Part shown: piece by piece, positions 1 to 64,000 of the stretch | How the letters are laid out: every line of letters begins with the position of its first letter | Position numbering within the stretch: position 1 is the first letter of the stretch | NCBI RefSeq assembly: GCF_900188485.1 | Contig: NZ_FZPH01000020.1 | Coordinates: forward strand, 1-64,000 | Origin: Asanoa hainanensis | GTDB taxonomy: Bacteria; Actinomycetota; Actinomycetes; Mycobacteriales; Micromonosporaceae | Reading direction: 5' to 3' | Length of the DNA: 64,000 bases | Program-made: the position numbers and the translations under genes | Notes under the pieces: model-generated | The model's database searches: none | What the model was told of the DNA's origin: nothing | What the model saw: only the letters and a program-made list of their open reading frames with translations

Positions 1-60
1 GATGACCTCGATCGTCGCGGAACGCTTGTGCGGATCTACACCGATAACAACCCGAGCCAT
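1..60 (-). CDS. IS110-family transposase, N-terminal fragment cut by the window edge
   Basis: The minus strand from the ATG at 58-60 reads MARVVIGVDPHKRSATIEVI and runs off the left edge, so only 20 residues are visible. The GVDPHKRSATIEV block is the characteristic start of IS110-family transposases (RuvC-like DEDD fold); its Asp would be the first catalytic acidic residue. The family catalyses site-specific insertion without terminal inverted repeats, guided by a non-coding RNA from the element's own end. I cannot see whether the rest is intact. The assignment rests only on this N-terminal block, which is very characteristic. Confidence 0.85.
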   Translation of the reverse strand, partial: MARVVIGVDPHKRSATIEVI

Positions 61-330
61 GAACGACAACGCCCTTCCCCTGGAACCCGACAAAACAGGC
101 CGATCGGCGGGAGGGCAACGCTACTTCGAGCCGGGCAGTCCCCTCTTGAGCCTCTCCACACCCCGGTGACCGGCAGGGTCCACGCCGGGAGAGAGCCACA
201 CCCCGCCATATGGGTGGGCAGCCAGAGACAGAGCACCCCTACCAGTCACCTCGACCAAGCCTGGCCGGGCCACGGTCGTAACACCATCCTCAACAAGTAG
301 CCGGGGACCGCTCGCTTCGCTTCGCTGCCA
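61..330 (-). other. Upstream non-coding end of the IS110 element, candidate bridge-RNA region
   Basis: About 270 bases upstream of the transposase start hold no convincing gene on either strand. IS110-group elements carry their long non-coding left end here, and it encodes the structured bridge RNA. The outer boundary cannot be fixed: IS110 elements have no inverted repeats and I have no empty site to compare. The right limit of 330 is arbitrary. Between here and 522 I see only an 11-base direct repeat (CGCGGTGGGCA at 335 and 360) and no gene. Confidence 0.4.
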
Positions 331-522
331 GCTACGCGGTGGGCAGATACCGCCGACTCCGCGGTGGGCATGTTCTCCAGAGATTCAGGATTACGCCGCC
401 CTACGGGAGTTGCTTGTGGACCGCGAGCCTGGCAGGGACGGGCCCCCTTGGGCCCGGCCCGGTCTCCGGCGGGAGCAACGGTCCGGACCACCGCCAACCC
501 GGGACAGGATCGTGTCTCTGGT

Positions 523-1113
523 TTAGAGCAGTGCGCCTTCGTCGTGTAGCCAGTCGACGAAGGTGCTGGAGACGGCGGCGCCGCAGTCGAGCATTTCGAC
601 GAGCAACGCGTCGTGCGCGCCGGCGCCGAGCGGCACCTGGATTTCCGCGTAGATGGGTAGCTGGCCGCGTTCCGTCGGGTCGCCCACATACGCCTTGCAG
701 AAGCGGCGCGTGTGGTTCCACTCGTTGACGACGCGGTAGGCGCGGTCGGCCCAGTCCGGCGGGACTGTCGAGTGTGGACGGGCGCGGATCACCAGGATCT
801 CGTCTTCCGGGCCTTCGAGGGTGAACAGCACCGCGTGGCGTTCCCACATCGCCAGCAGGCTGCCGTCGCCGTCGGCGAGGTAGCGGATGTCGAGCAGGTC
901 GAGCGCGTCGCCGAGGCGGCGGAGGGTCACCTGCTCGACCGTCGCGGGCCGATCGGGGGTCTCCCGGGGCACGGCGAGGGCGGCCAGTGGTTCTAGTACG
1001 GCAGCGTTCGGATCACGTTGCGGAGGCACTTCCAATCGGACGTTGCCATCCTCCGCCCGAAGCTCGGACTCAACCCCACCGGCGTGGCCGGGACGCCATG
1101 ACCACCAAGGCAT
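523..1113 (-). CDS. YbjN-domain protein
   Basis: 196 residues. The YbjN-type fold (structurally related to type III secretion chaperones) covers roughly residues 55-195, with the blocks LDIRYLADGDGSLLAMWE, RARPHSTVPPDW and YRVVNEWNHTRRFCKAYVGD that are conserved in actinobacterial YbjN proteins. The N-terminal 50 residues are variable and Trp/Gly-rich (MPWWSWRPG). The biochemical role is unknown; E. coli YbjN is linked to stress and motility regulation. I chose the ATG at 1113 because MPWWSWRPG fits the family start as I remember it and a GAGG lies about 10 bases upstream. A GTG at 1029 is the alternative. It follows the hypothetical gene at 1243 on the same strand, 129 bases away. Confidence 0.7.
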   Translation of the reverse strand: MPWWSWRPGHAGGVESELRAEDGNVRLEVPPQRDPNAAVLEPLAALAVPRETPDRPATVEQVTLRRLGDALDLLDIRYLADGDGSLLAMWERHAVLFTLEGPEDEILVIRARPHSTVPPDWADRAYRVVNEWNHTRRFCKAYVGDPTERGQLPIYAEIQVPLGAGAHDALLVEMLDCGAAVSSTFVDWLHDEGALL

Positions 1114-1242
1114 CGCTCGCGCACCTCACTCCCCAGCGAATCCGTCCGCGTACGTTGCGTTGGACCCGGGGTGACGGTACCCGGAAGGTCGGCGGAGGGC
1201 ATCCCCCCAACGGCAGGCCGGACCCGAACGGCCGGGTGCGTA

Positions 1243-1908
1243 TCAGCCGAAAGTACGAGGCGATGCCGGTTTTAGGGAGAATTGCTGAACGGGCGGTAGC
1301 CAGGCGACCCCGTACGGTGCAGAGAGGCCTATCCATCTCCCGGATACACGCACATCAATGGATGACGGAACCGATACGTCCGGCTGACCCAGAAAGCCCA
1401 TCCGGACTACTGCCTGGATCAACCGTTGTGAGACATCGACCGACGACTGGCCATCGCTGACGACGATCGGTACATGGTCGAGGAGGGCGTCGCGCAGGGC
1501 CCGTTGGCCGACCGCCCGCCCGCCGACGCCCTCGGCCGTCGCGGTGCGCAACGTCCCCGCGGCGGCCGTGGCCACGCGGCGCACCTCGTCGCCCGGCACG
1601 GACTCCACGACCCGGCCACCGGCGGCCGGTGGCAGTGGCCAGCGCCAGTCCGCGTCCCGGCGCGGCGGCAGCACCACGCCACCCCGGGCGACCTCCTCGA
1701 AGAGCGCGGCGGCCGACACCGTGGCGTCGCCGGCGGCGGTGCCGGGCACCGTGCGCCCGACCAGCACGCCCCACGGCAGCGGCGCCCAGAGCTGCACCCG
1801 GCCGTCCACCGGGCGCAGCCGGACCACCGTCGCCGCGTCCAGGCGGATCAACCGGCTGAGGAACGCGCCCGCGTCCGAACGGGACGCCAGCCCGTGTGCG
1901 GTGGTCAT
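1243..1908 (-). CDS. Conserved hypothetical protein coupled to the thioesterase
   Basis: 221 residues with no motif I recognise. It looks soluble: no signal peptide, no membrane segment, Val/Ala/Arg-rich, with short Trp-containing blocks (RVQLWAPLPWGVLVGR near residue 36; DWRWPLPP near residue 86). Its ATG overlaps the stop of the thioesterase gene (ATGA at 1905-1908), so the two are translationally coupled and probably co-transcribed downstream of ettA. I infer a conserved actinobacterial protein of unknown function. The coding call rests on the tight overlap and uninterrupted frame. Confidence 0.6.
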   Translation of the reverse strand: MTTAHGLASRSDAGAFLSRLIRLDAATVVRLRPVDGRVQLWAPLPWGVLVGRTVPGTAAGDATVSAAALFEEVARGGVVLPPRRDADWRWPLPPAAGGRVVESVPGDEVRRVATAAAGTLRTATAEGVGGRAVGQRALRDALLDHVPIVVSDGQSSVDVSQRLIQAVVRMGFLGQPDVSVPSSIDVRVSGRWIGLSAPYGVAWLPPVQQFSLKPASPRTFG

Positions 1909-2375
1909 GCCGGCTCGCGGGGCCGCACCGCGGCACCGGCCGCGTCCGGAGCCGGCTCAGCCGCCGGCGCGGGCTCCGGGCCGAAGGGCGACAGGAAGGA
2001 CCGCTCCTCCGCCGAGAGCCGGCGCGGCCGGCCGGCACTCAGGTCGTACGGCACGCACACCGACCGGGCCCGGCTGGCCACCGCACCGTCGTCGAAGAGC
2101 TCGTAGCCGATCACGAACCGGGACGGCCGGATCTCCTCGACCCACATCTCGATCCGCACGGTGTCGCCGTAGTCGACCGGGCGCAGGTAGTCGACCTCGT
2201 GCCGCGAGATCACCACGCCCTCCTCCAACGAGGTCAGGCCGTGCTGACGCGCCGCCGTGAACATGAGCGCAACGCGCGCCTCCTCGTACAGCGTGAGGAA
2301 GCGCGCGTTGTTGACATGCCCGTAGACGTCCATGTCGGACCACCGCAGGGCGGCCTCGTAGACGAACCTGGCCAC
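1905..2375 (-). CDS. Acyl-CoA thioesterase, 4HBT hotdog family
   Basis: 156 residues. Residues 1-135 form a single hotdog domain with the family signature RWSDMDVYGHVNNARFL near residues 11-27; its Asp and the GHVNN turn belong to the active site of 4-hydroxybenzoyl-CoA/YbgC-type thioesterases. These cytoplasmic enzymes hydrolyse acyl-CoA thioesters; the substrate cannot be told from sequence. The last 25 residues are an Ala/Pro-rich tail outside the fold. The GTG start lies 4 bases after the stop of ettA, so it is probably in one transcript with it. Confidence 0.85.
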   Translation of the reverse strand: MARFVYEAALRWSDMDVYGHVNNARFLTLYEEARVALMFTAARQHGLTSLEEGVVISRHEVDYLRPVDYGDTVRIEMWVEEIRPSRFVIGYELFDDGAVASRARSVCVPYDLSAGRPRRLSAEERSFLSPFGPEPAPAAEPAPDAAGAAVRPREPA

Positions 2376-2379
2376 GACG

Positions 2380-4056
<1,677 letters not shown>

Positions 4057-4195
4057 GGTGCGGCCTACCTCCGAGTAATTGTCGATACCGGCAGAACGCC
4101 GTCGTCAATCCTGACAGGTAGCCAGCCGAACGCCCACATCACCCCAGCGCAAACCGGCAAAACGACAAGGGTAGCCACCGCAAGTATGACCGCTT

Positions 4196-4210
4196 TACAC
4201 TATCGGTGTG
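4196..4210 (+). promoter_or_regulatory. Probable leaderless promoter of the toxin-antitoxin-like pair
   Basis: TACACT at 4196-4201 fits the actinobacterial -10 pattern TANNNT. It ends 6 bases before the GTG start at 4208, so transcription would begin at or next to the start codon. There is no Shine-Dalgarno sequence. No clear -35 element is visible. Confidence 0.4.
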
Positions 4211-4477
4211 ACCAAGAAGATTACCGTCAGCCTTCCTGACGACGTCGCGGAGCGGCTCGGGTCCGAGCGAAACGTCTCCTTCTTCGTCGCAGACCTCATC
4301 AGGCGGCAGATCACCCACGAGCGCACCATGGCCCTGCTGGCCGAAAGCGGCTATTCGATCACGGATGAAGAGATGGACGAGGCGTTCTCGGAGGTCCAGG
4401 ACGCCAAGCGGACGATGGACGCACGCCTACGCCGGCACGCCGAGGAGGTGCTAGCGACTGGTCGGCGGCCGCGATGA
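4208..4477 (+). CDS. Antitoxin-like protein, ribbon-helix-helix type
   Basis: 89 residues. The N-terminal ITVSLPDDVAERLG block (residues 5-18), followed by a predicted helix with FFVADLIRRQI, is typical of ribbon-helix-helix DNA-binding antitoxins; the charged C-terminal half (EEMDEAFSEVQDAKRTMDA) would be the toxin-binding tail. Such proteins neutralise the partner and repress their own operon. The GTG start has no SD and fits a leaderless transcript. Its stop overlaps the next start (ATGA at 4474), the classic antitoxin-first arrangement. Confidence 0.65.
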   Translation: MTKKITVSLPDDVAERLGSERNVSFFVADLIRRQITHERTMALLAESGYSITDEEMDEAFSEVQDAKRTMDARLRRHAEEVLATGRRPR

Positions 4478-4860
4478 CCGCATACTTCGCCGTTTTCGAC
4501 ACCGCCGCGGTCGACGCCTACATCAACGGCGTCATCCGCATTGGCCGCATGCTGGCCGGGGCATCGAAGAACGACCAACGCGTCATCGTTCCGGTGCTCT
4601 GCTTCGCCGACGCGCATCGCCGCGCCACGCCAGATCAAGCGTTGATGCTCGATCTCCTCCAGGCCCAACCCGCCGTCCACATCACCCCGGTGCTGGCCGA
4701 CGACGCGGTCATGGTTGGCGGCTGGTCCCGACGGCTGGGAACGTTCGATGCCGCGCAGGCCGCTCTGGAGGCGGCTACCCATCGGCTGCCGATCATCACC
4801 GACCGACGCGAGACCTTGACCCAGATCCTGGCCAAGGAGTGGCCGATCATCGACCTTTAA
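4474..4860 (+). CDS. PIN-like toxin candidate
   Basis: 128 residues. Position, size and coupling to an RHH antitoxin suggest a VapC/PIN-type ribonuclease. The N-terminus FDTAAVDAYINGV (residue 8 Asp) and C-terminal ITDRRETL resemble the first and last acidic motifs of PIN domains. The middle acidic motif is weak (CFADAHRRA, where Glu is usual), so it is divergent and might be inactive or another small nuclease-like fold. Its stop codon overlaps the stop of the convergent membrane-protein gene by 3 bases. No other TA gene is nearby. Confidence 0.5.
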   Translation: MTAYFAVFDTAAVDAYINGVIRIGRMLAGASKNDQRVIVPVLCFADAHRRATPDQALMLDLLQAQPAVHITPVLADDAVMVGGWSRRLGTFDAAQAALEAATHRLPIITDRRETLTQILAKEWPIIDL

Positions 4861-5387
4861 GGGCGGCGCTCGGTTACCGGGAAAGTGGAGTCTTTTCCGT
4901 TCGTGGTTTGGGTCAGGCGGTACGGGGTGACGCTGTAGGTGGTCGTGCCCTGGTCCGTCTGGTTCGTGGCCAGGTAGCCGCCGTCCGTCTGGTCGACAGT
5001 CGTCAGGAAAAGGGCGTTCTCGCCCTGGATGAAATCGCCGTCCGCCGGGCCGATGTAGCCCTGGTAGAAGAGCGTCCCCGCCGTGTCCTGGCAGATCCAC
5101 ACCTGGCGGTCGTCCTCGGTGCGGATGTACAGCACCTCCGTCAGTCCACCCGGCGAGCCCGCGGCCCCCGCCGCCTCCTGGGTCGCCCGCGGGCAGTCCT
5201 CGCCGCGCGGCGGCGCCTCCTGCACCACCGACGGCGTGTCCTGAATCTCCTCGACCTGCCGGTTCGCCGCCCGCTCGTCCGCGACCTGCGCGCCGTAGAT
5301 CCACCCGCCGGCTCCGCCGATCACGGCCAGCAGGGCCAGGGCGGCCAGGAAGGCCACCACGCGTGGTTTCCGCCCCGGTGTCGACAC
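4857..5387 (-). CDS. Membrane-anchored hypothetical protein
   Basis: 176 residues from the GTG at 5387. One N-terminal membrane anchor at about residues 10-32 (AFLAALALLAVIGGAGGWIYG) is preceded by basic GRKPR, so the remainder is predicted to be extracytoplasmic. The outer part holds two Cys (GEDCPRA and VWICQDTAG) that could form a disulphide, and Thr/Gln-rich beta-type sequence. Function unknown. A TTG at 5414 would add nine residues; GTG 5387 is preferred because it starts right before the basic anchor. It is convergent with the PIN-like gene. Confidence 0.6.
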   Translation of the reverse strand: MSTPGRKPRVVAFLAALALLAVIGGAGGWIYGAQVADERAANRQVEEIQDTPSVVQEAPPRGEDCPRATQEAAGAAGSPGGLTEVLYIRTEDDRQVWICQDTAGTLFYQGYIGPADGDFIQGENALFLTTVDQTDGGYLATNQTDQGTTTYSVTPYRLTQTTNGKDSTFPVTERRP

Positions 5388-5545
5388 GCCTATGAGCCTG
5401 ACATCCAACAGCAACCGAACGGAAGGATCATTACTTCGGGTGTACGGGTATCCCGTTCCATCGGGGTCAACCAGGCCCGTAACCGCCGCAACGCCACGCA
5501 GGTAGGCTCGACGGCGGACTCGTGATCACCGGAGGTGTGCGGAGC

Positions 5546-6949
5546 GTGACGGTTCGTAGCTCTTTTGTCGTTGTAGCGAACCGACTACCGGTTGACGAGG
5601 TCACCACCGACGAGGGGCGCCAGTGGCGACGCAGCCCCGGCGGTCTGGTGACGGCGCTGCACCCGGTGCTGGCCGAGCACAAGGGCACGTGGGTCGGTTG
5701 GGCCGGAGGCACCGGCGAGGAGGCACCGGAGCCGTTCGACCTCGAGGGCATCCACATCCACCCGGTGCCGCTGACCGCCAACGACCTCGAGCGCTACTAC
5801 GAGGGCATGTCCAACGCGACCATCTGGCCGCTCTACCACGACGCGGTCGAGACGCCGGTGTTCAAGCGGCGCTGGCGTGAGTCGTACCGGCAGGTCAACG
5901 CCCGGTTCGCCGAGGCCGCCGCCGAGGTGGCCGCCGAGGGCGCGACGGTCTGGATCCAGGACTACCAGCTCCAGCTCGTGCCGGCGATGCTCCGCGAGCG
6001 CCGACCCGACCTCAAGATCGGGTTCTTCCTGCACATCCCGTTCCCGCCGATCGAGCTGTTCATGCAGATGCCGTTCCGCGCCGAGATCCTGCGCGGGCTG
6101 CTCGGCGCCGACCTGATCGGCTTCCAGCAGCGGCTGGCCGCCCAGAACTTCGTCCGATTGGCGCGGCATTTGCTGGGGCTGCGCTACGAGGGCCAGGTCA
6201 TCGACGTCGACGGCCGGCCGGTCAAGGCGGGTGCCTTCCCGATCTCGATCGACGTGGCCGAGATGGAGCGGATGGCCGCCGACCCGGCGGTGCAGGCGCG
6301 GGCCAAGCAGATCCGGGCCGAGCTCGGCGACCCGCGGATGGTCATCCTGGGCGTCGACCGGCTCGACTACACCAAGGGCATCGAGCTGCGCCTCAAGGCG
6401 TTCCGGGAGTTGCTCTCCGACGGCAAGCTGAGCGTGCCCGAGGCCGTGATGGTGCAGGTCGCCACGCCGAGCCGGGAGCGCGTCGAGCACTACCAGACCC
6501 TGCGGGTCAAGGTCGAGCGCGAGGTCGGCCGGATCAACGGGGAGTTCGGTCGCGTCGGCGTACCGGCCGTCCACTACCTTCACCAGTCGTACAGTCGCAC
6601 CGAGTTGGCCGCGCTCTATTGCGCGGCCGACGTCATGATGGTGACCCCGCTGCGAGACGGGATGAATTTGGTGGCAAAGGAATACGTGGCGGCGCGCGCC
6701 GACACCGGCGGAGCGCTGGTGCTCAGCGAGTTCGCCGGCGCCGCGACGGAACTACGACAGTCGTTCCTGTGTAACCCGCACGACCCCGACGGAGTCAAGG
6801 AGGCGCTGCTGCGCGCGGTACATGTCGAACATCCGGAGGCCCGCCGCCGGATGCGCCTGATGCAGCGGCACCTTCGTACGCACGATGTCGGCCATTGGGC
6901 CCGGTCGTTCCTCAACGAGCTGGGCGTGCCTGACGTGGAGGCAGCATGA
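5546..6949 (+). CDS. otsA: Alpha,alpha-trehalose-phosphate synthase (UDP-forming)
   Basis: 467 residues, GT20 family, cytoplasmic; makes trehalose 6-phosphate from UDP-glucose and glucose 6-phosphate. Family blocks in order: VVVANRLPV at the N-terminus, GWAGG near residue 45, VWIQDYQLQLVPAMLR, FFLHIPFPP, GVDRLDYTKGI and TPLRDGMNLVAKEYVA. The GTG at 5546 was chosen because GGAGG lies 10 bases upstream (5531-5535); an in-frame GTG at 5522 has no SD. The phosphatase-glycosidase gene begins 73 bases downstream on the same strand, so the two steps of trehalose synthesis are co-located. Confidence 0.93.
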   Translation: MTVRSSFVVVANRLPVDEVTTDEGRQWRRSPGGLVTALHPVLAEHKGTWVGWAGGTGEEAPEPFDLEGIHIHPVPLTANDLERYYEGMSNATIWPLYHDAVETPVFKRRWRESYRQVNARFAEAAAEVAAEGATVWIQDYQLQLVPAMLRERRPDLKIGFFLHIPFPPIELFMQMPFRAEILRGLLGADLIGFQQRLAAQNFVRLARHLLGLRYEGQVIDVDGRPVKAGAFPISIDVAEMERMAADPAVQARAKQIRAELGDPRMVILGVDRLDYTKGIELRLKAFRELLSDGKLSVPEAVMVQVATPSRERVEHYQTLRVKVEREVGRINGEFGRVGVPAVHYLHQSYSRTELAALYCAADVMMVTPLRDGMNLVAKEYVAARADTGGALVLSEFAGAATELRQSFLCNPHDPDGVKEALLRAVHVEHPEARRRMRLMQRHLRTHDVGHWARSFLNELGVPDVEAA

Positions 6950-7022
6950 CCGAGCCTTGGCGAGGGCATCATCAGCAGAGCACGCCCGGGCAGGGCGGGT
7001 CACCACGAAGTGGAGACCCGTC

Positions 7023-9593
7023 ATGACGAACGTGGTCGAGGTCGATCAGAAGGCCGCCGGCCTGATCGACCCGGAGCTCCGCGCGGCCATCGGCCGGATC
7101 GCGCGGGTTCCGCAGCTCCTCATCGCGTGCGACTACGACGGCACGCTGGCCCCCATCGTCGCCGACCCGACGCTGGCCGTACCCCTGCCGGAGAGCGTGG
7201 CCGCGGTGCGGGCCCTGGCGGCGCTGCCGCAGACCACCGTGGCGGTCGTGTCCGGGCGCGCGCTGCGCGACCTCGCCACGCTGTCGCGCCTGCCGAGCGA
7301 GGTGCACCTCGTCGGCAGCCACGGCTCCGAGTTCGACATCGGCTTCGTGGAGCGGCTGACGCCCGAGCTGGTCGAGGTCCGCACCCGGCTCCAGGTCGCG
7401 CTGCGCGACATCGTCTCGGGCCAGCCGGGCGTACGCCTGGAGAACAAGCCGGCCAGCGTCGCGGTGCACTACCGCACGGCGGAGCGGCCGGTCGCCGAGG
7501 AGGTCAAGGCGCGCGTGGCGGCCGGGCCGGCCACCTGGCCGGAGGTCACCGTCACGCACGGCAAAGAGGTCATCGAGCTGTCCGTCGTGCCGACCCACAA
7601 GGGCACGGCCGTCGACCAGCTGCGCACCTCGCTGTCAGCCAGCGCCGTGCTGTTCATCGGCGACGACATCACCGACGAGAACGCCTTCGCCAACCTGCAC
7701 GGCCCCGACGTGGGTGTGAAGATCGGCCCGGGCGAGACGAAGGCCGGTCACCGGGTCGGCGAGCCGATCGACGCCGCCCGGCTGCTCGGGCTGCTGCTGC
7801 AGACCCGGCGGCACTGGCTGTTCGGCGAGGCAGCGGTGCCGATCGAGCGGCACTCGATGCTCTCCAACGGCGAGACGGTCGCGCTGGTCACCCCCGAGGC
7901 CAAGGTCACGTGGCTCTGCCACCCGCGGCCGGACTCGTCGGCGATCTTCGCCGACCTGCTCGGCGGCGGCCCGGCCGGGCACTTCGCGGTCGCGCCGGAA
8001 CGCGGCGGCCTACCGCTCGGCCAGCGCTACCGGCCCGGCACGATGACCGTCGAGACCCGCTGGTCGGGCCTGACCGTCACGGACTGGCTGGACAAGGCAC
8101 CGACCGGCGACGCGGCCCTGGTCCGCCGCCTGACCGGCAACGCCAAGGTCGGCCTGGAGTTCGCGCCACGGCCCGAGTTCGGGCAGGTCCAGGTGCGGCT
8201 GCAGGCGCTCGGCGACGGGCTGCTGGTGCTCGGCTCCAACGAGCCGGTCGCGCTCTACTCGCCCGGCGTGCGGTGGGAGATCAGCGAGGACGGCGGGTAC
8301 GACACGGCCCGCGCGACCGTCGACCTGGCCGAGCTCGACGGCGAGCAGCTGCTGGAGCTGCGGTTCGGCACGCACAGCCTGCACGCGCACCCGACCGCGG
8401 CCCAGGACCGGCAGGAGTCGGCCGAGCAGCCGTGGAAGGACTGGGTGCGCGGGCTGCACCTGCCGAGCGAGGGCCGCGAGCTCGTGGCCCGCAGCGCGCT
8501 CACGCTCAAGGGCCTGGCCCACGAGCCGACCGGCGCGATCCTGGCGGCCGCGACCACGTCACTGCCCGAGGAGCTGGGCGGGGTCCGCAACTGGGACTAC
8601 CGCTACTGCTGGCTGCGCGACGCGGCGATGACCGCACGGGCGCTGGTCGACCTGGGCTCGCTCGACGAGGCGGAGGGCTTCCTGCGCTGGGTCGACGGCT
8701 GCGTCGAGCGCACCGGCGGCCACCCGGAGCGGCTGCACCCGCTCTACACGGTCGAGGGCTACGAGCTCGGCGCCGAGGCGGTCATCGACACGCTGCCCGG
8801 CTACGCGGGCTCCCGCCCGGTGCGGGTCGGCAACCTGGCCAACCACCAGCTCCAGCTCGACGTCTTCGGCCCGGTCGCGGACCTGCTCGCGGCCGTCGCC
8901 GACGCCCGCGGCTCCGTCCGCGACGAGGAGTGGCGGGTGCTGGAGGCGATGGTGCAGGCGGTCGAGCGCCGCTGGCACGAGCCGGACCACGGGCTGTGGG
9001 AGGCCCGGCTCCAGCCGCGGCACCACGTCTACTCCAAGGTCATGTGCTGGATGACGGTCGACCGGGCCCTGCACGTGGTGCGCAAGCACGCCGGGCAGGA
9101 CCGGCCGGACTGGGTCGCCCTGCGCGACCGGATCGGGCACAACGTGCTCGAGCACGGGTGGCACGAGGAGGCCGGCGCCTACACCGTGGCGTACGGCGAC
9201 GAGGAGATGGACGCGTCCTCGCTCTGGATCGGCCTGTCCGGTCTGCTCCCCGACGACGACCCGCGGTTCCTGGCGACCGTCCTCAAGGTCGAGGCCGACC
9301 TGCGCAGCGGCCCGGTGGTCTACCGGTACCGCTGGGACGACGGCCTGCCCGGTCGCGAGGGCGGCTTCCACATCTGCACGTCGTGGCTGGTCGAGGCCTA
9401 CCTGCGCACCGGGCGCCGGGCCGACGCCGAGGAGCTGTTCGAGCAGATGATCGCCACGGCGGGCCCGACGGGGCTGCTGCCGGAGCAGTACGACCCGCTG
9501 GCCGAGCGCGGACTGGGCAACCACCCGCAGGCGTACAGCCACCTCGGCCTGGTCCGCTGCGCCCTGCTGCTCGCGGGGCTGCTCAAGCCCTGA
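7023..9593 (+). CDS. otsB: Trehalose-6-phosphate phosphatase fused to a GH15 glycoside hydrolase
   Basis: 856 residues, two enzymes in one chain. Residues about 10-260 are an HAD-type trehalose-phosphatase: nucleophile motif DYDGTLAP near residue 39, VSGRALRDL, and IGDDITDENAF for Mg2+ binding. Residues about 270-850 form a GH15 (glucoamylase/trehalase-like) module with GVRNWDYRYCWLRDA, DASSLWIGLSGLLP, EGGFHICTSWLVEAYLRTGR and LLPEQYDP. The first half dephosphorylates trehalose 6-phosphate from OtsA; the second may hydrolyse trehalose or an alpha-glucan. Start ATG 7023 has GGAGA 6 bases upstream. The 3' end overlaps convergent cysG by 11 bases. Confidence 0.9.
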   Translation: MTNVVEVDQKAAGLIDPELRAAIGRIARVPQLLIACDYDGTLAPIVADPTLAVPLPESVAAVRALAALPQTTVAVVSGRALRDLATLSRLPSEVHLVGSHGSEFDIGFVERLTPELVEVRTRLQVALRDIVSGQPGVRLENKPASVAVHYRTAERPVAEEVKARVAAGPATWPEVTVTHGKEVIELSVVPTHKGTAVDQLRTSLSASAVLFIGDDITDENAFANLHGPDVGVKIGPGETKAGHRVGEPIDAARLLGLLLQTRRHWLFGEAAVPIERHSMLSNGETVALVTPEAKVTWLCHPRPDSSAIFADLLGGGPAGHFAVAPERGGLPLGQRYRPGTMTVETRWSGLTVTDWLDKAPTGDAALVRRLTGNAKVGLEFAPRPEFGQVQVRLQALGDGLLVLGSNEPVALYSPGVRWEISEDGGYDTARATVDLAELDGEQLLELRFGTHSLHAHPTAAQDRQESAEQPWKDWVRGLHLPSEGRELVARSALTLKGLAHEPTGAILAAATTSLPEELGGVRNWDYRYCWLRDAAMTARALVDLGSLDEAEGFLRWVDGCVERTGGHPERLHPLYTVEGYELGAEAVIDTLPGYAGSRPVRVGNLANHQLQLDVFGPVADLLAAVADARGSVRDEEWRVLEAMVQAVERRWHEPDHGLWEARLQPRHHVYSKVMCWMTVDRALHVVRKHAGQDRPDWVALRDRIGHNVLEHGWHEEAGAYTVAYGDEEMDASSLWIGLSGLLPDDDPRFLATVLKVEADLRSGPVVYRYRWDDGLPGREGGFHICTSWLVEAYLRTGRRADAEELFEQMIATAGPTGLLPEQYDPLAERGLGNHPQAYSHLGLVRCALLLAGLLKP

Positions 9594-10809
9594 GAGCCGG
9601 CACCACGTCGCCGATGACCACGATCGCGGGAGGCCGGATTCCGGCCTCCCGCACCGTTTCCGCCAGCTCGCCGAGGCTCGCCTCGACGGCACGCTGGTTC
9701 GGCGTCGTGCCCTCCTGGATCACCGCGGCCGGGCTCGCGGCCGGACGGCCGTGCGCGACCAGCGTCGACGTGATGGCGGCCAGGTTCTTCAGGCCCATCA
9801 GCACGACGAGCGTGCCGCTGGTCGCCGCCAGCGCCGGCCAGTTGACCAGCGACTCCGGGTCGTCCGGCGACAGGTGACCGGAGACCACGGTGAACTCGTG
9901 CGCGACGCCGCGGTGGGTGACCGGGATCCCGGCGCCGGCGGGCACGGACACCGCGCTGGTCACGCCGGGTACGACCGTGACGGGCACCCCGGCCTCGGCG
10001 CAGGCGATGACCTCTTCGCCGCCGCGACCGAAGACGAACGGGTCACCGCCCTTGAGCCGGACGACCGACAGGCCCTTCCGGGCGCGGTCGACCAGGATCT
10101 CGTTGATCTCCTCCTGGGTACGCGCCGGCCCGTACGGGTTCTTCGCCGCGTCCACGAGCTCGGCGTCGGGCCGCAGCTCGTCGAGCAGCAGCCCGGGCGC
10201 GAGCCGGTCGGCGACCACCACGTCGGCCTCGGCCAGCAGCCGCCGGCCCTTGACGGTGATCAGCTCGGGGTCACCCGGTCCGGCACCGACGAGCGCGACC
10301 TGACCGCCCGTCGTCGCCGCCGGGGCACCGACCGCGGTGGCGCTGACCGCGGCCCCGGTCCAGCCGGCGAGGAAGGCCGCGATCGCGTCCCGGGTCGCCA
10401 CGGCCCGGCGCGGGTCGCCGCCCCCGAGCACCGCGACCGTGACCGGGCCGCGCCGGGTCACCGCCGGGGTCCAGGCGGTCGCGGCGGTCCGGTCGTCGGC
10501 CCGGACGCAGAAGATCTTGCGCGCCTCCGCCGCCTCGGACACCGCGGCGGCCGCAGCGGGGTCGTCGACCGCGACGTGGACGAGCCAGACGCCCTCCACA
10601 TCGGACGGCTCGAACCGGCGCTGCTCCCAGCGGATCCGGCCGGCGTCGGCCAGGCCGTGCAGCGTGGGGGTCAGCTCGGGCGCGACCACGGTGACGTCCG
10701 CGCCGGCGGTCAGCAGGGCGGGCACGCGCCGGCTGGCCACCGCGCCGCCGCCGACGACCAGCACGGGCCGGCCGTCCAGGCGCAGCGCCAAGGGATAGAG
10801 GTCGCTCAT
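9583..10809 (-). CDS. cysG: Siroheme synthase CysG: precorrin-2 dehydrogenase plus uroporphyrinogen-III methyltransferase
   Basis: 408 residues. The N-terminal 150 residues are the NAD-binding precorrin-2 dehydrogenase domain (PVLVVGGGAVASRRVP near residue 15). Residues about 165-400 are the SUMT domain, beginning VALVGAGPGDPELITVKG, followed by YGPARTQEEIN, LKGGDPFVFGRGGEE and the VPVTHRG block. Together they convert uroporphyrinogen III to precorrin-2 and sirohydrochlorin, the entry to siroheme and cobalamin. The start ATG at 10809 overlaps the cobT stop (ATGA), so the two are coupled. A central ferrochelatase activity is possible but not certain. Confidence 0.92.
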   Translation of the reverse strand: MSDLYPLALRLDGRPVLVVGGGAVASRRVPALLTAGADVTVVAPELTPTLHGLADAGRIRWEQRRFEPSDVEGVWLVHVAVDDPAAAAAVSEAAEARKIFCVRADDRTAATAWTPAVTRRGPVTVAVLGGGDPRRAVATRDAIAAFLAGWTGAAVSATAVGAPAATTGGQVALVGAGPGDPELITVKGRRLLAEADVVVADRLAPGLLLDELRPDAELVDAAKNPYGPARTQEEINEILVDRARKGLSVVRLKGGDPFVFGRGGEEVIACAEAGVPVTVVPGVTSAVSVPAGAGIPVTHRGVAHEFTVVSGHLSPDDPESLVNWPALAATSGTLVVLMGLKNLAAITSTLVAHGRPAASPAAVIQEGTTPNQRAVEASLGELAETVREAGIRPPAIVVIGDVVPALRA

Positions 10810-11879
10810 TTCTCGGCCACCCCGGCCGAGTCGAACGTGGCGACGTCGTGCAGCACCCGGGCCGCGCTGGCCACGATCGGCCACGCCAGCACCGCGCCGG
10901 TGCCCTCGCCGAGGCGCAGGCCCAGGTCGACCAGCGGGCCGAGGCCGAGGTGGCGCAGCGCGATCGCCGCGCCGGGCTCGGCGGAGCGGTGCCCGGCGAC
11001 CATCGCGCCGACGGCGTCCGGGGCCAGCGCCGCCGCGGCGAGCGCGGCCGAGTCGGCGATGACGCCGTCCAGGATCACGGGTACGCGGCGCGCCGCCGCA
11101 CCGAGCACGAAGCCGGCCAGGGCGGCGTGCTCCAGCCCACCGACCGCAGCGAGCACGCCGACCGGATCGGCCGGGTCCGGCCGGTGCAGCGCCAGCGCCC
11201 GCTGCACGACGGCGACCTTGCGGCCGTGGGTCTCGTCGTCGATGCCGGTGCCCCGCCCGGTCACGTCGGCCGCCGCCGCACCGGTGAACGCGGCGATCAA
11301 CGCGGCGGCGGGCGTCGTGTTGCCGATGCCCATGTCACCGGTCAGCAGGCAGCGGGCGCCCGCGTCGACCAGGTCATTGCCGACGGTGATGCCGACCTCG
11401 ATCGCGGCCACCGCCTCGTCGCGGGTCAGCGCCGCCTCGACGCTCAGGTCGCCGGTCCCCCGGCGGACGTTGGCGGCCACGAGCCGCGGCTGCCCGTCGT
11501 GGTCGGCGGTGATCAGCGGGGTCGCGACGCCGACGTCGACCACGACCACGTCCGCGCCGGCCTGGCGGGCGAAGGCGTTGACGACCGCGCCGCCGGCCAG
11601 GAAGTTGGCGACCATCTGCGCGGTCACCTCCTGCGGCCAGGGGCTGACCCGCTGCGCGTGCACGCCATGGTCGCCGGCGAACACCGCGACCACCGCCGGC
11701 TCCGGCAGCGGGGGCGGGCTCGTGCCGGCCAGCCCCGCGAGGCGTACGCCCAACTCCTCCAACGCCCCCAACGAGCCCGGCGGTTTGGTCAGCGTGGCGT
11801 GCCGCGCGTCGGCGGCCGCCATGGCGGCGGCGTCGAGCGGCCGGATCGCGGCGACGGTCTCGGCGAGGAGGGTGGTCAT
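10806..11879 (-). CDS. cobT: Nicotinate-nucleotide--dimethylbenzimidazole phosphoribosyltransferase
   Basis: 357 residues, normal CobT length. Motifs: TLTKPPGSLGALEE near residue 30, VAVFAGDHGVHA, GDMGIGNTTPAAAL (phosphate loop) and LGEGTGAVLA near the C-terminus, whose Glu is the general base. It activates the lower ligand of cobalamin by transferring phosphoribose from nicotinate mononucleotide to dimethylbenzimidazole. First gene of a cobT-cysG unit. The strong hairpin between it and the PBP gene upstream separates the transcripts. Confidence 0.94.
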   Translation of the reverse strand: MTTLLAETVAAIRPLDAAAMAAADARHATLTKPPGSLGALEELGVRLAGLAGTSPPPLPEPAVVAVFAGDHGVHAQRVSPWPQEVTAQMVANFLAGGAVVNAFARQAGADVVVVDVGVATPLITADHDGQPRLVAANVRRGTGDLSVEAALTRDEAVAAIEVGITVGNDLVDAGARCLLTGDMGIGNTTPAAALIAAFTGAAAADVTGRGTGIDDETHGRKVAVVQRALALHRPDPADPVGVLAAVGGLEHAALAGFVLGAAARRVPVILDGVIADSAALAAAALAPDAVGAMVAGHRSAEPGAAIALRHLGLGPLVDLGLRLGEGTGAVLAWPIVASAARVLHDVATFDSAGVAEK

Positions 11880-11903
11880 GCCCCCATGATCCCGTCCGAC
11901 GGG

Positions 11904-11930
11904 GAAAGGGCCCCCGGTGGGGGCCCTTTC
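11904..11930. terminator. Intrinsic terminator between the PBP gene and cobT
   Basis: Perfect 12-base inverted repeat GAAAGGGCCCCC / GGGGGCCCTTTC around a 3-base loop. It starts 2 bases beyond the PBP stop codon and so serves the minus-strand PBP transcript. It lacks a long T-run, as is usual in high-GC actinobacteria. Confidence 0.8.
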
Positions 11931-11931
11931 C

Positions 11932-14091
11932 TCACTTGACGATCGCCGGTGACGGTGCTGGGAAGTTCTGGATCGGCTGGCCCTTCAAGGCATCTCTGAG
12001 TGTTTGCGCGGCCGAGTCGATCGGCTTCTGCGACTGCGCGTCACCCACCGCGTTGAACGGGTTGTCCGGGTCGGCGATGAAGCTCGCCGCCGCCAGCTCC
12101 CGGGTGAAGCCGACGAACCAGGCGGACCGGGTGCTGTCCGTAGTACCCGTCTTGCCACCCACCGGGCGCCCCACCGTCGGGGTCACGCTCGGCGCGGTCG
12201 ACCACTCCTGGCAGGAGCCGGTCTGCGCCTTGCCGCCGGTCGGGCAGCGGGCGGCGTCGGCGGCCGCGCGGGCCACGTCCTGGGTGACCTCCTGGCGGCA
12301 GCGCGGCTTGGCCACGTCGACCACGTCACCGTGCGGGTTCTTCCAGGTCACCTGCTTGCCGTCGGGCGACTGGATCGAGGTCACCGGCAGCGGCTCGCAG
12401 TAGACGCCGTCGGCGGCGACGGTGGCGTACGCGCCGGCCATCTCCAGGGGTGTCACGTCGGAGACGCCGAGCGTGAAGGCACCCCAGGTCTTGGACCGCG
12501 GCGGCTTGGCCATCATCTGGTCGACGTCGGTGCGCCAGGTCAGGCCCAGCCGCTCGGCCATCCGGACCGCCTTGTCGGCGCCGACCGCCTGCTCGAGCTG
12601 CACGAAGTACGTGTTGACGGACTTGCCGAAGCCGGACCACATGGCGTGCTTGCCGGTCATCGCGCCGGACGCGTTCGACGGGCACCAGCGGCCGCCGCAC
12701 GAGGCCGGTCCTTCGCCCGGGTACTGGGAGACCAGCTTCATCGGCGAGTTGTAGGCGGTGGACAGCGGCATCCCGGCGTCCAGCGCGGCCAGCATGGTGA
12801 ACATCTTGAACGTCGAACCCGCCTGGTAGCCCGGCATGTCACCGCCGCCGAGCAACGGCACCACAGTGTTCGGGTAGTTGCCCTTGATCTTCGAGGCCTT
12901 CTGCGGGTCCGAGTGCGTGCCGTTCTTGCTCTGGTCGAGCGAGTACACGCGGTTGACGGCCATCGCCTTGACCAGGCCGGTGCCGGGCTGGACGACCACG
13001 AGGCCGTGCGCGAACTTGCTGGTCGACTTCTCCTTCGCCATGACGTTGGTCTCGGCGATGTTCTGGATGTTCGGGTCGAGCGACGTGACGATCTTGTAGC
13101 CACCGCGCCGCAGGTTGTCCTCGCGCATCGAGGCGTTGTCACCGAACGCGGTCTGCTCCACCCACCAGGCCTTGAGGTAGTCGCAGAAGAAGCCCCAGCT
13201 GTTGAGGTTCTTCGGCACCGAGATGCAGTCGTTGGCCGGGGAGCTCAGGTGGAGCTGGATCGGCAGCTGCTTGGTGGCCGCGTTGTCCTGTGGGCTCAGG
13301 TAACCCATCTTCTGCATGTTGTCGAGCACGTAGTTGCGCCGGGCGGTCGCCGCGAGCTTGTCCTGCGTCGCCGGGTCGTACTCGGTGGGCGCCTTGACCA
13401 GACCCGCGAGCGTGGCCGCCTCGACCAGCGACAGGTCCTTGGGCGACTTGGAGAAGAACACCTCGGACGCGGCGTAGATGCCGTACGCCCGGTGTCCGAA
13501 GTATGCCGAGTTCAGGTAGCGCTCGAGGATCTCCTGCTTCGAGTACTGCTTCTCGACCGCGAGGGCCAGCCGCATCTCGCGGAGCTTGCGGGCGCTCGTC
13601 TGCTCGGTGGCCGCCTGCACCTCGAGGGGCGTGGTGGCGCCGTCGCGCTGGGCCATTCGGACGTACTGCATCGTCAGCGTCGACGCACCCTGCTGGACGC
13701 CGTCGCTCTGGTGGTTGGCCACGAACGCGCGCGCGATGCCCTTCGGGTCGACGCCGTTGTGCTCGTAGAAGCGCTGGTCCTCACTCGCGACGATGGCCTG
13801 CTGGATGTACGGGGACATGTCGGAGATGGGAACGTACTTGCGATGCTCCTCGTAGAACATCGTGAGCAGCGTCTTGCCGTCCGCCGCGTACACGTAGCTC
13901 GTCTGTGCGGGGGGTTTGACGTTGAGCTGGCTCGGCATGTTGTTGAACGCGTCGGCGCCCTTCTTGGCGCCGAGACCGCCGACCGCCACCAGCGGATAGG
14001 CGACCGCCGCCACGACGACGCCGGCTATGAGCCCGGCCCGCAGCAGCGGAGCGAACCGACTGGTCGCGGAGAGGGTGCGCTTAATCACCAA
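11932..14091 (-). CDS. Class A penicillin-binding protein (transglycosylase-transpeptidase)
   Basis: 719 residues. One N-terminal membrane anchor (about residues 15-40) precedes a GT51 transglycosylase domain with ASEDQRFYEHNGVD and GASTLTMQYVRM (residues 100-145). The transpeptidase domain carries GSTFKMFT (SxxK), SVNTYFVQ (SxN) and KTGTTDS (KTG), so all three active-site motifs are present. It polymerises and cross-links peptidoglycan outside the membrane. Start is TTG 14091 or GTG 14088; neither has an SD, and TAGTTT six bases before the GTG would make a leaderless promoter. A paralogue begins at 63233. Confidence 0.92.
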   Translation of the reverse strand: MVIKRTLSATSRFAPLLRAGLIAGVVVAAVAYPLVAVGGLGAKKGADAFNNMPSQLNVKPPAQTSYVYAADGKTLLTMFYEEHRKYVPISDMSPYIQQAIVASEDQRFYEHNGVDPKGIARAFVANHQSDGVQQGASTLTMQYVRMAQRDGATTPLEVQAATEQTSARKLREMRLALAVEKQYSKQEILERYLNSAYFGHRAYGIYAASEVFFSKSPKDLSLVEAATLAGLVKAPTEYDPATQDKLAATARRNYVLDNMQKMGYLSPQDNAATKQLPIQLHLSSPANDCISVPKNLNSWGFFCDYLKAWWVEQTAFGDNASMREDNLRRGGYKIVTSLDPNIQNIAETNVMAKEKSTSKFAHGLVVVQPGTGLVKAMAVNRVYSLDQSKNGTHSDPQKASKIKGNYPNTVVPLLGGGDMPGYQAGSTFKMFTMLAALDAGMPLSTAYNSPMKLVSQYPGEGPASCGGRWCPSNASGAMTGKHAMWSGFGKSVNTYFVQLEQAVGADKAVRMAERLGLTWRTDVDQMMAKPPRSKTWGAFTLGVSDVTPLEMAGAYATVAADGVYCEPLPVTSIQSPDGKQVTWKNPHGDVVDVAKPRCRQEVTQDVARAAADAARCPTGGKAQTGSCQEWSTAPSVTPTVGRPVGGKTGTTDSTRSAWFVGFTRELAAASFIADPDNPFNAVGDAQSQKPIDSAAQTLRDALKGQPIQNFPAPSPAIVK

Positions 14092-14100
14092 CTAAAACTA

Positions 14101-14120
14101 GGACATAAGCCGATATGTCC
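14101..14120. promoter_or_regulatory. Inverted repeat between the PBP gene and cobC, possible operator
   Basis: Perfect 7-base arms GGACATA / TATGTCC separated by 6 bases, lying 10 bases upstream of the PBP start in the divergent promoter region. Too short and unpaired with T-runs to be a terminator; its position over the presumed -35 region suggests protein binding. No regulator can be named. Confidence 0.35.
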
Positions 14121-14185
14121 GTAGTTGAAAGCGAGCAACGTCTACGTCTCATGTTCCTGTGCGCTTGCCGGGTACGGTTCTGCGC

Positions 14186-15235
14186 GTGGTCGAGTTGGGA
14201 CATCACGGTGATGCCGAGGTCGGGCCGGGTCTGGTGGATCTGGCGGTGAACGTCCGGCAGGCGCCGCTGCCGCCGTGGCTGCTCGCGCCGGTGGCTTCGT
14301 CGCTGGGTGCGTTGGCCGCTTATCCCTCGCCTTCGCCCGCACGCGCGGCCGTCGCTGCCCGGCACGGCCGGTCGCCCTCGTCGGTGCTGCTGACCGCCGG
14401 CGCCGCGCAGGCGTTCGTGCTGATCGCCCAGGCGTTCCGCTCCGCCGTGTCGCCCGTGGTGGTGCATCCGCAGTTCACCGAGCCCGAGGCCGCGCTGCTC
14501 GCTGCCGGCCACCAGGTCGGTCGGGTGGTGCTGCCACCGCCGTACACCCTGGACCCGGCCCTTGTCCCGGATTCGGCGGACCTGGTCTTCGTCGGCAACC
14601 CGACGAACCCGACCTCGGTGCTGCACCCCGCGTCGTCGCTGGCCGCCCTGGCCCGCCCGGGCCGGATCCTCGTGGTCGACGAGGCGTTCGCGGACACGAC
14701 GCTCGGGCCGTCAGGTGCTCCCGAGCCCTCGTCCCTGTCCGGCCGCTCCGACCTGCCCGGCCTGATCGTGCTGCGCAGCCTGACCAAGACCTGGGCGCTG
14801 GCGGGCCTGCGCATCGGGTACGCGCTGGCCGCGCCCGACGTGATCGCCCGGCTGGCGGCGGTGCAGCCGTTGTGGCCGGTCTCGACGCCGGCGCTGGCGG
14901 CGGCGGAGGCGTGCGCGAGCCCGGTCGCGGTGGCGGCGGAACACGCGATCGCCCAGTCCTTGGCCGCCGACCGAGACCACCTGGTGGGCCTCCTGTCCCA
15001 GATCCCGGGCGTCTCCATCGCGGCGCCACCGTCGAGCTCGTTCGTGCTCCTACGCCTGGCCAACGCGGACAAGGTGCGATTGGCGCTGCGCGAGCGCGGG
15101 TACGCGGTCCGCCGCGGAGACACCTTCCCGGGCCTGGGCACGGACTTCCTCCGAGTGGCGATCCGCGACCGTCCGACGATGGACGCCTTCGCCCGCGAAC
15201 TCTCCGCAGTGCTGCACGGGAGGGAGCCTCGTTAG
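14186..15235 (+). CDS. cobC: Rv2231c-type PLP-dependent protein CobC (putative threonine-phosphate decarboxylase)
   Basis: 349 residues, fold-type I aminotransferase family. The PLP lysine lies in LRSLTKTWALAGLRIGY; other family blocks are LTAGAAQAFVLIAQAF, FVGNPTNPTSVLH and ILVVDEAFADT. Relatives decarboxylate threonine phosphate to aminopropanol phosphate for the cobalamin linker, fused or adjacent to CobD-type genes. The start is taken as GTG 14186 (VELGHHGDAEV), with TACGGT ending 7 bases upstream as a likely -10 for a leaderless message; a start further upstream gives poor sequence. Confusion with HisC is possible but the N-terminus fits CobC. Confidence 0.8.
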   Translation: MVELGHHGDAEVGPGLVDLAVNVRQAPLPPWLLAPVASSLGALAAYPSPSPARAAVAARHGRSPSSVLLTAGAAQAFVLIAQAFRSAVSPVVVHPQFTEPEAALLAAGHQVGRVVLPPPYTLDPALVPDSADLVFVGNPTNPTSVLHPASSLAALARPGRILVVDEAFADTTLGPSGAPEPSSLSGRSDLPGLIVLRSLTKTWALAGLRIGYALAAPDVIARLAAVQPLWPVSTPALAAAEACASPVAVAAEHAIAQSLAADRDHLVGLLSQIPGVSIAAPPSSSFVLLRLANADKVRLALRERGYAVRRGDTFPGLGTDFLRVAIRDRPTMDAFARELSAVLHGREPR

Positions 15236-15274
15236 AGCTCCCGGGAGCCTGACTTCGCGCCGACGCCACGCGGT

Positions 15275-15690
15275 GGACCATCTCCTACGCGCCGACCCTC
15301 CCCTGCAGCCCGGACCGACGCGCCTCGGGCGTCGGGGAGTGGGGCCTGCCGCGCCGCATCGTCAGCTCAGACCGCGCGCGCCCGGGGCGGATCCCGGCGA
15401 CGCCGGGGCTGGACCTGTTCGTGCTCGATGTTTCCGGTGTCGTCGACCCGCACCCGACCGTGCGGGTCGAGTCGCCCGACGACGGCCGCAGTCCAGGAAC
15501 TCGATCGCGAGGCTCTCGGCGGCGGCCAGGTCGCTCAGCGCGAAGCGGTGCTGCCAGTGAGTCTCGACCGCTCGGCGATCACAGTTACGCCGGACATAGG
15601 TCACCGCCTCCCGCGCGCCGACCCTCCACAGGGCCCGGACCGACGCGCCCTCGGGCGTCGGCGGGGTTGCGGCATGCCGCGCCGCATGGT
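15275..15690. repeat. Diverged tandem duplication of the phosphatase gene 3' end and flank
   Basis: The block around 15285-15400 (CGCGCCGACCCTCC, then GACGCGCC, CGTCGG, CCGCGCCGCAT and CGCGCGCGCCCGGGGCGG) recurs at about 15612-15720 with scattered substitutions. The left copy has about 130-170 extra bases between the shared flank and the coding remnant. It includes the pseudogene described separately. Confidence 0.65.
15362..15610 (-). pseudogene. Decayed C-terminal copy of the adjacent tyrosine phosphatase
   Basis: Read on the minus strand, 15604-15535 gives MTYVRRNCDRRAVETHWQHRF, which matches VTYVRQNYDRRAVETPWQKRF at the end of the intact phosphatase at 15690-16142. The catalytic domain is missing and the remaining frame runs into unrelated Arg/Ala-rich sequence. 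It is the leftover of a tandem duplication whose 5' part was deleted. No start signal or SD is visible, so I do not expect a product. Confidence 0.6.
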
Positions 15691-16142
15691 CAGTTCAGGT
15701 CGCGCGCGCCCGGGGCGGCGAAGCGGGCGACGAAGCGCTTCTGCCAGGGGGTCTCGACCGCCCGGCGGTCGTAGTTCTGCCGGACGTAGGTGACCGCCTC
15801 CGCGGCCGGCACGCCGTCGATGATCGCGAGGCAGGCCAGCGCGGTGCCGGTGCGCCCCCGTCCGCCACGACAGGCGAGCTCGACCCGCTCGGTCGGGGCC
15901 CGCTCCCACGCCTCGTGGAGCGCGGCGGCGGCGTCGGCCGGGTCGCTCGGGAGCCACAGGTCGGGCCAGCGGACCCAGCGACTCTCCCAGACGGTCAACG
16001 AGGCGGGCTTCCCGAGCAGATACAACCCGAACGTCGGCGGCGGCCCCATCGGGTACGCCCGCAGCAACCCCCGCCCCCGAACCAGCCGCCCGGAAGGCAG
16101 CCGCAGCACCCCGGCGCCCGCGGGATCCCACGAGTCGATCAT
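15690..16142 (-). CDS. Protein-tyrosine/dual-specificity phosphatase-like protein
   Basis: 150 residues. The active-site loop is CRGGRGRTGTA: Cys, five residues, then Arg, as in cysteine-based phosphatases; the usual preceding His is Ala here (ELACRGGR). A helix LACLAIIDG and the conserved tail VTYVRQNYDRRAVETPWQKRF follow. It probably dephosphorylates Tyr/Ser/Thr residues or a small phosphoester in the cytoplasm. The ATG at 16142 is chosen because MIDSWDPAG fits compact family starts and GGTGGG precedes it; longer upstream reading gives low-complexity sequence. A decayed tandem copy lies downstream. Confidence 0.75.
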   Translation of the reverse strand: MIDSWDPAGAGVLRLPSGRLVRGRGLLRAYPMGPPPTFGLYLLGKPASLTVWESRWVRWPDLWLPSDPADAAAALHEAWERAPTERVELACRGGRGRTGTALACLAIIDGVPAAEAVTYVRQNYDRRAVETPWQKRFVARFAAPGARDLN

Positions 16143-16251
16143 GAGCCCACCATAATGGCCACCTACCCTTTCGAAGCAGATTCGCCCGTTTTGCGGACGG
16201 CCTACCCCGCCTCGGCTAACGCTCCCCGGCGCTGCCCGCACTCGGCAAGGG

Positions 16252-16377
16252 TCACTCTTCGGGCGCGCAGTCCGCGCAGCCCAGGCAGGCCGGCGTGCGG
16301 CACAGGCGACACATCGGCCGCGACTCGCTGACCAGGCCCTCGTCGCCCGCGTGATCCCACCGCCGCAGCCCGGGCAT
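16252..16377 (-). CDS. Small Cys-rich protein candidate
   Basis: A 41-residue frame beginning MPGLRRWDHAGDEGLV and ending with MCRLCRTPACLGCADCAPEE. The CxxC-x4-CxxC-xxC spacing suggests a zinc or other metal knuckle. It lies between the permease stop and the phosphatase start on the same strand. There is no strong SD and it is short, so the call is tentative; what favours it is the non-random Cys pattern. Confidence 0.4.
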   Translation of the reverse strand: MPGLRRWDHAGDEGLVSESRPMCRLCRTPACLGCADCAPEE

Positions 16378-16422
16378 GATCCAGACCGGGTCGGCGGATT
16401 CATCGACTTCGGACCTGCTCCT

Positions 16423-17793
16423 CTAGCGCGCCGCCGACCTGCGGAGGAAGGCCCAGTTGAGGGCCCACAGTGCCACGCCGCCCAGCAGAAGCCAGAGGGC
16501 CAGGACGTAGATCGACGCTTCGCGGACCATCGGCAGCAGGAAGATCAGCGAGACCACGGCGCCGAGGACCAGGACCACGGTCGGGGCCCGGAAGTGCGGG
16601 TGGTCGACCGGGTCGCGGCGCAGGTACAGGGCCGAGAGGTTGACCAGCAGGAAGACCGCGGTGAGCAGGAGGACCGTGGTGTCCGACAGGTCGCCGAGGT
16701 CGTCCACGAAGAAGAGCAGGACGATCGAGATCGCGGTGGTGAAGGCGATCGACACCCACGGTGTACGGCGTACGCCGAGCCGGCCGAAGGCGCCCGGCAG
16801 GACGTCGCGTTGGGCCATGCCGTACAGCAGCCTGCTCGCCATCAGCATGTTGATCAGCATCGTGTTCGTCACCGCGATGATCGAGACGGCCGAGAAGAGC
16901 TCGGTCACCGGCAGGTCGGGGGCGCCCAGCCGGACCACTTCGAGCAGCGGGGCGGTCGACTCGGTAAGCACGTCGAGCGGCACGGTCATCGCCGCCGTGA
17001 ACGCGACCAGCAGGTAGACCACGCCGGCCAGGACCAGGCCGGTGATCATGGCGGGCGGGAACGACCGGCTGGGCTCCTCGGTCTCCTCGGCCAGGTTGAC
17101 CGAGTCCTCGAAGCCCAGGAAGGCGTAGAACGCGGTCGCCGCGCCGGACAGGAGGCCGGTGACGACGCCGAAGCCCGTACCCGAGAAGGTGAACGCCTGT
17201 CCCGGGTCGCCGTCGCCCCCGCCGAGCACGACGACGCCGACCCCGATGATGAACAGCAGGCCGGCGAGCTCGATGCAGGTGATCACGACGTTGACCCGGA
17301 CCGACTCGGCCACGCCCCACAGGTTGACCGCCGCGACGAGCAGGATGGAGACGATTCCGATCAGGACCATCGGCGGGTCCTCGACGCCGAACAGACCGGT
17401 GAAGTAGTCACCGCCGATCCGGCTCGCGGCGAACGTCGCCGAGGTGACGCCGGACGCCATGATCGCGAAGGTGACGAGGAAGCTCAGGAACTTGATCCGG
17501 AACGCCCGGTCGCAGTAGAGCGCGCCGCCGGCGGCCTGCGGATATTTGGTGACCAGCTCCATGTACGCGAACGCGGTCAGGAACGCCAACGCGAACGCGA
17601 CCAGGAACGACGCCCAGATCGCACCACCGACCTCGCCGCCGACCGCACCGGTCAGCGAGTAGATGCCGGCGCCGAGGATGTCGCCGACGATGAAGAAGGT
17701 CAGCATCGGCCGCGAGATCACCCGGCGCAGGCCTTCGCCGGCGGGCCGGGTCGGATCTGTCGTGTCGGTGTCGGTGGTCATGCGAGGCGCCAT
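16423..17793 (-). CDS. APC-family amino-acid permease
   Basis: 456 residues with about 12 hydrophobic segments. The first helix carries VGDILGAGIYSLTGAVGG, the glycine-rich unwound TM1 motif of the amino acid-polyamine-organocation superfamily; a later block FYAFLGFEDSVNLAEETEEP matches the conserved TM6-loop of the same family. It is an inner-membrane secondary transporter, probably for an amino acid or amine; the substrate is not predictable. ATG 17793 and ATG 17781 (MTTDTDTTDP) are both possible. No neighbouring metabolic gene suggests a substrate. Confidence 0.88.
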   Translation of the reverse strand: MAPRMTTDTDTTDPTRPAGEGLRRVISRPMLTFFIVGDILGAGIYSLTGAVGGEVGGAIWASFLVAFALAFLTAFAYMELVTKYPQAAGGALYCDRAFRIKFLSFLVTFAIMASGVTSATFAASRIGGDYFTGLFGVEDPPMVLIGIVSILLVAAVNLWGVAESVRVNVVITCIELAGLLFIIGVGVVVLGGGDGDPGQAFTFSGTGFGVVTGLLSGAATAFYAFLGFEDSVNLAEETEEPSRSFPPAMITGLVLAGVVYLLVAFTAAMTVPLDVLTESTAPLLEVVRLGAPDLPVTELFSAVSIIAVTNTMLINMLMASRLLYGMAQRDVLPGAFGRLGVRRTPWVSIAFTTAISIVLLFFVDDLGDLSDTTVLLLTAVFLLVNLSALYLRRDPVDHPHFRAPTVVLVLGAVVSLIFLLPMVREASIYVLALWLLLGGVALWALNWAFLRRSAAR

Positions 17794-17818
17794 ACCCAGA
17801 CGGGCGCTGTGGCATGCC

Positions 17819-18415
17819 TCACAAGGCGGCGAGCGCCCGCACGTAGTTGACCTGCTGATGCAGGTACTGCACCTGCTCCTGGTTGCTGACGGCGTTGCGG
17901 GCGACGTACTGATGGCGGCCGTTGCTGACCGTGACCTGCACCGTTCCGCGGTGGACGGTCTCCTTGACCAGCAGGAACAGCAGGCTGAAGACGGTCAGCA
18001 CGCAGAAACCGAAGATCGCGGTAAGCACGGCCCAGGTCGGCGTCTTCTGCTCGGTGTGCCAGAAGTCGTTGACCTGCCAGGTGGACCCGGCGAGCGGAAA
18101 ACTGCCGGCCGGCGTGTGCACCAGCTTGGAGGTCACCTGAATCTCACCGATCTGCGCGACGACGGTCGCGTCCCCACCGGGCGCAAATGCCCCGGGCGGA
18201 GGCGTCGGCGGTCCGGACGGCGAGACGGGAGGCCCGCTGACGTGCTGCTGCGGCGGGCCACTGGTCGGCTGCGGTGGCGAGGCGTAGAGGGGCCCAGGGT
18301 CGGAGGTCGGGTCCGGCATGGGCCCGAGGTCGGGCGTCGACCAGGGATCGGTCGCCGGCGGGAACTGACCGGGCTCCCCCGCCCCGGGAAGCGGCAGCGT
18401 CGGCTCCGTGCCCAT
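17819..18415 (-). CDS. Proline-rich N-terminus membrane protein, function unknown
   Basis: 198 residues. The first ~75 are Pro/Gly/Ser-rich and probably disordered (repeated SGPP and PPP). A middle segment ATVVAQIGEIQVTSKLVHTP looks beta-structured and precedes a single strong membrane helix (AVLTAIFGFCVLTVFSLLFLLV, about residues 125-147). A further soluble stretch follows, ending with a Gln-rich VSNQEQVQYLHQQVNYVRAL. The ATG at 18415 has GAGGGGG at good spacing. I do not recognise the family beyond similarity in layout to actinobacterial membrane proteins of unknown function. Confidence 0.65.
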   Translation of the reverse strand: MGTEPTLPLPGAGEPGQFPPATDPWSTPDLGPMPDPTSDPGPLYASPPQPTSGPPQQHVSGPPVSPSGPPTPPPGAFAPGGDATVVAQIGEIQVTSKLVHTPAGSFPLAGSTWQVNDFWHTEQKTPTWAVLTAIFGFCVLTVFSLLFLLVKETVHRGTVQVTVSNGRHQYVARNAVSNQEQVQYLHQQVNYVRALAAL

Positions 18416-18731
18416 CACGCACCCCCTCGTCGCGGCTACTTCCCGGCACCTTACTGCCCACCACCGACAACCACGCGCCACGACATCACCGACCGCCGAC
18501 GGCTTCCCGCATTGTGGATGCCCGATCCCAACCAGCCAGCGAGCGCCCCCCGACAACCTCCACACCCGTGGACGCGCAGATAGCCCGCCCTGCCTACCCG
18601 CCGGCAACGCCGGGCAACCTCTCGGCTCGTGGATGCCTGGCGCCGCAAGGACGCTCCGTGACAAGCCAGCACCGACCGATGACCTGACGGCCCCTTCGAA
18701 CACCGGCGTCGACAGGACCCGGGCTGCGCCG
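18416..18731. other. 316-base intergenic spacer without recognised gene
   Basis: Between the membrane-protein start and the SURF1 stop, both on the minus strand. It must hold the promoter of the membrane-protein gene. I see C-rich sequence with a short recurring GTGGATGCC (18520 and 18632 areas) but no convincing frame or RNA. Confidence 0.5.
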
Positions 18732-19538
18732 TCAGGCGGTGCTGGCGAGCTCCGGCTCCGGGGTTGCCCGGTCGCCGCGTTCGCGGGGGCCGCGGGCCTC
18801 GCGGCGGGCGGCCCAGCCGAACGCGAACAGTGTCATCGCGCCGAACAGCCACCACTGGACCGTGTAGCCGAGGTTGAGCCAGTCGTTCTCGTAGTTCGGC
18901 GGGACCGCCTTGAAGCCCGCGTCGGCGGCCGGCGCCTGGGTGTCGAGCTGCACGAACGCGCCGCGCACCGGGTAGGGCAGTTCGGCCGCGATCTCCGGCA
19001 CCGCGATGCGGCGGGTCTCCAGCTTGCCCTCGGCGCGGTCGACCGCCGTGCCGCGGCTCTCGGAGAGCTTGACCGCGCCGGTCACGGTGACCTGGCCCGT
19101 GGGGATCGGCGGCACGGTGGGCTGCGCGTAGGCGCCGCCACCCGGCGCCGCCGGCACCCAGCCCAGGTCGACCAGCACCGCCGACCCGTCGGATAGTCGG
19201 AGCGGTGTGACGATCTCGAAGCCGACCTTGTTGTCGACCGTGCGGCCGCGGACCAGGACCACGTTGGCCGGGTCGTATTCGCCGGTCGTCGTCACCCGGG
19301 TCCATTCGACCGCCGACCACGGACCAGGACCGGGCGTGCCCGTGGTGCCACCCGCCGTGATGATGGTGTCGAGCGGCACCGGCGTCATGGTGCCCGTCAC
19401 GTCGATCCGGTGGTTGACCGCTTTGCGTAGCTCGTAGCGCCCGTGCTGCCAGTTGCCGAGCAGCACCATCACCGTGGCGGCGACCAGCGCGAGCGCGAGG
19501 AAGCCCAGCCAGCGGGGGGTCAGCAGGAACCGGTACAC
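18732..19538 (-). CDS. SURF1-family protein (cytochrome oxidase assembly)
   Basis: 268 residues with the SURF1 layout: an N-terminal membrane helix (WLGFLALALVAATVMVLLGNWQ), a large extracytoplasmic domain with VLVDLGWVP and VTGAVKLSES, and a C-terminal helix (YTVQWWLFGAMTLFAFGW) containing the family NLGYTVQWW block. SURF1 helps insert haem a into cytochrome c oxidase subunit I. The GTG start at 19538 begins MYRFLLTPRWLG, the family start. It has no cox genes beside it and is divergent from cobB. Confidence 0.93.
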   Translation of the reverse strand: MYRFLLTPRWLGFLALALVAATVMVLLGNWQHGRYELRKAVNHRIDVTGTMTPVPLDTIITAGGTTGTPGPGPWSAVEWTRVTTTGEYDPANVVLVRGRTVDNKVGFEIVTPLRLSDGSAVLVDLGWVPAAPGGGAYAQPTVPPIPTGQVTVTGAVKLSESRGTAVDRAEGKLETRRIAVPEIAAELPYPVRGAFVQLDTQAPAADAGFKAVPPNYENDWLNLGYTVQWWLFGAMTLFAFGWAARREARGPRERGDRATPEPELASTA

Positions 19539-19682
19539 GCCAGAGAGGCTACTGCGGGGGTATGACGGGTTTTCTGTGCGGTCACCCCGCGTACCAGATT
19601 GGTCGATGTGTCGTCAGCCTGATGTTGTCGGGCGCATTAGGTATCGTCGGACGGCTCACCTTTTTCCGCCGAGGAGTCGCCG

Positions 19683-22600
19683 ATGTCCGCCGTGCCCCGG
19701 GTGGTGGTCAGCGCGCCGTCGTCCGGCCACGGCAAGACCGCGCTGGCGGTCGGGCTGCTCGCCGCGTTCGCCGGCCGCGGCCTGTCCGCCGTCGGGTTCA
19801 AGGTCGGCCCCGACCACACCGACGCGGCCTATCTCGGCGCCGCCGCCGGCAGCCCCGGGCGCAACCTGGACCCCCGGCTGGTCGGCGCGCACCGGGTGGC
19901 ACCGCTGTTCGCGCACGCGGCGCAGGGCCGCGACATCGCCGTCGTCGAGGGCACGATGGGCCTCTTCGACAGCCTCGCCGGCCGGGTCGAGACCGACTCC
20001 ACCGCCGGTGTCGCCGCCGCCCTCCGAGCACCCGTGATCATGGTCGTCGACGTTGGCGCCATGGGCCAGTCGGTGGCGGCGCTCGTGCACGGCTTCCGCG
20101 CGTACGACGAGTTGACCTGGCTCGGGGGTGTGATCCTCAACCGGGTCGCCTCCGACCGCCACGAGCAGCTGCTCCGCGAGGCGCTCGACGACATCGGCGT
20201 GCCGGTCTACGGCGCGCTCCGCCGCCGCGACCTGCCGTCGACGCTGCCGCCGCGGCACGAGGGCGTGGTCCCGGTCCTGCACCGCGAGGTCGAGGCGCTG
20301 CGCGGCATCCGCCGCCTCGGCGAGTCGGTCGCCGGCGCGGTCGATCTCGACGGCCTGCTCGCGCTCGCCCACTCGGCGCCCAACCTGCCGGCCACGCCCT
20401 GGTCACCGGCCAGTGAGCTGGCGCTCGCACCCGGCGACACGGCCGCCGTCCTGGTCGGCCGCCGCCCGGTCGTCGCGCTCGCCGGCGGCCAGGGGTTGTC
20501 CTTCACGTACGCGGAGACGCGCGAGCTGTTGGAAGCCGCCGGCGCCACTGTCATCCCTGTCGACCCACTCCGCGACGAGTTGCTGCCCGAAGGCACCGAC
20601 GCCCTGGTCATCGGGGGTGCGCTTCCGGAGGCGTACGCGGAGGAGCTGTCCGCCAACCGCCGCCTCTGCGCCGACGTGGCCGACCTCGCGCGTTCGGGCC
20701 GCCCGGTGGTCGCCGAAGGCGCCGGTCTGCTCTGGCTCGCCCAGTCGTTCGACGGGCGCCCCATGTGTGGGGTGCTCGACGCCACCGGCAGCACCGGCGA
20801 CCAGATGATCGTCGGCTACCGCGACGCGACCGCGCGGGCGACCACCGCGGTGGCCGAGGTCGGCGCGCGGGTGGTCGGCTACAAGCAGCACCGGGGCGTG
20901 GTCAACCCGCGCTCCGGCCAGACCCCCGCCTGGACCTGGAACAACGGCACGCCCGAGGGCTTCGTCTGGCGCCGGGTGCACGCGTCGCAGCTCAGTTTGC
21001 ACTGGGCCGGCTTCCCGGAGATCGCCCGCCGGCTGGTGCTCGCCGCCCGACCCGGCGACGGGCCGGCACCCGCCGGTTCGTGGGCGCAGCCGACCGGGCC
21101 CGTGCCGGTGGTGGGCGGGCCGCGTGACGAGGCCGGCGCGCTCGACTACGGTACGTCTCCCGCTGAGGGTGCGCCGCGGCTGCGGGCGGTGCCGGCCAAC
21201 GCTGCCGACGCCGAGACCACTGAGGCGCCGTCGGTCTCCGGGCCGCCTCGGCTGCGGGTCGTTCCGGCGCCGACTCAGTCCGATGGAGACCCGGCCGATG
21301 CACGCGGGTTCGCCGGTGGTGAACAGGTGACCGACGGTTACGGGTTCGCCGGGGTGCCGGGCGCGCGGGCAGGCGACGGGTATGCGCCGGCGATGCCGCC
21401 CGGCGAGCCGGCGCCGCGGCCGGAAGCCGTCGAACAGCGGCGGGCGGCCGAGTTCGGCTTCCCGGTGGGCCGGGGCGGCGGCGGTGAGTTCCCGGCTGGA
21501 GAGCGGCCGCCGGCTCCGGACGACGGTGTCGGCCAGAGCGATCGGGCGTCCGCGGGTGGTTTCGGTCCGGGCGTCGCCCCGGTCCCGGCTTCGGGCGTGC
21601 CGGCGCACGGGTACGCGCAGGCGCCGTTCGCTCCGCGCAGCGTCGCGTCGGCCGGTCAGCCGTCGGGCGTACCTGCCCACGATGTCGGCGGGTTCGACCA
21701 GCGCGGGGGGCCGGACGCGGTCTCGAGCGTCCCTGCCTACAGCGGCGGCTTCGACGAGGGCGGCGCGGCGGGATCCGAATGGTCGGGCGGCGGCTATCGG
21801 GCGGGCGAGGCGACAGCACCCGAATGGAACGCGGGCGGCTTCGGCCCTGGCGGACCGGCGGCGTCCGAGTGGACGGGCGGCGGGTTCGGTCCGCCGGTGT
21901 CCCCGGGACAGCCGGCGCCCAACGCGGCTGTTGGCGGCGGCCACGGACCGAGCGCGCCTGGCGCCCACGGTCAGGCGACACCGTTCGCGCCGCCGCGTGG
22001 CAGCAACCACGGCCCTGCCGTCGCCCATGGCCACGACGGGCCGTTGCCACCGCACGGACCAGCCGTTCCCGGCGTCCACGGCCACGAGGGACCATTTCCC
22101 ACGCACGCGGGCAACCACGGACCAAGCGCTCCCGAAGCCCACGCACCTTTCTCGCCGCATGTCGGTAGCCCCAGCCCGGACGGTCCCGGCACCCACGGCC
22201 ACGACGCACCGTTCCCGCCGCGCGGCGACAGCCACAGCCCAAACGGTCCTGGCACCCACGGTCACGACGGACCGTTCCCGTCGCAGGGCGGCAACTACGG
22301 ACCAGGCGCACACGACGCCCACGGGCATGACGGACCGTTCCCGCCGCGCGGCGGCAGCCACAGCCCGGACGGTCCTGGCACCCACGGCCCTGACGCACCG
22401 TTCCCGCCGCGCGGCGACAACCACAGCCCGGACGGTCCTGGCACCCACGGCCCTGACGCACCGTTCCCGCCGCAGGACGGCACCTATGGGCCAGGCGCTC
22501 CCGGTCACGACGCACCGTTCCGGGCGCTGCCCGGTGAGAGCCACCAAGCAGGCGGTCCCGGCACCCACGGCCACAACGGACCATTCCCGCCGCAGGACGG

Positions 22601-23180
22601 CAACTACGGACCGGGCGCTCCCGGTCACGACGCACCGTTCCGGGCGCTGCCCGCTGAGAGCCACCACGCAGGCGGTCCCGGCACCCACGGCCACGACGGA
22701 CCATTCCCGCCCCATGGCGGCAACTACGGCCCCGACGCGCACGGTCACGACGGACCCTTCCCGCCACATGGCGGCAACCACGGCCCCGACGCGCACGGTC
22801 ACGACGGACCCTTCCCGCCACATGGCGGTAGTTATGGGCCCGGCGGTCAGCCGTCCGGTGTCCAGGCGCCCGGCCACGGTGGTTTCGGACCGGCGTATGA
22901 CGGCGGTGGGCAGGCCGGCGTGCCGCATCAACCGGCCGGCGCCGGTGGTCGGCCCCATGACGACGGTCGGCCCAACAGCCAGTGGGGAGTGGCGCCTGTC
23001 ACGGGTGGGCAGCCCGTACCCGGTGGCGTTGACCAGACGTTGTCGGGACTGGCGGCGGTCGACGGGGCTCTGGACGGCGGCACGGCCGAGGTGCCGGCGG
23101 TAGCGGTGCGGCGGGCGCCACACCCGCCGCGGCAGGCCGGCGGCGGGCGAACGCGGGACGACGACGGGGGGATCGGGTGA
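19683..23180 (+). CDS. cobB: CobB (hydrogenobyrinate a,c-diamide synthase) with a ~700-residue His/Gly/Pro-rich repeat tail
   Basis: 1165 residues; CobB is normally 430-480. Residues 1-465 are the enzyme: P-loop SAPSSGHGKTALA, GTMGLFDSL, then the amidotransferase-type domain ending YKQHRGVVNPRSG and VHASQLSLHWAGF. It adds amide groups at the a and c side chains of the corrin. At the expected catalytic Cys (family AEC-x-G) the sequence is AEGAGLLWL, with Gly346, so glutamine use may be lost. Residues 466-750 are Pro/Gly/Ala-rich; 750-1100 hold 44 His in repeats such as GTHGHDGPFPPHGG. There is no frameshift. Start ATG 19683 has GAGGAG upstream. The GNAT gene overlaps by GTGA. Confidence 0.9.
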   Translation: MSAVPRVVVSAPSSGHGKTALAVGLLAAFAGRGLSAVGFKVGPDHTDAAYLGAAAGSPGRNLDPRLVGAHRVAPLFAHAAQGRDIAVVEGTMGLFDSLAGRVETDSTAGVAAALRAPVIMVVDVGAMGQSVAALVHGFRAYDELTWLGGVILNRVASDRHEQLLREALDDIGVPVYGALRRRDLPSTLPPRHEGVVPVLHREVEALRGIRRLGESVAGAVDLDGLLALAHSAPNLPATPWSPASELALAPGDTAAVLVGRRPVVALAGGQGLSFTYAETRELLEAAGATVIPVDPLRDELLPEGTDALVIGGALPEAYAEELSANRRLCADVADLARSGRPVVAEGAGLLWLAQSFDGRPMCGVLDATGSTGDQMIVGYRDATARATTAVAEVGARVVGYKQHRGVVNPRSGQTPAWTWNNGTPEGFVWRRVHASQLSLHWAGFPEIARRLVLAARPGDGPAPAGSWAQPTGPVPVVGGPRDEAGALDYGTSPAEGAPRLRAVPANAADAETTEAPSVSGPPRLRVVPAPTQSDGDPADARGFAGGEQVTDGYGFAGVPGARAGDGYAPAMPPGEPAPRPEAVEQRRAAEFGFPVGRGGGGEFPAGERPPAPDDGVGQSDRASAGGFGPGVAPVPASGVPAHGYAQAPFAPRSVASAGQPSGVPAHDVGGFDQRGGPDAVSSVPAYSGGFDEGGAAGSEWSGGGYRAGEATAPEWNAGGFGPGGPAASEWTGGGFGPPVSPGQPAPNAAVGGGHGPSAPGAHGQATPFAPPRGSNHGPAVAHGHDGPLPPHGPAVPGVHGHEGPFPTHAGNHGPSAPEAHAPFSPHVGSPSPDGPGTHGHDAPFPPRGDSHSPNGPGTHGHDGPFPSQGGNYGPGAHDAHGHDGPFPPRGGSHSPDGPGTHGPDAPFPPRGDNHSPDGPGTHGPDAPFPPQDGTYGPGAPGHDAPFRALPGESHQAGGPGTHGHNGPFPPQDGNYGPGAPGHDAPFRALPAESHHAGGPGTHGHDGPFPPHGGNYGPDAHGHDGPFPPHGGNHGPDAHGHDGPFPPHGGSYGPGGQPSGVQAPGHGGFGPAYDGGGQAGVPHQPAGAGGRPHDDGRPNSQWGVAPVTGGQPVPGGVDQTLSGLAAVDGALDGGTAEVPAVAVRRAPHPPRQAGGGRTRDDDGGIG
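21930..22860 (+). repeat. Tandem coding repeats in the cobB tail (54-, 63- and 120-base periods)
   Basis: Blocks encoding HGHDGPFPP-type peptides recur throughout. The clearest are a near-identical 120-base unit at 22441-22560 and 22561-22680, a 63-base step (22377 to 22440) and a 54-base step (22731 to 22785). The repeats keep the reading frame (all periods are multiples of three) and the encoded His/Asp/Pro pattern. Confidence 0.85.
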
Positions 23181-23746
23181 GGGGCCAACTTCCGCTGCGC
23201 CAGTTTCCGGTGCTGCGGGTCTCGACGCCGCGCGTGCATGTGCGGCAGCTCGCCGACGAGGACGCCAAGCCGGTCACCGAGATTTTCGCCGACAAGCAGA
23301 CCCAGCGGTGGCTGCCCTTTCCGCGCGACTTCGGCCAGATCGACGGCACCGCGTGGTGCACGGAGATGGCCCAGGAGCGGCGCGACAGCGGCGCCGGCGA
23401 CCACTACGGCATCGTGCGGCGCGAAGACGACCGGTTGGTCGGCTGCCTCTGGACCAAACGCACCGACTGGGGTGCCAAGGTCACCGAGATCTCGTACGCG
23501 ATCGCACCCGAGGCCCGCGGTTTCGGCATCGCGCCGGAGGCGGTCGACGCCCTCGCGATCGCGTTGATCCTGGAGCACGGCTTCCAGCGCATCGAGCTGC
23601 GCGTAGCACCGGGCAACACGGCGTCGCGGCGGGTGGCGGAGAAGGCCGGCTTCACGTACGAGGGGCTGTTGCGCAACGCCGGCCACGTGCACAGCGGCCG
23701 GGTCGACCTGGAGGTCTGGTCGTTCGTCGCCGCCGACCTGCGCTGA
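23177..23746 (+). CDS. GNAT-family N-acetyltransferase, RimJ/RimL type
   Basis: 189 residues. Acetyl-CoA binding signature IAPEARGFGIAPEAVDAL (about residues 115-132) and the following IELRVAPGNTASRRVAEKAGF block are typical of the RimJ/RimL branch, which acetylates protein N-termini or small amines. The start GTG overlaps the cobB stop (GTGA at 23177-23180), so it is translated from the cobB message. The substrate is not evident, and a direct role in cobalamin synthesis is not implied by the family. Confidence 0.85.
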   Translation: MRGQLPLRQFPVLRVSTPRVHVRQLADEDAKPVTEIFADKQTQRWLPFPRDFGQIDGTAWCTEMAQERRDSGAGDHYGIVRREDDRLVGCLWTKRTDWGAKVTEISYAIAPEARGFGIAPEAVDALAIALILEHGFQRIELRVAPGNTASRRVAEKAGFTYEGLLRNAGHVHSGRVDLEVWSFVAADLR

Positions 23747-23755
23747 CCGCAGGCG

Positions 23756-25312
23756 TCAGGGCGTGATCGGCCGCCCGGCGTGGATGGCCAGCACGGTGTC
23801 GATCGTGTCGGCCTCGTCGGCCGTCTTGTCGTCGCGGTAGCGCAGCACCCGCGCGAACCGCAGCGCCACCCCGCCCGGGTAGCGCGGGCTGGTCTGCACC
23901 CCGTCGAAGGCGATCTCGACCACCTGCTCGGGCCGCACCCGAACCACCCAGTCGCCCTTGTCGACGGCCAACTCCTGGAACCGCTCGGTCTGCCAGCGCA
24001 ACAGTTCGTCGGTCAACCCCTTGAAGGTCTTGCCGAGCATGACGAACCCGCCGGTACGCGGATCGCGCGCCCCGAGGTGCAGGTTGGACAGCCAGCCGGT
24101 GCGCCGCCCGCTGCCCCACTCGACGGCCAGCACGACCAGGTCGAGCGTGTGCCGCGGCTTGACCTTGACCCAGGCGGCACCACGCCGCCCGGCGTCGTAG
24201 GCCGCGGTCGCCGCCTTCACCACCACGCCCTCGTGGCCGGCGTCGAGCGCCTTCGCGTAGAAGTCCTGGGCCTGCTCGGGCCGGTCGACCATCGTGCGGG
24301 GCACCCGCAGCGACTCGGGCAGGGCCGCCTCCAGCGCCGCCCACCGCTCGACCCCCGGCGCGTCGAGCAGGTCGGCGCCGTCGATGTGCAGCACGTCGAA
24401 GAAGTACGGCGTCAGCGTCACCCCGTCGGCGACCGGCGCGGCGGGCGCACCACGGCGCGCCCCGCGGGTCGCCGCCCGGCTCGCCGTCTCCTGGAAGGGG
24501 CGCGGCCGCCCGTCGGCGTCGATCCCGATGGCCTCACCGTCGAGCACCAGGTCGCGCGCCGACAGCGACCGCACCGCCGCCACCACCTCGGGCAGCCGCG
24601 GCGTGATCTCGTCGAGGCTGCGGGTGAACACCGCGACGTCGTCACCGCTGCGATGCACCTGAATGCGGATGCCGTCCAGCTTCACGTCGACCGCGGCCGG
24701 TGCTCCGGTGGCGTCGAGCGCCTCGTCGACGCTCGGCGCGCTGGACGCGAGCATCGGCGCGAGCGGCCGCCCCACCTGGAGCGTGAACTCGGAGAGCGCA
24801 CCGACCCCGCCGTCGAGGGCCGCGACCGCGACGGTCTTGAAGTCGCCGACGAGCAGCAGCGCCCGCCGCACGGCCGGCCCCGGCACGTCGGCGGCCCGCG
24901 CGATCGCGTCGGCAAGCAGCCCGGCCTGCGCACCCTGCCGCAGCTCACCGCTGAACAAGCCCCGCAACATCCGCTGCTCGTCGACGGTGGCGGCCGCGAA
25001 CAACGCGCCCAACAGCCCCTTGCGCCGCGCCTGCGAGCCGCTCCCGCTGACCATGGAGATCTCCGCGATGGCGGCGTCGACCGCCCCGACGGTCAGCGAC
25101 GGCTGCTCGGCCGGCGGCGGCAGGTCGCGCAGCCCGGCGTAGCCGACCCCGGTCTGCCGCTGCCGCAACTCACCCGCGAGGTAGGCCGACCCGGCCTCGA
25201 CCTCACCCGGCTCGAGCCCCTGCAGGGCGGCAGCGAGCAGATCGACCTTGGCGAGCCGCTTCGAGGTGGCCGCCACCGCTGCCGAGGTCGCGGCAAGATC
25301 TGCGAACAGCAT
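23756..25312 (-). CDS. ligB: ATP-dependent DNA ligase, LigB type
   Basis: 518 residues. The adenylation site is DVKLDGIRIQ with Lys211; downstream come the expected DGEAIGID (motif III), EGVVVKAATAAY (motif IV) and AAWVKVKPRHTLDLVV (motif V). The N-terminal 200 residues are the helical DNA-binding domain of the archaeal/mycobacterial LigB class, and the C-terminal third is the OB fold. It seals nicks and is accessory to NAD-dependent LigA in actinobacteria. The start is at 25312. It is convergent with the GNAT gene, 9 bases apart. Confidence 0.92.
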   Translation of the reverse strand: MLFADLAATSAAVAATSKRLAKVDLLAAALQGLEPGEVEAGSAYLAGELRQRQTGVGYAGLRDLPPPAEQPSLTVGAVDAAIAEISMVSGSGSQARRKGLLGALFAAATVDEQRMLRGLFSGELRQGAQAGLLADAIARAADVPGPAVRRALLLVGDFKTVAVAALDGGVGALSEFTLQVGRPLAPMLASSAPSVDEALDATGAPAAVDVKLDGIRIQVHRSGDDVAVFTRSLDEITPRLPEVVAAVRSLSARDLVLDGEAIGIDADGRPRPFQETASRAATRGARRGAPAAPVADGVTLTPYFFDVLHIDGADLLDAPGVERWAALEAALPESLRVPRTMVDRPEQAQDFYAKALDAGHEGVVVKAATAAYDAGRRGAAWVKVKPRHTLDLVVLAVEWGSGRRTGWLSNLHLGARDPRTGGFVMLGKTFKGLTDELLRWQTERFQELAVDKGDWVVRVRPEQVVEIAFDGVQTSPRYPGGVALRFARVLRYRDDKTADEADTIDTVLAIHAGRPITP

Positions 25313-26184
25313 CTGAACATCCTGACACCCGGGTACGACAACCGTCGGCCACGGATCCCACCCGCCCCACAGGCAACAGCAAGAACCAACGTCGAAGAAC
25401 GGCGCCGGCAGGTAGCGGCGGCAGGGGCGCGCTCACCGCAGGCCCGCGCGGCCCGTTACCCGTCGCCCGCGCTAACGCAGCCCACCGCCATCGCCGCGTA
25501 AGGACGCGCGCGGCCCAACGCGAACGCCTGAGGCCACCCGGCCGCACCACACCCCGCCAAGCCCGCGCCACGCGAACATCCCGGCGAGGTTGAGAAATCG
25601 GTGCCCACAGGGGCAGACCGGTCCGGCTCCGACCCACTCCCCCGGCCGGCTGCGCGAGGTGTGGGCGGCGAGCCCGCGCCGCGATCTCCGCAAGGGCGTC
25701 CCCGCAGATGATCCCAGCCGGCCGCGCACGGCAGCCGCCAAACGGTCGCGGGGCCCCGCCAGCCGTGCCATTTGCGGCCGCACCACGCGGGCACCACAAC
25801 CCCCGCAGCCGAATTACGTCACCGCCGCGCAGCCACGCCACCCAACCGCCATTACGCCGCGCCATCCGACCGCCGCGCCGCGCAGCCACGCCATCCGACC
25901 GCCATTGCGCCGCGGCAGCCGCGCCGCGCAAGCGCAACAACCCCCGCTCAGCCCGCGCCACGCCCGCCACCCGCATTACGGCGCAAACCGCGCCGTCAGC
26001 CCTCCGGGCCGCTGCGTGGCCACCGGAGCGCCGCGCCGCCCACCGGGCGCCCGTCCATAAGCGGTCGTCGGTCAAAAAGAGGGCCGATCCGAGCCCGCAC
26101 CTGGCGATCGCGGCGGGGCCGCGCCTGGCCGCGGCGGCCATTCGCCGCGGCCGGCACGCCGCCCCGCCGCGCGATCACATCGGG
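25313..26184. other. 872-base gene-free, C-rich, short-repeat region
   Basis: No frame with credible composition lies here; long open frames on both strands translate to Arg/Ala/Pro low complexity. The plus strand is strongly C-rich around 25790-25990. Variants of GCGCAGCCACGCCAYCC and ATCCGACCGCCATTGCGCCGC recur, often 30-45 bases apart. It must carry the ligB promoter near its left end. I cannot tell whether it is decayed coding sequence or repeat expansion. Confidence 0.55.
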
Positions 26185-26556
26185 TCAGCCTCGGGGTGGC
26201 ATCTGCTGGAGCGACCAGGTGTTGCCGTCCGGGTCGGCGAAGTAGACGAAGTGCCCCCACGCCTGGATGTCGACCTCGCTCGCCTCGACGCCCTTGCTGA
26301 TGAGTTGCTCCCGGGCCTTGGCCGCGTCCGCGACGACGACCTGCACGCCCTTTTGCGAGCCCGGCGCCATCTCGGTGATGCCGGTGCCCAGGACGATGGA
26401 GCAGGCCGAGCCGGGTGGGGTGAGTTGCACGAAGCGGAGGTCAGGGCTGACCTGGTGATCGTGGTCGGCGTTGAAGCCGCACTGGTCGACGTAGAACGAC
26501 TTGGCTCGGTCGACGTCGGTCACGGGGATGGCTACGAGCTCAATCTTCCAGTCCAT
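26185..26556 (-). CDS. VOC-family (glyoxalase-like) protein
   Basis: 123 residues making the usual paired beta-alpha-beta-beta-beta units. N-terminal VAIPVTDVDRAKSFYVDQCGF and C-terminal WGHFVYFADPDGNTWSLQQ are the family signatures; the C-terminal FADPDGN turn and preceding acidic residues would bind a divalent metal. The family includes glyoxalase I, dioxygenases and antibiotic-binding proteins, so function is not set by sequence. Single gene on the minus strand, after a terminator hairpin. Confidence 0.88.
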   Translation of the reverse strand: MDWKIELVAIPVTDVDRAKSFYVDQCGFNADHDHQVSPDLRFVQLTPPGSACSIVLGTGITEMAPGSQKGVQVVVADAAKAREQLISKGVEASEVDIQAWGHFVYFADPDGNTWSLQQMPPRG

Positions 26557-26601
26557 GGAGCGACGTTAGCGACCGGGTGCGACAACTTCTTCCCGATTGT
26601 C

Positions 26602-26625
26602 GGGGGTCGGCCAGGGCCGACCCCC
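26602..26625. terminator. Terminator downstream of the 68-residue gene
   Basis: Perfect 10-base arms GGGGGTCGGC / GCCGACCCCC with a 4-base CAGG loop. The flanks CCCGAT and ATCGGG can pair further across a small bulge. It lies 7 bases past the stop of the minus-strand gene at 26633. Confidence 0.8.
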
Positions 26626-26632
26626 GATCGGG

Positions 26633-26839
26633 TCAAGCGGCGACCGGCTCTTCGATCCGTAGGCCGCGGGCGCGCACGCCGTCGGCGACCTTGGCGAGCA
26701 GGGCGTCGAGGGCGCATAGGTTCACCGACAGCTCGCCGAGCTGTTCGCGGAGGGCCTCCTCCGACCACGCGGAGACATCGAGGTCTCCCAGTGCACTGAC
26801 CGCGGCGCCGAGCCGCGTGATGGCCTCGTTCGTACTCAT
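26633..26839 (-). CDS. Small protein resembling the N-terminus of DUF222/13E12-repeat proteins
   Basis: 68 residues, MSTNEAITRLGAAVSALGDL at the N-terminus, then SEEALREQLGELSVNLCALDALLAKVADGV. This helical, Leu/Ala-rich pattern resembles the beginning of DUF222 (13E12-repeat) HNH proteins, but the HNH part is absent and a terminator follows immediately. It could be a stand-alone small helical protein or a truncated relic. No clear SD. The similarity is by eye only. Confidence 0.5.
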   Translation of the reverse strand: MSTNEAITRLGAAVSALGDLDVSAWSEEALREQLGELSVNLCALDALLAKVADGVRARGLRIEEPVAA

Positions 26840-26892
26840 GTTCGATAGCGTAGGCCATACCCCCGACAAAAAGCTGCCCAGAGATCGAAGAG

Positions 26893-28266
26893 TCACCCAA
26901 CCGTGCCGCGGGCGGCGGTCGCCGCGACGTTGGCGAACAGCAGCGCCTCGGCCAGGCATACCCGCTGGAACTCCGCCAGGTGCAGGCTCTCGTTGGGGCC
27001 GTGCGCCTTGGAGTTCGGGTCCTCGACGCCCGTGACCAGGATGGCCGCCGCCGGGAACATCTCCTGGAACGTCGCGATGAACGGGATCGAACCGCCGACG
27101 CCCATGTCGACCGGCTCGACGCCGTCCCAGGCGGCCCGGAACGCCGAGCGGCCGGCCGCGAACATCGGCCCGCTGGTGTCGATCTCGCACGGTGCGCCGT
27201 CGGACTCCAGCACCACGGACGCCACGGCGCCCCACGGGGTGTGCTTCTCGACGTGCTCGACGATCGCCGCGTACGCGTGCTTCGGGTCCTCACCCGGCGC
27301 CAGCCGGACGCTGACCTTGGCCTTCGCGGCCGGGATCAGCGCGTTGGGCGCACCCGCGGTGGGCGGCGCGTCGATGCCGAGGATCGAGACCGTCGGGTGG
27401 TTCCAGATCCGGTCGGTGAGCCGCCCGGTGCCGATGAACGACACCCCGTCGATCAACCCGGCCTCTTCCCGCAGCCGGTCCTCCGGGTAGTCCACGACCG
27501 CCGAGTCGCGCGACGACAGCCCGGAGATCGCGACGTCGCCCGCCGAGTCGTGGAACGTGGCGATCAGCCGCGACAACACCGTCAGCGCGTCCGGCACCGC
27601 CCCACCGAACATGCCGCTGTGCACCGCCGCCTCGAGGACGCGTACCTCGACGAAGCAGTTGACCAGCCCCCGCAGCGAGGTGGTCAGCGCCGGCACACCG
27701 ATGTCCCAGTTGCCCGAGTCCGCGATCACGATGACGTCGGAGCGCAGCGTCTCGCGGTGCTCCTCCAGCAGCCCGCCCAGCGACTCCGAGCCGAACTCCT
27801 CCTCGCCCTCGACGAACACGACGACGCCGACCGGCAGCGCGTCGCCGAACGCCCGCAGCGCCGCGACGTGCGCCATCACGCCGGCCTTGTCGTCGGCGGC
27901 GCCGCGGCCGTAGAGCCGCCCGTCGCGCTCCGTCGGCTCGAACGGCTCGGACTTCCAGAGCGCGAGGTCACCGACCGGCTGGACGTCGTGGTGCGCGTAG
28001 AGCAGCACCGTCGGCGCGCCCTCGGGGGCCGGCCGGTGACCGATCACCGCGGGCTGCCCGCCGTTGCGGACGATCGACACGTCGAGGCCGCAGCCGCGCA
28101 GCAGCTCGGCCACCGCCTCGGCGGAGCGCTCGACCTGGCTGAAGTCGAAGCCATCGAAGGCGATGCCCGGGATGCGGATCAGCCGTTCGAGGTCGGCACG
28201 GACGCCGGGCATCTCGCGCTCGATCGCAGCGCGCAGCTCGGACTCGGTGGGGATGGCAGCGGTCAT
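26893..28266 (-). CDS. M20-family dipeptidase
   Basis: 457 residues, the usual length. Metal-binding and catalytic motifs: LYAHHDVQPVGD (His and catalytic Asp), GRGAADDKAGVMAHV (bridging Asp), VEGEEEFGSES (catalytic Glu and metal Glu) and a terminal SIPFIATF region. It is a cytoplasmic di-zinc exopeptidase that cleaves dipeptides or N-acyl amino acids. ATG 28266 gives MTAAIPTESELRAAI. The M48 gene lies upstream on the same strand with a 32-base gap, so the two may be co-transcribed. Confidence 0.92.
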   Translation of the reverse strand: MTAAIPTESELRAAIEREMPGVRADLERLIRIPGIAFDGFDFSQVERSAEAVAELLRGCGLDVSIVRNGGQPAVIGHRPAPEGAPTVLLYAHHDVQPVGDLALWKSEPFEPTERDGRLYGRGAADDKAGVMAHVAALRAFGDALPVGVVVFVEGEEEFGSESLGGLLEEHRETLRSDVIVIADSGNWDIGVPALTTSLRGLVNCFVEVRVLEAAVHSGMFGGAVPDALTVLSRLIATFHDSAGDVAISGLSSRDSAVVDYPEDRLREEAGLIDGVSFIGTGRLTDRIWNHPTVSILGIDAPPTAGAPNALIPAAKAKVSVRLAPGEDPKHAYAAIVEHVEKHTPWGAVASVVLESDGAPCEIDTSGPMFAAGRSAFRAAWDGVEPVDMGVGGSIPFIATFQEMFPAAAILVTGVEDPNSKAHGPNESLHLAEFQRVCLAEALLFANVAATAARGTVG

Positions 28267-28298
28267 CCCGTGATCGTAAGCCGCCCTGGATCAGCCGC

Positions 28299-29405
28299 TC
28301 ACCCGCCGTTGGTGGTGGGGTCGTCGGGACGCCCTCGGGCGGCCCGGCCGGCGGCGTCGGCGGCATTGGCCACCCAGTCGCGTGCCCGGGCCGCGCCGGT
28401 GCCGGCCCAGTCGCCCAGGTCACTCGCGCTGTCACCGAGCCGGCGCAGCAGGCCGACCAGCGGGTCCTGGGTGCGGCCGAACGCCTCACGGTAGGACGCG
28501 GCGGCCGCCTTGATCTCCTCGCTGACGCTGGCGTCGCGGTCGTCGTCGCGGCGCGGGTAGTCGCCGCCGAGGATCCGGGCGTAGTCGCCGGAGTCGACCC
28601 AGTGGCGCAGGTCGGCGGCCCGGGCGACCGGCACCGGGTGGGTGCTCCACGCGGTCATCCGGATCTTGTGGAAGCTGTCGCGCAGGTCGCCGCCACCGTC
28701 GTAGTCGGCCGCCTGCTCCAGGAACGCCGCCGTGTCGATCTGGCTGAGGTCACCGCCGCCGGCCAGTTTCATCAGCAGCCGGAGCGCGGCCGCCGGGTCC
28801 TGGTTGGCCAGCAGGCCGGCGCGGTCGGCGGACAGCTCGGCCTTGCGCCACCACTCCAGCATCGCCGCGATGATCGCCCGCAACGCGATCGCGCCGACCG
28901 GCAGCCAGCTCAGGTTGGCGGCCCACCGGGTCAGGATCATCAGGATCGTCTTGTAGACGGCGTGCCCGCTGCGCACGTGGCCGAGCTCGTGCCCGAGCAG
29001 CGTGCGTAGCTCCTCGTCGTCGAGATGCTGGACCGAGGCGGAGTTGATCACGACGAACGGCTTGTCGAGCCCGATCGCCATGCCGCCGAGCCGCGGCGAC
29101 TGCCGCACGAACAGGTCGGGTAGCTCGGGTAGGTCGAGCGCCTGGGCGGCCTCGGTGTAGAGCGTGTAGACCCGCGGATATTGCCGGTGGTCGACGCGGA
29201 TCGAGGAGGCCAGGTAGGTCAGCCGGAACCCACGCTCGTTCCACATGCCGAAGAACGCCTTGACCACGTCGTCGAAGCCACGTAGCTCGCGCAACGCGGT
29301 CAACGCGCCACGATCGGCCGGGTGCTCCCAGGCCCGCGAGCTGATGCCAGTCAGCACCACCCGTCTGCGGACGGGAAGCGTCTCGCCCTGCTCGTCACTG
29401 GTCAT
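28299..29405 (-). CDS. M48-family metallopeptidase
   Basis: 368 residues from ATG 29405, which has GGGGGAG 3-4 bases upstream. The zinc site HELGHVRSGH is at residues 139-148, and the third ligand is probably the Glu in WWRKAELSADRAGLL. A hydrophobic stretch (TRWAANLSWLPVGAIALRAIIAAML) may contact or span the membrane; there is no signal peptide. Relatives of HtpX degrade misfolded membrane proteins; this variant lacks the typical four HtpX helices. The C-terminus is Ala/Arg/Asp-rich and ends PDDPTTNGG. Confidence 0.88.
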   Translation of the reverse strand: MTSDEQGETLPVRRRVVLTGISSRAWEHPADRGALTALRELRGFDDVVKAFFGMWNERGFRLTYLASSIRVDHRQYPRVYTLYTEAAQALDLPELPDLFVRQSPRLGGMAIGLDKPFVVINSASVQHLDDEELRTLLGHELGHVRSGHAVYKTILMILTRWAANLSWLPVGAIALRAIIAAMLEWWRKAELSADRAGLLANQDPAAALRLLMKLAGGGDLSQIDTAAFLEQAADYDGGGDLRDSFHKIRMTAWSTHPVPVARAADLRHWVDSGDYARILGGDYPRRDDDRDASVSEEIKAAAASYREAFGRTQDPLVGLLRRLGDSASDLGDWAGTGAARARDWVANAADAAGRAARGRPDDPTTNGG

Positions 29406-29473
29406 GGGCTCCCCCGGGTCGCCGCTGCCTGTCGTCCAACCAGCGTGCACCACGGCACGGCGTGCGTCTATGC

Positions 29474-29633
29474 CTGTGGATAACCACTGACCGGTCGTAT
29501 ATCCACATCCCGACAACAAGTTCAGGCCGCGTAGCGCCGAAACCAAAAGATAAAAGATCATGGAACCTTGCAGGGGATACGCGCGACCGTGCGACCGCTG
29601 CACGAAGGAGCACGCCGGTCAACCCCTGTGGAC
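29474..29633. promoter_or_regulatory. DnaA-box-like sites in the M48 upstream region
   Basis: CTGTGGATAA at 29474-29483 is the reverse complement of the perfect DnaA box TTATCCACAG; CTGTGGACAA near 29623 is a one-mismatch copy. They lie in the 242-base gap between the M48 gene and the uridine-kinase-like gene. Binding is inferred from consensus only. Confidence 0.35.
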
Positions 29634-29647
29634 AACACCGCCCCGGG

Positions 29648-30217
29648 TCAGCGAGAGAGCAGGACCGGCTCGTCGCTCCAGACCCCGGACACCACCACGT
29701 CCGCACGCGAAGCGGTCCGATCAACAGCGAAATGCCTGTTCTCCCGCCGCCGCCACCGCAGCAGCTCCGGCCGGGTGTCGACACCGTCCCGCGCCAACGA
29801 CCGCCGAAGACGCAACGGACCGGGCGCGGTCACGAAGACCGCGAACGCCAACTCGGGCCCGGCCCGCATCGACCCGAACCCTTCCAGCACAACGACAGGC
29901 GCCGCCGGCACCGGAATCCACGGCCCGGCGAACGCACCCCGTGCCCAGTCGTAGCGCCGATGCCGCCCCGGCCGACCCGACCGCAACGGCCCGAGCACCA
30001 ACTCGTCGAGCCGCGACCAGTACGAGAACTGGTCGTCCCAACCGTCGAGAAAGTCGTCGGTGTGGACCAAGGGCACGTCACCGAGCGCGGCCCCGAGTCG
30101 CTCGGCGAGCACCGTCTTACCCGCGCCACTCGGCCCGTCGACGGCGACGAGCCGCGTCTGCCCCAGCCGAGGTCGGCGCCGCAGGATCCGCCGCGCCAAC
30201 CCGTCGAAGGTCGTCAC
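29648..30217 (-). CDS. Uridine-kinase-like P-loop kinase
   Basis: 189 residues. Walker A GPSGAGKT near residue 28 and a downstream [27 protein letters not shown] block match actinobacterial uridine-kinase-like proteins; [11 protein letters not shown] provides the Walker B-like strand. It probably phosphorylates a nucleoside or other small metabolite, but the substrate is unknown. The GTG at 30217 overlaps the cobQ stop (GTGA), so it is the last gene of the cobD-cobQ-kinase operon. Confidence 0.8.
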
Positions 30218-31746
30218 GGTGCGCCGGGCGGCACGAACGGCAGCCCGGCGGGCGCACCACGCTCGACCAGCCGCCACAGCGCGTCCGTGTCCAAGTGCTC
30301 CTCGACCAGGTCACCGAGCAGGTCCAGGGTGCGCTCCCGGACGGCGGCGAACACCGTACCCGGAGCGGTTGTGAATCCGGTCCGGCCCGACAGCCGCGCC
30401 GCCTCGCCGAGGAACCAGCGCCGGAACCCGTCGGACTCGAAGGCCCCGTGCCAGTGCGTGCCGAACACCGCCCCGTCCCGGGCCCCCTCCGGCCGACCGT
30501 CCAGATAGGTCAGCAGCGGAGCCGGAGGCGCGCCCGCGGAAACGTACCCGTGATGGATCTCGTAACCCCGCACCGGCAAACCGCCGCTAGAAGTGCCCGA
30601 CGCGAGCGTCACGGTCTTGCGGGGGTCGAAGGTGACCTCGATCGGCAGCAGGCCGAGCCCGTCGACGGTGCCCCGGCCGCTCTCGACGTCGTCGTGGATC
30701 GCCCGCGCGAGCATCTGGTAGCCGCCGCAGATCCCGAGCACAGGCCGCCCGGCCTCGGCCCGGCGGGCGATCGCGGAAGCCAGACCGGTCTCCCGCAGCC
30801 AGCGCAGATCGTCCACGGTGGACTTGCTGCCGGGCAGCACGACCAGGTCCGCGGCGGCGACGTCGGCCGGCTCGATGGTCAGCCGCACCCGCACGCCGGG
30901 CTCGGTCGCGAGCGCCTCGGCGTCGGTCGCGTTCGAGACGCGCGGCAGCCGCACCACCGCCACGTCGAGCCATTCGCTGCCGTGCGGCGCCGCCGGCCGC
31001 CCGAGCGTGCTGCCGTAGGCAAGCGAGTCCTCGGCGTCCAACCAGAGGTCGAGATGCCATGGGAGCACGCCGTACGTCGGGCGTCCGGTGACCCGCTCCA
31101 GCATATCGATGCCCGGCTGGAGCAGCCCGCGGTCGCCACGGAACTTGTTGACGACGAACCCGGCGACGAGGTCCTGGTCGGCCTGGTCGAGCAACGCGAC
31201 CGTGCCGAACATGGCCGCGAACACGCCGCCGCGGTCGATGTCGCCGACGACCACGGTGGGCAGGCGGCCGTGCCGGGCCAGGCCGAGGTTGACGAAGTCG
31301 GTGTCCCGCAGGTTGATCTCCGCCGGGCTCCCCGCGCCTTCGCAGACGACCACGTCGTACTCGGTGCGCAGTTGGTCGAAGGTCTCGAAGACGACGCCGG
31401 CGAGCCGCGACTTGAGCGCCCGGAAGTTGCCGGCGTCGACCCGGTCGACCGCCTCGCCGAGCACGACGACCTGGCTGGAGTGGTCGCTGCCCGGTTTGAG
31501 CAGCACCGGGTTGAAGCGCACCTCGGCCGGAATCCCACAGGCGGCGGCCTGCATCGCCTGCGCCCGCCCGATCTCGCCGCCACGCCCGTCCGGACCGACC
31601 ACGACGGCCGAGTTGTTGGACATGTTCTGGGCCTTGAACGGCGCCACGCGTACGCCCTGCCGGCGCAACCAGCGACAGATGCCTGCCGTGACGACGCTCT
31701 TGCCGGCGTCGGAGGTGGTGCCGGCGACGAGCAGGCCGCCGTTCAC
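30214..31746 (-). CDS. cobQ: Cobyric acid synthase
   Basis: 510 residues, normal length. N-terminal ATPase domain: [17 protein letters not shown] (P-loop), [25 protein letters not shown]. The C-terminal amidotransferase has the nucleophile Cys in [11 protein letters not shown] and the His in [10 protein letters not shown], both intact (unlike the CobB here). It amidates side chains b, d, e and g of adenosyl-hydrogenobyrinate diamide using glutamine. The GTG at 31746 overlaps the cobD stop (GTGA), and its own stop overlaps the kinase start. Confidence 0.95.
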
Positions 31747-32735
31747 CGGGCGACCGCCGCGCGGCGCCGGGGTCTCGCGAAGGCGACTGCCGCCGCCAGC
31801 GCCACCGAGGCGACCCCGACCGTCCCCGACAGCTTCGCCGCCCGGGCGATGTGGCGGAAGTCGGGACGCGGACCGTCGCCGAGGTACGGGCGGGTCTCGC
31901 TGCGTCCGAAGTAGACGTTGCGCCCACCGAGCCGCACCCCGAGCGCACCGGCCATCGCCGACTCGCACTGGCCGGCATTGGGGCTCGGGTGGTCGGCCCG
32001 GTCCCGCCGCCAGACCCGCAACGCCTCCGCCCGCCGGCCCCGGACCCGCGGCGCGGAGGCCACCGTCAACAGCGCGGTCAGCCGGGCCGGACCGAGGTTG
32101 AGCACGTCGTCGAGCCGGGCCGCAGCGGTGCCGAACCGGGCGTAGCGCGCCGACCGGTGACCGACCATCGCGTCCAGGGTGTTCGCCGCGCGGTAGGCCA
32201 GCAGCCCCGGCACGCCAGCGACGGCACCCCACCACAGCGGCGCGACGACCGCGTCGGAGGTGTTCTCGGCGACCGACTCGACGGTCGCCCGGGCCAACTC
32301 CGCCTCGTCGAGCGCGGCCGGATCGCGACCACACAGGTAGTTCAGCCGCCGCCGCGCACCGGGCAGGTCGCCGCCGCGCAGGAAACCGGCCATCCGCCGT
32401 CCCTCGGCCCGCAGCGTCCGCCCGCCGAGCACGGTCCAGGTCGCGGCCGCGGTCACCACGAAACGGGACACGGGACGCCCGCGCGTGGCCAGCGCCGCCG
32501 CGACCCCGAGCATCGCGGGAGCGCCGACGGCGATCAGCGTGTACGCGGCCCCCGCGCGGCGGTCGTCGCGATAGACCCGGCGTTCCAGGCGCTGCGCGAG
32601 CGTGCCGAACCCGGCGACCGGATGGAACCGGCGCGGGTCACCGAGCAACGCGTCGAGCCCGTACCCGGCCAACAGCCCGGCGGCGTCGGCCGCCCGCCCG
32701 CCGAGACTCACCCGGTCCACCGCCAGCCATCCCAC
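31743..32735 (-). CDS. cobD: Adenosylcobinamide-phosphate synthase (CobD/CbiB)
   Basis: 330 residues, integral membrane. Family motifs: [24 protein letters not shown] at the N-terminus (about residues 22-45), [15 protein letters not shown] (conserved in all CbiB) and [19 protein letters not shown]. Several hydrophobic segments. It attaches aminopropanol or its phosphate to cobyric acid at the membrane, using the product of a CobC-like decarboxylase such as the one at 14186. The GTG at 32735 heads the cobD-cobQ-kinase operon; no cobalamin riboswitch is visible in the 44 bases upstream. Confidence 0.94.
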
Positions 32736-32779
32736 ATGATCACCCTAGCGGCCGGCTCATGGCCGCCTCGGGGACCGCC

Positions 32780-33964
32780 TCAGGCGGCCTTCGCGGTGAA
32801 CCGGCCCGGCGCGAACTGGTCGATGTTGTGCAGCGTGTAGCCGGTCTGGGCCAGGTCGGCGAGGATCTCGCCGATGACGGGTGCGAACTTGAAGCCGTGC
32901 CCGGAGAAGCCGGCTGCCAACGTCACCAGGGGCGCTTCCGGGTGCGGGCCGAGGATGAAGTCGCTGTCGGGCGTCATCGTGTAGAGGCACGGCTTGGCCT
33001 CCAGGTACTTGGCGTCGGCCAGCGCCGGCATCCGCCCACCCAGCCACGCCAGCATCGTCGCCAGGTCGTCGGGGGTCGCCGAGGGTGCGCCGAGCTCGGC
33101 GTCGGCGGGCCGCTCACCGCTGTGGAACGCGGCCTTGACCACGGCACCCACGCCCGGGCCGAGGTCGTGCAGGTCGGCGGGCGGTGCGAACGCGGGCACG
33201 CCGTACCCCACCTGGTCGTCGCTCGGCTCCCAGATCCAGACGGGGCACCGCCCGATGGCGAAGACGTCGGCCGGCAGCCAGTAGTGCTGCATCCGGCTCT
33301 CCAGCGTGACAGGTGCGCCGGGCATCTGCAGCAGGTCGGCGGCCCACGGCCCCGGGCAGACGACGAGCCGGTCGGCCTCGATCGTGTCGCCGTCGACCCG
33401 CACGGTCACGCCGTCTTCGGTCGCGTCCCAGCCGCCGACGGTGGCGCCGTAGCGCAGATCGGCGCCCGACCGCTCGGCCAGGCGCAGGTGAGCGGTGATC
33501 GCGGCCTCGGGACGGATGATGCCGGCGGCCCGCTCGTAGAGCCCGACCTCGTCGTCGGCGGGCGTGAAGGCGGGGAACCGCTGCCGGATCGCGTCGGCGT
33601 CGAGCAGCTCGTGCTCCAGGAAATGGGCGCGCGCGGACGCCAACGCACCGGACACCTGCGCGGAGTCCTCGCGGCCGACCATCAGCCCGCCGGTGCGGGT
33701 CATCAGCTCGACACCGGCGAGCTCACCGAGCTGCTGCCAGAGCTCGTAGGCGCGCTGCACCAACGGCACATAGGCACGACCTTCGGCGTACGCCTGACGA
33801 ATGATCCGCGACCCGCCGGCGTGCTCACCGCGCCCGTGCGGCGGCGTGAACCGGTCGATTCCCAACACCCGCATGCCACGGCTGGCCAGGTGGTACGCGG
33901 CCGCCGCGCCCATCGTGCCGAGCCCGACGACGATGACCTCGGGCCGGCTGCCGGTCATTTCCAT
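32780..33964 (-). CDS. Monomeric sarcosine oxidase / N-methyl-amino-acid oxidase-like flavoprotein
   Basis: 394 residues. The FAD-binding fold begins VIVVGLGTMGAAAAYHLASRG. The C-terminal block AKPCLYTMTPDSDFILG contains the Cys that anchors FAD covalently in monomeric sarcosine oxidase and SolA, and GFSGHGFKFAPVIGE is the second FAD contact. It probably oxidises a secondary amine (sarcosine, N-methyltryptophan or similar), releasing H2O2 and formaldehyde. It precedes cobD on the minus strand by 44 bases and could be in the same transcript, though no metabolic link is known. Confidence 0.88.
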   Translation of the reverse strand: MEMTGSRPEVIVVGLGTMGAAAAYHLASRGMRVLGIDRFTPPHGRGEHAGGSRIIRQAYAEGRAYVPLVQRAYELWQQLGELAGVELMTRTGGLMVGREDSAQVSGALASARAHFLEHELLDADAIRQRFPAFTPADDEVGLYERAAGIIRPEAAITAHLRLAERSGADLRYGATVGGWDATEDGVTVRVDGDTIEADRLVVCPGPWAADLLQMPGAPVTLESRMQHYWLPADVFAIGRCPVWIWEPSDDQVGYGVPAFAPPADLHDLGPGVGAVVKAAFHSGERPADAELGAPSATPDDLATMLAWLGGRMPALADAKYLEAKPCLYTMTPDSDFILGPHPEAPLVTLAAGFSGHGFKFAPVIGEILADLAQTGYTLHNIDQFAPGRFTAKAA

Positions 33965-34108
33965 TCCGGCAGCCTAAACGCAACCGCGCATTCGGAAGCG
34001 GACAGGAGATGCGTAATCCACCCTGACGCGTCGCACCGTCCGGCCTGGTCACCCTGGCGGTGCGCCCTGGTTGTCCAGACCCCGACCGGTTGGCCCGGGC
34101 CGTACCGA

Positions 34109-35410
34109 TCACCCAGACATCTGCGCCGCTCCCGGCTGGTCCGCGGCCGCGACCCGCGCCGGCCCACGGCACAGCCGGCGTTTCGCTCCCGCGCCGAGCC
34201 GGCCGAGCACGTTCCCGGCACGCAGATAGTCGTCGTAGCGTTCGGCCCCCGCCAGCACGGCGAGGAACCGGGTGGTCTCGGCCGGATCGTCGGCGATCGC
34301 GGCCAGCAGCAGCCGCTGCGCGGCCGACACCCGCAGCGTCGCCAGCGACCTGGTCATCGAGTAGATCGGCAGCGCGGCCGCGTCGCGGTCCCGCTGATAG
34401 CCAGCGAGCGCGTCGTCGAGCCGGCCGCCAGGCCCGAGCCCCCGCACGATCGCCGCGGCAAGAAGCTCGGCATCCCGGAAGGCGTTGCTGATGCCCTGAC
34501 CGGCGACCGGGTCCATCACCACGCCGGCGTCGCCGACCAGTGCCCACCCGGGGCCGTGCGCCGCGCGGAACCCGTTCGGCACGTCCGGCGCCAGCCGGAA
34601 CGGCTCGGCCCGCACCCCGGCCCGGACGCGCTCGCCGAGGTCGCCGCCGCAGCGGTCGAGCACGGCCTGGTAGCTCGCCCCCGGATCGGCCCGGAACCGG
34701 TCGAAGTCGGCCAGCGGCGCGAACAGCGCGACCATCACGAGCCCGTCGTTGGTGGGGAACGCCGGGACGGTCAGCCCGGGCCGGACGTGGATCTCGCCGA
34801 CCGGCAGGTCGACCCCCGACCAGTAGGTGTAGCAGGCGAACGTCACCGGCGGCCGCACGTGGTAGGCCCGCGCTCCGACCGCCTCGGCGATCGTGGACCG
34901 CTTACCGTCGGCACCGATCACGAGCGGGGCCGTCTCGGTGGTGCGGCCAGCAGAGGGGCCCCTCCCCCTCCCCTCCCCGCGTTCTCTGCCGCCGATGCCG
35001 GTTACCCGGCCTTCGGCGTCGCGGGTTAGTTCTTCCACCGCGAAGCCTTCGCGGACCTCGGCGCCCGCCTCCCGGGCGGCGTCGGCCAGGGCCGCGTCGA
35101 GCACGGTGCGGCGCGGCCCGTAGAGCGCGTCGACACCGTCGACCGTCGGGTAGCGCCCGTGCAGCACCGCCGGCCGGCCCGCGTCGACCCGGACCGTCGG
35201 CACCGCCGGCGTCACCGCGGCGATCCGGTCGAGCACGCCCCACCGCCGCAGTCGGGCGATGCCGGGCACCTGCACCTGGTGCGTCGAGAGGGTGTCGCTC
35301 GGGAAGCGCGCGCGGTCGACGGCCAGCACGCGCAGCCCGGCCCGGGCCAGCAGCATCGCGGTCGCGGCACCGGCTGCCCGGGTGCCGACGACGATCACGT
35401 CATGGTCCAT
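34109..35410 (-). CDS. FAD-dependent oxidoreductase/monooxygenase, TetR-controlled
   Basis: 433 residues. Rossmann start VIVVGTRAAGAATAMLLARAG (a GxGxxG variant), middle VIGADGKRSTIAEAVGA (DG motif of aromatic hydroxylases) and GDAGVVMDPVAGQGISNAFRDAELLA (second FAD/GD motif). The group hydroxylates aromatic or polyketide substrates or reduces geranylgeranyl groups; substrate not predictable. The ATG at 35410 has GGAGG 4 bases upstream. It is divergent from the TetR gene across two palindromic operators, which strongly suggests repression by that regulator. Confidence 0.85.
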   Translation of the reverse strand: MDHDVIVVGTRAAGAATAMLLARAGLRVLAVDRARFPSDTLSTHQVQVPGIARLRRWGVLDRIAAVTPAVPTVRVDAGRPAVLHGRYPTVDGVDALYGPRRTVLDAALADAAREAGAEVREGFAVEELTRDAEGRVTGIGGRERGEGRGRGPSAGRTTETAPLVIGADGKRSTIAEAVGARAYHVRPPVTFACYTYWSGVDLPVGEIHVRPGLTVPAFPTNDGLVMVALFAPLADFDRFRADPGASYQAVLDRCGGDLGERVRAGVRAEPFRLAPDVPNGFRAAHGPGWALVGDAGVVMDPVAGQGISNAFRDAELLAAAIVRGLGPGGRLDDALAGYQRDRDAAALPIYSMTRSLATLRVSAAQRLLLAAIADDPAETTRFLAVLAGAERYDDYLRAGNVLGRLGAGAKRRLCRGPARVAAADQPGAAQMSG

Positions 35411-35420
35411 GAGGCCTCCT

Positions 35421-35461
35421 CCATACGGAACCGTATGGAGGAACCATACGGTAGCGTATGG
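35421..35461. promoter_or_regulatory. Twin palindromic operators of the TetR/FAD-oxidoreductase divergon
   Basis: A perfect palindrome CCATACGG-AA-CCGTATGG at 35421-35438 and a one-mismatch copy CCATACGG-TA-GCGTATGG at 35444-35461, centres 23 bases apart. Each contains TACGGT, a TANNNT -10 element: one reads toward the oxidoreductase and the other toward the TetR gene, whose ATG (35458) lies inside the second palindrome. The TetR message would thus be leaderless and self-repressed. Confidence 0.8.
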
Positions 35462-36141
35462 CTGTGCGTAAACCCCGTCTTGGACGCGATGACTGGACCG
35501 CCGCGGCGTTGACCGCGATCGGCGAGCAGGGCCTGGCCGGCGTGGCCGTCGAGCCGCTCGCCGCCCGGCTCGGCACCACCAAGGGCAGCTTCTACTGGCA
35601 CTTCGCCAACCGGGACGCCCTGCTCGAGGCCGCCCTCGGCAGCTGGGACGAGACGTACACCGACGCGATCCTGCGCACCGTCGACGCCGAGCCCGACCCG
35701 GCCGCCCGCCTGCGCGCACTGTTCGTCGCGGTGACGGCCTCCGAGCGGGCGCCGGTCGAGGTGCACCTGCACGCGGCGGCCGACCACCCGGCGGTGGCGC
35801 CGGCGATGCGCCGGGCCGTGGCCCGGCGGACCGCCTACATCGCCACGCAGCTCGTCACGCTCGGCTTCGAGCCCGCCGAGGCCGACCGCCGGGCCCTGTT
35901 CGCCTACGCCACGTACATCGGCCACATCCAGCTCGTCGTGCGCATCCCGGAGGCGGTGCCGCAGGGCGCCGCGCTCGAGGCCTACCTGGGCACGGTGTTG
36001 GCCGCCGTGCTGGGCAACGCGGACAGCGGCGGGCCGGCGGCCAACAGCACCGGTCAGGCCGACACCGACTCCTCCTCGGGCGTGGGTGCGGGCAGGTCGG
36101 CCAACTCCGAATCGTCGAACAGCTCGGCGCTGTCGCCGTAG
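35458..36141 (+). CDS. TetR-family repressor
   Basis: 227 residues. The N-terminal helix-turn-helix is residues 10-50: GLAGVAVEPLAARLGTTKGS followed by FYWHFANRDALLEAALG, the classic TetR recognition helix region. The C-terminal domain would bind an aromatic or drug-like ligand related to the divergent FAD enzyme. The start ATG at 35458 lies inside the second operator. The last ~30 residues are Ser/Gly-rich (STGQADTDSSSGVGAG) and overlap the convergent ssb gene by 88 bases, so the tail is probably an unselected extension. Confidence 0.88.
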   Translation: MAVRKPRLGRDDWTAAALTAIGEQGLAGVAVEPLAARLGTTKGSFYWHFANRDALLEAALGSWDETYTDAILRTVDAEPDPAARLRALFVAVTASERAPVEVHLHAAADHPAVAPAMRRAVARRTAYIATQLVTLGFEPAEADRRALFAYATYIGHIQLVVRIPEAVPQGAALEAYLGTVLAAVLGNADSGGPAANSTGQADTDSSSGVGAGRSANSESSNSSALSP

Positions 36142-36602
36142 CGGGCGGGCACGTCGTCGTCGGCGACCTCCTCGGTCGGCTCGCCGCGGGCCCGCAGCGC
36201 GCCCTCGTCGTCGTCGAGCTCACTGGTCGCGCCGGCGCCCCGGGTGCGCACGAACCGCGCCTTGCCCCGCGACAGGTCATGGCCGATCGCCACCGCCTCC
36301 ACCTCGTACGACGTGCGGTTGTTGCCCTCGCCGTCAGACCAGTCGCGGGTGTAGAGGCGGCCGACCACGACGACCGGGTCGCCGGTCATCACCGAGGACG
36401 CGATGCCCTCCGCGAGCCGTCGCCAGCAGGTCACCCGGACCCGAAGGCTGTTGCCGTCGACCCAGCGGTCGTTGTCGCGGTCGAATCGGCGCGCCGTCGA
36501 CGCGACCCGGAAGCTGGCCACGAGCGTGTTGGTCTTGGTCGTGCGGCGCCACTCGGGCGCGGTCAGCACGTTGCCGACAAGCGTCACATAAGTATCGAAC
36601 AT
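36054..36602 (-). CDS. ssb: Single-stranded DNA-binding protein, second (SsbB-like) paralogue
   Basis: 182 residues. OB-fold residues 1-115: FDTYVTLVGNVLTAPEWRRT, then LRVRVTCWRRLAEGIASSV and DPVVVVGRLYTRDW. The C-terminal tail is acidic but ends EEESVSA rather than the DDDIPF/DDDLPF tip that recruits replication partners, so this is not the main replication SSB. Streptomyces SsbB also lacks that tip and acts in sporulation-linked chromosome segregation. The ATG at 36602 has GGAG 6 bases upstream; two further ATGs precede it in frame. The 3' end overlaps tetR by 88 bases. Confidence 0.85.
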   Translation of the reverse strand: MFDTYVTLVGNVLTAPEWRRTTKTNTLVASFRVASTARRFDRDNDRWVDGNSLRVRVTCWRRLAEGIASSVMTGDPVVVVGRLYTRDWSDGEGNNRTSYEVEAVAIGHDLSRGKARFVRTRGAGATSELDDDEGALRARGEPTEEVADDDVPARYGDSAELFDDSELADLPAPTPEEESVSA

Positions 36603-36696
36603 CATCATCTCCACAAGAAGGCGGAACAGCGGGCGAGTCGACTCGGAGCACCAGCGTCGCGAAACGCGGGGCGACGCGCCACGGGCGGACTGACGG

Positions 36697-36724
36697 CTGT
36701 GGATAACCGGCCGGCTGTGGAAAA
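36697..36724. promoter_or_regulatory. Two DnaA-box-like sites upstream of ssb
   Basis: CTGTGGATAA (36697-36706, exact DnaA box on the minus strand) and CTGTGGAAAA (36715-36724, one mismatch), spaced 18 bases, in the 169-base divergent region between ssb and the hydrolase gene. DnaA control of a single-strand-binding gene would be plausible but is inferred. Confidence 0.4.
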
Positions 36725-36771
36725 CCGAACGATCAAGTTCAGATGTGCTACAGGAGCGGTAAATTCGGGAC

Positions 36772-37827
36772 GTGGCAACAGACGTGGAGATAGACGTCCT
36801 CGGCGAACCGTACGAGCGCCGGGTCATCGACCTCGGTCACGACGACGAGGGACCGCTGGTCGCGACGCTGGTCAGCCGGCGCGCCGAGCGCTCGACCGGC
36901 CGTGCCGTCCTCTACGTGCACGGCTTCGTCGACTACTTCTTCCAGACCCATCTCGCCGACTTCTACGTCGACCGCGGCTGGGACTTCCACGCCATCGACC
37001 TGCGGCGCTACGGCCGCAGCCTGCTGCCGCACCAGACACCGAACTTCACCACCGACCTCAGCGAGTACTTCACCGAGCTCGACATCGCCGCCGAGCTGAT
37101 CGGCGCCGACACGCTGCTGGTCAACGGCCACTCCACCGGCGGCCTGGTCGCGTCGCTGTGGGCACATGCCCGGCGTGACCGAAAAATGATCGATGGTCTC
37201 TTCTTGAACAGTCCGTTCTTCGAGTTCAACATGCCCTGGCTGATGCGCGGCCCGGCGCTCGCCGGCGTCGCCCGGCTGGGCCGCCGCCGCCCGCGCCGAG
37301 CCGTACCCCGTGGCCTGGAAAGCCTTTATGGGCAGAGCCTGCACATCAACTACCGCGGCGAGTGGGACTACAACCTGGCCTGGAAGCCGATCGAGGCTTT
37401 CCCGATCTACGCGGGCTGGGTCGGTGCGATCCGCTCCGCGCACCGCCAGCTCTGGGCCGGCCTCGAGATCCCCGCACCGGTGCTGGTGGCCTGCTCGACC
37501 CGCACGTTCCGCGGCGCGAAATGGCACGAAAGCATCAACGTGGCCGATGCCGTCCTCGACGTCGAGCACATCGTCCGCTACGCGCCGCGCCTCGGCCAGC
37601 ACGTCACCCTGGTCCGCATCGACGGCGGCCTCCACGACCTCACGCTCTCCGGGCCCAAGCCCCGGGAGCAGCTGTTCACCGAGGTGGGCCGTTGGATCGA
37701 CGCGTACGTGACTCCCACTGACGGGGGTCCGGCGGTTGGCGCCGATAGTCCGGATCTGGATAGTCAGGTTCGGGGCGCTGGCGCGGCGGCTGCCACCGGG
37801 GCGGCGCCGGATCAGGTGCCGAGCTGA
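36772..37827 (+). CDS. Alpha/beta hydrolase, monoacylglycerol-lipase-like
   Basis: 351 residues. VLYVHGFVDYFFQTHLADFY gives the oxyanion region and VNGHSTGGLVASLWAH the nucleophile elbow with Ser121. The catalytic His is probably in RIDGGLHDLTLSG near residue 290, and an Asp lies between. It resembles lysophospholipase/monoacylglycerol lipases and is cytoplasmic (no signal peptide). GTG start at 36772. The last ~45 residues (TPTDGGPAVGADSPDLDSQV onward) are low-complexity and overlap the antisense DUF1444 gene by 152 bases, so the catalytic domain ends before the overlap. Confidence 0.85.
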   Translation: MATDVEIDVLGEPYERRVIDLGHDDEGPLVATLVSRRAERSTGRAVLYVHGFVDYFFQTHLADFYVDRGWDFHAIDLRRYGRSLLPHQTPNFTTDLSEYFTELDIAAELIGADTLLVNGHSTGGLVASLWAHARRDRKMIDGLFLNSPFFEFNMPWLMRGPALAGVARLGRRRPRRAVPRGLESLYGQSLHINYRGEWDYNLAWKPIEAFPIYAGWVGAIRSAHRQLWAGLEIPAPVLVACSTRTFRGAKWHESINVADAVLDVEHIVRYAPRLGQHVTLVRIDGGLHDLTLSGPKPREQLFTEVGRWIDAYVTPTDGGPAVGADSPDLDSQVRGAGAAAATGAAPDQVPS

Positions 37828-38494
37828 CCGGTCGCGGCCCAGTCGCGGCAGCGCGGTTCCAGCCCAGCTCCGGCGGTCGTGGCCCGGGCCGTCGCCCGGC
37901 CAGCAGCGGCTGCCACTCCCCCTGCCGCCACACCAGCAGCTCACGGCTGATCGGATGCTGGTCGCCGGCCATGAAAACCCGCTCGATCGCCCGGCGCGCC
38001 TTGTTGAGCCCCGGCGGCGACTCACTGCCCGTGATGATCACAACATCCCGGGCCGGAACCCCGACGACCAACTCACCGGGTACGCGCGGCGCGATCTCGT
38101 CCCAGAACTCCTCGGCCAGCAGCACGCTCGACTCGAGTCCCTCGAAGGAGAGCATCAGCGCCGGTGGCCGGCCGTGGATCTGCGCCCTGCGCAAGTTGTC
38201 GTAGAGGTGGTCGATGGCCACCCGCCGCAGCGTGCGCCGGTTGATCGCCATCCGATCAAGATCCGACCAGCTGACCAATCTTTCCCCGAACGGAGGACCG
38301 AACGAGTAGGCGACGGCGATACCCTCCGTGAACTCGTCGAGCACGTGCCCCTCGTCGACCGAGCGATCAGCGGTCGACACCAGGAGCGGTAGAAAGCGGG
38401 TGCTCGTCACCTGCACGCGTGGAAACCTAATATGTGCAAGCGAGATCGTCACGCCCTGGCTGTCCGTCAATTCGACCGACACAGGGTGCGACAT
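37676..38494 (-). CDS. DUF1444-family protein
   Basis: 272 residues. Residues 1-190 are globular with VTISLAHIRFPRVQV, LVSWSDLDRMAINRRTLRRVA and VVIITGSESPPGLNKARRAIERVF, a pattern I associate with DUF1444 proteins of unknown function. The C-terminal 80 residues are Pro/Arg-rich (PRPPELGWNRAAATGPRPVS and DYPDPDYRRQPPDPRQ) and probably disordered; this part is antisense to the hydrolase tail. The ATG at 38494 lies only 7 bases from the divergent tRNA-Arg gene. Confidence 0.7.
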   Translation of the reverse strand: MSHPVSVELTDSQGVTISLAHIRFPRVQVTSTRFLPLLVSTADRSVDEGHVLDEFTEGIAVAYSFGPPFGERLVSWSDLDRMAINRRTLRRVAIDHLYDNLRRAQIHGRPPALMLSFEGLESSVLLAEEFWDEIAPRVPGELVVGVPARDVVIITGSESPPGLNKARRAIERVFMAGDQHPISRELLVWRQGEWQPLLAGRRPGPRPPELGWNRAAATGPRPVSSAPDPAPPRWQPPRQRPEPDYPDPDYRRQPPDPRQWESRTRRSNGPPR

Positions 38495-38501
38495 CCGCCA
38501 G

Positions 38502-38577
38502 GCGCTCGTAGCTCAGTGGATAGAGCAGGGGTCTTCTAAGCCCAGGGTCGCAGGTTCGAATCCTGCCGAGCGCACCA
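38502..38577 (+). tRNA. tRNA-Arg (anticodon TCT)
   Basis: 76 bases with a full cloverleaf: acceptor GCGCTCG/CGAGCGC, D-arm GCTCAGTGGATAGAGC, anticodon loop with TCT, T-arm CAGGTTCGAATCCTG, and an encoded CCA. It is the only tRNA on the plus strand. It reads AGA and stands apart from the minus-strand array that starts 2.5 kb away. Confidence 0.95.
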
Positions 38578-38707
38578 TCGGCCCACGTCGGGTCGTCCGC
38601 TGCCGGCGGCAGCCGTCCAGCTTGACCAACATCGGCCGGGCGATCCACAACCTCCTCTCGACCCGTCAGGTCGTGCGAAAAGCGACACGAAGCTGTCGGA
38701 TCCGCCG

Positions 38708-38786
38708 CACGGCGTACGTGGGTCAGCGAACGCTTCGTCGACGATCGCAGAGGAGACACATGACCTTCCGACACGGCGTACGTGGG
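38708..38786 (+). repeat. 15-base direct repeat before the 105-residue frame
   Basis: CACGGCGTACGTGGG occurs at 38708-38722 and again at 38772-38786, 64 bases apart. The second copy contains the GTG used as the start of the following frame. An AGGAGA-ATG pair (38751-38762) between them opens a different frame, suggesting a rearranged gene start. Confidence 0.6.
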
Positions 38787-39099
38787 CGGACAGATCTCCT
38801 GGTACAACCGCACGGTTTCGGTCGCGGCCGAGGTGGACGACTGGACACCGGAGCAGTGGGTCTGGACCTACGCCGAGTTCGCGGCGTTCGCCGGCGACAG
38901 GAAGATCAGCCAGAAGGGCATCTGGGCACGCGAGGGTACGGCCAGGGAGACGTTCCCGCTGGGCGACACCAACCTGGTCGGCGGCGTCAACCGGATCCGG
39001 ATCATCCTGTGCCGCGACAGCGGCCCGCACATCCAGCCCCACCAGAACGGCTTCTTCCGCGAGTGCGGCCCGCACGGCAACCACCACCATCCCTGGTGA
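38782..39099 (+). CDS. Hypothetical protein, possibly 5'-truncated
   Basis: 105 residues from GTG 38782: GGQISWYNRTVSVAAEVDDW, then WTYAEFAAFAGDRKISQKGI and a terminal His-rich GNHHHPW. The sequence has normal coding composition (mixed hydrophobic and charged, two Cys), but the GTG has no SD, and a good SD-ATG at 38751-38762 opens a different frame. The likely history is a lost N-terminus, perhaps a signal peptide. I do not recognise the family. A strong terminator follows. Confidence 0.45.
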   Translation: MGGQISWYNRTVSVAAEVDDWTPEQWVWTYAEFAAFAGDRKISQKGIWAREGTARETFPLGDTNLVGGVNRIRIILCRDSGPHIQPHQNGFFRECGPHGNHHHPW

Positions 39100-39106
39100 G
39101 TGACGC

Positions 39107-39141
39107 GTCCGGCGGCCACGGTGCGTCCGTGGCCGCCGGAC
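39107..39141. terminator. Bidirectional terminator between the hypothetical gene and the Ro60 gene
   Basis: Perfect 15-base arms GTCCGGCGGCCACGG / CCGTGGCCGCCGGAC with a 5-base loop, placed between the converging stops at 39099 and 39148. Confidence 0.85.
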
Positions 39142-39147
39142 CACCGC

Positions 39148-40710
39148 TCAGCCCACCAGCCACAGCCAGTCGGCGTCGCGACCGGCCGAAAGCAGCGGAA
39201 TCATCCGGAACGCCTGATCGGTCAGGCCGCCGAAGGTGTGCCGGTTGCCCGACCCGGACGGCGCGTGCCCCATCCGGTAGCCGGCCAGGTTCCACGTGAA
39301 CATCGGCACCGACGCCGGGACCGCGCGGTCGACGCTGCCGCCGGCCGCCGCCTGCTCGTCGGTGACCACCACGACCCGGTCGTGGCGGGCGAAGTGCCGC
39401 CGCAGCGCGCCGGAGGTGTCCGTGCCGTCGCCCAGGAAGAACCCGCCGGCCTTCCACCGCTCGATCGACCGCAGCAACGACTCTCCCGCGACGAGCGGGA
39501 ACACCTTCGTCGACGTGGAGAACGAGACCACGTCGGCGGCCGCGCACCGCTGGGCGAGCGCGACGCCGAAGATGACCGCGGCATCCCAACGCCGCAGCGT
39601 GCCGTCCTTGCTGAAACCGGCGTTCATCGAGTACGACGTGTCGACCAGCACCAACGTGCGCCCCGGGAGCGCAGGCACCGACGCGAGCGAGTGTCCGATC
39701 GCCTGCTCGAGCGGGTACGCCCACCGCAGCGACGGCGCCGCCCGGTAGGCGGACAGGAACCGCATCGGAAGCTGCCGCGACGCCGAGACCTGGGTCGGGT
39801 CGGCCAGCCGCGCGGCCACGACGCCCGCGACCGCGTCGGAGACCCCCGCCTGGTCGAGGTTGCGCAGGTTCCGCAGCAGTGCCGTGTAGCCCATGCCCGG
39901 AACGAGCGCGGACCACAGCGCGGCCTTGTCGAGGCGGTCGCCGGCCAGCGACAGCACGTCCTCCCACGTCATGCCCGCGGCCCGCAGCCGGTCGGCGTCG
40001 AGCAGCACGCGCGGGTCGGTGGCCGCGGCCTGCCGGATCTCACCGTTCGCGGTCAGCATCGGCAGCGACTCCCGGCGTACCTCGTCGCGGTTGTGGCGCC
40101 GCTCCAGCGCGACCTGGAACAGGTCACCCTGCCAGGGCGCGGCCGGCACCGGGTGGACGAGGTCGATGGCGTCGGCGAACCGGAAGCCCTTGCTGGCGGT
40201 GTCGTACTTGAGGAGCCCGTACTCCGTGTAGAGCCGTGCGATCGCGTCGGCGATCCCGCGCTTGACCGGCTTCGGGATGGCGCGGCCGTAGCGGGACGTC
40301 CAGTACGCCAGGGCCTCGCCCGGCTCGTCCGCCCGCTTCAGCACCGCGGCGACGAGCTGACGACCGCCCGGCACGCCGGCGTCGACCAGCGCGCGGGTCG
40401 CCTCGAGCGCGCCGACCAGCGACGCGGAACGCAGGTTCGCGTCGGAGCGCAGCCAGCCGAGGAAGCCGGCCACCCAGGCCGGGTCCGCGACGGCCACGTC
40501 GCGGACGAGCCGCGCGAAGCGGCTGTCGCGGTCACCCGCCGACTCGTAGAACGTGGCCTCGCCGACCATGTTGGTCACGGCGAGCAGGAAGAGCTCGGAC
40601 TTCTGGTCACGGGCGAAACCCGGACCGCCCTCGTACGTCCGCCCGGTCGGCGTGGTCGCGGTCCGGACCGGGCTCGAACCGGGCGCCGTACGCGTGTTGA
40701 ACTTCGCCAT
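39148..40710 (-). CDS. rsr: Ro60/Rsr-like protein (TROVE domain plus vWA domain)
   Basis: 520 residues, the size of bacterial Ro orthologues. Residues about 15-320 form the TROVE/HEAT-like ring (SELFLLAVTNMVGEATFYES, RDVAVADPAWVAGFLGWLRS, MTWEDVLSLAGDRLDKAALW). Residues about 345-520 are a von Willebrand A domain with the MIDAS motif DTSYSMN. Ro60 rings bind misfolded RNA through the central hole and Y RNAs on the outside; bacterial Rsr works with exonucleases in RNA quality control. The ATG at 40710 begins MAKFNTRTAPGSSPV, with GGAGGG about 10 bases upstream. It is the last gene of the minus-strand tRNA array and follows two candidate Y RNAs. Confidence 0.93.
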   Translation of the reverse strand: MAKFNTRTAPGSSPVRTATTPTGRTYEGGPGFARDQKSELFLLAVTNMVGEATFYESAGDRDSRFARLVRDVAVADPAWVAGFLGWLRSDANLRSASLVGALEATRALVDAGVPGGRQLVAAVLKRADEPGEALAYWTSRYGRAIPKPVKRGIADAIARLYTEYGLLKYDTASKGFRFADAIDLVHPVPAAPWQGDLFQVALERRHNRDEVRRESLPMLTANGEIRQAAATDPRVLLDADRLRAAGMTWEDVLSLAGDRLDKAALWSALVPGMGYTALLRNLRNLDQAGVSDAVAGVVAARLADPTQVSASRQLPMRFLSAYRAAPSLRWAYPLEQAIGHSLASVPALPGRTLVLVDTSYSMNAGFSKDGTLRRWDAAVIFGVALAQRCAAADVVSFSTSTKVFPLVAGESLLRSIERWKAGGFFLGDGTDTSGALRRHFARHDRVVVVTDEQAAAGGSVDRAVPASVPMFTWNLAGYRMGHAPSGSGNRHTFGGLTDQAFRMIPLLSAGRDADWLWLVG

Positions 40711-40746
40711 AGGTTTGGGTCCCTCCGCCCGAGAAGGAGCCACGTC

Positions 40747-40902
40747 CAGATGGGGGGTGCCCGAGATCAAGTCGGTCCGGCGAACATTAGGTGCTCTACC
40801 GATTGAGCTACGCCGGCCCAGAGCCGACGACGGGACTCGAACCCGCAACCACCCCGTTAGCAGCGGAAGAACTCCGAACCTGCGCACCGGGCACCCCATC
40901 TG
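40747..40902 (-). ncRNA. Candidate Y RNA 1 with a permuted tRNA-like core
   Basis: The ends form a 15-base stem: CAGATGGGGTGCCCG (40902-40888) with CGGGCACCCCCCATCTG (40763-40747, two-base bulge). Inside: GGTTCGG (40880-40874) pairs with CCGGACC (40780-40774); a hairpin TTCCG-CTGCTAA-CGGGG; a T-arm GCGGG-TTCGAGT-CCCGT (40846-40830); an acceptor-like helix CGTCGGC/GCCGGCG capped by TCTGG; and a D-arm GCTC-AATCGGTA-GAGC (40808-40793). So the 3' half of a tRNA precedes its 5' half. Bacterial YrlA-type Y RNAs contain a tRNA-like module and sit beside rsr. Its 3' end is 36 bases before the Ro60 start codon. Folding was done by hand. Confidence 0.7.
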
Positions 40903-40910
40903 AAGTTGTG

Positions 40911-41012
40911 CTCCCCGAGATCAGATCGGCGACGGCGTTAGCGGGACTTGAACCCGCCGACCTTTACAGGGTCGCGTTACGGAGAAGTAGCCGTCGCCCG
41001 CGCACCGGGGAG
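40911..41012 (-). ncRNA. Candidate Y RNA 2 with a tRNA-Tyr-like core
   Basis: Outer stem CTCCCCG/CGGGGAG (41012-41006 with 40917-40911), then the same internal-loop strands as Y RNA 1: 5' CGGTGCGC and 3' TGATCTCG. A second helix GGCGACGGC/GCCGTCGCC encloses a tRNA-like core in normal order: a 3-base stem TAC-TTCTCC-GTA in the D-arm place, a hairpin CGACC-CTGTAAA-GGTCG (a GTA anticodon if read as tRNA) and a T-arm GCGGG-TTCAAGT-CCCGC. It has extra bases before the 3' acceptor strand and no CCA, so it is not a functional tRNA. It lies 8 bases upstream of Y RNA 1. Confidence 0.65.
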
Positions 41013-41046
41013 GTGCGTTCGCAGCGGGACCGGATGGCCCCACCCG

Positions 41047-41118
41047 TCGCAGGCCCCGGTGTCGAACCGGGCGGACCGCCGTTATGAGCGGCGGCTGGAC
41101 AGCCAACGTCCCCCTGCG
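41047..41118 (-). tRNA. tRNA with anticodon CAT (Met or Ile)
   Basis: Acceptor CGCAGGG/GCCTGCG (last pair G-G), D-arm GGAC-GTTGGCT-GTCC, anticodon loop CTCATAA on a GC-rich stem CCGCCG/CGGCGG, T-arm CCCGG-TTCGACA-CCGGG. No encoded CCA. Elongator Met versus lysidine-modified Ile cannot be told by eye. Confidence 0.75.
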
Positions 41119-41146
41119 CAGTGTTTCCACAGTGGATGGCATGAAG

Positions 41147-41222
41147 CAGCGCGGACGGGACTCGAACCCGCACATGTCCCGGGTGAAAACCGGGCGACTC
41201 TACCTATTTCGTCCACCGCGCC
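41147..41222 (-). tRNA. tRNA-Glu (TTC)
   Basis: Acceptor GGCGCGG/CCGCGCT with a G-U first pair, anticodon stem CCCGG/CCGGG and loop TTTTCAC, T-arm GCGGG-TTCGAGT-CCCGT. Discriminator G; no encoded CCA. Confidence 0.85.
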
Positions 41223-41227
41223 GTGCG

Positions 41228-41301
41228 TGTCCCGGGAGGGCTTCGAACCCCCGACCCCCTGCGCGTCGAGCAGGTGCTCCACCAGGCTGAGCTACCGGGA
41301 C
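41228..41301 (-). tRNA. tRNA-Val (GAC), with C at position 33
   Basis: Acceptor GTCCCGG/CCGGGAC, D-arm GCTCAGCCTGGTGGAGC, anticodon stem CCTGC/GCAGG with loop TCGACGC. Canonical numbering gives anticodon GAC, but the almost universal U33 is C. T-arm GGGGG-TTCGAAG-CCCTC. No encoded CCA. Confidence 0.75.
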
Positions 41302-41302
41302 G

Positions 41303-41381
41303 TGGTAGCGGGAGCGGGATTCGAACCCGCGATCTCAGGCTTATGAGGCCAGCGAGGACGACCGAGCTCCTCTATCCCGCA
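41303..41381 (-). tRNA. tRNA-Met (CAT), initiator-like
   Basis: Begins TGCGGGA against TCCCGCT, leaving the first pair mismatched (T-T), as initiator tRNAs do. D-arm GAGGAGCTCGGTCGTCCTC and anticodon arm CTGGC-CTCATAA-GCCTG closely follow actinobacterial tRNA-fMet, with two of the three G-C pairs kept. T-arm GCGGG-TTCGAAT-CCCGC, encoded ACCA. Confidence 0.8.
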
Positions 41382-41383
41382 AG

Positions 41384-41458
41384 TGTTCCGTGAGGGATTC
41401 GAACCCCCGACGCGCGGCTTAAGAGGCCGCCGCTCTGACCAGGCTGAGCTAACGGAAC
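41384..41458 (-). tRNA. tRNA-Lys (CTT), copy 1
   Basis: Acceptor GTTCCGT/ACGGAAC, anticodon stem GCGGC/GCCGC and loop CTCTTAA, T-arm GGGGG-TTCGAAT-CCCTC. Discriminator A; no encoded CCA. A second Lys(CTT) lies at 42061. Confidence 0.9.
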
Positions 41459-41465
41459 AGGGCAG

Positions 41466-41553
41466 TGGCGGAGAGTGCCGGAGTCGAACCGGCCGACGAG
41501 TCACCCCGCCCACGAGTTAGCAACTCGCTTGCCCCACCGATGGCGGACTCTCC
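41466..41553 (-). tRNA. tRNA-Ser (GCT)
   Basis: Acceptor GGAGAGT/ACTCTCC, anticodon stem GCGAG/CTCGT and loop TTGCTAA, long class II variable arm, T-arm GCCGG-TTCGACT-CCGGC. Discriminator G and encoded CCA. Confidence 0.9.
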
Positions 41554-41557
41554 ATTG

Positions 41558-41629
41558 CGCCCCGTACCGGGATCGAACCGGCGGCCTTCCGTTCGACAGA
41601 CGGACGCTCCTCCATTGAGCTAACAGGGC
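41558..41629 (-). tRNA. tRNA-Asp (GTC)
   Basis: Acceptor GCCCTGT/ACGGGGC, D-arm GCTCAATGGAGGAGC, anticodon stem TCCGT/ACGGA and loop CTGTCGA, T-arm GCCGG-TTCGATC-CCGGT. Discriminator G, as in Asp; no encoded CCA. Confidence 0.9.
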
Positions 41630-41639
41630 AAGACCGACG

Positions 41640-41711
41640 TGCCCCCGGCTGGATTCGAACCAGCGGCCTCGGCCTTCGGAGAGCCGCGCTCTTCCGCTGA
41701 GCTACGAGGGC
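41640..41711 (-). tRNA. tRNA-Arg (CCG)
   Basis: Acceptor GCCCTCG/CGGGGGC, D-arm GCTCAGCGGAAGAGC, anticodon stem CGGCT/GGCCG and loop CTCCGAA, T-arm GCTGG-TTCGAAT-CCAGC. Discriminator A; no encoded CCA. Confidence 0.9.
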
Positions 41712-41715
41712 ATCG

Positions 41716-41798
41716 TGAGAGCGGAGGGATTCGAACCCCTGAGCCCGAAGGCAACTGGGTTACAGCCAGCCCCACCTCACCATCGGTGGCGCGCTCTC
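41716..41798 (-). tRNA. tRNA-Tyr (GTA)
   Basis: Acceptor GAGAGCG/CGCTCTC, anticodon stem GCTGG/CCAGT and loop CTGTAAC, 13-base class II variable arm typical of bacterial Tyr, T-arm AGGGG-TTCGAAT-CCCTC. Discriminator A; no encoded CCA. Confidence 0.9.
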
Positions 41799-41799
41799 C

Positions 41800-41876
41800 T
41801 GGGGTGAACGCAGGGACTCGAACCCTCGCCTTCCGGAACCACAATCCGGCGTGCACACCCGTACACCACGAACACC
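41800..41876 (-). tRNA. tRNA-His (GTG), imperfect acceptor stem
   Basis: Has the His-specific extra 5' G opposite C73. Acceptor GTGTTCG/CGTTCAC carries two adjacent T-T mismatches. Anticodon stem CCGGA/TCCGG and loop TTGTGGT, T-arm GAGGG-TTCGAGT-CCCTG with one mismatched pair. CCA is encoded. Confidence 0.8.
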
Positions 41877-41877
41877 G

Positions 41878-41949
41878 AGCCCGGACCTGGGATCGAACCA
41901 GGGGCCCCTGCTGTGTGAAAGCAGTGCTCTCCCGCTGAGCTACCCGGGC
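41878..41949 (-). tRNA. tRNA-Val (CAC)
   Basis: Acceptor GCCCGGG/TCCGGGC, D-arm GCTCAGCGGGAGAGC, anticodon stem CTGCT/AGCAG and loop TTCACAC, T-arm CCTGG-TTCGATC-CCAGG. No encoded CCA. Confidence 0.9.
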
Positions 41950-41956
41950 ATTGTCG

Positions 41957-42029
41957 CTTCCCCGGCTGGATTCGAACCAGCAGCCTTGCGATTAACAGTC
42001 GCCTGCTCCGCCGATTGAGCTACGGGGAA
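41957..42029 (-). tRNA. tRNA-Asn (GTT)
   Basis: Acceptor TTCCCCG/CGGGGAA, D-arm GCTCAATCGGCGGAGC, anticodon loop CTGTTAA with one G-A pair at the stem base, T-arm GCTGG-TTCGAAT-CCAGC. Discriminator G; no encoded CCA. Confidence 0.9.
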
Positions 42030-42060
42030 CTGCGGCGTGCGTGCGCCCGCCGCGTGGTGA

Positions 42061-42138
42061 TGGTGTCCCGTGACGGATTCGAACCGCCGACGACGTGGGT
42101 TAAGAGCCCACCGCTCTACCAGGCTGAGCTAACAGGAC
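42061..42138 (-). tRNA. tRNA-Lys (CTT), copy 2
   Basis: Acceptor GTCCTGT/ACGGGAC, anticodon stem GTGGG/CCCAC and loop CTCTTAA, T-arm GGCGG-TTCGAAT-CCGTC, encoded ACCA. It differs from copy 1 in acceptor and anticodon stems, so it is not a recent duplicate. Confidence 0.9.
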
Positions 42139-42177
42139 GGGACATTGTCGTCGGCCATGCGACGGTAGAATGTGGAC

Positions 42178-42657
42178 ATGCCTTCCGAGGTCGAAAAGGC
42201 GTGGGTAGCGGGTATTCTCGACGGCGACGGGTGCGTCACTCTCCATGGGTACGCAGCGAGCAAGGCTTATCGAAAACCACTCATCGTGGTCGACAGCACC
42301 GATATCGAGATCCTTCAGGAGCTAAGTCGCCTCTATGGTGGCGGACTCGTCGTCAAGAAAAAGGCCAAGGATCACCATCTTCAGGCGTGGACCTGGCGCC
42401 TCTACGGCAGCGACAAGGTTCTTGCGCTGATTGCCGACGTGCTGCCGTACATGCGATGCGCAGTCAAGGTCGACAGGGCGACGTTGCTCGCCAACGAGTA
42501 CAAGCACGTGACGCGTCGAAACGGCTACTACACTCCCGATGCCCGCGCTCGAAAGGAAGCGTTCGAGGCACGTTTCATGGCGATCGGCGCTGGCCGGGGA
42601 AGTCAACGGCGGCGGGCATTCGCGGAGGAGGGCGGGGTCGAACCGCCACAGGTCTGA
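42178..42657 (+). CDS. Single-motif LAGLIDADG homing endonuclease
   Basis: 159 residues from ATG 42178 (GTG 42172 possible). The motif AWVAGILDGDGCVTL at residues 8-22 is a LAGLIDADG block with its two catalytic acidic residues; one motif means it would work as a homodimer. EILQELSRLYGGGLVVKKK and WRLYGSDKVLALIADVLPYM follow the family pattern. It is on the strand opposite the tRNAs, has lower GC than its surroundings, and its 3' end runs 35 bases into the tRNA-Ser(CGA) gene. It is not inside an intron I can see, so it is a free-standing endonuclease, probably acquired. Confidence 0.85.
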   Translation: MPSEVEKAWVAGILDGDGCVTLHGYAASKAYRKPLIVVDSTDIEILQELSRLYGGGLVVKKKAKDHHLQAWTWRLYGSDKVLALIADVLPYMRCAVKVDRATLLANEYKHVTRRNGYYTPDARARKEAFEARFMAIGAGRGSQRRRAFAEEGGVEPPQV

Positions 42658-42709
42658 CCTCAACCGTTTTCGAGACGGTGGCCGGCGCCATCTGTCGGCT
42701 GGCTCCTCC
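42623..42709 (-). tRNA. tRNA-Ser (CGA)
   Basis: Acceptor GGAGGAG/CTCCTCC, anticodon stem ACCGT/ACGGT and loop CTCGAAA, long class II variable arm, T-arm GGCGG-TTCGACC-CCGCC. Discriminator G; no encoded CCA. The 3' 35 bases are also the end of the endonuclease gene on the other strand. Confidence 0.9.
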
Positions 42710-42710
42710 T

Positions 42711-42787
42711 TGGTCGGGCTGGCCGGATTTGAACCGACGACCTCTGCTTCCCGAAAGCAGCGCGCTACCAAACTGCGCCACAGCCCG
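42711..42787 (-). tRNA. tRNA-Pro (CGG)
   Basis: Acceptor CGGGCTG/CAGCCCG, D-arm GGCGCAGTTTGGTAGCGC, anticodon stem CTGCT/AGCAG and loop TTCGGGA, T-loop TTCAAAT, encoded ACCA. Confidence 0.92.
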
Positions 42788-42792
42788 TTGTG

Positions 42793-42866
42793 TGCCCGCG
42801 GCAGGACTCGAACCTGCTGCCTCCGGCTTCGTAGGCCGGCGCTCTCTCCAGATGAGCTACGTGGGC
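42793..42866 (-). tRNA. tRNA-Arg (ACG)
   Basis: Acceptor GCCCACG/CGCGGGC with one A-C mismatch, D-arm GCTCATCTGGAGAGAGC, anticodon stem CCGGC/GCCGG and loop CTACGAA, T-arm GCAGG-TTCGAGT-CCTGC. Discriminator A; no encoded CCA. The A34 would need TadA editing to read CGN. Confidence 0.88.
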
Positions 42867-42876
42867 GTGTTACCCG

Positions 42877-42950
42877 TACCCGCCAAGGGATTCGAACCCC
42901 TACCCTCCTGGTCCTGAACCAGGCGCCTCTGCCAATTGGGCTACGCGGGC
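42877..42950 (-). tRNA. tRNA with Leu anticodon CAG but a class I body
   Basis: Acceptor GCCCGCG/GGCGGGT (first pair G-U, last pair G-G), D-arm GCCCAATTGGCAGAGGC, anticodon stem CCTGG/CCAGG and loop TTCAGGA giving CAG, a variable loop of only five bases and T-arm AGGGG-TTCGAAT-CCCTT. Bacterial tRNA-Leu normally has a long variable arm. No encoded CCA. Confidence 0.8.
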
Positions 42951-42955
42951 ATTGA

Positions 42956-42981
42956 CGTACACGAGCGTTCGAGCGTGTACG
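42956..42981. repeat. Inverted repeat upstream of the secreted-protein gene
   Basis: CGTACACG (42956-42963) and CGTGTACG (42974-42981) form perfect 8-base arms around 10 bases, followed by related GTTCGAG-type repeats to about 43005. The 135-base gap separates tRNA-Leu from tRNA-Ala and holds the plus-strand gene's promoter, so it may be an operator. Confidence 0.35.
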
Positions 42982-43085
42982 AAGATGTTCGAGAGTGTTC
43001 GTGCACTGTGGACTTCATCGAACCCCGGGCTCGACCATCGTCGATGACGGCCAGGCGGGTCGTCATTTTCAGGGGGTGGTCGAGC

Positions 43086-43511
43086 ATGAAGGGCAACAGA
43101 TCGGTCGTACGGTGGACCGGCCGCACGTTGCTGGCGCTGGCGTTGGCCGCCGGCGGCCTCGTCGTCGCGCCCGGTGCGGCTTTTGCCGACTGGGCTTACA
43201 ACGCGACGTCGACCAAGAGCTCCAAGGGCGGCTACGCGTCGGCTTACTACACCGGCGTCGGGAACTACTACCCGGAGCTCACCGTGTGTGACCTCGGCCC
43301 GGCGGACGGACTGCGGGCGCGGGTCGAGTTCTGGTACGGCGGACAAGGAATCAACCTCGAGGCCACGGGTGGCAGCGGCAGCTGCGTGACCGTCGACTAC
43401 CCGCTCAGCCGCGGCACCCACTTCACCATGAAGGCCTGCTTGCGCAACGGGTCGGTACCGAACAGCCAGCCGACGAACTGCGGGACCCTCAGGCAAGGTG
43501 TGGTGCCGTAA
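43086..43511 (+). CDS. Small secreted Cys-containing protein of unknown function
   Basis: 141 residues. A Sec signal peptide is clear: basic MKGNRSVVRWTGR, hydrophobic TLLALALAAGGLVVAPG, cleavage after GAAFA before DWAYN. The mature ~107 residues are Gly/Tyr-rich with four Cys (TVCDLG, GSCVTV, KACLRNG, TNCGTL), enough for two disulphides, and a beta-rich pattern. I do not recognise the family. It lies in the middle of the tRNA array on the opposite strand and ends at a strong terminator. Its ATG at 43086 is preceded by GGGGGTGG. Confidence 0.8.
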   Translation: MKGNRSVVRWTGRTLLALALAAGGLVVAPGAAFADWAYNATSTKSSKGGYASAYYTGVGNYYPELTVCDLGPADGLRARVEFWYGGQGINLEATGGSGSCVTVDYPLSRGTHFTMKACLRNGSVPNSQPTNCGTLRQGVVP

Positions 43512-43528
43512 CCGCACCTCTTTCCGGA

Positions 43529-43559
43529 GGCCGGGCCGCCGGCGAAGGGCGGCCCGGCC
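43529..43559. terminator. Terminator of the secreted-protein gene
   Basis: Perfect 12-base arms GGCCGGGCCGCC / GGCGGCCCGGCC with a 7-base loop, 17 bases after the stop at 43511. It also lies just past the 3' end of tRNA-Ala, so it could affect the array transcript. Confidence 0.8.
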
Positions 43560-43563
43560 CACG

Positions 43564-43632
43564 TGGAGTGACGCGGTATCGAACCGCGCACGCGAAGCTT
43601 GCAAGGCAACGCTGTGCACCTGCACCCACCCC
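43564..43632 (-). tRNA. tRNA-Ala (TGC), degenerate
   Basis: Only 69 bases. Acceptor GGGGTGG/TCACTCC pairs with two wobbles. The D-arm GTGC-AGGT-GCAC has a four-base loop without the normal GG. The anticodon stem GTTGC/GCTTC has two T-T mismatches around loop CTTGCAA. T-arm CGCGG-TTCGATA-CCGCG is good. Doubtful function. Confidence 0.6.
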
Positions 43633-43641
43633 AGACACAAG

Positions 43642-43715
43642 AGCCGCCACCCGGGTTCGAACCGGGGACCTCCGCTTTACGAGAGCGGCGCTGCTACCAA
43701 CTGAGCTACGGCGGC
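43642..43715 (-). tRNA. tRNA-Thr (CGT)
   Basis: Acceptor GCCGCCG/TGGCGGC, anticodon stem CCGCT/AGCGG and loop CTCGTAA, T-arm CCCGG-TTCGAAC-CCGGG. Discriminator T; no encoded CCA. Confidence 0.9.
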
Positions 43716-43731
43716 AAGCACGAGGGCAAAG

Positions 43732-43804
43732 CTGGGAGCCCAGGATTCGAACCTGGACGAGCTGCTTCAGAGGCAACCATGCTGCCGGGTTACATCAGCT
43801 CCCA
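43732..43804 (-). tRNA. tRNA-Gln (CTG)
   Basis: Acceptor TGGGAGC/GCTCCCA (T1-A72, as in bacterial Gln), anticodon stem GTTGC/GCAGC and loop CTCTGAA, T-arm CCAGG-TTCGAAT-CCTGG. The D-arm is weak (three-base stem). No encoded CCA. Confidence 0.85.
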
Positions 43805-43808
43805 TGGT

Positions 43809-43838
43809 GCGGCCGGCGGCGGGAGCTCCGCCGGCCGC
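43809..43838. terminator. Terminator of the HNH gene
   Basis: Perfect 11-base arms GCGGCCGGCGG / CCGCCGGCCGC with an 8-base loop, 2 bases past the minus-strand stop at 43841. It separates the HNH gene from the tRNA-Gln end of the array. Confidence 0.8.
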
Positions 43839-43840
43839 GG

Positions 43841-44281
43841 TCAGCGCCGGGTGAGTGACGCCCACGACGGGGTCGCCGGCTCGGACCGCAGCGTCATCCC
43901 GGCTTCGGCCGGGGTGCGGTCGCCCTTGCGCTGGTTGCAGCCTTCACAGGCCGCGATGGTGTTGGACCAGGTGTTCCGGCCGCCGCGCGAGCGGGGCAGG
44001 ACGTGGTCGACGGTGCTCGCGTGCCCGCCGCAGTAGCCGCAGGCCCGGCCGTCGCGGACCAGCACGCCGGAGCGGGACCAGGTCGGCACGGCCGTGTAGC
44101 GCCAGCGGGTGACCACATAGCGCACGAGCCGCACGACCGTCGGCACCGGGTAGACGCCGATCAGGCTGTCGGGCCGCGACTCGTGGACCTCGGCGACCTG
44201 GCGGACCAGCATCCGCACGGCGTGCCTGAGACTGACCCGGTGGAGCGGGCCGAGGTCGGCGTTGATGACCAGCACGTCCAC
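43841..44281 (-). CDS. HNH endonuclease inside the tRNA array
   Basis: 146 residues. The C-terminal half is a canonical HNH domain: LVRDGRACGYCGG, STVDHVLPRSRGGRNTWSN and CEGCNQRKGDRTP, giving the zinc Cys pairs and the catalytic His/Asn/His. The N-terminal VLVINADLGPLHRVSLRHA block is common in small actinobacterial HNH proteins. The GTG at 44281 has a strong AAAGGAGG 5-6 bases upstream. It is on the same strand as the tRNAs, between tRNA-Gly and tRNA-Gln. It could be a chromosomal HNH gene or a mobile endonuclease. Confidence 0.9.
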   Translation of the reverse strand: MDVLVINADLGPLHRVSLRHAVRMLVRQVAEVHESRPDSLIGVYPVPTVVRLVRYVVTRWRYTAVPTWSRSGVLVRDGRACGYCGGHASTVDHVLPRSRGGRNTWSNTIAACEGCNQRKGDRTPAEAGMTLRSEPATPSWASLTRR

Positions 44282-44319
44282 CGGATCCTCCTTTCATATG
44301 CGAGAACCAACAAACAAAG

Positions 44320-44392
44320 AGCGGATGACCGGGATCGAACCGGCGACCTGCACCTTGGCAAGGTGCCGCGCTACCAACTGCGCTACATCCGC
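44320..44392 (-). tRNA. tRNA-Gly (GCC)
   Basis: Acceptor GCGGATG/CATCCGC, D-arm GCGCAGTTGGTAGCGC, anticodon stem GCACC/GGTGC and loop TTGCCAA, T-arm GCCGG-TTCGATC-CCGGT. Discriminator T; no encoded CCA. Confidence 0.92.
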
Positions 44393-44433
44393 ATGCGAAA
44401 CAACGTGGAATCGCTTCCTGAGTGAGCGATTTG

Positions 44434-44507
44434 TGGGCCGTAGGGGGCTCGAACCCCTGATCTTCGCGCTGAGAACGCGACGAGCTAGCCAGCTGCTCCA
44501 ACGGCCC
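44434..44507 (-). tRNA. tRNA-Glu (CTC)
   Basis: Acceptor GGGCCGT/ACGGCCC, D-arm GAGCAGCTGGCTAGCTC, anticodon stem TCGCG/CGCGA and loop TTCTCAG, T-arm AGGGG-TTCGAGC-CCCCT. Discriminator A; no encoded CCA. Confidence 0.88.
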
Positions 44508-44574
44508 GAAATGCCATCCACTGTGGAATTTTCAAATCACAAACCCAACCGTGCCCATGGGTACGGTAGGAAAG

Positions 44575-44647
44575 CAGGGGCGACAGGACTCGAACCTGCA
44601 ACAACCGGATTTGGAGGCCGGTGCGCTACCAGTTGCGCCACGCCCCT
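44575..44647 (-). tRNA. tRNA-Trp (CCA), first gene of the array
   Basis: Acceptor AGGGGCG/CGCCCCT, D-arm GGCGCAACTGGTAGCGC, anticodon loop CTCCAAA with one C-T mismatch at the top of the stem, T-arm GCAGG-TTCGAGT-CCTGT. Discriminator G; no encoded CCA. Confidence 0.9.
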
Positions 44648-44661
44648 ATGGATAAACGAAA

Positions 44662-44693
44662 ACGCCGCCCGGTCCCTTGCGGGTGGGCGGCGT
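44662..44693 (-). terminator. Hairpin with T-run between the 43-residue frame and the tRNA array
   Basis: Perfect 9-base arms ACGCCGCCC / GGGCGGCGT. On the minus strand the right arm is followed by TTTTCG, the best T-run of any hairpin in the window. It ends the small frame's transcript or could attenuate read-through into the array. Confidence 0.7.
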
Positions 44694-44712
44694 CAGCGCT
44701 TGGTGAAGAGCG

Positions 44713-44844
44713 CTACGTCAGCCACCGACCCGCATAGGCCGAGTGCTCGCTGAGCTTCAGGTGATCGGATAGCCCGGTGTTGGGCATGGCCGCGATGCCG
44801 CGCGGCGTGTGCCACTGCGGTCGCGAAACTCGCTGCCTCAACAT
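44713..44844 (-). CDS. 43-residue small protein preceding the tRNA array
   Basis: Reads MLRQRVSRPQWHTPRGIAAM, then PNTGLSDHLKLSEHSAYAGR and ends WLT. An SD (GAGGAGA) lies 6-8 bases before the ATG, unusually good for this window. It is basic at the N-terminus with two Trp and no membrane segment. It precedes a hairpin-T-run and the tRNA array on the same strand, so it could be a leader peptide or an independent small protein. I do not recognise a family. Confidence 0.55.
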   Translation of the reverse strand: MLRQRVSRPQWHTPRGIAAMPNTGLSDHLKLSEHSAYAGRWLT

Positions 44845-44922
44845 CTCGGTTTCTCCTCGTTCGTCGTTGTCTGTATCAAAGGTAGAGCGCGTGATCCGCC
44901 AAGGGCAACAGAATAACGAGGA

Positions 44923-47265
44923 TCATTCGTTGTGGAGTACGGAGGCGATGGTCAACCGGGCCGCACCACGCGCTGGCACCAGGGCTCCGAGCAGCGCGAT
45001 CACCACTCCGGCCAGGCCCAGCAGGGCCAGCGTCGGCGCGTGCCAGACGTCCATCACAGAAAGCGGAAGGGACACCCGGGCGGACTCCGCGGCCAACGGC
45101 ACGACGAAGCGATGGGCCAGCATACCGACCGGGATGCCCAGCACGCCACCGACGACACCGACGAGGGCCATCGACGTCAGCACCATCGCGACCACCTGGC
45201 GCGGCGTCATCCCGATCGACTTGAGCGTGCCGAGGTCGCGGCGCCGCTCGCGGACGTTGAGCACGACCGTGTTGAAGACACCGAGCGCCGCCACGGTGGA
45301 CAGCAGCAGCGACAGCACCGACGAGAAGCTGACGACGGTGACCAGGAAGTCGCTGAGCTGCGCGTTGTTCCACGCGTCGATCGCCGGGTCGGCGGCGGTG
45401 ACCGCCGTGACGTACCTCGCGATGTCCCCGCCCGGCACGAGCTGGACCTGGTAGTAGACGTCCCACGGCGCGACCACCCGGTCCGGCGCCATCGTGGCGA
45501 GCACGCTCCAGTCCACGAACAGGGCGGGCGGCCCCTGCGGACCGTCCATCGTCTCGCCGACGACCGTCAGCACCGCCTGCCCGCCGCCGAGCCGCAGGGT
45601 GATCCGGTCGCCGAGAGCCAGTCCCCGGCCGCGCATGACCTCCGTCGGCACCACGGTCTCCGCCGGCCCGGCCATCCAGCGCCCGGCGGTGAGCTCCGCT
45701 TCGTACCCCATGGCGGAGTAGTCGCCGCGCAAGAAGTTCACGGGCAGCGGCTCGGTCTGCCCGACCGCGGACACGGGGAGGCGGTGGATGGCCGTCACCC
45801 GCGCGGCGTCCGGCAGGCCACGGAGCAGCTCCTCGACCTGCTCGTCGGTGCGGGTGGTGGTGGCCGGCGGCCCCGCGGGCGGCGGCGCGTTGTCGGGCGC
45901 GACGCGGAAGAGACCGTTCGACGGTTGTACGCCGATCTGCCCGGCCGCCGTGTCCTCGATCGTGGAGATCCGCACGAGGGTGTCGGCGAGCCCGGTCGCG
46001 AAGGTCACGGTGGTCACGCCGAGCAGGACGGCCGCGACGGTGAACGCGGTGCGGCCGGGCCGGGCGAACGGCAGTCCGAGCCCGAGGGAGACCGAGCGGG
46101 GCAGCCGTACCCCGGCGAGCCGGTGTTGGATCCGCGTGCCACGTCCCTGCCGGGGCGCGCTGCCTGCGCTGATGGCCTCGGCCGCCGAGAGGCGGTGCGC
46201 GCGGACGGCCGGCACGAGCGCGGCGAGCACCACCGTGGCGGGCACCCCGACGAGCCCGGCGAGCCAGATCCACGGTCCGACACCGATGCCGACGTCGAGC
46301 CCGAGCCCCTCGAAACCTTCCGACAGCAGCGGTTGGGCGGCCAGTGAGCCGGCGACGCTGCCGAGGACGCAGCCGACGACGGCCGGCACCGACACCATCA
46401 TCAGGTAGACGGCGACGACCTGGCGGGGCGTGAAGCCGAGTGCCTTGAGGATGCCGATGTGGCGGTAGCCGGAGACGACCGCGCCACTGACCACGTTGCC
46501 GACGATCACGACACCGACGACCAGTCCGAGTACGCCGAAGGTGGCGAGGAACGGCACGTACACGCCGACGTCCGCGGAGATCTGCTCCTTGACCACGAGG
46601 TAGGTCTGCGAAGCGGTCAGTGGCAGCCCGGCGGTGGCGGTGGCGAGCGAGGCCTCGACGGCCGCCTCGGTCGACACGTCGCCGGTGAACCGGTAGAGCA
46701 TCTGCGTCGCGGTGGGTCGCAGCGCGGCGACCTGCGCGGGAGTGACCCAGGCGTCGGCCGACCCGACCAGGCTGTGCGCCAGGCCGACGATCGTGAACGG
46801 ATGCCCGCCCAGGGTCACCGAGGTCGACCGGGGCGGCATCCGGTCCAGGTCGTGGACCGGCTCGTTGAGGACGATCTCGCCCGGTGCGGACGGCCAGCGC
46901 CCCTGCCAGAGGTCGAGCTTGTCCACCGGGCCGCCGGGATCGGCCCGGCCGACGACGGTCAGCGGACCCTGCGGCCCGAACCGGACGCTGTCGGTGGACT
47001 CGAGCTCGACCTGGCCGAACGGCCCCGCCGCCGCGGCCACGCCGGGTCCCTGCGAAGGAGGGCTGGCAGCCGGATCGAACAGCGCGACGGCGTGCGGCCC
47101 GGCCTGCCGGGCGAAGGCCTTGTCGAACGGCGCCGACGTCGCCGCCAGCAGGGCCAACGCGACCACGATCGTGGTGGTCGACAGCAACACCACGAGCCCG
47201 ATAACGAACGTCTGCATCCTGCGCCGCCGCACCGCCGCGCGCGCGGCCCTCCACACGGAACTCAT
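44923..47265 (-). CDS. FtsX-like ABC exporter permease
   Basis: 780 residues. Two copies of the FtsX/MacB-type unit: hydrophobic segments near the N-terminus (TFVIGLVVLLSTTTIVVALAL), the middle (ATFGVLGLVVGVVIVGNVVSG) and the C-terminus, with periplasmic-type domains between. Conserved cytoplasmic loops GYRHIGILKALGFTPRQVVA and ERRRDLGTLKSIGMTPRQVVA are the family coupling sites. It exports lipids, peptides or antibiotics, or transmits signals. The ATG at 47265 overlaps the ATPase stop (ATGA), so the pair is coupled. It is probably controlled by the divergent two-component system. Confidence 0.92.
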   Translation of the reverse strand: MSSVWRAARAAVRRRRMQTFVIGLVVLLSTTTIVVALALLAATSAPFDKAFARQAGPHAVALFDPAASPPSQGPGVAAAAGPFGQVELESTDSVRFGPQGPLTVVGRADPGGPVDKLDLWQGRWPSAPGEIVLNEPVHDLDRMPPRSTSVTLGGHPFTIVGLAHSLVGSADAWVTPAQVAALRPTATQMLYRFTGDVSTEAAVEASLATATAGLPLTASQTYLVVKEQISADVGVYVPFLATFGVLGLVVGVVIVGNVVSGAVVSGYRHIGILKALGFTPRQVVAVYLMMVSVPAVVGCVLGSVAGSLAAQPLLSEGFEGLGLDVGIGVGPWIWLAGLVGVPATVVLAALVPAVRAHRLSAAEAISAGSAPRQGRGTRIQHRLAGVRLPRSVSLGLGLPFARPGRTAFTVAAVLLGVTTVTFATGLADTLVRISTIEDTAAGQIGVQPSNGLFRVAPDNAPPPAGPPATTTRTDEQVEELLRGLPDAARVTAIHRLPVSAVGQTEPLPVNFLRGDYSAMGYEAELTAGRWMAGPAETVVPTEVMRGRGLALGDRITLRLGGGQAVLTVVGETMDGPQGPPALFVDWSVLATMAPDRVVAPWDVYYQVQLVPGGDIARYVTAVTAADPAIDAWNNAQLSDFLVTVVSFSSVLSLLLSTVAALGVFNTVVLNVRERRRDLGTLKSIGMTPRQVVAMVLTSMALVGVVGGVLGIPVGMLAHRFVVPLAAESARVSLPLSVMDVWHAPTLALLGLAGVVIALLGALVPARGAARLTIASVLHNE

Positions 47266-47945
47266 GCCCGTTCCAGGGTGCGCTCGTGGGTGACGCGGCC
47301 GTCGGCGAGCTCGACGACGCGGCTCGCGCAGCGGGTGGCGAGGCGCTCGTCGTGGGTGACGATCAGCAGGGTCTGGCCGATCTGGTTGAGGTCCAGCAGC
47401 AGGTCCATCACCTGCTCGCCGGCGCGGCTGTCGAGGGCGCCGGTCGGTTCGTCGGCGAGCAGCAGCGCCGGCCGGTTCATCAGGGCGCGGGCCACCGCCA
47501 CCCGTTGGCGCTCGCCGCCGCTGAGCGCCGCCGGATAGACGTTGCGGCGGTCGGCGATGCCGAGCTCGTCGAGCAGCTCCAGGGCCCGCTGCCGGGCCAC
47601 GCCGACCCGGCTGCCGGTGAGCTGGGCGGCCAGCGCGACGTTGTCGAGCGCCGGCAGGTCGTCGAGGAGGTTGAAGAACTGGAAGATCATGCCGATCCGG
47701 TGTCGGCGGAACAGGGCCAGCTTCGTCTCGTTGAGCCGGCCGAGCTCCTCGTCGTGGACGCGGACGGAGCCGGACGTCGGGCGGTCCAGGCCGGCGATCA
47801 TGTTGAGCATGGTGGACTTGCCACACCCCGAGGGGCCCATCACCGCCACCGCCTCGCCGGCCGACACCGACAGCGACACCCCGTCCAGCGCGGTCGTGTC
47901 TCCGTACTCTTTGCGGACGTTCTCCAACCGCACGACTGTGGTCAT
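47262..47945 (-). CDS. ABC transporter ATP-binding protein, LolD/MacB type
   Basis: 227 residues. Walker A GPSGCGKS near residue 40, Q-loop FQFFNLLDDL, signature LSGGERQRVAVA, Walker B LLLADEPTGALD and switch His in IVTHDER. Residue patterns match ATPases paired with FtsX-like permeases. ATG 47945 begins MTTVVRLENVRKEYG. It is the first gene of the exporter operon, 137 bases from the divergent histidine kinase start. Confidence 0.95.
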   Translation of the reverse strand: MTTVVRLENVRKEYGDTTALDGVSLSVSAGEAVAVMGPSGCGKSTMLNMIAGLDRPTSGSVRVHDEELGRLNETKLALFRRHRIGMIFQFFNLLDDLPALDNVALAAQLTGSRVGVARQRALELLDELGIADRRNVYPAALSGGERQRVAVARALMNRPALLLADEPTGALDSRAGEQVMDLLLDLNQIGQTLLIVTHDERLATRCASRVVELADGRVTHERTLERA

Positions 47946-48082
47946 GGCAGCAAGGTAGCCAGCACGAGGCCCGCAGAGCGTCGGCCACGGGATGCAACCC
48001 AGGACCACCGTCATCCCCGGGATGTAGGCGGCTGGACCTCGCGGATGACGCGACCAGGCCCGCCGTCTGCCATCGTGGACCC

Positions 48083-48871
48083 GTGGGTTGGCTGGTCGCT
48101 GTGCTCGCGGGCGGGATCGCCGCGGGCCTGGGTGTGGCGTGGCTGCGCGCCCGCCGCCGGCACCGAAGCGCCCTGGAGGAACGGGGCTGGCTGCTCGAAC
48201 GCGAGCGGGAGAGCGCGGCCCGGGCGGCCGTCGAGGAGGAGCGCGCCCGGATCGCGCGAGAGCTGCACGACATCGTCAGCCACAACGTGAGCCTGATGAT
48301 CGTGCAGGCGACCGCCGCCCGCGAGGTGCTGACGACGCTGCCCGACGACGCCGGGGCGGCGCTGGAAGCGGTCGAGACCGCCGGCCGCACCACGATGACG
48401 GAGCTGCGGCATCTGCTCGGACTGCTGGCACCGGCCGCGGACGGTGCGGAGGAGGACGCACCGCAGCCAAGCCTGAGCCGGCTCAGCCCGCTGGTCGACC
48501 GGATCGCGTTCGCGGGCCTGCCGGTGGAGGTGCGGATCGCAGGCGAGCCACGACCGCTGCCGTCGGGTGTCGACGTCACCGCGTACCGGATCGTGCAGGA
48601 GGCGTTGACCAACGCGCTCAAGCACGGCGCGGCCGGCAAGGCCGAGGTGACCGTCCGGTACGCCGAGCGTTCGCTGCGCGTCGAGGTGCTGACCAGCGGC
48701 CCGAGCGTGCTGACCGGTGCCGGGCCCGCGCCGGCCGACCCGAACGGCGCCGGGCGCGGGTTGCTGGGCCTCAAACAGCGGGTCGCGGTGTACGGCGGCG
48801 ACCTCGACGCGCGACGAAGGCTCGGTGGCGGCTTCCGGGTGCGGGCGCGCATCCCTGTGGAGGGACCGTGA
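48083..48871 (+). CDS. Sensor histidine kinase, short NarL-partner type
   Basis: 262 residues. One N-terminal membrane helix (residues 2-21) directly precedes the dimerisation helix with the phosphate-accepting His62 in ARELHDIVSHNVSLM. The ATPase part has YRIVQEALTNALKHG and GRGLLGLKQRVAVYGG (N and G boxes). No extracytoplasmic sensor domain exists, so it probably senses through the membrane or through the neighbouring exporter, as in bacitracin-type systems. The GTG start is at 48083. It is coupled to the response regulator by GTGA. Confidence 0.92.
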   Translation: MGWLVAVLAGGIAAGLGVAWLRARRRHRSALEERGWLLERERESAARAAVEEERARIARELHDIVSHNVSLMIVQATAAREVLTTLPDDAGAALEAVETAGRTTMTELRHLLGLLAPAADGAEEDAPQPSLSRLSPLVDRIAFAGLPVEVRIAGEPRPLPSGVDVTAYRIVQEALTNALKHGAAGKAEVTVRYAERSLRVEVLTSGPSVLTGAGPAPADPNGAGRGLLGLKQRVAVYGGDLDARRRLGGGFRVRARIPVEGP

Positions 48872-49539
48872 CCGCGCCCCGGGTGGTGATCGCCGACGAC
48901 CAGGAGCTGATCCGCACCGGCTTCCGGCTGATCCTGACCGCCCGCGGCATCGACGTGGTCGGCGAGGCCGGCGACGGCGCCGAGGCGGTGGCGGAGACGC
49001 GGCGGTTGCGACCGGACGTCGTGCTGATGGATATCCGGATGCCCACGATGAACGGGCTCGACGCGACCCGGCACATCCTGGACGAGCAGACCGGATGCCG
49101 GGTGCTGATGCTGACCACCTTCGACCTCGACCGGTACGTCTACGCGGCGCTCTCGATCGGCGCCAGCGGCTTCCTGCTCAAGGACGTCACCGCCGACCAC
49201 CTGGCCGCCGCGGTGCGCCTGGTCGACACGGGCGACGCCCTGCTCGCGCCGTCGATCACCCGGCGGCTGGTGCAGCGGTTCGCGGTCGAGGACCGCCTAG
49301 GCACGCCGCGGGTACACCAGGACCTGTCGGCGCTGACGCCGCGCGAGCGCGAGGTGCTGACCCTGCTGGGCCGGGGAATGTCCAACACGGAGCTCGCACG
49401 AGCGCTGACGTTGAGCGAGGCGACGGTGAAGACACACGTCGCGCGCATCTTCGCGAAGCTGGCCCTGCGCGACCGCGCGCAGGCGGTGGTACTGGCCTAC
49501 GAGACGGGCCTGGTGACGCCCGGCTCAGAGGAAAGCTAG
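48868..49539 (+). CDS. Response regulator, NarL/FixJ family
   Basis: 223 residues. Receiver domain 1-120 with acidic pocket DDQELIR and phosphorylation Asp55 in VVLMDIRMP; output domain is a LuxR-type helix-turn-helix with LTPREREVLTLLGRGMSN and ATVKTHVARIFAKL. It most likely controls the divergent ABC exporter. The start GTG at 48868 overlaps the kinase stop. Its stop overlaps the convergent RlaP-like gene by 15 bases. Confidence 0.95.
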   Translation: MTAPRVVIADDQELIRTGFRLILTARGIDVVGEAGDGAEAVAETRRLRPDVVLMDIRMPTMNGLDATRHILDEQTGCRVLMLTTFDLDRYVYAALSIGASGFLLKDVTADHLAAAVRLVDTGDALLAPSITRRLVQRFAVEDRLGTPRVHQDLSALTPREREVLTLLGRGMSNTELARALTLSEATVKTHVARIFAKLALRDRAQAVVLAYETGLVTPGSEES

Positions 49540-50184
49540 GCGTACGCGGCGGAGCCAGGCCTCGACCGGGGCTACGTCCGGCGCGTCCGGCAGCGGCGTC
49601 GTGGCGGCCGCGAAGCCGGCCTCGTGGTCGGCCAGCATCGCGCGGGCGGCGCCCAGGTCGCCGGCCGCGACCCGCTCCCCGAAGTCGAGGAACGCCCGCG
49701 GGTCGTCGAGCTCGACCTGGATCTCGCCGGTCCGGTAGGCGTGCAGGCCCTGGTGGCAGAGCCGCATCAGGTGCCGCGCGTGCTTGGCGACCCGCGGGTC
49801 GTAGTCGCCGCCGCGGTTGGCCAGGAGCCGGAACTGCCTGGTCGCGTAGCCGAGGTACGCGTCGCGCACCCGGCGGGCGGACAGGAACCCGCCGCGCAGG
49901 GCGATCAGCTCGACACCCAGCGGCGAACAGACCTCGTAGAGCCGCGACGGCAGCCACAGCAGCTCGGTGACGGTGGGGTTGCCGGCCAGCGCCAGCCGGC
50001 AGAACTTGGCGGCCTCGTGCAGCGTGACGTCGGGTTCGGCGCTAACGACGCTCTCAGGCGGCGGCTGCAGGCCGTGCAGCTCGACGGTCGGCACCGCGAA
50101 GACACCCAGCCGGTCGACGTCGGAGTCGGGACCCGCGAGACCGTACGCGGTGGATCCGATGACACCCAGGAGCAGGACCGACAC
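49525..50184 (-). CDS. RlaP-like nucleotidyltransferase (DNA polymerase beta superfamily)
   Basis: 219 residues. The N-terminus carries the polymerase-beta-type catalytic motif GSTAYGLAGPDSDVDRLGVF, with the two Asp of SDVD, followed by EAAKFCRLALAGNPTVTELLWLP, the most typical block of the PF10127 (RlaP) family. That family is described as an RNA-repair-associated nucleotidyltransferase often found with RNA ligases. No RNA ligase or RtcB is in this window, but a Ro60 gene and a tRNA array lie about 5-10 kb away. The GTG start is at 50184; an upstream SD is not obvious. Confidence 0.75.
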   Translation of the reverse strand: MSVLLLGVIGSTAYGLAGPDSDVDRLGVFAVPTVELHGLQPPPESVVSAEPDVTLHEAAKFCRLALAGNPTVTELLWLPSRLYEVCSPLGVELIALRGGFLSARRVRDAYLGYATRQFRLLANRGGDYDPRVAKHARHLMRLCHQGLHAYRTGEIQVELDDPRAFLDFGERVAAGDLGAARAMLADHEAGFAAATTPLPDAPDVAPVEAWLRRVRLAFL

Positions 50185-50256
50185 TGTGATTTTTCCCCGG
50201 ACGATGCAACCAGAACGCGGCCCAGCGCATCTACTCCTATGTGGACGAAGGCAGGC

Positions 50257-50529
50257 TCAGCGCAGTGCCGACAGCGGCGCGTTGTCGAGGAACGGGTCCT
50301 CGTCCTTGCGCGGGGCCAGCGAGTGGCTCGTCACGGTGTCGACGCTGGTGCCCCGCCCCTGCGCCGGCCGGTAGCGCACGGTCGCCGCGTGCGGCGACGA
50401 GTGCAGCACGATCCCGGGACGCCAACTGCCCAGTGTGTGCACCCAGACCCACGTGCCGGGCTGAAAACCATCGCTGGGAACGGTCGGGGCTTCCATGCGG
50501 AGGTTGGGGTCGAGCAGCGGCGCAGCCAT
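50257..50529 (-). CDS. Small hypothetical protein
   Basis: 90 residues from ATG 50529 (MAAPLLDPNLRMEAPTVPSD), with GGAG 9 bases upstream; ATG 50586 would add 19 residues without SD. A compact beta-type segment GTWVWVHTLGSWRPGIVLHS, then AATVRYRPAQGRGTSVDTVT, resembles an SH3-like barrel. No membrane segment or Cys. Function unknown. Confidence 0.55.
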   Translation of the reverse strand: MAAPLLDPNLRMEAPTVPSDGFQPGTWVWVHTLGSWRPGIVLHSSPHAATVRYRPAQGRGTSVDTVTSHSLAPRKDEDPFLDNAPLSALR

Positions 50530-50901
50530 GTGGATCATCTCCGTCGCGATGTCGGTGCTGGGGGGGCGCGATGGGGTGGTGCCCATGAGCATCGCAGCCG
50601 GCTCATCAGCGTGCAAGATTTCACGGCGATCTTTAACATCCTGAGGACATCCATCGGCGCGGGTTTCAGTTACGCTTTGTACGCCACGGTTTCATGGTGA
50701 AAGAAGCAAGCCGCGAGCCGTAAACCCAATATCGGTCTCTACCAGGAGCAAGTGCAGCGACGGAAGCGCGAAAGGGGCACACGGTGCCGATCTTCGACTA
50801 CCGAGAGCAACTTCTGAGTTTCGACCGAGTGGGTGTCCGGTTCGCCGGAAACCGTGGTGGGCGCCAGTTTCCACGTCAAATGACCAGAAGGGACTAACCC
50901 C
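50530..50901. other. Intergenic region of about 370 bases before the DUF397 gene
   Basis: Holds the promoters of the small hypothetical (minus) and DUF397 (plus) genes. A 37-residue plus-strand frame from GTG 50784 (PIFDYREQLLSFDRVG) has a weak SD-like GGGG. I do not call it because nothing else supports it. Confidence 0.4.
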
Positions 50902-51108
50902 ATGCCGGACAGCACGGGATGGATCATGTCCAGCCGATCCACAGGCAACGGTGGCAGCTGCGTCGAGGCGCGCCGCCACGAAGGCTGGATCGAGGTGCGC
51001 AACAGCAAGAACCGGTCGGGTGGCCTGGTGCGGTTCACCACCGAGGAGTGGGACTCGTTCCTCTTCGGAGCCAGGCGCGGCGAGTTCGACCAGCTGCTGG
51101 CGGACTGA
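50902..51108 (+). CDS. DUF397-domain protein
   Basis: 68 residues, nearly all domain: WIMSSRSTGNGGSCVEARRH, VRNSKNRSGGLVRFTTEEWD and FLFGARRGEFD are the family blocks. DUF397 proteins are abundant in Streptomyces and relatives, usually beside XRE-DUF5753 (WhiJ-like) regulators, and are thought to modulate them. Here the XRE partner is 1 kb away with a methyltransferase between. The ATG at 50902 has AGAAGGGA upstream. A perfect hairpin follows the stop. Confidence 0.9.
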   Translation: MPDSTGWIMSSRSTGNGGSCVEARRHEGWIEVRNSKNRSGGLVRFTTEEWDSFLFGARRGEFDQLLAD

Positions 51109-51123
51109 GCCGGAAACAACAGA

Positions 51124-51152
51124 GCGCCGGGCCGGTCAGACCGGCCCGGCGC
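51124..51152. terminator. Bidirectional terminator
   Basis: Perfect 13-base arms GCGCCGGGCCGGT / ACCGGCCCGGCGC with a CAG loop, between the converging DUF397 and methyltransferase genes. Confidence 0.85.
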
Positions 51153-51165
51153 ACGTGACGTCGGA

Positions 51166-51981
51166 TCAGCGCAGGATGCCCACGGCGCACACGCCGCCGC
51201 TCTCGGTGGGACGGTCGGTGAAGTCCTGCGGGTCGTCGGCGCCGGGGCGCCACTCGGGCAGCCACACGACACCCGGCTCGACCAGCTCGAGCCCCTCGAA
51301 GTAGGTCGCCACCTGAGCCTTGGACCGCAGCACGAACGGCGTCGCCGTGTCGCGCTTGTAGACGGCCTGGGCGTCGTCGAGGTTGGTCAGGTCCCGCTGC
51401 ATGCCCTCGGCGGAGCCGTGCGAGATGACCAGGTAGCTGCCCTCCGACAGCGGCGCCAGCAGCTCGCGCACCGACTGGCTCGCCACCTCGTCGTCGGCGA
51501 CGAAGTGCAGCACGGCCACCATCAGCAGACCGACCGGCTGGTCGAAGTCGATGATCTTGCGGACCTGCGGGTTGTCCAGGATGGACTGCGGGTCGCGCAG
51601 GTCCGCCCGGATCGCCGTCGCGTTGTGGTTGCCGGCCAGCAGGTCGAGGCTCTCCGACACGGCCACCGGGTCGATGTCGACGTAGACGACCCGCGCCTCG
51701 GGGACGATCTCCTGCGCGATCTCGTGGACGTTGCCCTCGGTCGGGATGCCGGAGCCGACGTCGAGGAACTGGGTGATGCCCTGGCTCGCCAGGTGCCGCA
51801 CCGCGCGCCGCAGGAAGGCCCGGTTGTTGCGGGCGAGCAAGGGCACGAACGGGAACATCTTGGTGATCGCCATGGCCGCTTCGCGGTCGGCGGTGAAGTT
51901 GTGTGTCCCGCCTAGGTGGAAGTCGTAGATCCGAGCCGCCGTCGCGGGTTTGGAATTGCCATCGTTCGCAACACCGGCCAC
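51166..51981 (-). CDS. SAM-dependent methyltransferase, DUF574/Methyltransf_19 family
   Basis: 271 residues. The N-terminal ARIYDFHLGGTHNFTADREAA and GITQFLDVGSGIPTEGNVHEIAQ (SAM motif I region) are diagnostic of this actinobacterial family, followed by VVYVDIDPVAV and LLMVAVLHFV. The methyl acceptor is unknown; genes of this family usually flank DUF397/XRE regulators. GTG 51981 is chosen because GGAGGG lies 4 bases upstream; a longer frame upstream is antisense-like. The XRE gene begins 84 bases further on the same strand and may be co-transcribed. Confidence 0.88.
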   Translation of the reverse strand: MAGVANDGNSKPATAARIYDFHLGGTHNFTADREAAMAITKMFPFVPLLARNNRAFLRRAVRHLASQGITQFLDVGSGIPTEGNVHEIAQEIVPEARVVYVDIDPVAVSESLDLLAGNHNATAIRADLRDPQSILDNPQVRKIIDFDQPVGLLMVAVLHFVADDEVASQSVRELLAPLSEGSYLVISHGSAEGMQRDLTNLDDAQAVYKRDTATPFVLRSKAQVATYFEGLELVEPGVVWLPEWRPGADDPQDFTDRPTESGGVCAVGILR

Positions 51982-52064
51982 GAATCCCTCCCCAGGGTTC
52001 AAGGTCGACAAGCTGACGCGTCCACTATGCACGAGGACGCGGGCCAAGGTCACCCCGGGACGGA

Positions 52065-52877
52065 TCAGAAGTTCTCGAGCGGCACCGACGCGCGGGAGAC
52101 CAGGTCGAAGACCCTGCGGTATTCGGCGACCTCGTGCTCCTCCTCGAGGTAGAGGGCGCCGACGTGGGACTCGAGGTAGACGACGTCTGGGTCGTCCGGG
52201 TCGTCGAAGTCGAGGATGCGGAACGCGCCGGCCATCGCCGCGTGCGCGCCGACCGTGAATGGCAGCACCCGGATCTCGACGTTGTCGCGCTTGGCGGTGC
52301 GCCGCAGGTGCTCGATCTGGCCGTCGAGCACGGTCTTGCCGCCGACCGGGCGCGTCAGCGCGCCCTCGCCCAGCACGGTGACCAGTTGGGGCGCCCGGGC
52401 CAGCAGTGCGCGCTGCCGCTGCATCCGCAGCTTCACGTGCCGGTGCACCGCCTCGTCGTCGCGGGGCTGTTCGGCGCCGAACACGGCCAGCGCGTACTGC
52501 TCCGTCTGCAGCTCGCCCGGGATGATCTCGCCGTCGTAGGTGCAGATCTTCGAGGCGCTGGCCTCCAGACCGACGTAGAGCTTGAACCAGTCGGGGATGA
52601 CCGGGCTGCCGTCCCACCACTCTTCGCGCGACGTGCCGAGGGCGAGCTCCGCGAGCGCGTCGGTGACGCTCTGGTCGGCGCCGTAGAGCCAGCACAGCGC
52701 GCGGACGTTGGCGCCGGTGACCGGGACCTTGCCGGTCTCGATGCGGTGCAGCGTCGGCTCGGAGATGCCGAGCTTCGCCTCGGCTACCTCACGGCGCGAC
52801 TTGCCGTTGGCGACGCGCAGTTTGGTCAGACGTCGCCCCAGGGCACGCCGCACCACCCGCTGGCCAGTGACCGGCAC
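52065..52877 (-). CDS. XRE-family regulator with DUF5753 (WhiJ-like)
   Basis: 270 residues. The N-terminal helix-turn-helix lies in RLTKLRVANGKSRREVAEAK and LGISEPTLHRIETGKVPV (residues 12-50). The C-terminal DUF5753 has YDGEIIPGELQTEQYALAVF and the later IRVLPFTVGAHAAMAGAFRI. Such regulators act in development or antibiotic production with DUF397 partners. GTG 52877 has GGGAGG 7 bases upstream; an ATG at 52919 would add 14 residues. Upstream is the divergent small gene at 53043. Confidence 0.92.
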   Translation of the reverse strand: MPVTGQRVVRRALGRRLTKLRVANGKSRREVAEAKLGISEPTLHRIETGKVPVTGANVRALCWLYGADQSVTDALAELALGTSREEWWDGSPVIPDWFKLYVGLEASASKICTYDGEIIPGELQTEQYALAVFGAEQPRDDEAVHRHVKLRMQRQRALLARAPQLVTVLGEGALTRPVGGKTVLDGQIEHLRRTAKRDNVEIRVLPFTVGAHAAMAGAFRILDFDDPDDPDVVYLESHVGALYLEEEHEVAEYRRVFDLVSRASVPLENF

Positions 52878-53042
52878 TTCCCGACCTCCCGTGCGCTGCG
52901 CCCCCGCGACGCCTCTCATGTCAACGCCGACACCTTACTAGCCGTACCAGTCCAGTTACACCACCCGAAGGATCAAATCCCTGAGATCGATCCGGGTGGT
53001 ACGGGTACTGCGCGCGCCACCCTATCGGGGGATACTGCCGTC

Positions 53043-53303
53043 ATGCCGCTCCCTACCGGCTATGCCGACCTGGTCCAGCACGCATCCGCCGAAGCGAAGG
53101 CCGGTGCCACCGAAACGGTGGTGCTGCGGCAGCTACGCGACGGCGGGCTGCAACTGCTTCCCTCCGCCCGCGCGCTCTGCGATATCTACGACATCGACCT
53201 CGGCGAGGCGCAGCGGCGCATCGACGCCAGCGGTGTCTGGGCGGACGTCCGCGACGACCGCGCGCCGTTCGGTGTGCCGGCGGCTCAGTCCGCCGCGGCG
53301 TAG
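53043..53303 (+). CDS. Small hypothetical protein
   Basis: 86 residues: MPLPTGYADLVQHASAEAKA, then ETVVLRQLRDGGLQLLPSAR and IYDIDLGEAQRRIDASGVW. The C-terminal half has the spacing of a ribosomal L7/L12-C-like or helical regulatory domain, but this is weak. It is divergent from the XRE regulator across about 165 bases and overlaps the convergent SRPBCC gene by 19 bases. It might be a partner of the regulator cluster. Confidence 0.6.
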   Translation: MPLPTGYADLVQHASAEAKAGATETVVLRQLRDGGLQLLPSARALCDIYDIDLGEAQRRIDASGVWADVRDDRAPFGVPAAQSAAA

Positions 53304-53920
53304 AAGGCGATGGTGTTGGCGACCGCGGCCGTCACGGCCTCCGGCGTGGCGCCGTCGGCGAGCTGAGCGGCGCCCCAGCTCTCGGCACTGGCCACCATGA
53401 AGGCCTGCGCCTCGGGTGACTCCTCCCAGCCCTCGGCGTCGTCGAGCCCGCCGCCCGACAGGTGCAGGCCGAGGCCGAGGAACGCGAGGTCCCAGCCGAC
53501 GCCGGTGGCGCCCGGGCCGTACTGCTCCCAGAGGGCCGGGTCGACCACCGCGACGTGGCGCAGCAACAACTCCGTGCCGCCGTCCGGCTCCGGCGACAGC
53601 GTCACGTGCACCTCGCTGCCGGTGGTCGTGGCGATGTCGGCGCCGAAGATCCAGGTGAGCACCAGCTCGGTCGGCCGCTCGCAGCGCAGGATCCGGCCGC
53701 CGGCGTTGCCCTCCATCTGGAACTGGCCGCCCGCCCGCAGGTCGCCGGTGATCGGCAGGAACCAGCGGGCGAGGCGGTCCGGGTTGGTCAGGGCGTCCCA
53801 GACGTCGTCGGCCGGCACCGGAAGGCTGCGCCGCAGAACCACCGAGCGGGCCGGGCCCTCGGGGAGGTTCTGCCGGCCCACCTCACGGGTGGCGGCCTTG
53901 ATCGCGTCCAGAAAGTCCAT
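53285..53920 (-). CDS. SRPBCC/AHSA1-like ligand-binding protein
   Basis: 211 residues. VVLRRSLPVPADDVWDALTN and LARWFLPITGDLRAGGQFQM form the beginning of the START/Bet-v1 fold, followed by LVLTWIFGADI and ELLLRHVAVVD; the C-terminal helix contains GWDLAFLGLGLHL. AHSA1-type members bind hydrophobic ligands or chaperones. The ATG at 53920 (MDFLDAIKAATREVG) and a GTG 9 bases upstream are both possible; neither has an SD. Confidence 0.85.
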   Translation of the reverse strand: MDFLDAIKAATREVGRQNLPEGPARSVVLRRSLPVPADDVWDALTNPDRLARWFLPITGDLRAGGQFQMEGNAGGRILRCERPTELVLTWIFGADIATTTGSEVHVTLSPEPDGGTELLLRHVAVVDPALWEQYGPGATGVGWDLAFLGLGLHLSGGGLDDAEGWEESPEAQAFMVASAESWGAAQLADGATPEAVTAAVANTIAFYAAAD

Positions 53921-53947
53921 GTTCGACACTTTATCTTGGCGTACGGG

Positions 53948-54826
53948 TCACCCTTGCTTGGCTAGGTCCGCGCAGTCGCTCTCGTCGGGCAGCACCGGGC
54001 GCAGCAGCAGCGACCACTGCTCGCCACCGGAGGCCCACGGCGTGGCGGCGTTGGCCTTGCCAGCCGCGGCGAGCACCGCCTGCGCCTGGTCGCCGGTCGC
54101 GGTCACGCAGCCCACGTCGACGTTCGGGTTGAGCTTGTCGCCCGGCAGGGCCGGCCCGGGCCAGTCGACCGGCACCGGCGGCTGGAGCTCGAGCGGCTGT
54201 TCCGGCTTGACGTAGGGCGTGGCGATGGCCGCGACCGACTTCGGCTGGTAGGCGCCCTCCTCCCGGACCGCGCCGGTGCCGAGCGTCGCCGGCAGGTCCT
54301 GCAGGGCGGCCAGCAGGTCGGCCAGCTTCTGGCGGGCCGCCGCCTGCGAAGGGCTCAGCAGGCCGCCGACGTCGGCCATCCCCAGGGCGTACGCGTCGGT
54401 CTGCTTGACGCCGTTCTCGGTGGTGACCACGAACCGCGTGGTCGACGCGTCGGCGACGCCGGGCTGGCCCAGGTCGGTGCCCGCGCCCACGCCCGCCGCC
54501 ACCGCCCGGTCGACCAGCGCGTCGACGTCGGCCTCGGAGATGCGGGCCTGCTGGAGGTTGGGCAGCGCCGGACCGGGGTAGATCGCCGCCACCGGACCCT
54601 CGGTGATCACCCGGCCGTCGCCGTAGACCGACACGGCCGGCACCCGACCCGGAATCGACTGCGGCGTCACGAAACCGCCGGTGTAGGTGACCCGCAACGC
54701 CACCTCGTCGGCACCCAACGACGCGGCGGCCGGCGGGGCCGGCGATGCGGCATCAGCGGCCCCGCAGGCGGAGGCCAGCAGCAGAAGCGGAGCGGCGGCC
54801 ACAGCCGCCCAGGTCGAACGTCCCAT
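53948..54826 (-). CDS. Secreted lipoprotein of unknown function
   Basis: 292 residues. Signal peptide with lipobox: MGRSTWAAVAAAPLLLLASAC, lipid-modified at Cys21, so it is anchored to the outer face of the membrane. The mature part begins with an Ala/Pro-rich linker (GAADAASPAPPAAASLGADE), then a beta-rich domain with VPAVSVYGDGRVITEGP and FVVTTENGVKQTDAYALGM. I recognise no enzyme motif. The ATG at 54826 has GAGGGGG just upstream. Confidence 0.8.
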   Translation of the reverse strand: MGRSTWAAVAAAPLLLLASACGAADAASPAPPAAASLGADEVALRVTYTGGFVTPQSIPGRVPAVSVYGDGRVITEGPVAAIYPGPALPNLQQARISEADVDALVDRAVAAGVGAGTDLGQPGVADASTTRFVVTTENGVKQTDAYALGMADVGGLLSPSQAAARQKLADLLAALQDLPATLGTGAVREEGAYQPKSVAAIATPYVKPEQPLELQPPVPVDWPGPALPGDKLNPNVDVGCVTATGDQAQAVLAAAGKANAATPWASGGEQWSLLLRPVLPDESDCADLAKQG

Positions 54827-54899
54827 ACCCCCTCTGACGATCCGGAGGCCCGCCGCGTTCCGGGCAAAGTCATTTCTCGGGCGTGGCACGATCGGGGGC

Positions 54900-55232
54900 A
54901 TGGTGCGCGATGAAGGGCTGGCCACCCAGGTCCGGGAGCTCGTCGCCGGTGACCCCGGGGTCGACGAGCGCCGGATGTTCGGCAGCCTGATCTTCATGGT
55001 CGACGGGAACATGGCCTGCGGCGTACGCGACGACGGCCTGCTGGTGCGGGTCGGCAAGGAAGCGACCGAGGCGGCCCTGGCCGAGCCGCACGTCACCCCG
55101 TTCGAGATGGGTGGCGGCCGGCGTCCCGGCGGTTGGGTGGTGGTCGGCCCCGCCGGCCTGGCCAGCGAGGCGGCATTGCGCGACTGGGTCGGCCGGGGCG
55201 TCGCGTACGCGCGCACGCTGCCCGCCAAGTGA
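54900..55232 (+). CDS. TfoX/Sxy N-terminal-domain protein
   Basis: 110 residues. The conserved MFGSLIFMVDGNMACGVRDD block followed by LLVRVGKEATEAAL is the TfoX N-terminal (YjhX-like) domain. In gamma-proteobacteria TfoX promotes competence, but single-domain actinobacterial forms have unknown roles. The start ATG at 54900 is followed by VRDEGLATQV. It heads a run of coupled genes: its stop overlaps the NmrA-like start (GTGA). Confidence 0.82.
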   Translation: MVRDEGLATQVRELVAGDPGVDERRMFGSLIFMVDGNMACGVRDDGLLVRVGKEATEAALAEPHVTPFEMGGGRRPGGWVVVGPAGLASEAALRDWVGRGVAYARTLPAK

Positions 55233-56111
55233 GCGCGACCCCGGCCCGCGAGGCCGGCCGCAGCCAGGCGCCGGGCCCGGGCGTGCTGGCCGTTACCGGG
55301 TCGACCGGTGAGCTGGGCTCCCGGGTGGCCCGCCGGCTCGCGGACGCCGGCCAGGCCCAGCGGCTCGTGGTCCGCTCCCCCGACCGGGCGCCCAAGCTGC
55401 CCGGCGCGACCGTCGCGGTGGCCGACTACGGCGACGCCGCGGCCGCCGAGGCCGCGCTGTCCGGCGTGGACACCCTGTTCATGGTGTCGGCCGCCGAGAG
55501 CGTCTACCGGGTCACGCACCACCTCACGTTCATCGACGCGGCCATCGCGGCCGGCGTGCGGCACCTGGTCTACACGTCGTTCCTGGGCGCCGCGCCGGAC
55601 TCGACCTTCACCCTCGGCCGCCACCACTACGCGACCGAGCAGCACATCCACGCGAGCGGCATCTCGCACACCGTCCTGCGTGACAACCTCTACCTCGACT
55701 TCCTGCCCGACCTGGCGGTCGACGGGGTGATCCGTGGGCCGGCGGGCGAGGGGCGGGTGGCGGCGGTCGCCCGGGACGACGTCGCCGACGTGGCGGTCGC
55801 GGTGCTCGGCGAGCCCGGGCGGCACGCCGGCCAGGCGTACGCGCTGACCGGGCCCTTCGCCATCACCATGGAAGAGGCCGCGGCCACGATGACCGCGGTG
55901 CTCAACCGCCCCTGCTCGTACGCGGAGGAGACGGTCGAGGAGGCGTACGCGTCGCGGGCCCACTACGGCGCTCCGGCCTGGCAGGTCGACGGGTGGGTGA
56001 GCACCTACACGGCGATCGCCCACGGCGACCTGGCCGAGGTGAGCGGCGACGTCGAGCGGATCGCCGGACACCCGCCGATCGACTTCGCCGAGGTGCTGCG
56101 CCGGGCCGCCC

Positions 56112-56119
<8 letters not shown>
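55229..56119 (+). CDS. NmrA-like NAD(P)-binding protein
   Basis: 296 residues. The Rossmann motif AVTGSTGELGSRVARRLADAG starts near residue 21; VDTLFMVSAAES and YTSFLGAAPDSTFTLGRHHY follow the NmrA/atypical-SDR pattern (no SDR YxxxK). It could be an NAD(P)H:quinone oxidoreductase or redox-sensing protein. The GTG start overlaps the TfoX-like stop, and the end overlaps the methyltransferase start by 8 bases. Confidence 0.85.
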
Positions 56120-58364
<2,245 letters not shown>

Positions 58365-58368
<4 letters not shown>

Positions 58369-59714
58369 ATAGCGGCGACGACCACCTCGCCGAGGCCGGT
58401 GGCCTCGAGCTCCGGGCGGATCGCGGCCGCGTCACCCTCGATCACCAGGGTGATGCCCTCGGCGTTGAGGTGGGCCGCGGTGGCCGCGGACACCTCCTCG
58501 ACGGTGGCGTGCAGCAGCGACTCGCGCAGCCGGGCGTGGTAGTCGTCCGGCAGGTCGTGCACGACGAGCGTCGACAGCGCGCTGGCGTAGGCCCGCGGCG
58601 TCTGCAGGCCCACCGAGAGCTGCCCGGCCCGCCAGTCGCGGGCGACCGCGAGCTCCGGCTCGGTGACCCCCTCGGCCTGGGTGCGGGCGATCTCGCCGAC
58701 GGCGTCGACCAGGGCCGGCGCGGTCACCGCGGTCTGCACCCCGGCGCTGGTGACGAACCGGCCGAAGCGCCGGGACAGGCCGTATTCCGAGCGGATGCCG
58801 TAGGTGTAGCCGCGCACCTCGCGCAGCAGGTGGTTGAGCCGCGAGGTGAACGCGCCGCCGAGCACGATCGCGCCGAGCGTCATCGGCACGTAGTCCGGGT
58901 GCGACCGGTGCGGCGCGGTGTGGCCGAGCCGCAGCGTCGACTGGACGGAGCCGGGCCGGTCGACCAACACGATCCGCCGGGTCGTCCGGCCGCCCGCCGG
59001 GAACGGGTCGCCGACCACCGGCGACGCCTCGTCGGCGCCGGCGAAGGCCGCCCGGCCCAGCGCGTCCAGGTCGATCCGGGACAGGTCGCCGGCCACCAAC
59101 AGCGTGCCGGGCGCCATGAACCAGGACCGGTGGAAGCCGACCACGTCGGCGACGGAGAGCGCGCCCACCGTGCGCGGGTCGCCGGACAACGGCCGGCCGT
59201 GCCGCACCTCGGCGCCGAACAGGTCGCCGCGCAGCACCGCGTCGGCCCGCGGGCCGGGGTTGGCCCAGTAGAGGCGCAGGGACTCGGCCTCGTCGTCGCG
59301 TACCCGCTCGATGTCGGCCGGGTCCAGCTTGGGCCGGCGGACCGCCTCCGCGAGCAGCTCGACCGCCGCCGGCAGCGACGCGACCGGCACCTGGACGGTC
59401 GCCGAGAACGAGTCCCAGTCGACCGACAGGGACAGGTCGGTGCCGAGCGACTCGAGCGCGACCGCGTAGTCGGCGGCCGAGCGCGCGGCGGTGCCCTCCT
59501 CGAGGGCCTTGGCCAGCACCTCGGCGACGCCTTCGACGCCGATCGTCTCGCGCCCGCCGCCCGCGTCGAGCAGCAGCGAGGCCACGGCCAGGTTGGCGCC
59601 GGGCAGGTCGGCGGCCACCACCGAGCCCCCGGCCACCGACCGCCGGACCACGGGCGGGAAGCGGTAGGGGCGCGGCGTCCCGGGTTCCGGGCGCTGCGCG
59701 ATGAGCTGCGTCAT
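58365..59714 (-). CDS. M16-family peptidase subunit, non-catalytic type
   Basis: 449 residues. It has the four-domain M16 fold but lacks the HxxEH zinc motif: the equivalent region reads LLLDAGGGRETIGVEGVAEV. The R/Y pair motif of the second subunit is present as LREVRGYTYGIRSEY (about residue 295). It therefore pairs with the catalytic subunit encoded just upstream, as in mitochondrial processing-peptidase-like heterodimers. Start ATG 59714 overlaps the partner's stop (ATGA). Confidence 0.93.
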
Positions 59715-61003
59715 GCCACTGCCTCCATCGGCTCGTAGACGAGCGTCACGCGGTCTTCGGGGCGGAGCACCTCGCGGGCGACCTCCGCCAGGGCGGACGT
59801 GGTCACCGCGCGCCAGCCGGGCAGCCGCGAGCCGACCAGGGCCGGGTCGCCGAACAGGGTGGCGTAGCGGCTGAGCAGGTCGGCCCGGCCGTCCACGGTG
59901 GCCACCGCGGTCCACCACTCGGTCTCCAGCAGCGCCTGGGCGCGGGCCAGCTCCTGCTCGGTGACCCCGCCGGTGACGAGCTCGTCGACCACCTCGGCCA
60001 GGGCCGCGCCGAGCCGCGCGGCGGTGACGCCGGGGCGGGCGGTGGCGGAGGCGATCAGCGGCGCGGGCGCGTAGGCGAGGTCCACGCCGTATGCCCCGAC
60101 GGAGTCGGGCTGGGCGAGCCGGGCGCCGTCGGCGAGCAGCCGGTAGAGCCGGCTCCCCCGGCCCTGGCCGAGCACCGTGGCCAGCACGGTCACCGCGTCG
60201 TGCTCGGGTGTGCCGTAGGGGTAGGTGCGGTGGGCCACGTACACCCGGGGCGCGGGCACCTCGGCCGCGACCACCGACGAGACCGGCCCGGCCCAGCCGT
60301 CGAGGGACCCGGTCGGCGCGGCGGGCCGCGAACCGCCGGCGGTGAGCCCGCCGAAGTATTTCTCGGCCAGCTCGAACACCTCGGCCGGACCGGCGTCACC
60401 GGCCACCGTCAGCACCGCGTTGTCGGGCGCGTAGTAGCTGCGGTGGAAGGCCTGGAACGTCGCCAGCTCGGCGGCGTTGAGGTCTTCCATCGACCCGATG
60501 GTCGGGTGGTGGTAGGGGTGGCCCTCGGGGTAGAGCAGCGGCAGCAACCGCAGCCAGGCGTCGCCGTAGGGCACGTTCTCGTAGCGCTGGCGGCGCTCGT
60601 TCTTGACCACGTCGCGCTGGTTGTCGAGGGTCTCCTGGACCAGCGCGGGCACGAGCCCGCCCATCCGGTCGGCCTCCAGCCACAGCGCGAGCTCCAGGTG
60701 CTCGGCGGGCAGCGTCTCGAAGTAGTTGGTGCGGTCCGGGTTGGTCGTCGCGTTGAGCGAGCCGCCGTTGCCCTGCACGAGTCGCATGTGCTCGGTCTTG
60801 GGGACGTTGACCGAGCCCTCGAACATCAGGTGCTCGAAGAGGTGCGCGAAGCCGGTCTGCCCGGCGGGCTCGTGCCGCGACCCCACGTCGTACCAGAGGT
60901 TGACCGCCACGACCGGTGCGCTGCGGTCCTCACTGACCACGACGCGCATGCCGTTGGCGAGCCGGGTGGTCTCGATCGGCCAGGGATAACCCGTCTCGGA
61001 CAT
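59711..61003 (-). CDS. M16-family zinc peptidase, catalytic subunit
   Basis: 430 residues. The inverted zinc motif HLFEH is at residues 54-58, with the distal Glu in VKNERRQRYENVPYG. Such actinobacterial M16 pairs process peptides; localisation is cytoplasmic by absence of a signal peptide. It is the first gene of the pair, divergent from the metallophosphoesterase gene with a 41-base gap. Confidence 0.95.
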   Translation of the reverse strand: MSETGYPWPIETTRLANGMRVVVSEDRSAPVVAVNLWYDVGSRHEPAGQTGFAHLFEHLMFEGSVNVPKTEHMRLVQGNGGSLNATTNPDRTNYFETLPAEHLELALWLEADRMGGLVPALVQETLDNQRDVVKNERRQRYENVPYGDAWLRLLPLLYPEGHPYHHPTIGSMEDLNAAELATFQAFHRSYYAPDNAVLTVAGDAGPAEVFELAEKYFGGLTAGGSRPAAPTGSLDGWAGPVSSVVAAEVPAPRVYVAHRTYPYGTPEHDAVTVLATVLGQGRGSRLYRLLADGARLAQPDSVGAYGVDLAYAPAPLIASATARPGVTAARLGAALAEVVDELVTGGVTEQELARAQALLETEWWTAVATVDGRADLLSRYATLFGDPALVGSRLPGWRAVTTSALAEVAREVLRPEDRVTLVYEPMEAVA

Positions 61004-61044
61004 GGAGTGACGTTATCGGATGAGCGCCCGGGGATACTTGCCCG

Positions 61045-62412
61045 GTGCACAGCGAGCCGTATCTTCTCGACCCTTCCGCCGACGGGGTGCACGTGCTCTG
61101 GCACACCGGCGCGCCGGCTTCCGGTGCGGTGCTGTTGGGAAACCGGCGCGTCGAAGCGACCAGCTCCGCGCTGGTCGCCCTCCATGACGAGGATGGGGTA
61201 CGCGCGACGGTGTACCGCCACTGGGCGGACGTACGCGGGCTCGGCGCGGGACGCACCCCGTACCGCGTGGTCACGGTCCTGTCCGACGGGGCGGTTGACG
61301 AGTCGGACACCTACACGCTGGCTCCCGCCGTGCCGGGCGGCCACCCCGTGCGGCTGTTGCTCACCAGCGACCACCAGCTGTGGCGGATGACGCCGGCCAA
61401 CCTGGCGAAGGTGGCCGAGACGGTCGGCGTCGAGCTCGACGGGGTGCTGTTCGCCGGCGACATGGTCGGCGTGCCGGCGCGCGCCGGCGACTGGTTCGAC
61501 CACCCGAACGGGCGGGGCTTCTTCGCGGCGCTGACCGGACGGGCCGACACGGTGATCGCGGGACGGCACTACCGGGGCGCGCCGCTGCTCCAGCACGCCC
61601 CGTTGTTCCCGGCGATCGGCAACCACGAGGTGATGGGGCGGCGGCACCACACGCTCCAGGAGCGGTTCGACGACCCGGCGCCGGGCGACTGGGACACCGC
61701 TGCCTACGAGGAGCTGTTCCCGGTGCCGCGCGGGCCGGCGGGGCCCCGCTGGTGGTCCCGGACCATCGGCGACGTCTTCGTCGTGTCGCTGTTCGTCACC
61801 CGGGCGTGGCGCGACCCGGTGGCCACGTATCTGGAGCCGGGGCAGTTCCTGTTCGAGCGGGTCGACGCCGGCTCGCCCCAGCACACCTGGCTGACGGCTG
61901 AGCTCGGCTCGGCGGCGGCCCGGGCGGCCCGGTTCCGGGTGGTGGTGTTCCACCACGCCAGCCACGGGCTGGGTGCGCACGTCGTGCCGGCCTACACGGA
62001 TCCGGTCGAGGCGGGCGGGCGCTACGCGTACCCGGTCGAGAACGATGTCGTGTTGCGCGACCTGGCGCCGCTGCTCGGCGCGGCCGGGGTCGACCTGGTC
62101 CTCAACGGGCACAACCACCTGTGGAACCGGTTCCGCGACGCGGCCGGCGTCAACTGGCTGGAGAGCTCGAACGTCGGCAACTCCTACGGCGCGTTCCCGG
62201 AGCGCGGCGACCCGGGCGGCCTGGCGCCGGTACTGCCGACGGTCGCGCCGCTGACCGACCCGGCCGGCACGCCGCTGCCCTACGTGGCGGACGACGACGT
62301 GACCGTGTTCTCGGTGCTCGACTCGGCCGCGGGCGCCGTCCACTCGTACCGGTTCGACACCCGCGACCCGGACGGGCCGGTCGTGCTCTTCGACGAGCTA
62401 CCGCTCGATTGA
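61045..62412 (+). CDS. Calcineurin-like metallophosphoesterase
   Basis: 455 residues. Metal motifs in order: LLLTSDHQLWR, FAGDMVGVP (GDxx), AIGNHEVMG (GNHE), VVVFHHASHGLG (H) and LNGHNHLWN (GHxH). The N-terminal 120 residues are a beta-rich extra domain. It hydrolyses phosphomono- or diesters of unknown identity. GTG start at 61045 without a strong SD. The stop overlaps the convergent YeaQ-like gene by 15 bases. Confidence 0.92.
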   Translation: MHSEPYLLDPSADGVHVLWHTGAPASGAVLLGNRRVEATSSALVALHDEDGVRATVYRHWADVRGLGAGRTPYRVVTVLSDGAVDESDTYTLAPAVPGGHPVRLLLTSDHQLWRMTPANLAKVAETVGVELDGVLFAGDMVGVPARAGDWFDHPNGRGFFAALTGRADTVIAGRHYRGAPLLQHAPLFPAIGNHEVMGRRHHTLQERFDDPAPGDWDTAAYEELFPVPRGPAGPRWWSRTIGDVFVVSLFVTRAWRDPVATYLEPGQFLFERVDAGSPQHTWLTAELGSAAARAARFRVVVFHHASHGLGAHVVPAYTDPVEAGGRYAYPVENDVVLRDLAPLLGAAGVDLVLNGHNHLWNRFRDAAGVNWLESSNVGNSYGAFPERGDPGGLAPVLPTVAPLTDPAGTPLPYVADDDVTVFSVLDSAAGAVHSYRFDTRDPDGPVVLFDELPLD

Positions 62413-62682
62413 CCGCTTCTCGGCGTCCTTGGTCGCCAGGCGGGTGAACACCCAGACGAACAGGATGGCCAGGCCGATCTGGATGCCGTGCCGGATCCAG
62501 TCGATGCCGCGGGTCTCACCGACGCCCAGGAAGTCGGCGATCACGCCGCCGACGAGGGCGGCGATGAAGCCGATGCTGATCGTGGCGACCATGGAGATGT
62601 TCTGGCGGCCGGGCAGGATCAGCCGGGCGAGTACCCCGATGATCACGCCGCCGATGAGTGCCCACAGGACTGTGGCGATCAT
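62398..62682 (-). CDS. GlsB/YeaQ/YmgE-family stress membrane protein
   Basis: 94 residues, three membrane helices: ATVLWALIGGVIIGVLARLI with the family LARLILPGRQ motif, ISIGFIAALVGGVIADFLGV and IQIGLAILFVWVFTRL. The family is stress-induced in actinobacteria and firmicutes. The ATG at 62682 overlaps the YidB stop (ATGA), so it is the second gene of a two-gene stress operon. Confidence 0.92.
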   Translation of the reverse strand: MIATVLWALIGGVIIGVLARLILPGRQNISMVATISIGFIAALVGGVIADFLGVGETRGIDWIRHGIQIGLAILFVWVFTRLATKDAEKRSIER

Positions 62683-63083
62683 GCGTGGTCCTCCCTCGGT
62701 TCGGGTTCGCCCAGGAGAACCGTCGTGAACGCGTCCTGGAGCGTGGTGGCGTCGGGCAGTGCGCCGCCGGGGCTGGCCCGGTCGACGAGTCGGGGCAGCA
62801 GGTCGGCCAGCGTGTCGGCGGCCTGGTCGGGCGTCATCCCGGCGGAGTCGGCCGCCGCGTCGAGGTTGGCCGCGCCGAGCGCGTCGCGGATCTGGGCGCC
62901 GCTGACCTCGCGGCCGGGAGAGGTGTGGATCCAGGACTGCACCTGCTGCTGGAGTCCACCCTGTTGGAGCTGGTCGAGCAGCCGGTTGAGATCGACGCCG
63001 TCGCCCGCCCGGTTCAGCACGCTGAGCAGGAGCCGGCGGACGCGTTCGTTCTGCGCCAGTTTCGTAATCTCGTCCAGATCCAT
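62679..63083 (-). CDS. YidB-family (DUF937) protein
   Basis: 134 residues. N-terminal MDLDEITKLAQNERVRRLLL, then NRLLDQLQQGGLQQQVQSWI and REVSGAQIRDALG are the DUF937 blocks. Helical and probably cytoplasmic; function unknown, but often paired with stress genes, as here with the YeaQ-like membrane protein. The ATG at 63083 has GGAGCGGGG upstream. Confidence 0.88.
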   Translation of the reverse strand: MDLDEITKLAQNERVRRLLLSVLNRAGDGVDLNRLLDQLQQGGLQQQVQSWIHTSPGREVSGAQIRDALGAANLDAAADSAGMTPDQAADTLADLLPRLVDRASPGGALPDATTLQDAFTTVLLGEPEPREDHA

Positions 63084-63232
63084 CCCCGCTCCATATCTGG
63101 CATTTGCCCCTTTTCCTTGGAGGTTATGCCGCGTGTCGCGGCAGAGGTGACGGGTTTCACGCAACCCAACCCGCAACCAGGAGGGTCTTCGGCGCGTCTG
63201 GTCCAATACACGCCAAACATCCCGGGGGTCCC

Positions 63233-64000
63233 ATGCACGTCCACGAGAACAGCCGGTTTCGCAACATCGCCACCCTGGCCCTGGTCGGTGTGTTATCCGG
63301 TGTGATCGTGGCCGCCGCGGCCTTCCCCCTAGCCGCCGCCTCCGGGCTGATCGCCAAGGCCGGAGCGATCTCGTTCGACGAGCTTCCGGCGAGCTTCACC
63401 GTCAAGCAGGCGCCGCAGGCCACGCAGGTGCTGGCCCGCGACGGCAAGACCCCGCTGGCCACGTTCTTCGACGAGAACCGCAAGGACGTGCCGCTCACGG
63501 CGATCGCGCCGACCGTGGCCCAGGCCCTGGTGGCCGCCGAGGACCAGGCTTTCTACCGGCACAACGGGGTCGACGTGCGGGGCCTGGCCCGGGCCGTCGT
63601 GGTCAACAAGGCGACCGGCGCGCAGCAGGGCGGCTCGACGCTGACCATGCAGCTCGTCCGGATGCTGGCGACGTACTCGGCGACCGACCCCCAGCAGGTC
63701 GTCGAGGCGACCGAGAAGAGCACCAGCCGCAAGATCAAGGAGAGCCGGCAGGCCCTCGCGCTCGACAAGGAGCTCGGCAAGAAGGGCGTCATCGAGCGCT
63801 ACCTCAACCTGGCGCCGTACGGGCACAGCACCTACGGCATCTACGCCGCCTCCATGTACTACTTCGGCAAGACGCCCGACAAGCTCACGCTGTCGGAGTC
63901 GGCCCTGCTGGCCGGCGTGATCCGGGCGCCCAGCGTCTACGACCCGATGGACGAGGGCCAGCGGCCGCAGACCCTGGAGCGGCGTGACTGGGTGCTCGAC
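63233..64000 (+). CDS. Second class A penicillin-binding protein, 5' part (cut by window edge)
   Basis: 256 residues visible. N-terminal anchor ATLALVGVLSGVIVAAAAFP, then the GT51 transglycosylase motifs AAEDQAFYRHNGVDVRGLAR and QQGGSTLTMQLVRM, and ERYLNLAPYGHSTYGIYAAS. The frame is open to base 64000; the transpeptidase part lies beyond. It is a paralogue of the gene at 11932 (same order of motifs but clearly diverged). ATG 63233 starts HVHENSRFRNIA. Confidence 0.93.
   Translation, partial: MHVHENSRFRNIATLALVGVLSGVIVAAAAFPLAAASGLIAKAGAISFDELPASFTVKQAPQATQVLARDGKTPLATFFDENRKDVPLTAIAPTVAQALVAAEDQAFYRHNGVDVRGLARAVVVNKATGAQQGGSTLTMQLVRMLATYSATDPQQVVEATEKSTSRKIKESRQALALDKELGKKGVIERYLNLAPYGHSTYGIYAASMYYFGKTPDKLTLSESALLAGVIRAPSVYDPMDEGQRPQTLERRDWVLD

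Follow-up and report, generated by a model that had tools for sequence, protein, structure and literature searches.

Why would a Ro60 gene with two candidate Y RNAs stand at the end of a bacterial tRNA array, and what would a Y RNA gain from resembling a tRNA? Ro60 is known from autoimmune disease. The question arises from the window, a stretch of 64,000 nucleotides of Asanoa hainanensis, in which the following features lie close together:

39148..40710, minus strand: Ro60/Rsr gene, TROVE plus vWA, 520 aa (Pfam, PDB sequence match, predicted fold)
40753..40896, minus strand: RNA2, a YrlA-like Y RNA and likely circularly permuted tRNA mimic (Rfam YrlA, covariation, covariance model R1)
40907..41014, minus strand: RNA1, the second Y RNA, in a yrlB-like place (shared Ro arm, consensus fold, R1)
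41046..44647, minus strand: tRNA array of 21 tRNAs, 5.8 per kb (ARAGORN)
41126..41143, no strand assigned: right copy of an inverted repeat, 17/18 nt (sequence comparison of array loci)
43841..44281, minus strand: HNH endonuclease gene within the array (HNH_5, 51.2 bits)
44510..44527, no strand assigned: left copy of the inverted repeat, between tRNA-Glu and tRNA-Trp (same repeat comparison)

The protein reads from an ATG at 40710 to its end at 39148 and matches TROVE at 61.6 bits (Pfam cut-off 23), the only such match in all 8.64 Mb of the genome. By sequence it matches the PDB TROVE protein 9l5y at E 5.8e-27 and shares 55-81% identity with 19 relatives. A structure predicted with 20 rows in the alignment (mean pLDDT 82.7) aligned with Ro60 chains over their full length. 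All 13/13 PDB matches at E <=0.001 were to TROVE, Ro60 or Rsr chains, including 2nvo and 1yvp (TM 0.47-0.66 by query). Many weaker fold matches were vWA or I domains. The vWA part is weak by sequence (VWA_2, 21.7 bits, below the cut-off of 27); a MIDAS-like DTSYS is visible by eye, and we count the protein among the vWA proteins with putative metal binding. An earlier note on this DNA had named both Ro60 domains and read the minus strand as tRNA genes, two structured RNAs and a TROVE-vWA gene. Both readings are borne out by the tRNA calls, Pfam, the predicted fold and the sequence motifs, and it is near certain that the unit consists of Ro60 and Y RNAs. That array, RNAs and Ro60 are transcribed in line, as also proposed, is suggested by their shared orientation and short gaps.

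The two RNAs share the arm that is expected to bind Ro. CGGTGCGC occurs in both, at -297 and -179 from the Ro ATG, and so does TGATCTCG, at -213 and -59; these are the common internal-loop strands that the earlier note had described, each found twice. A scan of genome contigs retained 80 of 117 related loci. Conservation of the loop was the check that the note had set for relatives: among the 80 loci with enough upstream sequence (the window and 79 others, L058 excluded), a GGUGYG...CUCKG pair lies within 450 nt upstream of Ro in 79, compared with 13/80 on the opposite strand and 5/79 in a stretch further upstream. A stricter pattern recovered 77 loci against 0 in the control. A UACUUC-like motif follows about 18 nt after the first strand of the arm. 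In many Streptomyces three RNAs are present: two resemble tRNA, one lying upstream and the other adjoining Ro, and a third is short and lacks the T arm.

The proposed search with Rfam Y RNA models gave a divided answer. RNA2 matches YrlA (RF02553) at 45.4 bits and E 5e-9, and the same model leaves RNA1 unmatched up to E 5. RNA2 does not reach the gathering score of 69 and is therefore called YrlA-like here rather than filed as a member of RF02553; every YrlA score in the nine relatives' loci scanned was likewise under gathering. With the covariance model R1, built from relatives with RNA2 among its training rows and RNA1 left out, a genome search returned RNA2 at 131.4 bits (in training) and RNA1 at 40.5 bits (E 2.8e-6), and nine other matches all scored at most 35.3 bits. 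Conservation and covariation in relatives thus give good support to the view that both are probably the cognate Y RNAs of this Ro60. The earlier sizes of ~156 and ~102 bases agree with the intervals found, and the reading as two Y RNAs stands; the note had overlooked that RNA1 has a T arm and that RNA2 imitates a tRNA in permuted form, anticodon arm included.

RNA1 consists of the Ro-binding stem, the UACUUC motif, a hairpin with the 7-nt loop CUGUAAA and a T arm, with no D arm. Its fold is weaker than that of RNA2 (z -1.73, with 12/200 shuffles as good), and the consensus fold of seven rows has 29 pairs, nine of them altered on both sides. Judged from these comparisons, RNA1 appears to be a yrlB-like partner plus a T arm. 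A role of its hairpin as an anticodon mimic was rejected: CUGUAAA occurs in the window and in L112 (with 8 nt in L174), and is absent from the four other rows.

RNA2 carries, within a Ro-binding stem that can be extended to about 40747-40902, an anticodon stem-loop (CCG-CUGCUAA-CGG), a T arm, a looped acceptor stem and a D arm. The fold is more stable than 200/200 shuffles (z -3.24). From 5' to 3', the Ro arm leads into a 3-pair hairpin with a 7-nt loop, two bases, some variable bases and the T arm, followed by the acceptor 3' strand, a loop, the acceptor 5' strand, UA, the D arm and an A, and finally by two bases that pair with the two after the hairpin, before the Ro arm closes. As indicated by covariation, the anticodon stem is rebuilt from three strands (27-28/42-43 plus 29-31/39-41), with the Ro arm entering between 28 and 29. 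RNA2 thus has the permuted D, T and acceptor arms of the YrlA type in a Ro-binding stem beside rsr. A definition of YrlA by D, T and acceptor arms only does not describe it, since the anticodon helix covaries as well.

Among 48 RNAs (of 56 collected), 94.2% of 1680 cells are paired and 26/35 pairs are altered on both sides, a level reached in 0/500 shuffles. The 27-28/42-43 helix changes from GC to AU in eight sequences and from GC to CG in two. A second alignment, of 21 RNAs none of which comes from a Streptomyces genome (they represent phages, a plasmid and other genera, and 11 are shared with the 48), is 93.6% paired with 25/32 pairs altered on both sides (0/500 shuffles), the phage rows L206 and L209 being out of register. 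In this set 27-28/42-43 is paired in 92.9% and 29-31/39-41 in 98.4%, the latter figure being biased upward and not independent because rows were picked partly for forming the hairpin. The compensatory changes in 29-31/39-41 are independent of row choice, as is the 27-28/42-43 helix, which was no selection criterion. RNAalifold alone drew a competing form, an anticodon hairpin of five pairs that takes in the UU of UACUUC; it was discarded as its two extra pairs are altered on one side at most, never on both. A strict test (3-pair stem, 7-nt loop, U33, A or C38, fixed register) was passed in 54/80 loci, against a mean of 0.63 and a maximum of 4 when the stretch from UUC to the T arm was shuffled; by this script, 26/80 loci have no anticodon-bearing RNA. 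An anticodon arm in RNA2 and its relatives is very likely on this comparative evidence.

The loop sequence appears to follow a rule. UA and GG at positions 36-37 are known signals for t6A and m1G, respectively. A looser test, with U33 required and the register free by one, was passed by 67/86 RNAs examined, whose bases 36-37 were UA (50), GG (5), AG (3), UC (3), AC (2), CA (2), UG (1) and AA (1), that is neither UA nor GG in 12/67. G36 was accompanied by G37 in 5/5 loops, and U36 by G37 in 1/54. Across 35 Streptomyces-type rows, 33 and 38 are invariant and 32 varies once, and 115 close pairs differed at 32-38 in 0, 0, 61, 44, 3, 12 and 0 cases. A pattern leaving 34-37 free found the upstream-type RNA in 40/392 Streptomyces genomes, with U36 in 40/40, A37 in 36 and C37 in four; a hand count of the anticodons gave CAU 20, CUU 7, GAU 6, UUU 3, GUU 2, CGU 1 and UCU 1. 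In the genus of the window, four loops read GCU, GAU, CCU and UGG, the last with a weaker stem and rejected by the script. The loop thus seems to keep U33, a 36-37 pair that is mostly UA and rarely GG, and A38, with 34-35 variable.

How fast 34-35 change depends on the scale considered. Five Streptomyces (L023, L049, L051, L052, L056) with 2.1-5.5% divergence over 2919 columns carry five different anticodons (CGU, GUU, ACU, GAU and UUU, respectively) on RNAs with identical acceptor stem and discriminator. Only three of the 2919 columns show four states, positions 34 and 35 being among the three; two adjacent four-state columns arose in 54/20000 column shuffles, a test made after the pattern was noticed. 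By parsimony, 34 and 35 need 9 and 12 steps among 42 Streptomyces RNAs. Fourfold sites (mean 6.8 steps; 20% need at least 10) and the remaining loop columns reach similar values, which weakens the idea of genus-wide hypervariability. Fast change is therefore claimed for one small clade only, because the genus-wide rate is not above that of fast neutral sites.

The neighbouring tRNA genes, 21 in 3.6 kb, form a tRNA array unit as defined in passages of PMC6333295 (at least 10 tRNAs at 2 or more per kb). A further tRNA-Ser(CGA)-like sequence at ~42625-42711, recognised by eye, was missed by the tRNA calling. Matches to RF00005 number 65 in the whole genome, with 46 on other contigs, 18 in the array and one at 38502, and the array is probably a second tRNA set beside the chromosomal tRNAs. 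A Ro match is present in 72/250 genomes of the family. At least five tRNAs lie upstream of Ro, all co-directed, in at least 13/72 of these loci (window included), and fewer than five in 59/72. The count took one Ro locus per genome, and 13/72 is a lower bound because the sequence upstream of Ro fell short of 3 kb in six loci and any second Ro place of a genome was left out. With three short rows set aside, 69 Ro proteins, 12 of them from array loci, were placed on a tree, on which the array label changes eight times, seven of these changes being forced by well-supported branches; shuffles gave a mean of 11.3 changes, with 3/500 as low as 8. The branch of L174 is long because its Ro gene is interrupted; in this genome (G052) the gene is split into two pieces about 1 kb apart.

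Arrays also occur on their own. The array HNH gene was abandoned as an array counter, since it is unspecific and has a match in 248/250 genomes. Among the top 20 places of HNH homologues, 19 are in arrays (two being twin places of one genome), and no Ro was found within ~10 kb of any of the 20. The array link is recurrent and not fixed, because these arrays around HNH genes lack Ro; G018 and G088, which belong to the genus of the window, likewise have arrays without it. Outside the family, 14 phage and plasmid Ro records had at least three ARAGORN tRNAs within 4-5 kb around Ro in 10 cases and at least five in eight. Two of the ARAGORN tRNAs called there, one in VanLee and one in LuckySocke, fall within Y RNA matches. 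In pSt2308, BRock, LuckySocke and Atuin the array surrounds Ro, and the pairing is also found on a Bifidobacterium plasmid and a haloarchaeal plasmid. Bifidobacterium longum plasmid p1 (L217 1-4000) has 17 ARAGORN tRNAs upstream of Ro and two downstream; its PLSDB gene table has no RNA genes entered. In Rhizobium phage RHph_Y65 (L213 2657-3789), five tandem Y RNA model matches precede the TROVE gene, and three of the five fail the anticodon-loop test. Phage JustBecause and the Bifidobacterium plasmid carry RNA ligase genes close to Ro, as does phage Neville at a distance of no more than 5 kb. The earlier suggestion of a link to the array tRNAs themselves gains from the recurring gene arrangement, and is held back by Ro without array and arrays without Ro, both of which are commoner.

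Considering the comparative evidence for the structure, the permutation, the anticodon arm, the retention of 33, 36-37 and 38 against the variable 34-35, the array linkage and the Ro60 fold, we suggest with a probability of roughly 0.4 that Ro60 and its Y RNAs act as a tRNA decoy or sensor, a bait for tRNA-reading enzymes set beside spare tRNAs. If expressed, both Y RNAs would be bound by the Ro60 ring protein via the common stem with its GGUGCG/CUCGG internal loop. RNA2 would present a complete tRNA look-alike opened inside the anticodon stem, where the Ro-binding arm leaves between 28 and 29. Its acceptor end is predicted to be closed by a short loop; RNA2 should therefore be recognisable by readers of the tRNA body or anticodon loop and should not be charged. 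It might then draw modification, repair or anticodon-cutting enzymes to the Ro ring, which would handle damaged RNA, and the neighbouring array could supply spare tRNAs. An anticodon arm apparently read by tRNA enzymes offers a direct handle on the purpose of tRNA-like Y RNAs, and the arrangement ties Ro60 to bacterial tRNA arrays.

Permuted tRNA genes of algae are processed by acceptor-loop opening and ligation. RNA2 could similarly be the precursor of a working tRNA, with RNase P and 3' processing opening the acceptor loop and a ligase joining 28 to 29. The complete set of tRNA parts, the NCCA after the acceptor strand in 13/56 RNAs and the RNA ligase genes near Ro in JustBecause, in Neville and on the Bifidobacterium plasmid would suit such a precursor. 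We consider it very improbable in view of the five anticodons on near-identical RNAs with the same acceptor stem and discriminator, the 43/56 RNAs without NCCA and the conserved Ro arm. On the strength of the five anticodons on one acceptor stem in close Streptomyces, RNA2 as a charged tRNA was rejected.

A quite realistic prospect, though short of even odds, is an ordinary Rsr/Y RNA degradation unit of the RYPER kind, in which the Y RNA ties Ro to an exonuclease such as PNPase, the tRNA fold only docks, and the array is a neighbour by chance or hitch-hiking. Such units are published for Deinococcus and reviewed for YrlA in passages of PMC8394870 and PMC7790460. The 59/72 family Ro loci with fewer than five upstream tRNAs, the RtcB present elsewhere in the genome and the genus-wide change at 34-35, no faster than at fast neutral sites, all fit this explanation. 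However, a degradation unit needs no conserved anticodon loop with U33, the 36-37 rule and A38, and it leaves unexplained both the burst at 34-35 in one Streptomyces clade and the repeated joining of Ro to arrays in unlike replicons. Array and Ro unit might instead share only an insertion place, as mobile parts gathering at tRNA-rich sites with no joint work. The inverted repeats that flank most of the array with the Ro unit outside them, and the arrays without Ro in G018 and G088, are in line with this. It is nevertheless unlikely given the same side and direction in 13/13 family array loci, the pairing in phages and on Bifidobacterium and haloarchaeal plasmids, and the TROVE gene reported for 20/29 archaeal tRNA clusters in part of PMC6333295.

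In favour of the decoy or sensor reading, the parts of the sources covered discuss tRNA arrays as putative antidefence (PMC12803027) and anticodon-loop changes in phage tRNAs as directed against anticodon nucleases (PMC10264068), and propose YrlA as a competitive inhibitor of an anticodon nuclease (PMC7790460). Against it, YrlA is described as not cut by the Salmonella nuclease (PMC7790460). An extension, which we regard as rather doubtful, is that the Y RNA loop keeps enzyme signals and diversifies 34-35 in an arms race with anticodon nucleases, so that Ro60, Y RNA and array would form a portable anti-cleavage kit of phages, plasmids and chromosomes. A role of the unit in tRNA quality control, as the earlier note had put forward, is plausible by analogy with published Rsr work.

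Y RNAs beside Ro reportedly mimic tRNA (Chen 2014). Passages of PMC8394870 describe the YrlA mimic with D, T and acceptor arms, and its circular permutation is already known from part of PMC11472068. YrlA (RF02553; Salmonella structure 6CU1) shares with RNA2 the Ro-binding stem, the permuted body, the T arm, the looped acceptor, the D arm and the place beside rsr. RNA2 differs in its anticodon stem-loop, which is absent from the Rfam consensus and from the part of the review description covered. The known Rsr/Ro60 systems (RYPER; the Salmonella rsr-yrlBA-rtcBA operon), like the window, join a TROVE-vWA protein to two RNAs, one yrlB-like and one yrlA-like; the window has the order yrlB-yrlA-rsr after a tRNA array and no adjoining rtcBA, the RtcB matches of the genome being confined to contigs C31 and C39. 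Mycobacterial, phage and plasmid array units also pack their tRNA genes densely and enclose an HNH gene, whereas the array of the window ends in Ro60 and Y RNAs. The parts of the tRNA-array literature covered do not mention TROVE or Ro60, nor Y RNA in the part searched for it. The TROVE clusters of PMC6333295 differ in being archaeal and, in the passages covered, without Y RNAs. Hence tRNA-mimic Y RNAs beside Ro and TROVE genes in archaeal tRNA clusters (passages of PMC6333295) are already known. The literature searched on Y RNA and Rsr, tRNA mimicry and Ro with arrays, a scope outside which the primary YrlA papers (Chen 2014, Wang 2018) fall, reports neither the anticodon arm, including the rule for 36-37 and the variability at 34-35, nor the actinobacterial order of array, Y RNA and Ro; relative to that literature both are new. 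The phrase 'Ro-like RNA binding' alongside tRNA does occur, mostly in phage announcements in the parts covered.

The resemblance to tRNA has consequences for annotation. One Y RNA (L080 5816-5885) scores barely over the Rfam tRNA cut-off (29.4 vs 29 bits), and such Y RNAs can therefore be annotated as tRNAs. The GenBank tRNA-Arg(tct) of VanLee (L207 4704-4775) and tRNA-Ser(gct) of LuckySocke (L215 3774-3847) both lie inside Y RNA model matches, and these two annotated phage tRNA genes are, as far as model matches indicate, probably Y RNAs.

The inverted repeat (TCCACAGTGGATGGCAT and its complement) brackets most of the array, leaving tRNA-Trp outside on the left and, on the right, the Ro/Y RNA unit together with the tRNA-Met-like gene that comes last in the array. 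By reading, both copies are present in 14/24 array loci displayed (L112-L202), three of them imperfect. The 11-nt core of the repeat has 30 sites in the genome, two of them in the window, compared with one for a control pattern. The repeat is possibly an operator or the target of the array HNH enzyme. Directly after the right copy, 41046-41118 holds a divergent tRNA-Met(CAT)-like gene, and a similar stretch occupies this place in several arrays. Two plus-strand open reading frames within the array are without Pfam match, one resembling a LAGLIDADG enzyme by eye (42172-42657) and one that looks secreted (42936-43511). Facing the Ro unit on the plus strand, a tRNA-Arg(tct) at 38502-38577 is perhaps an old integration site, and a minus-strand tRNA-Arg near the array also occurs in other genomes of the same genus.
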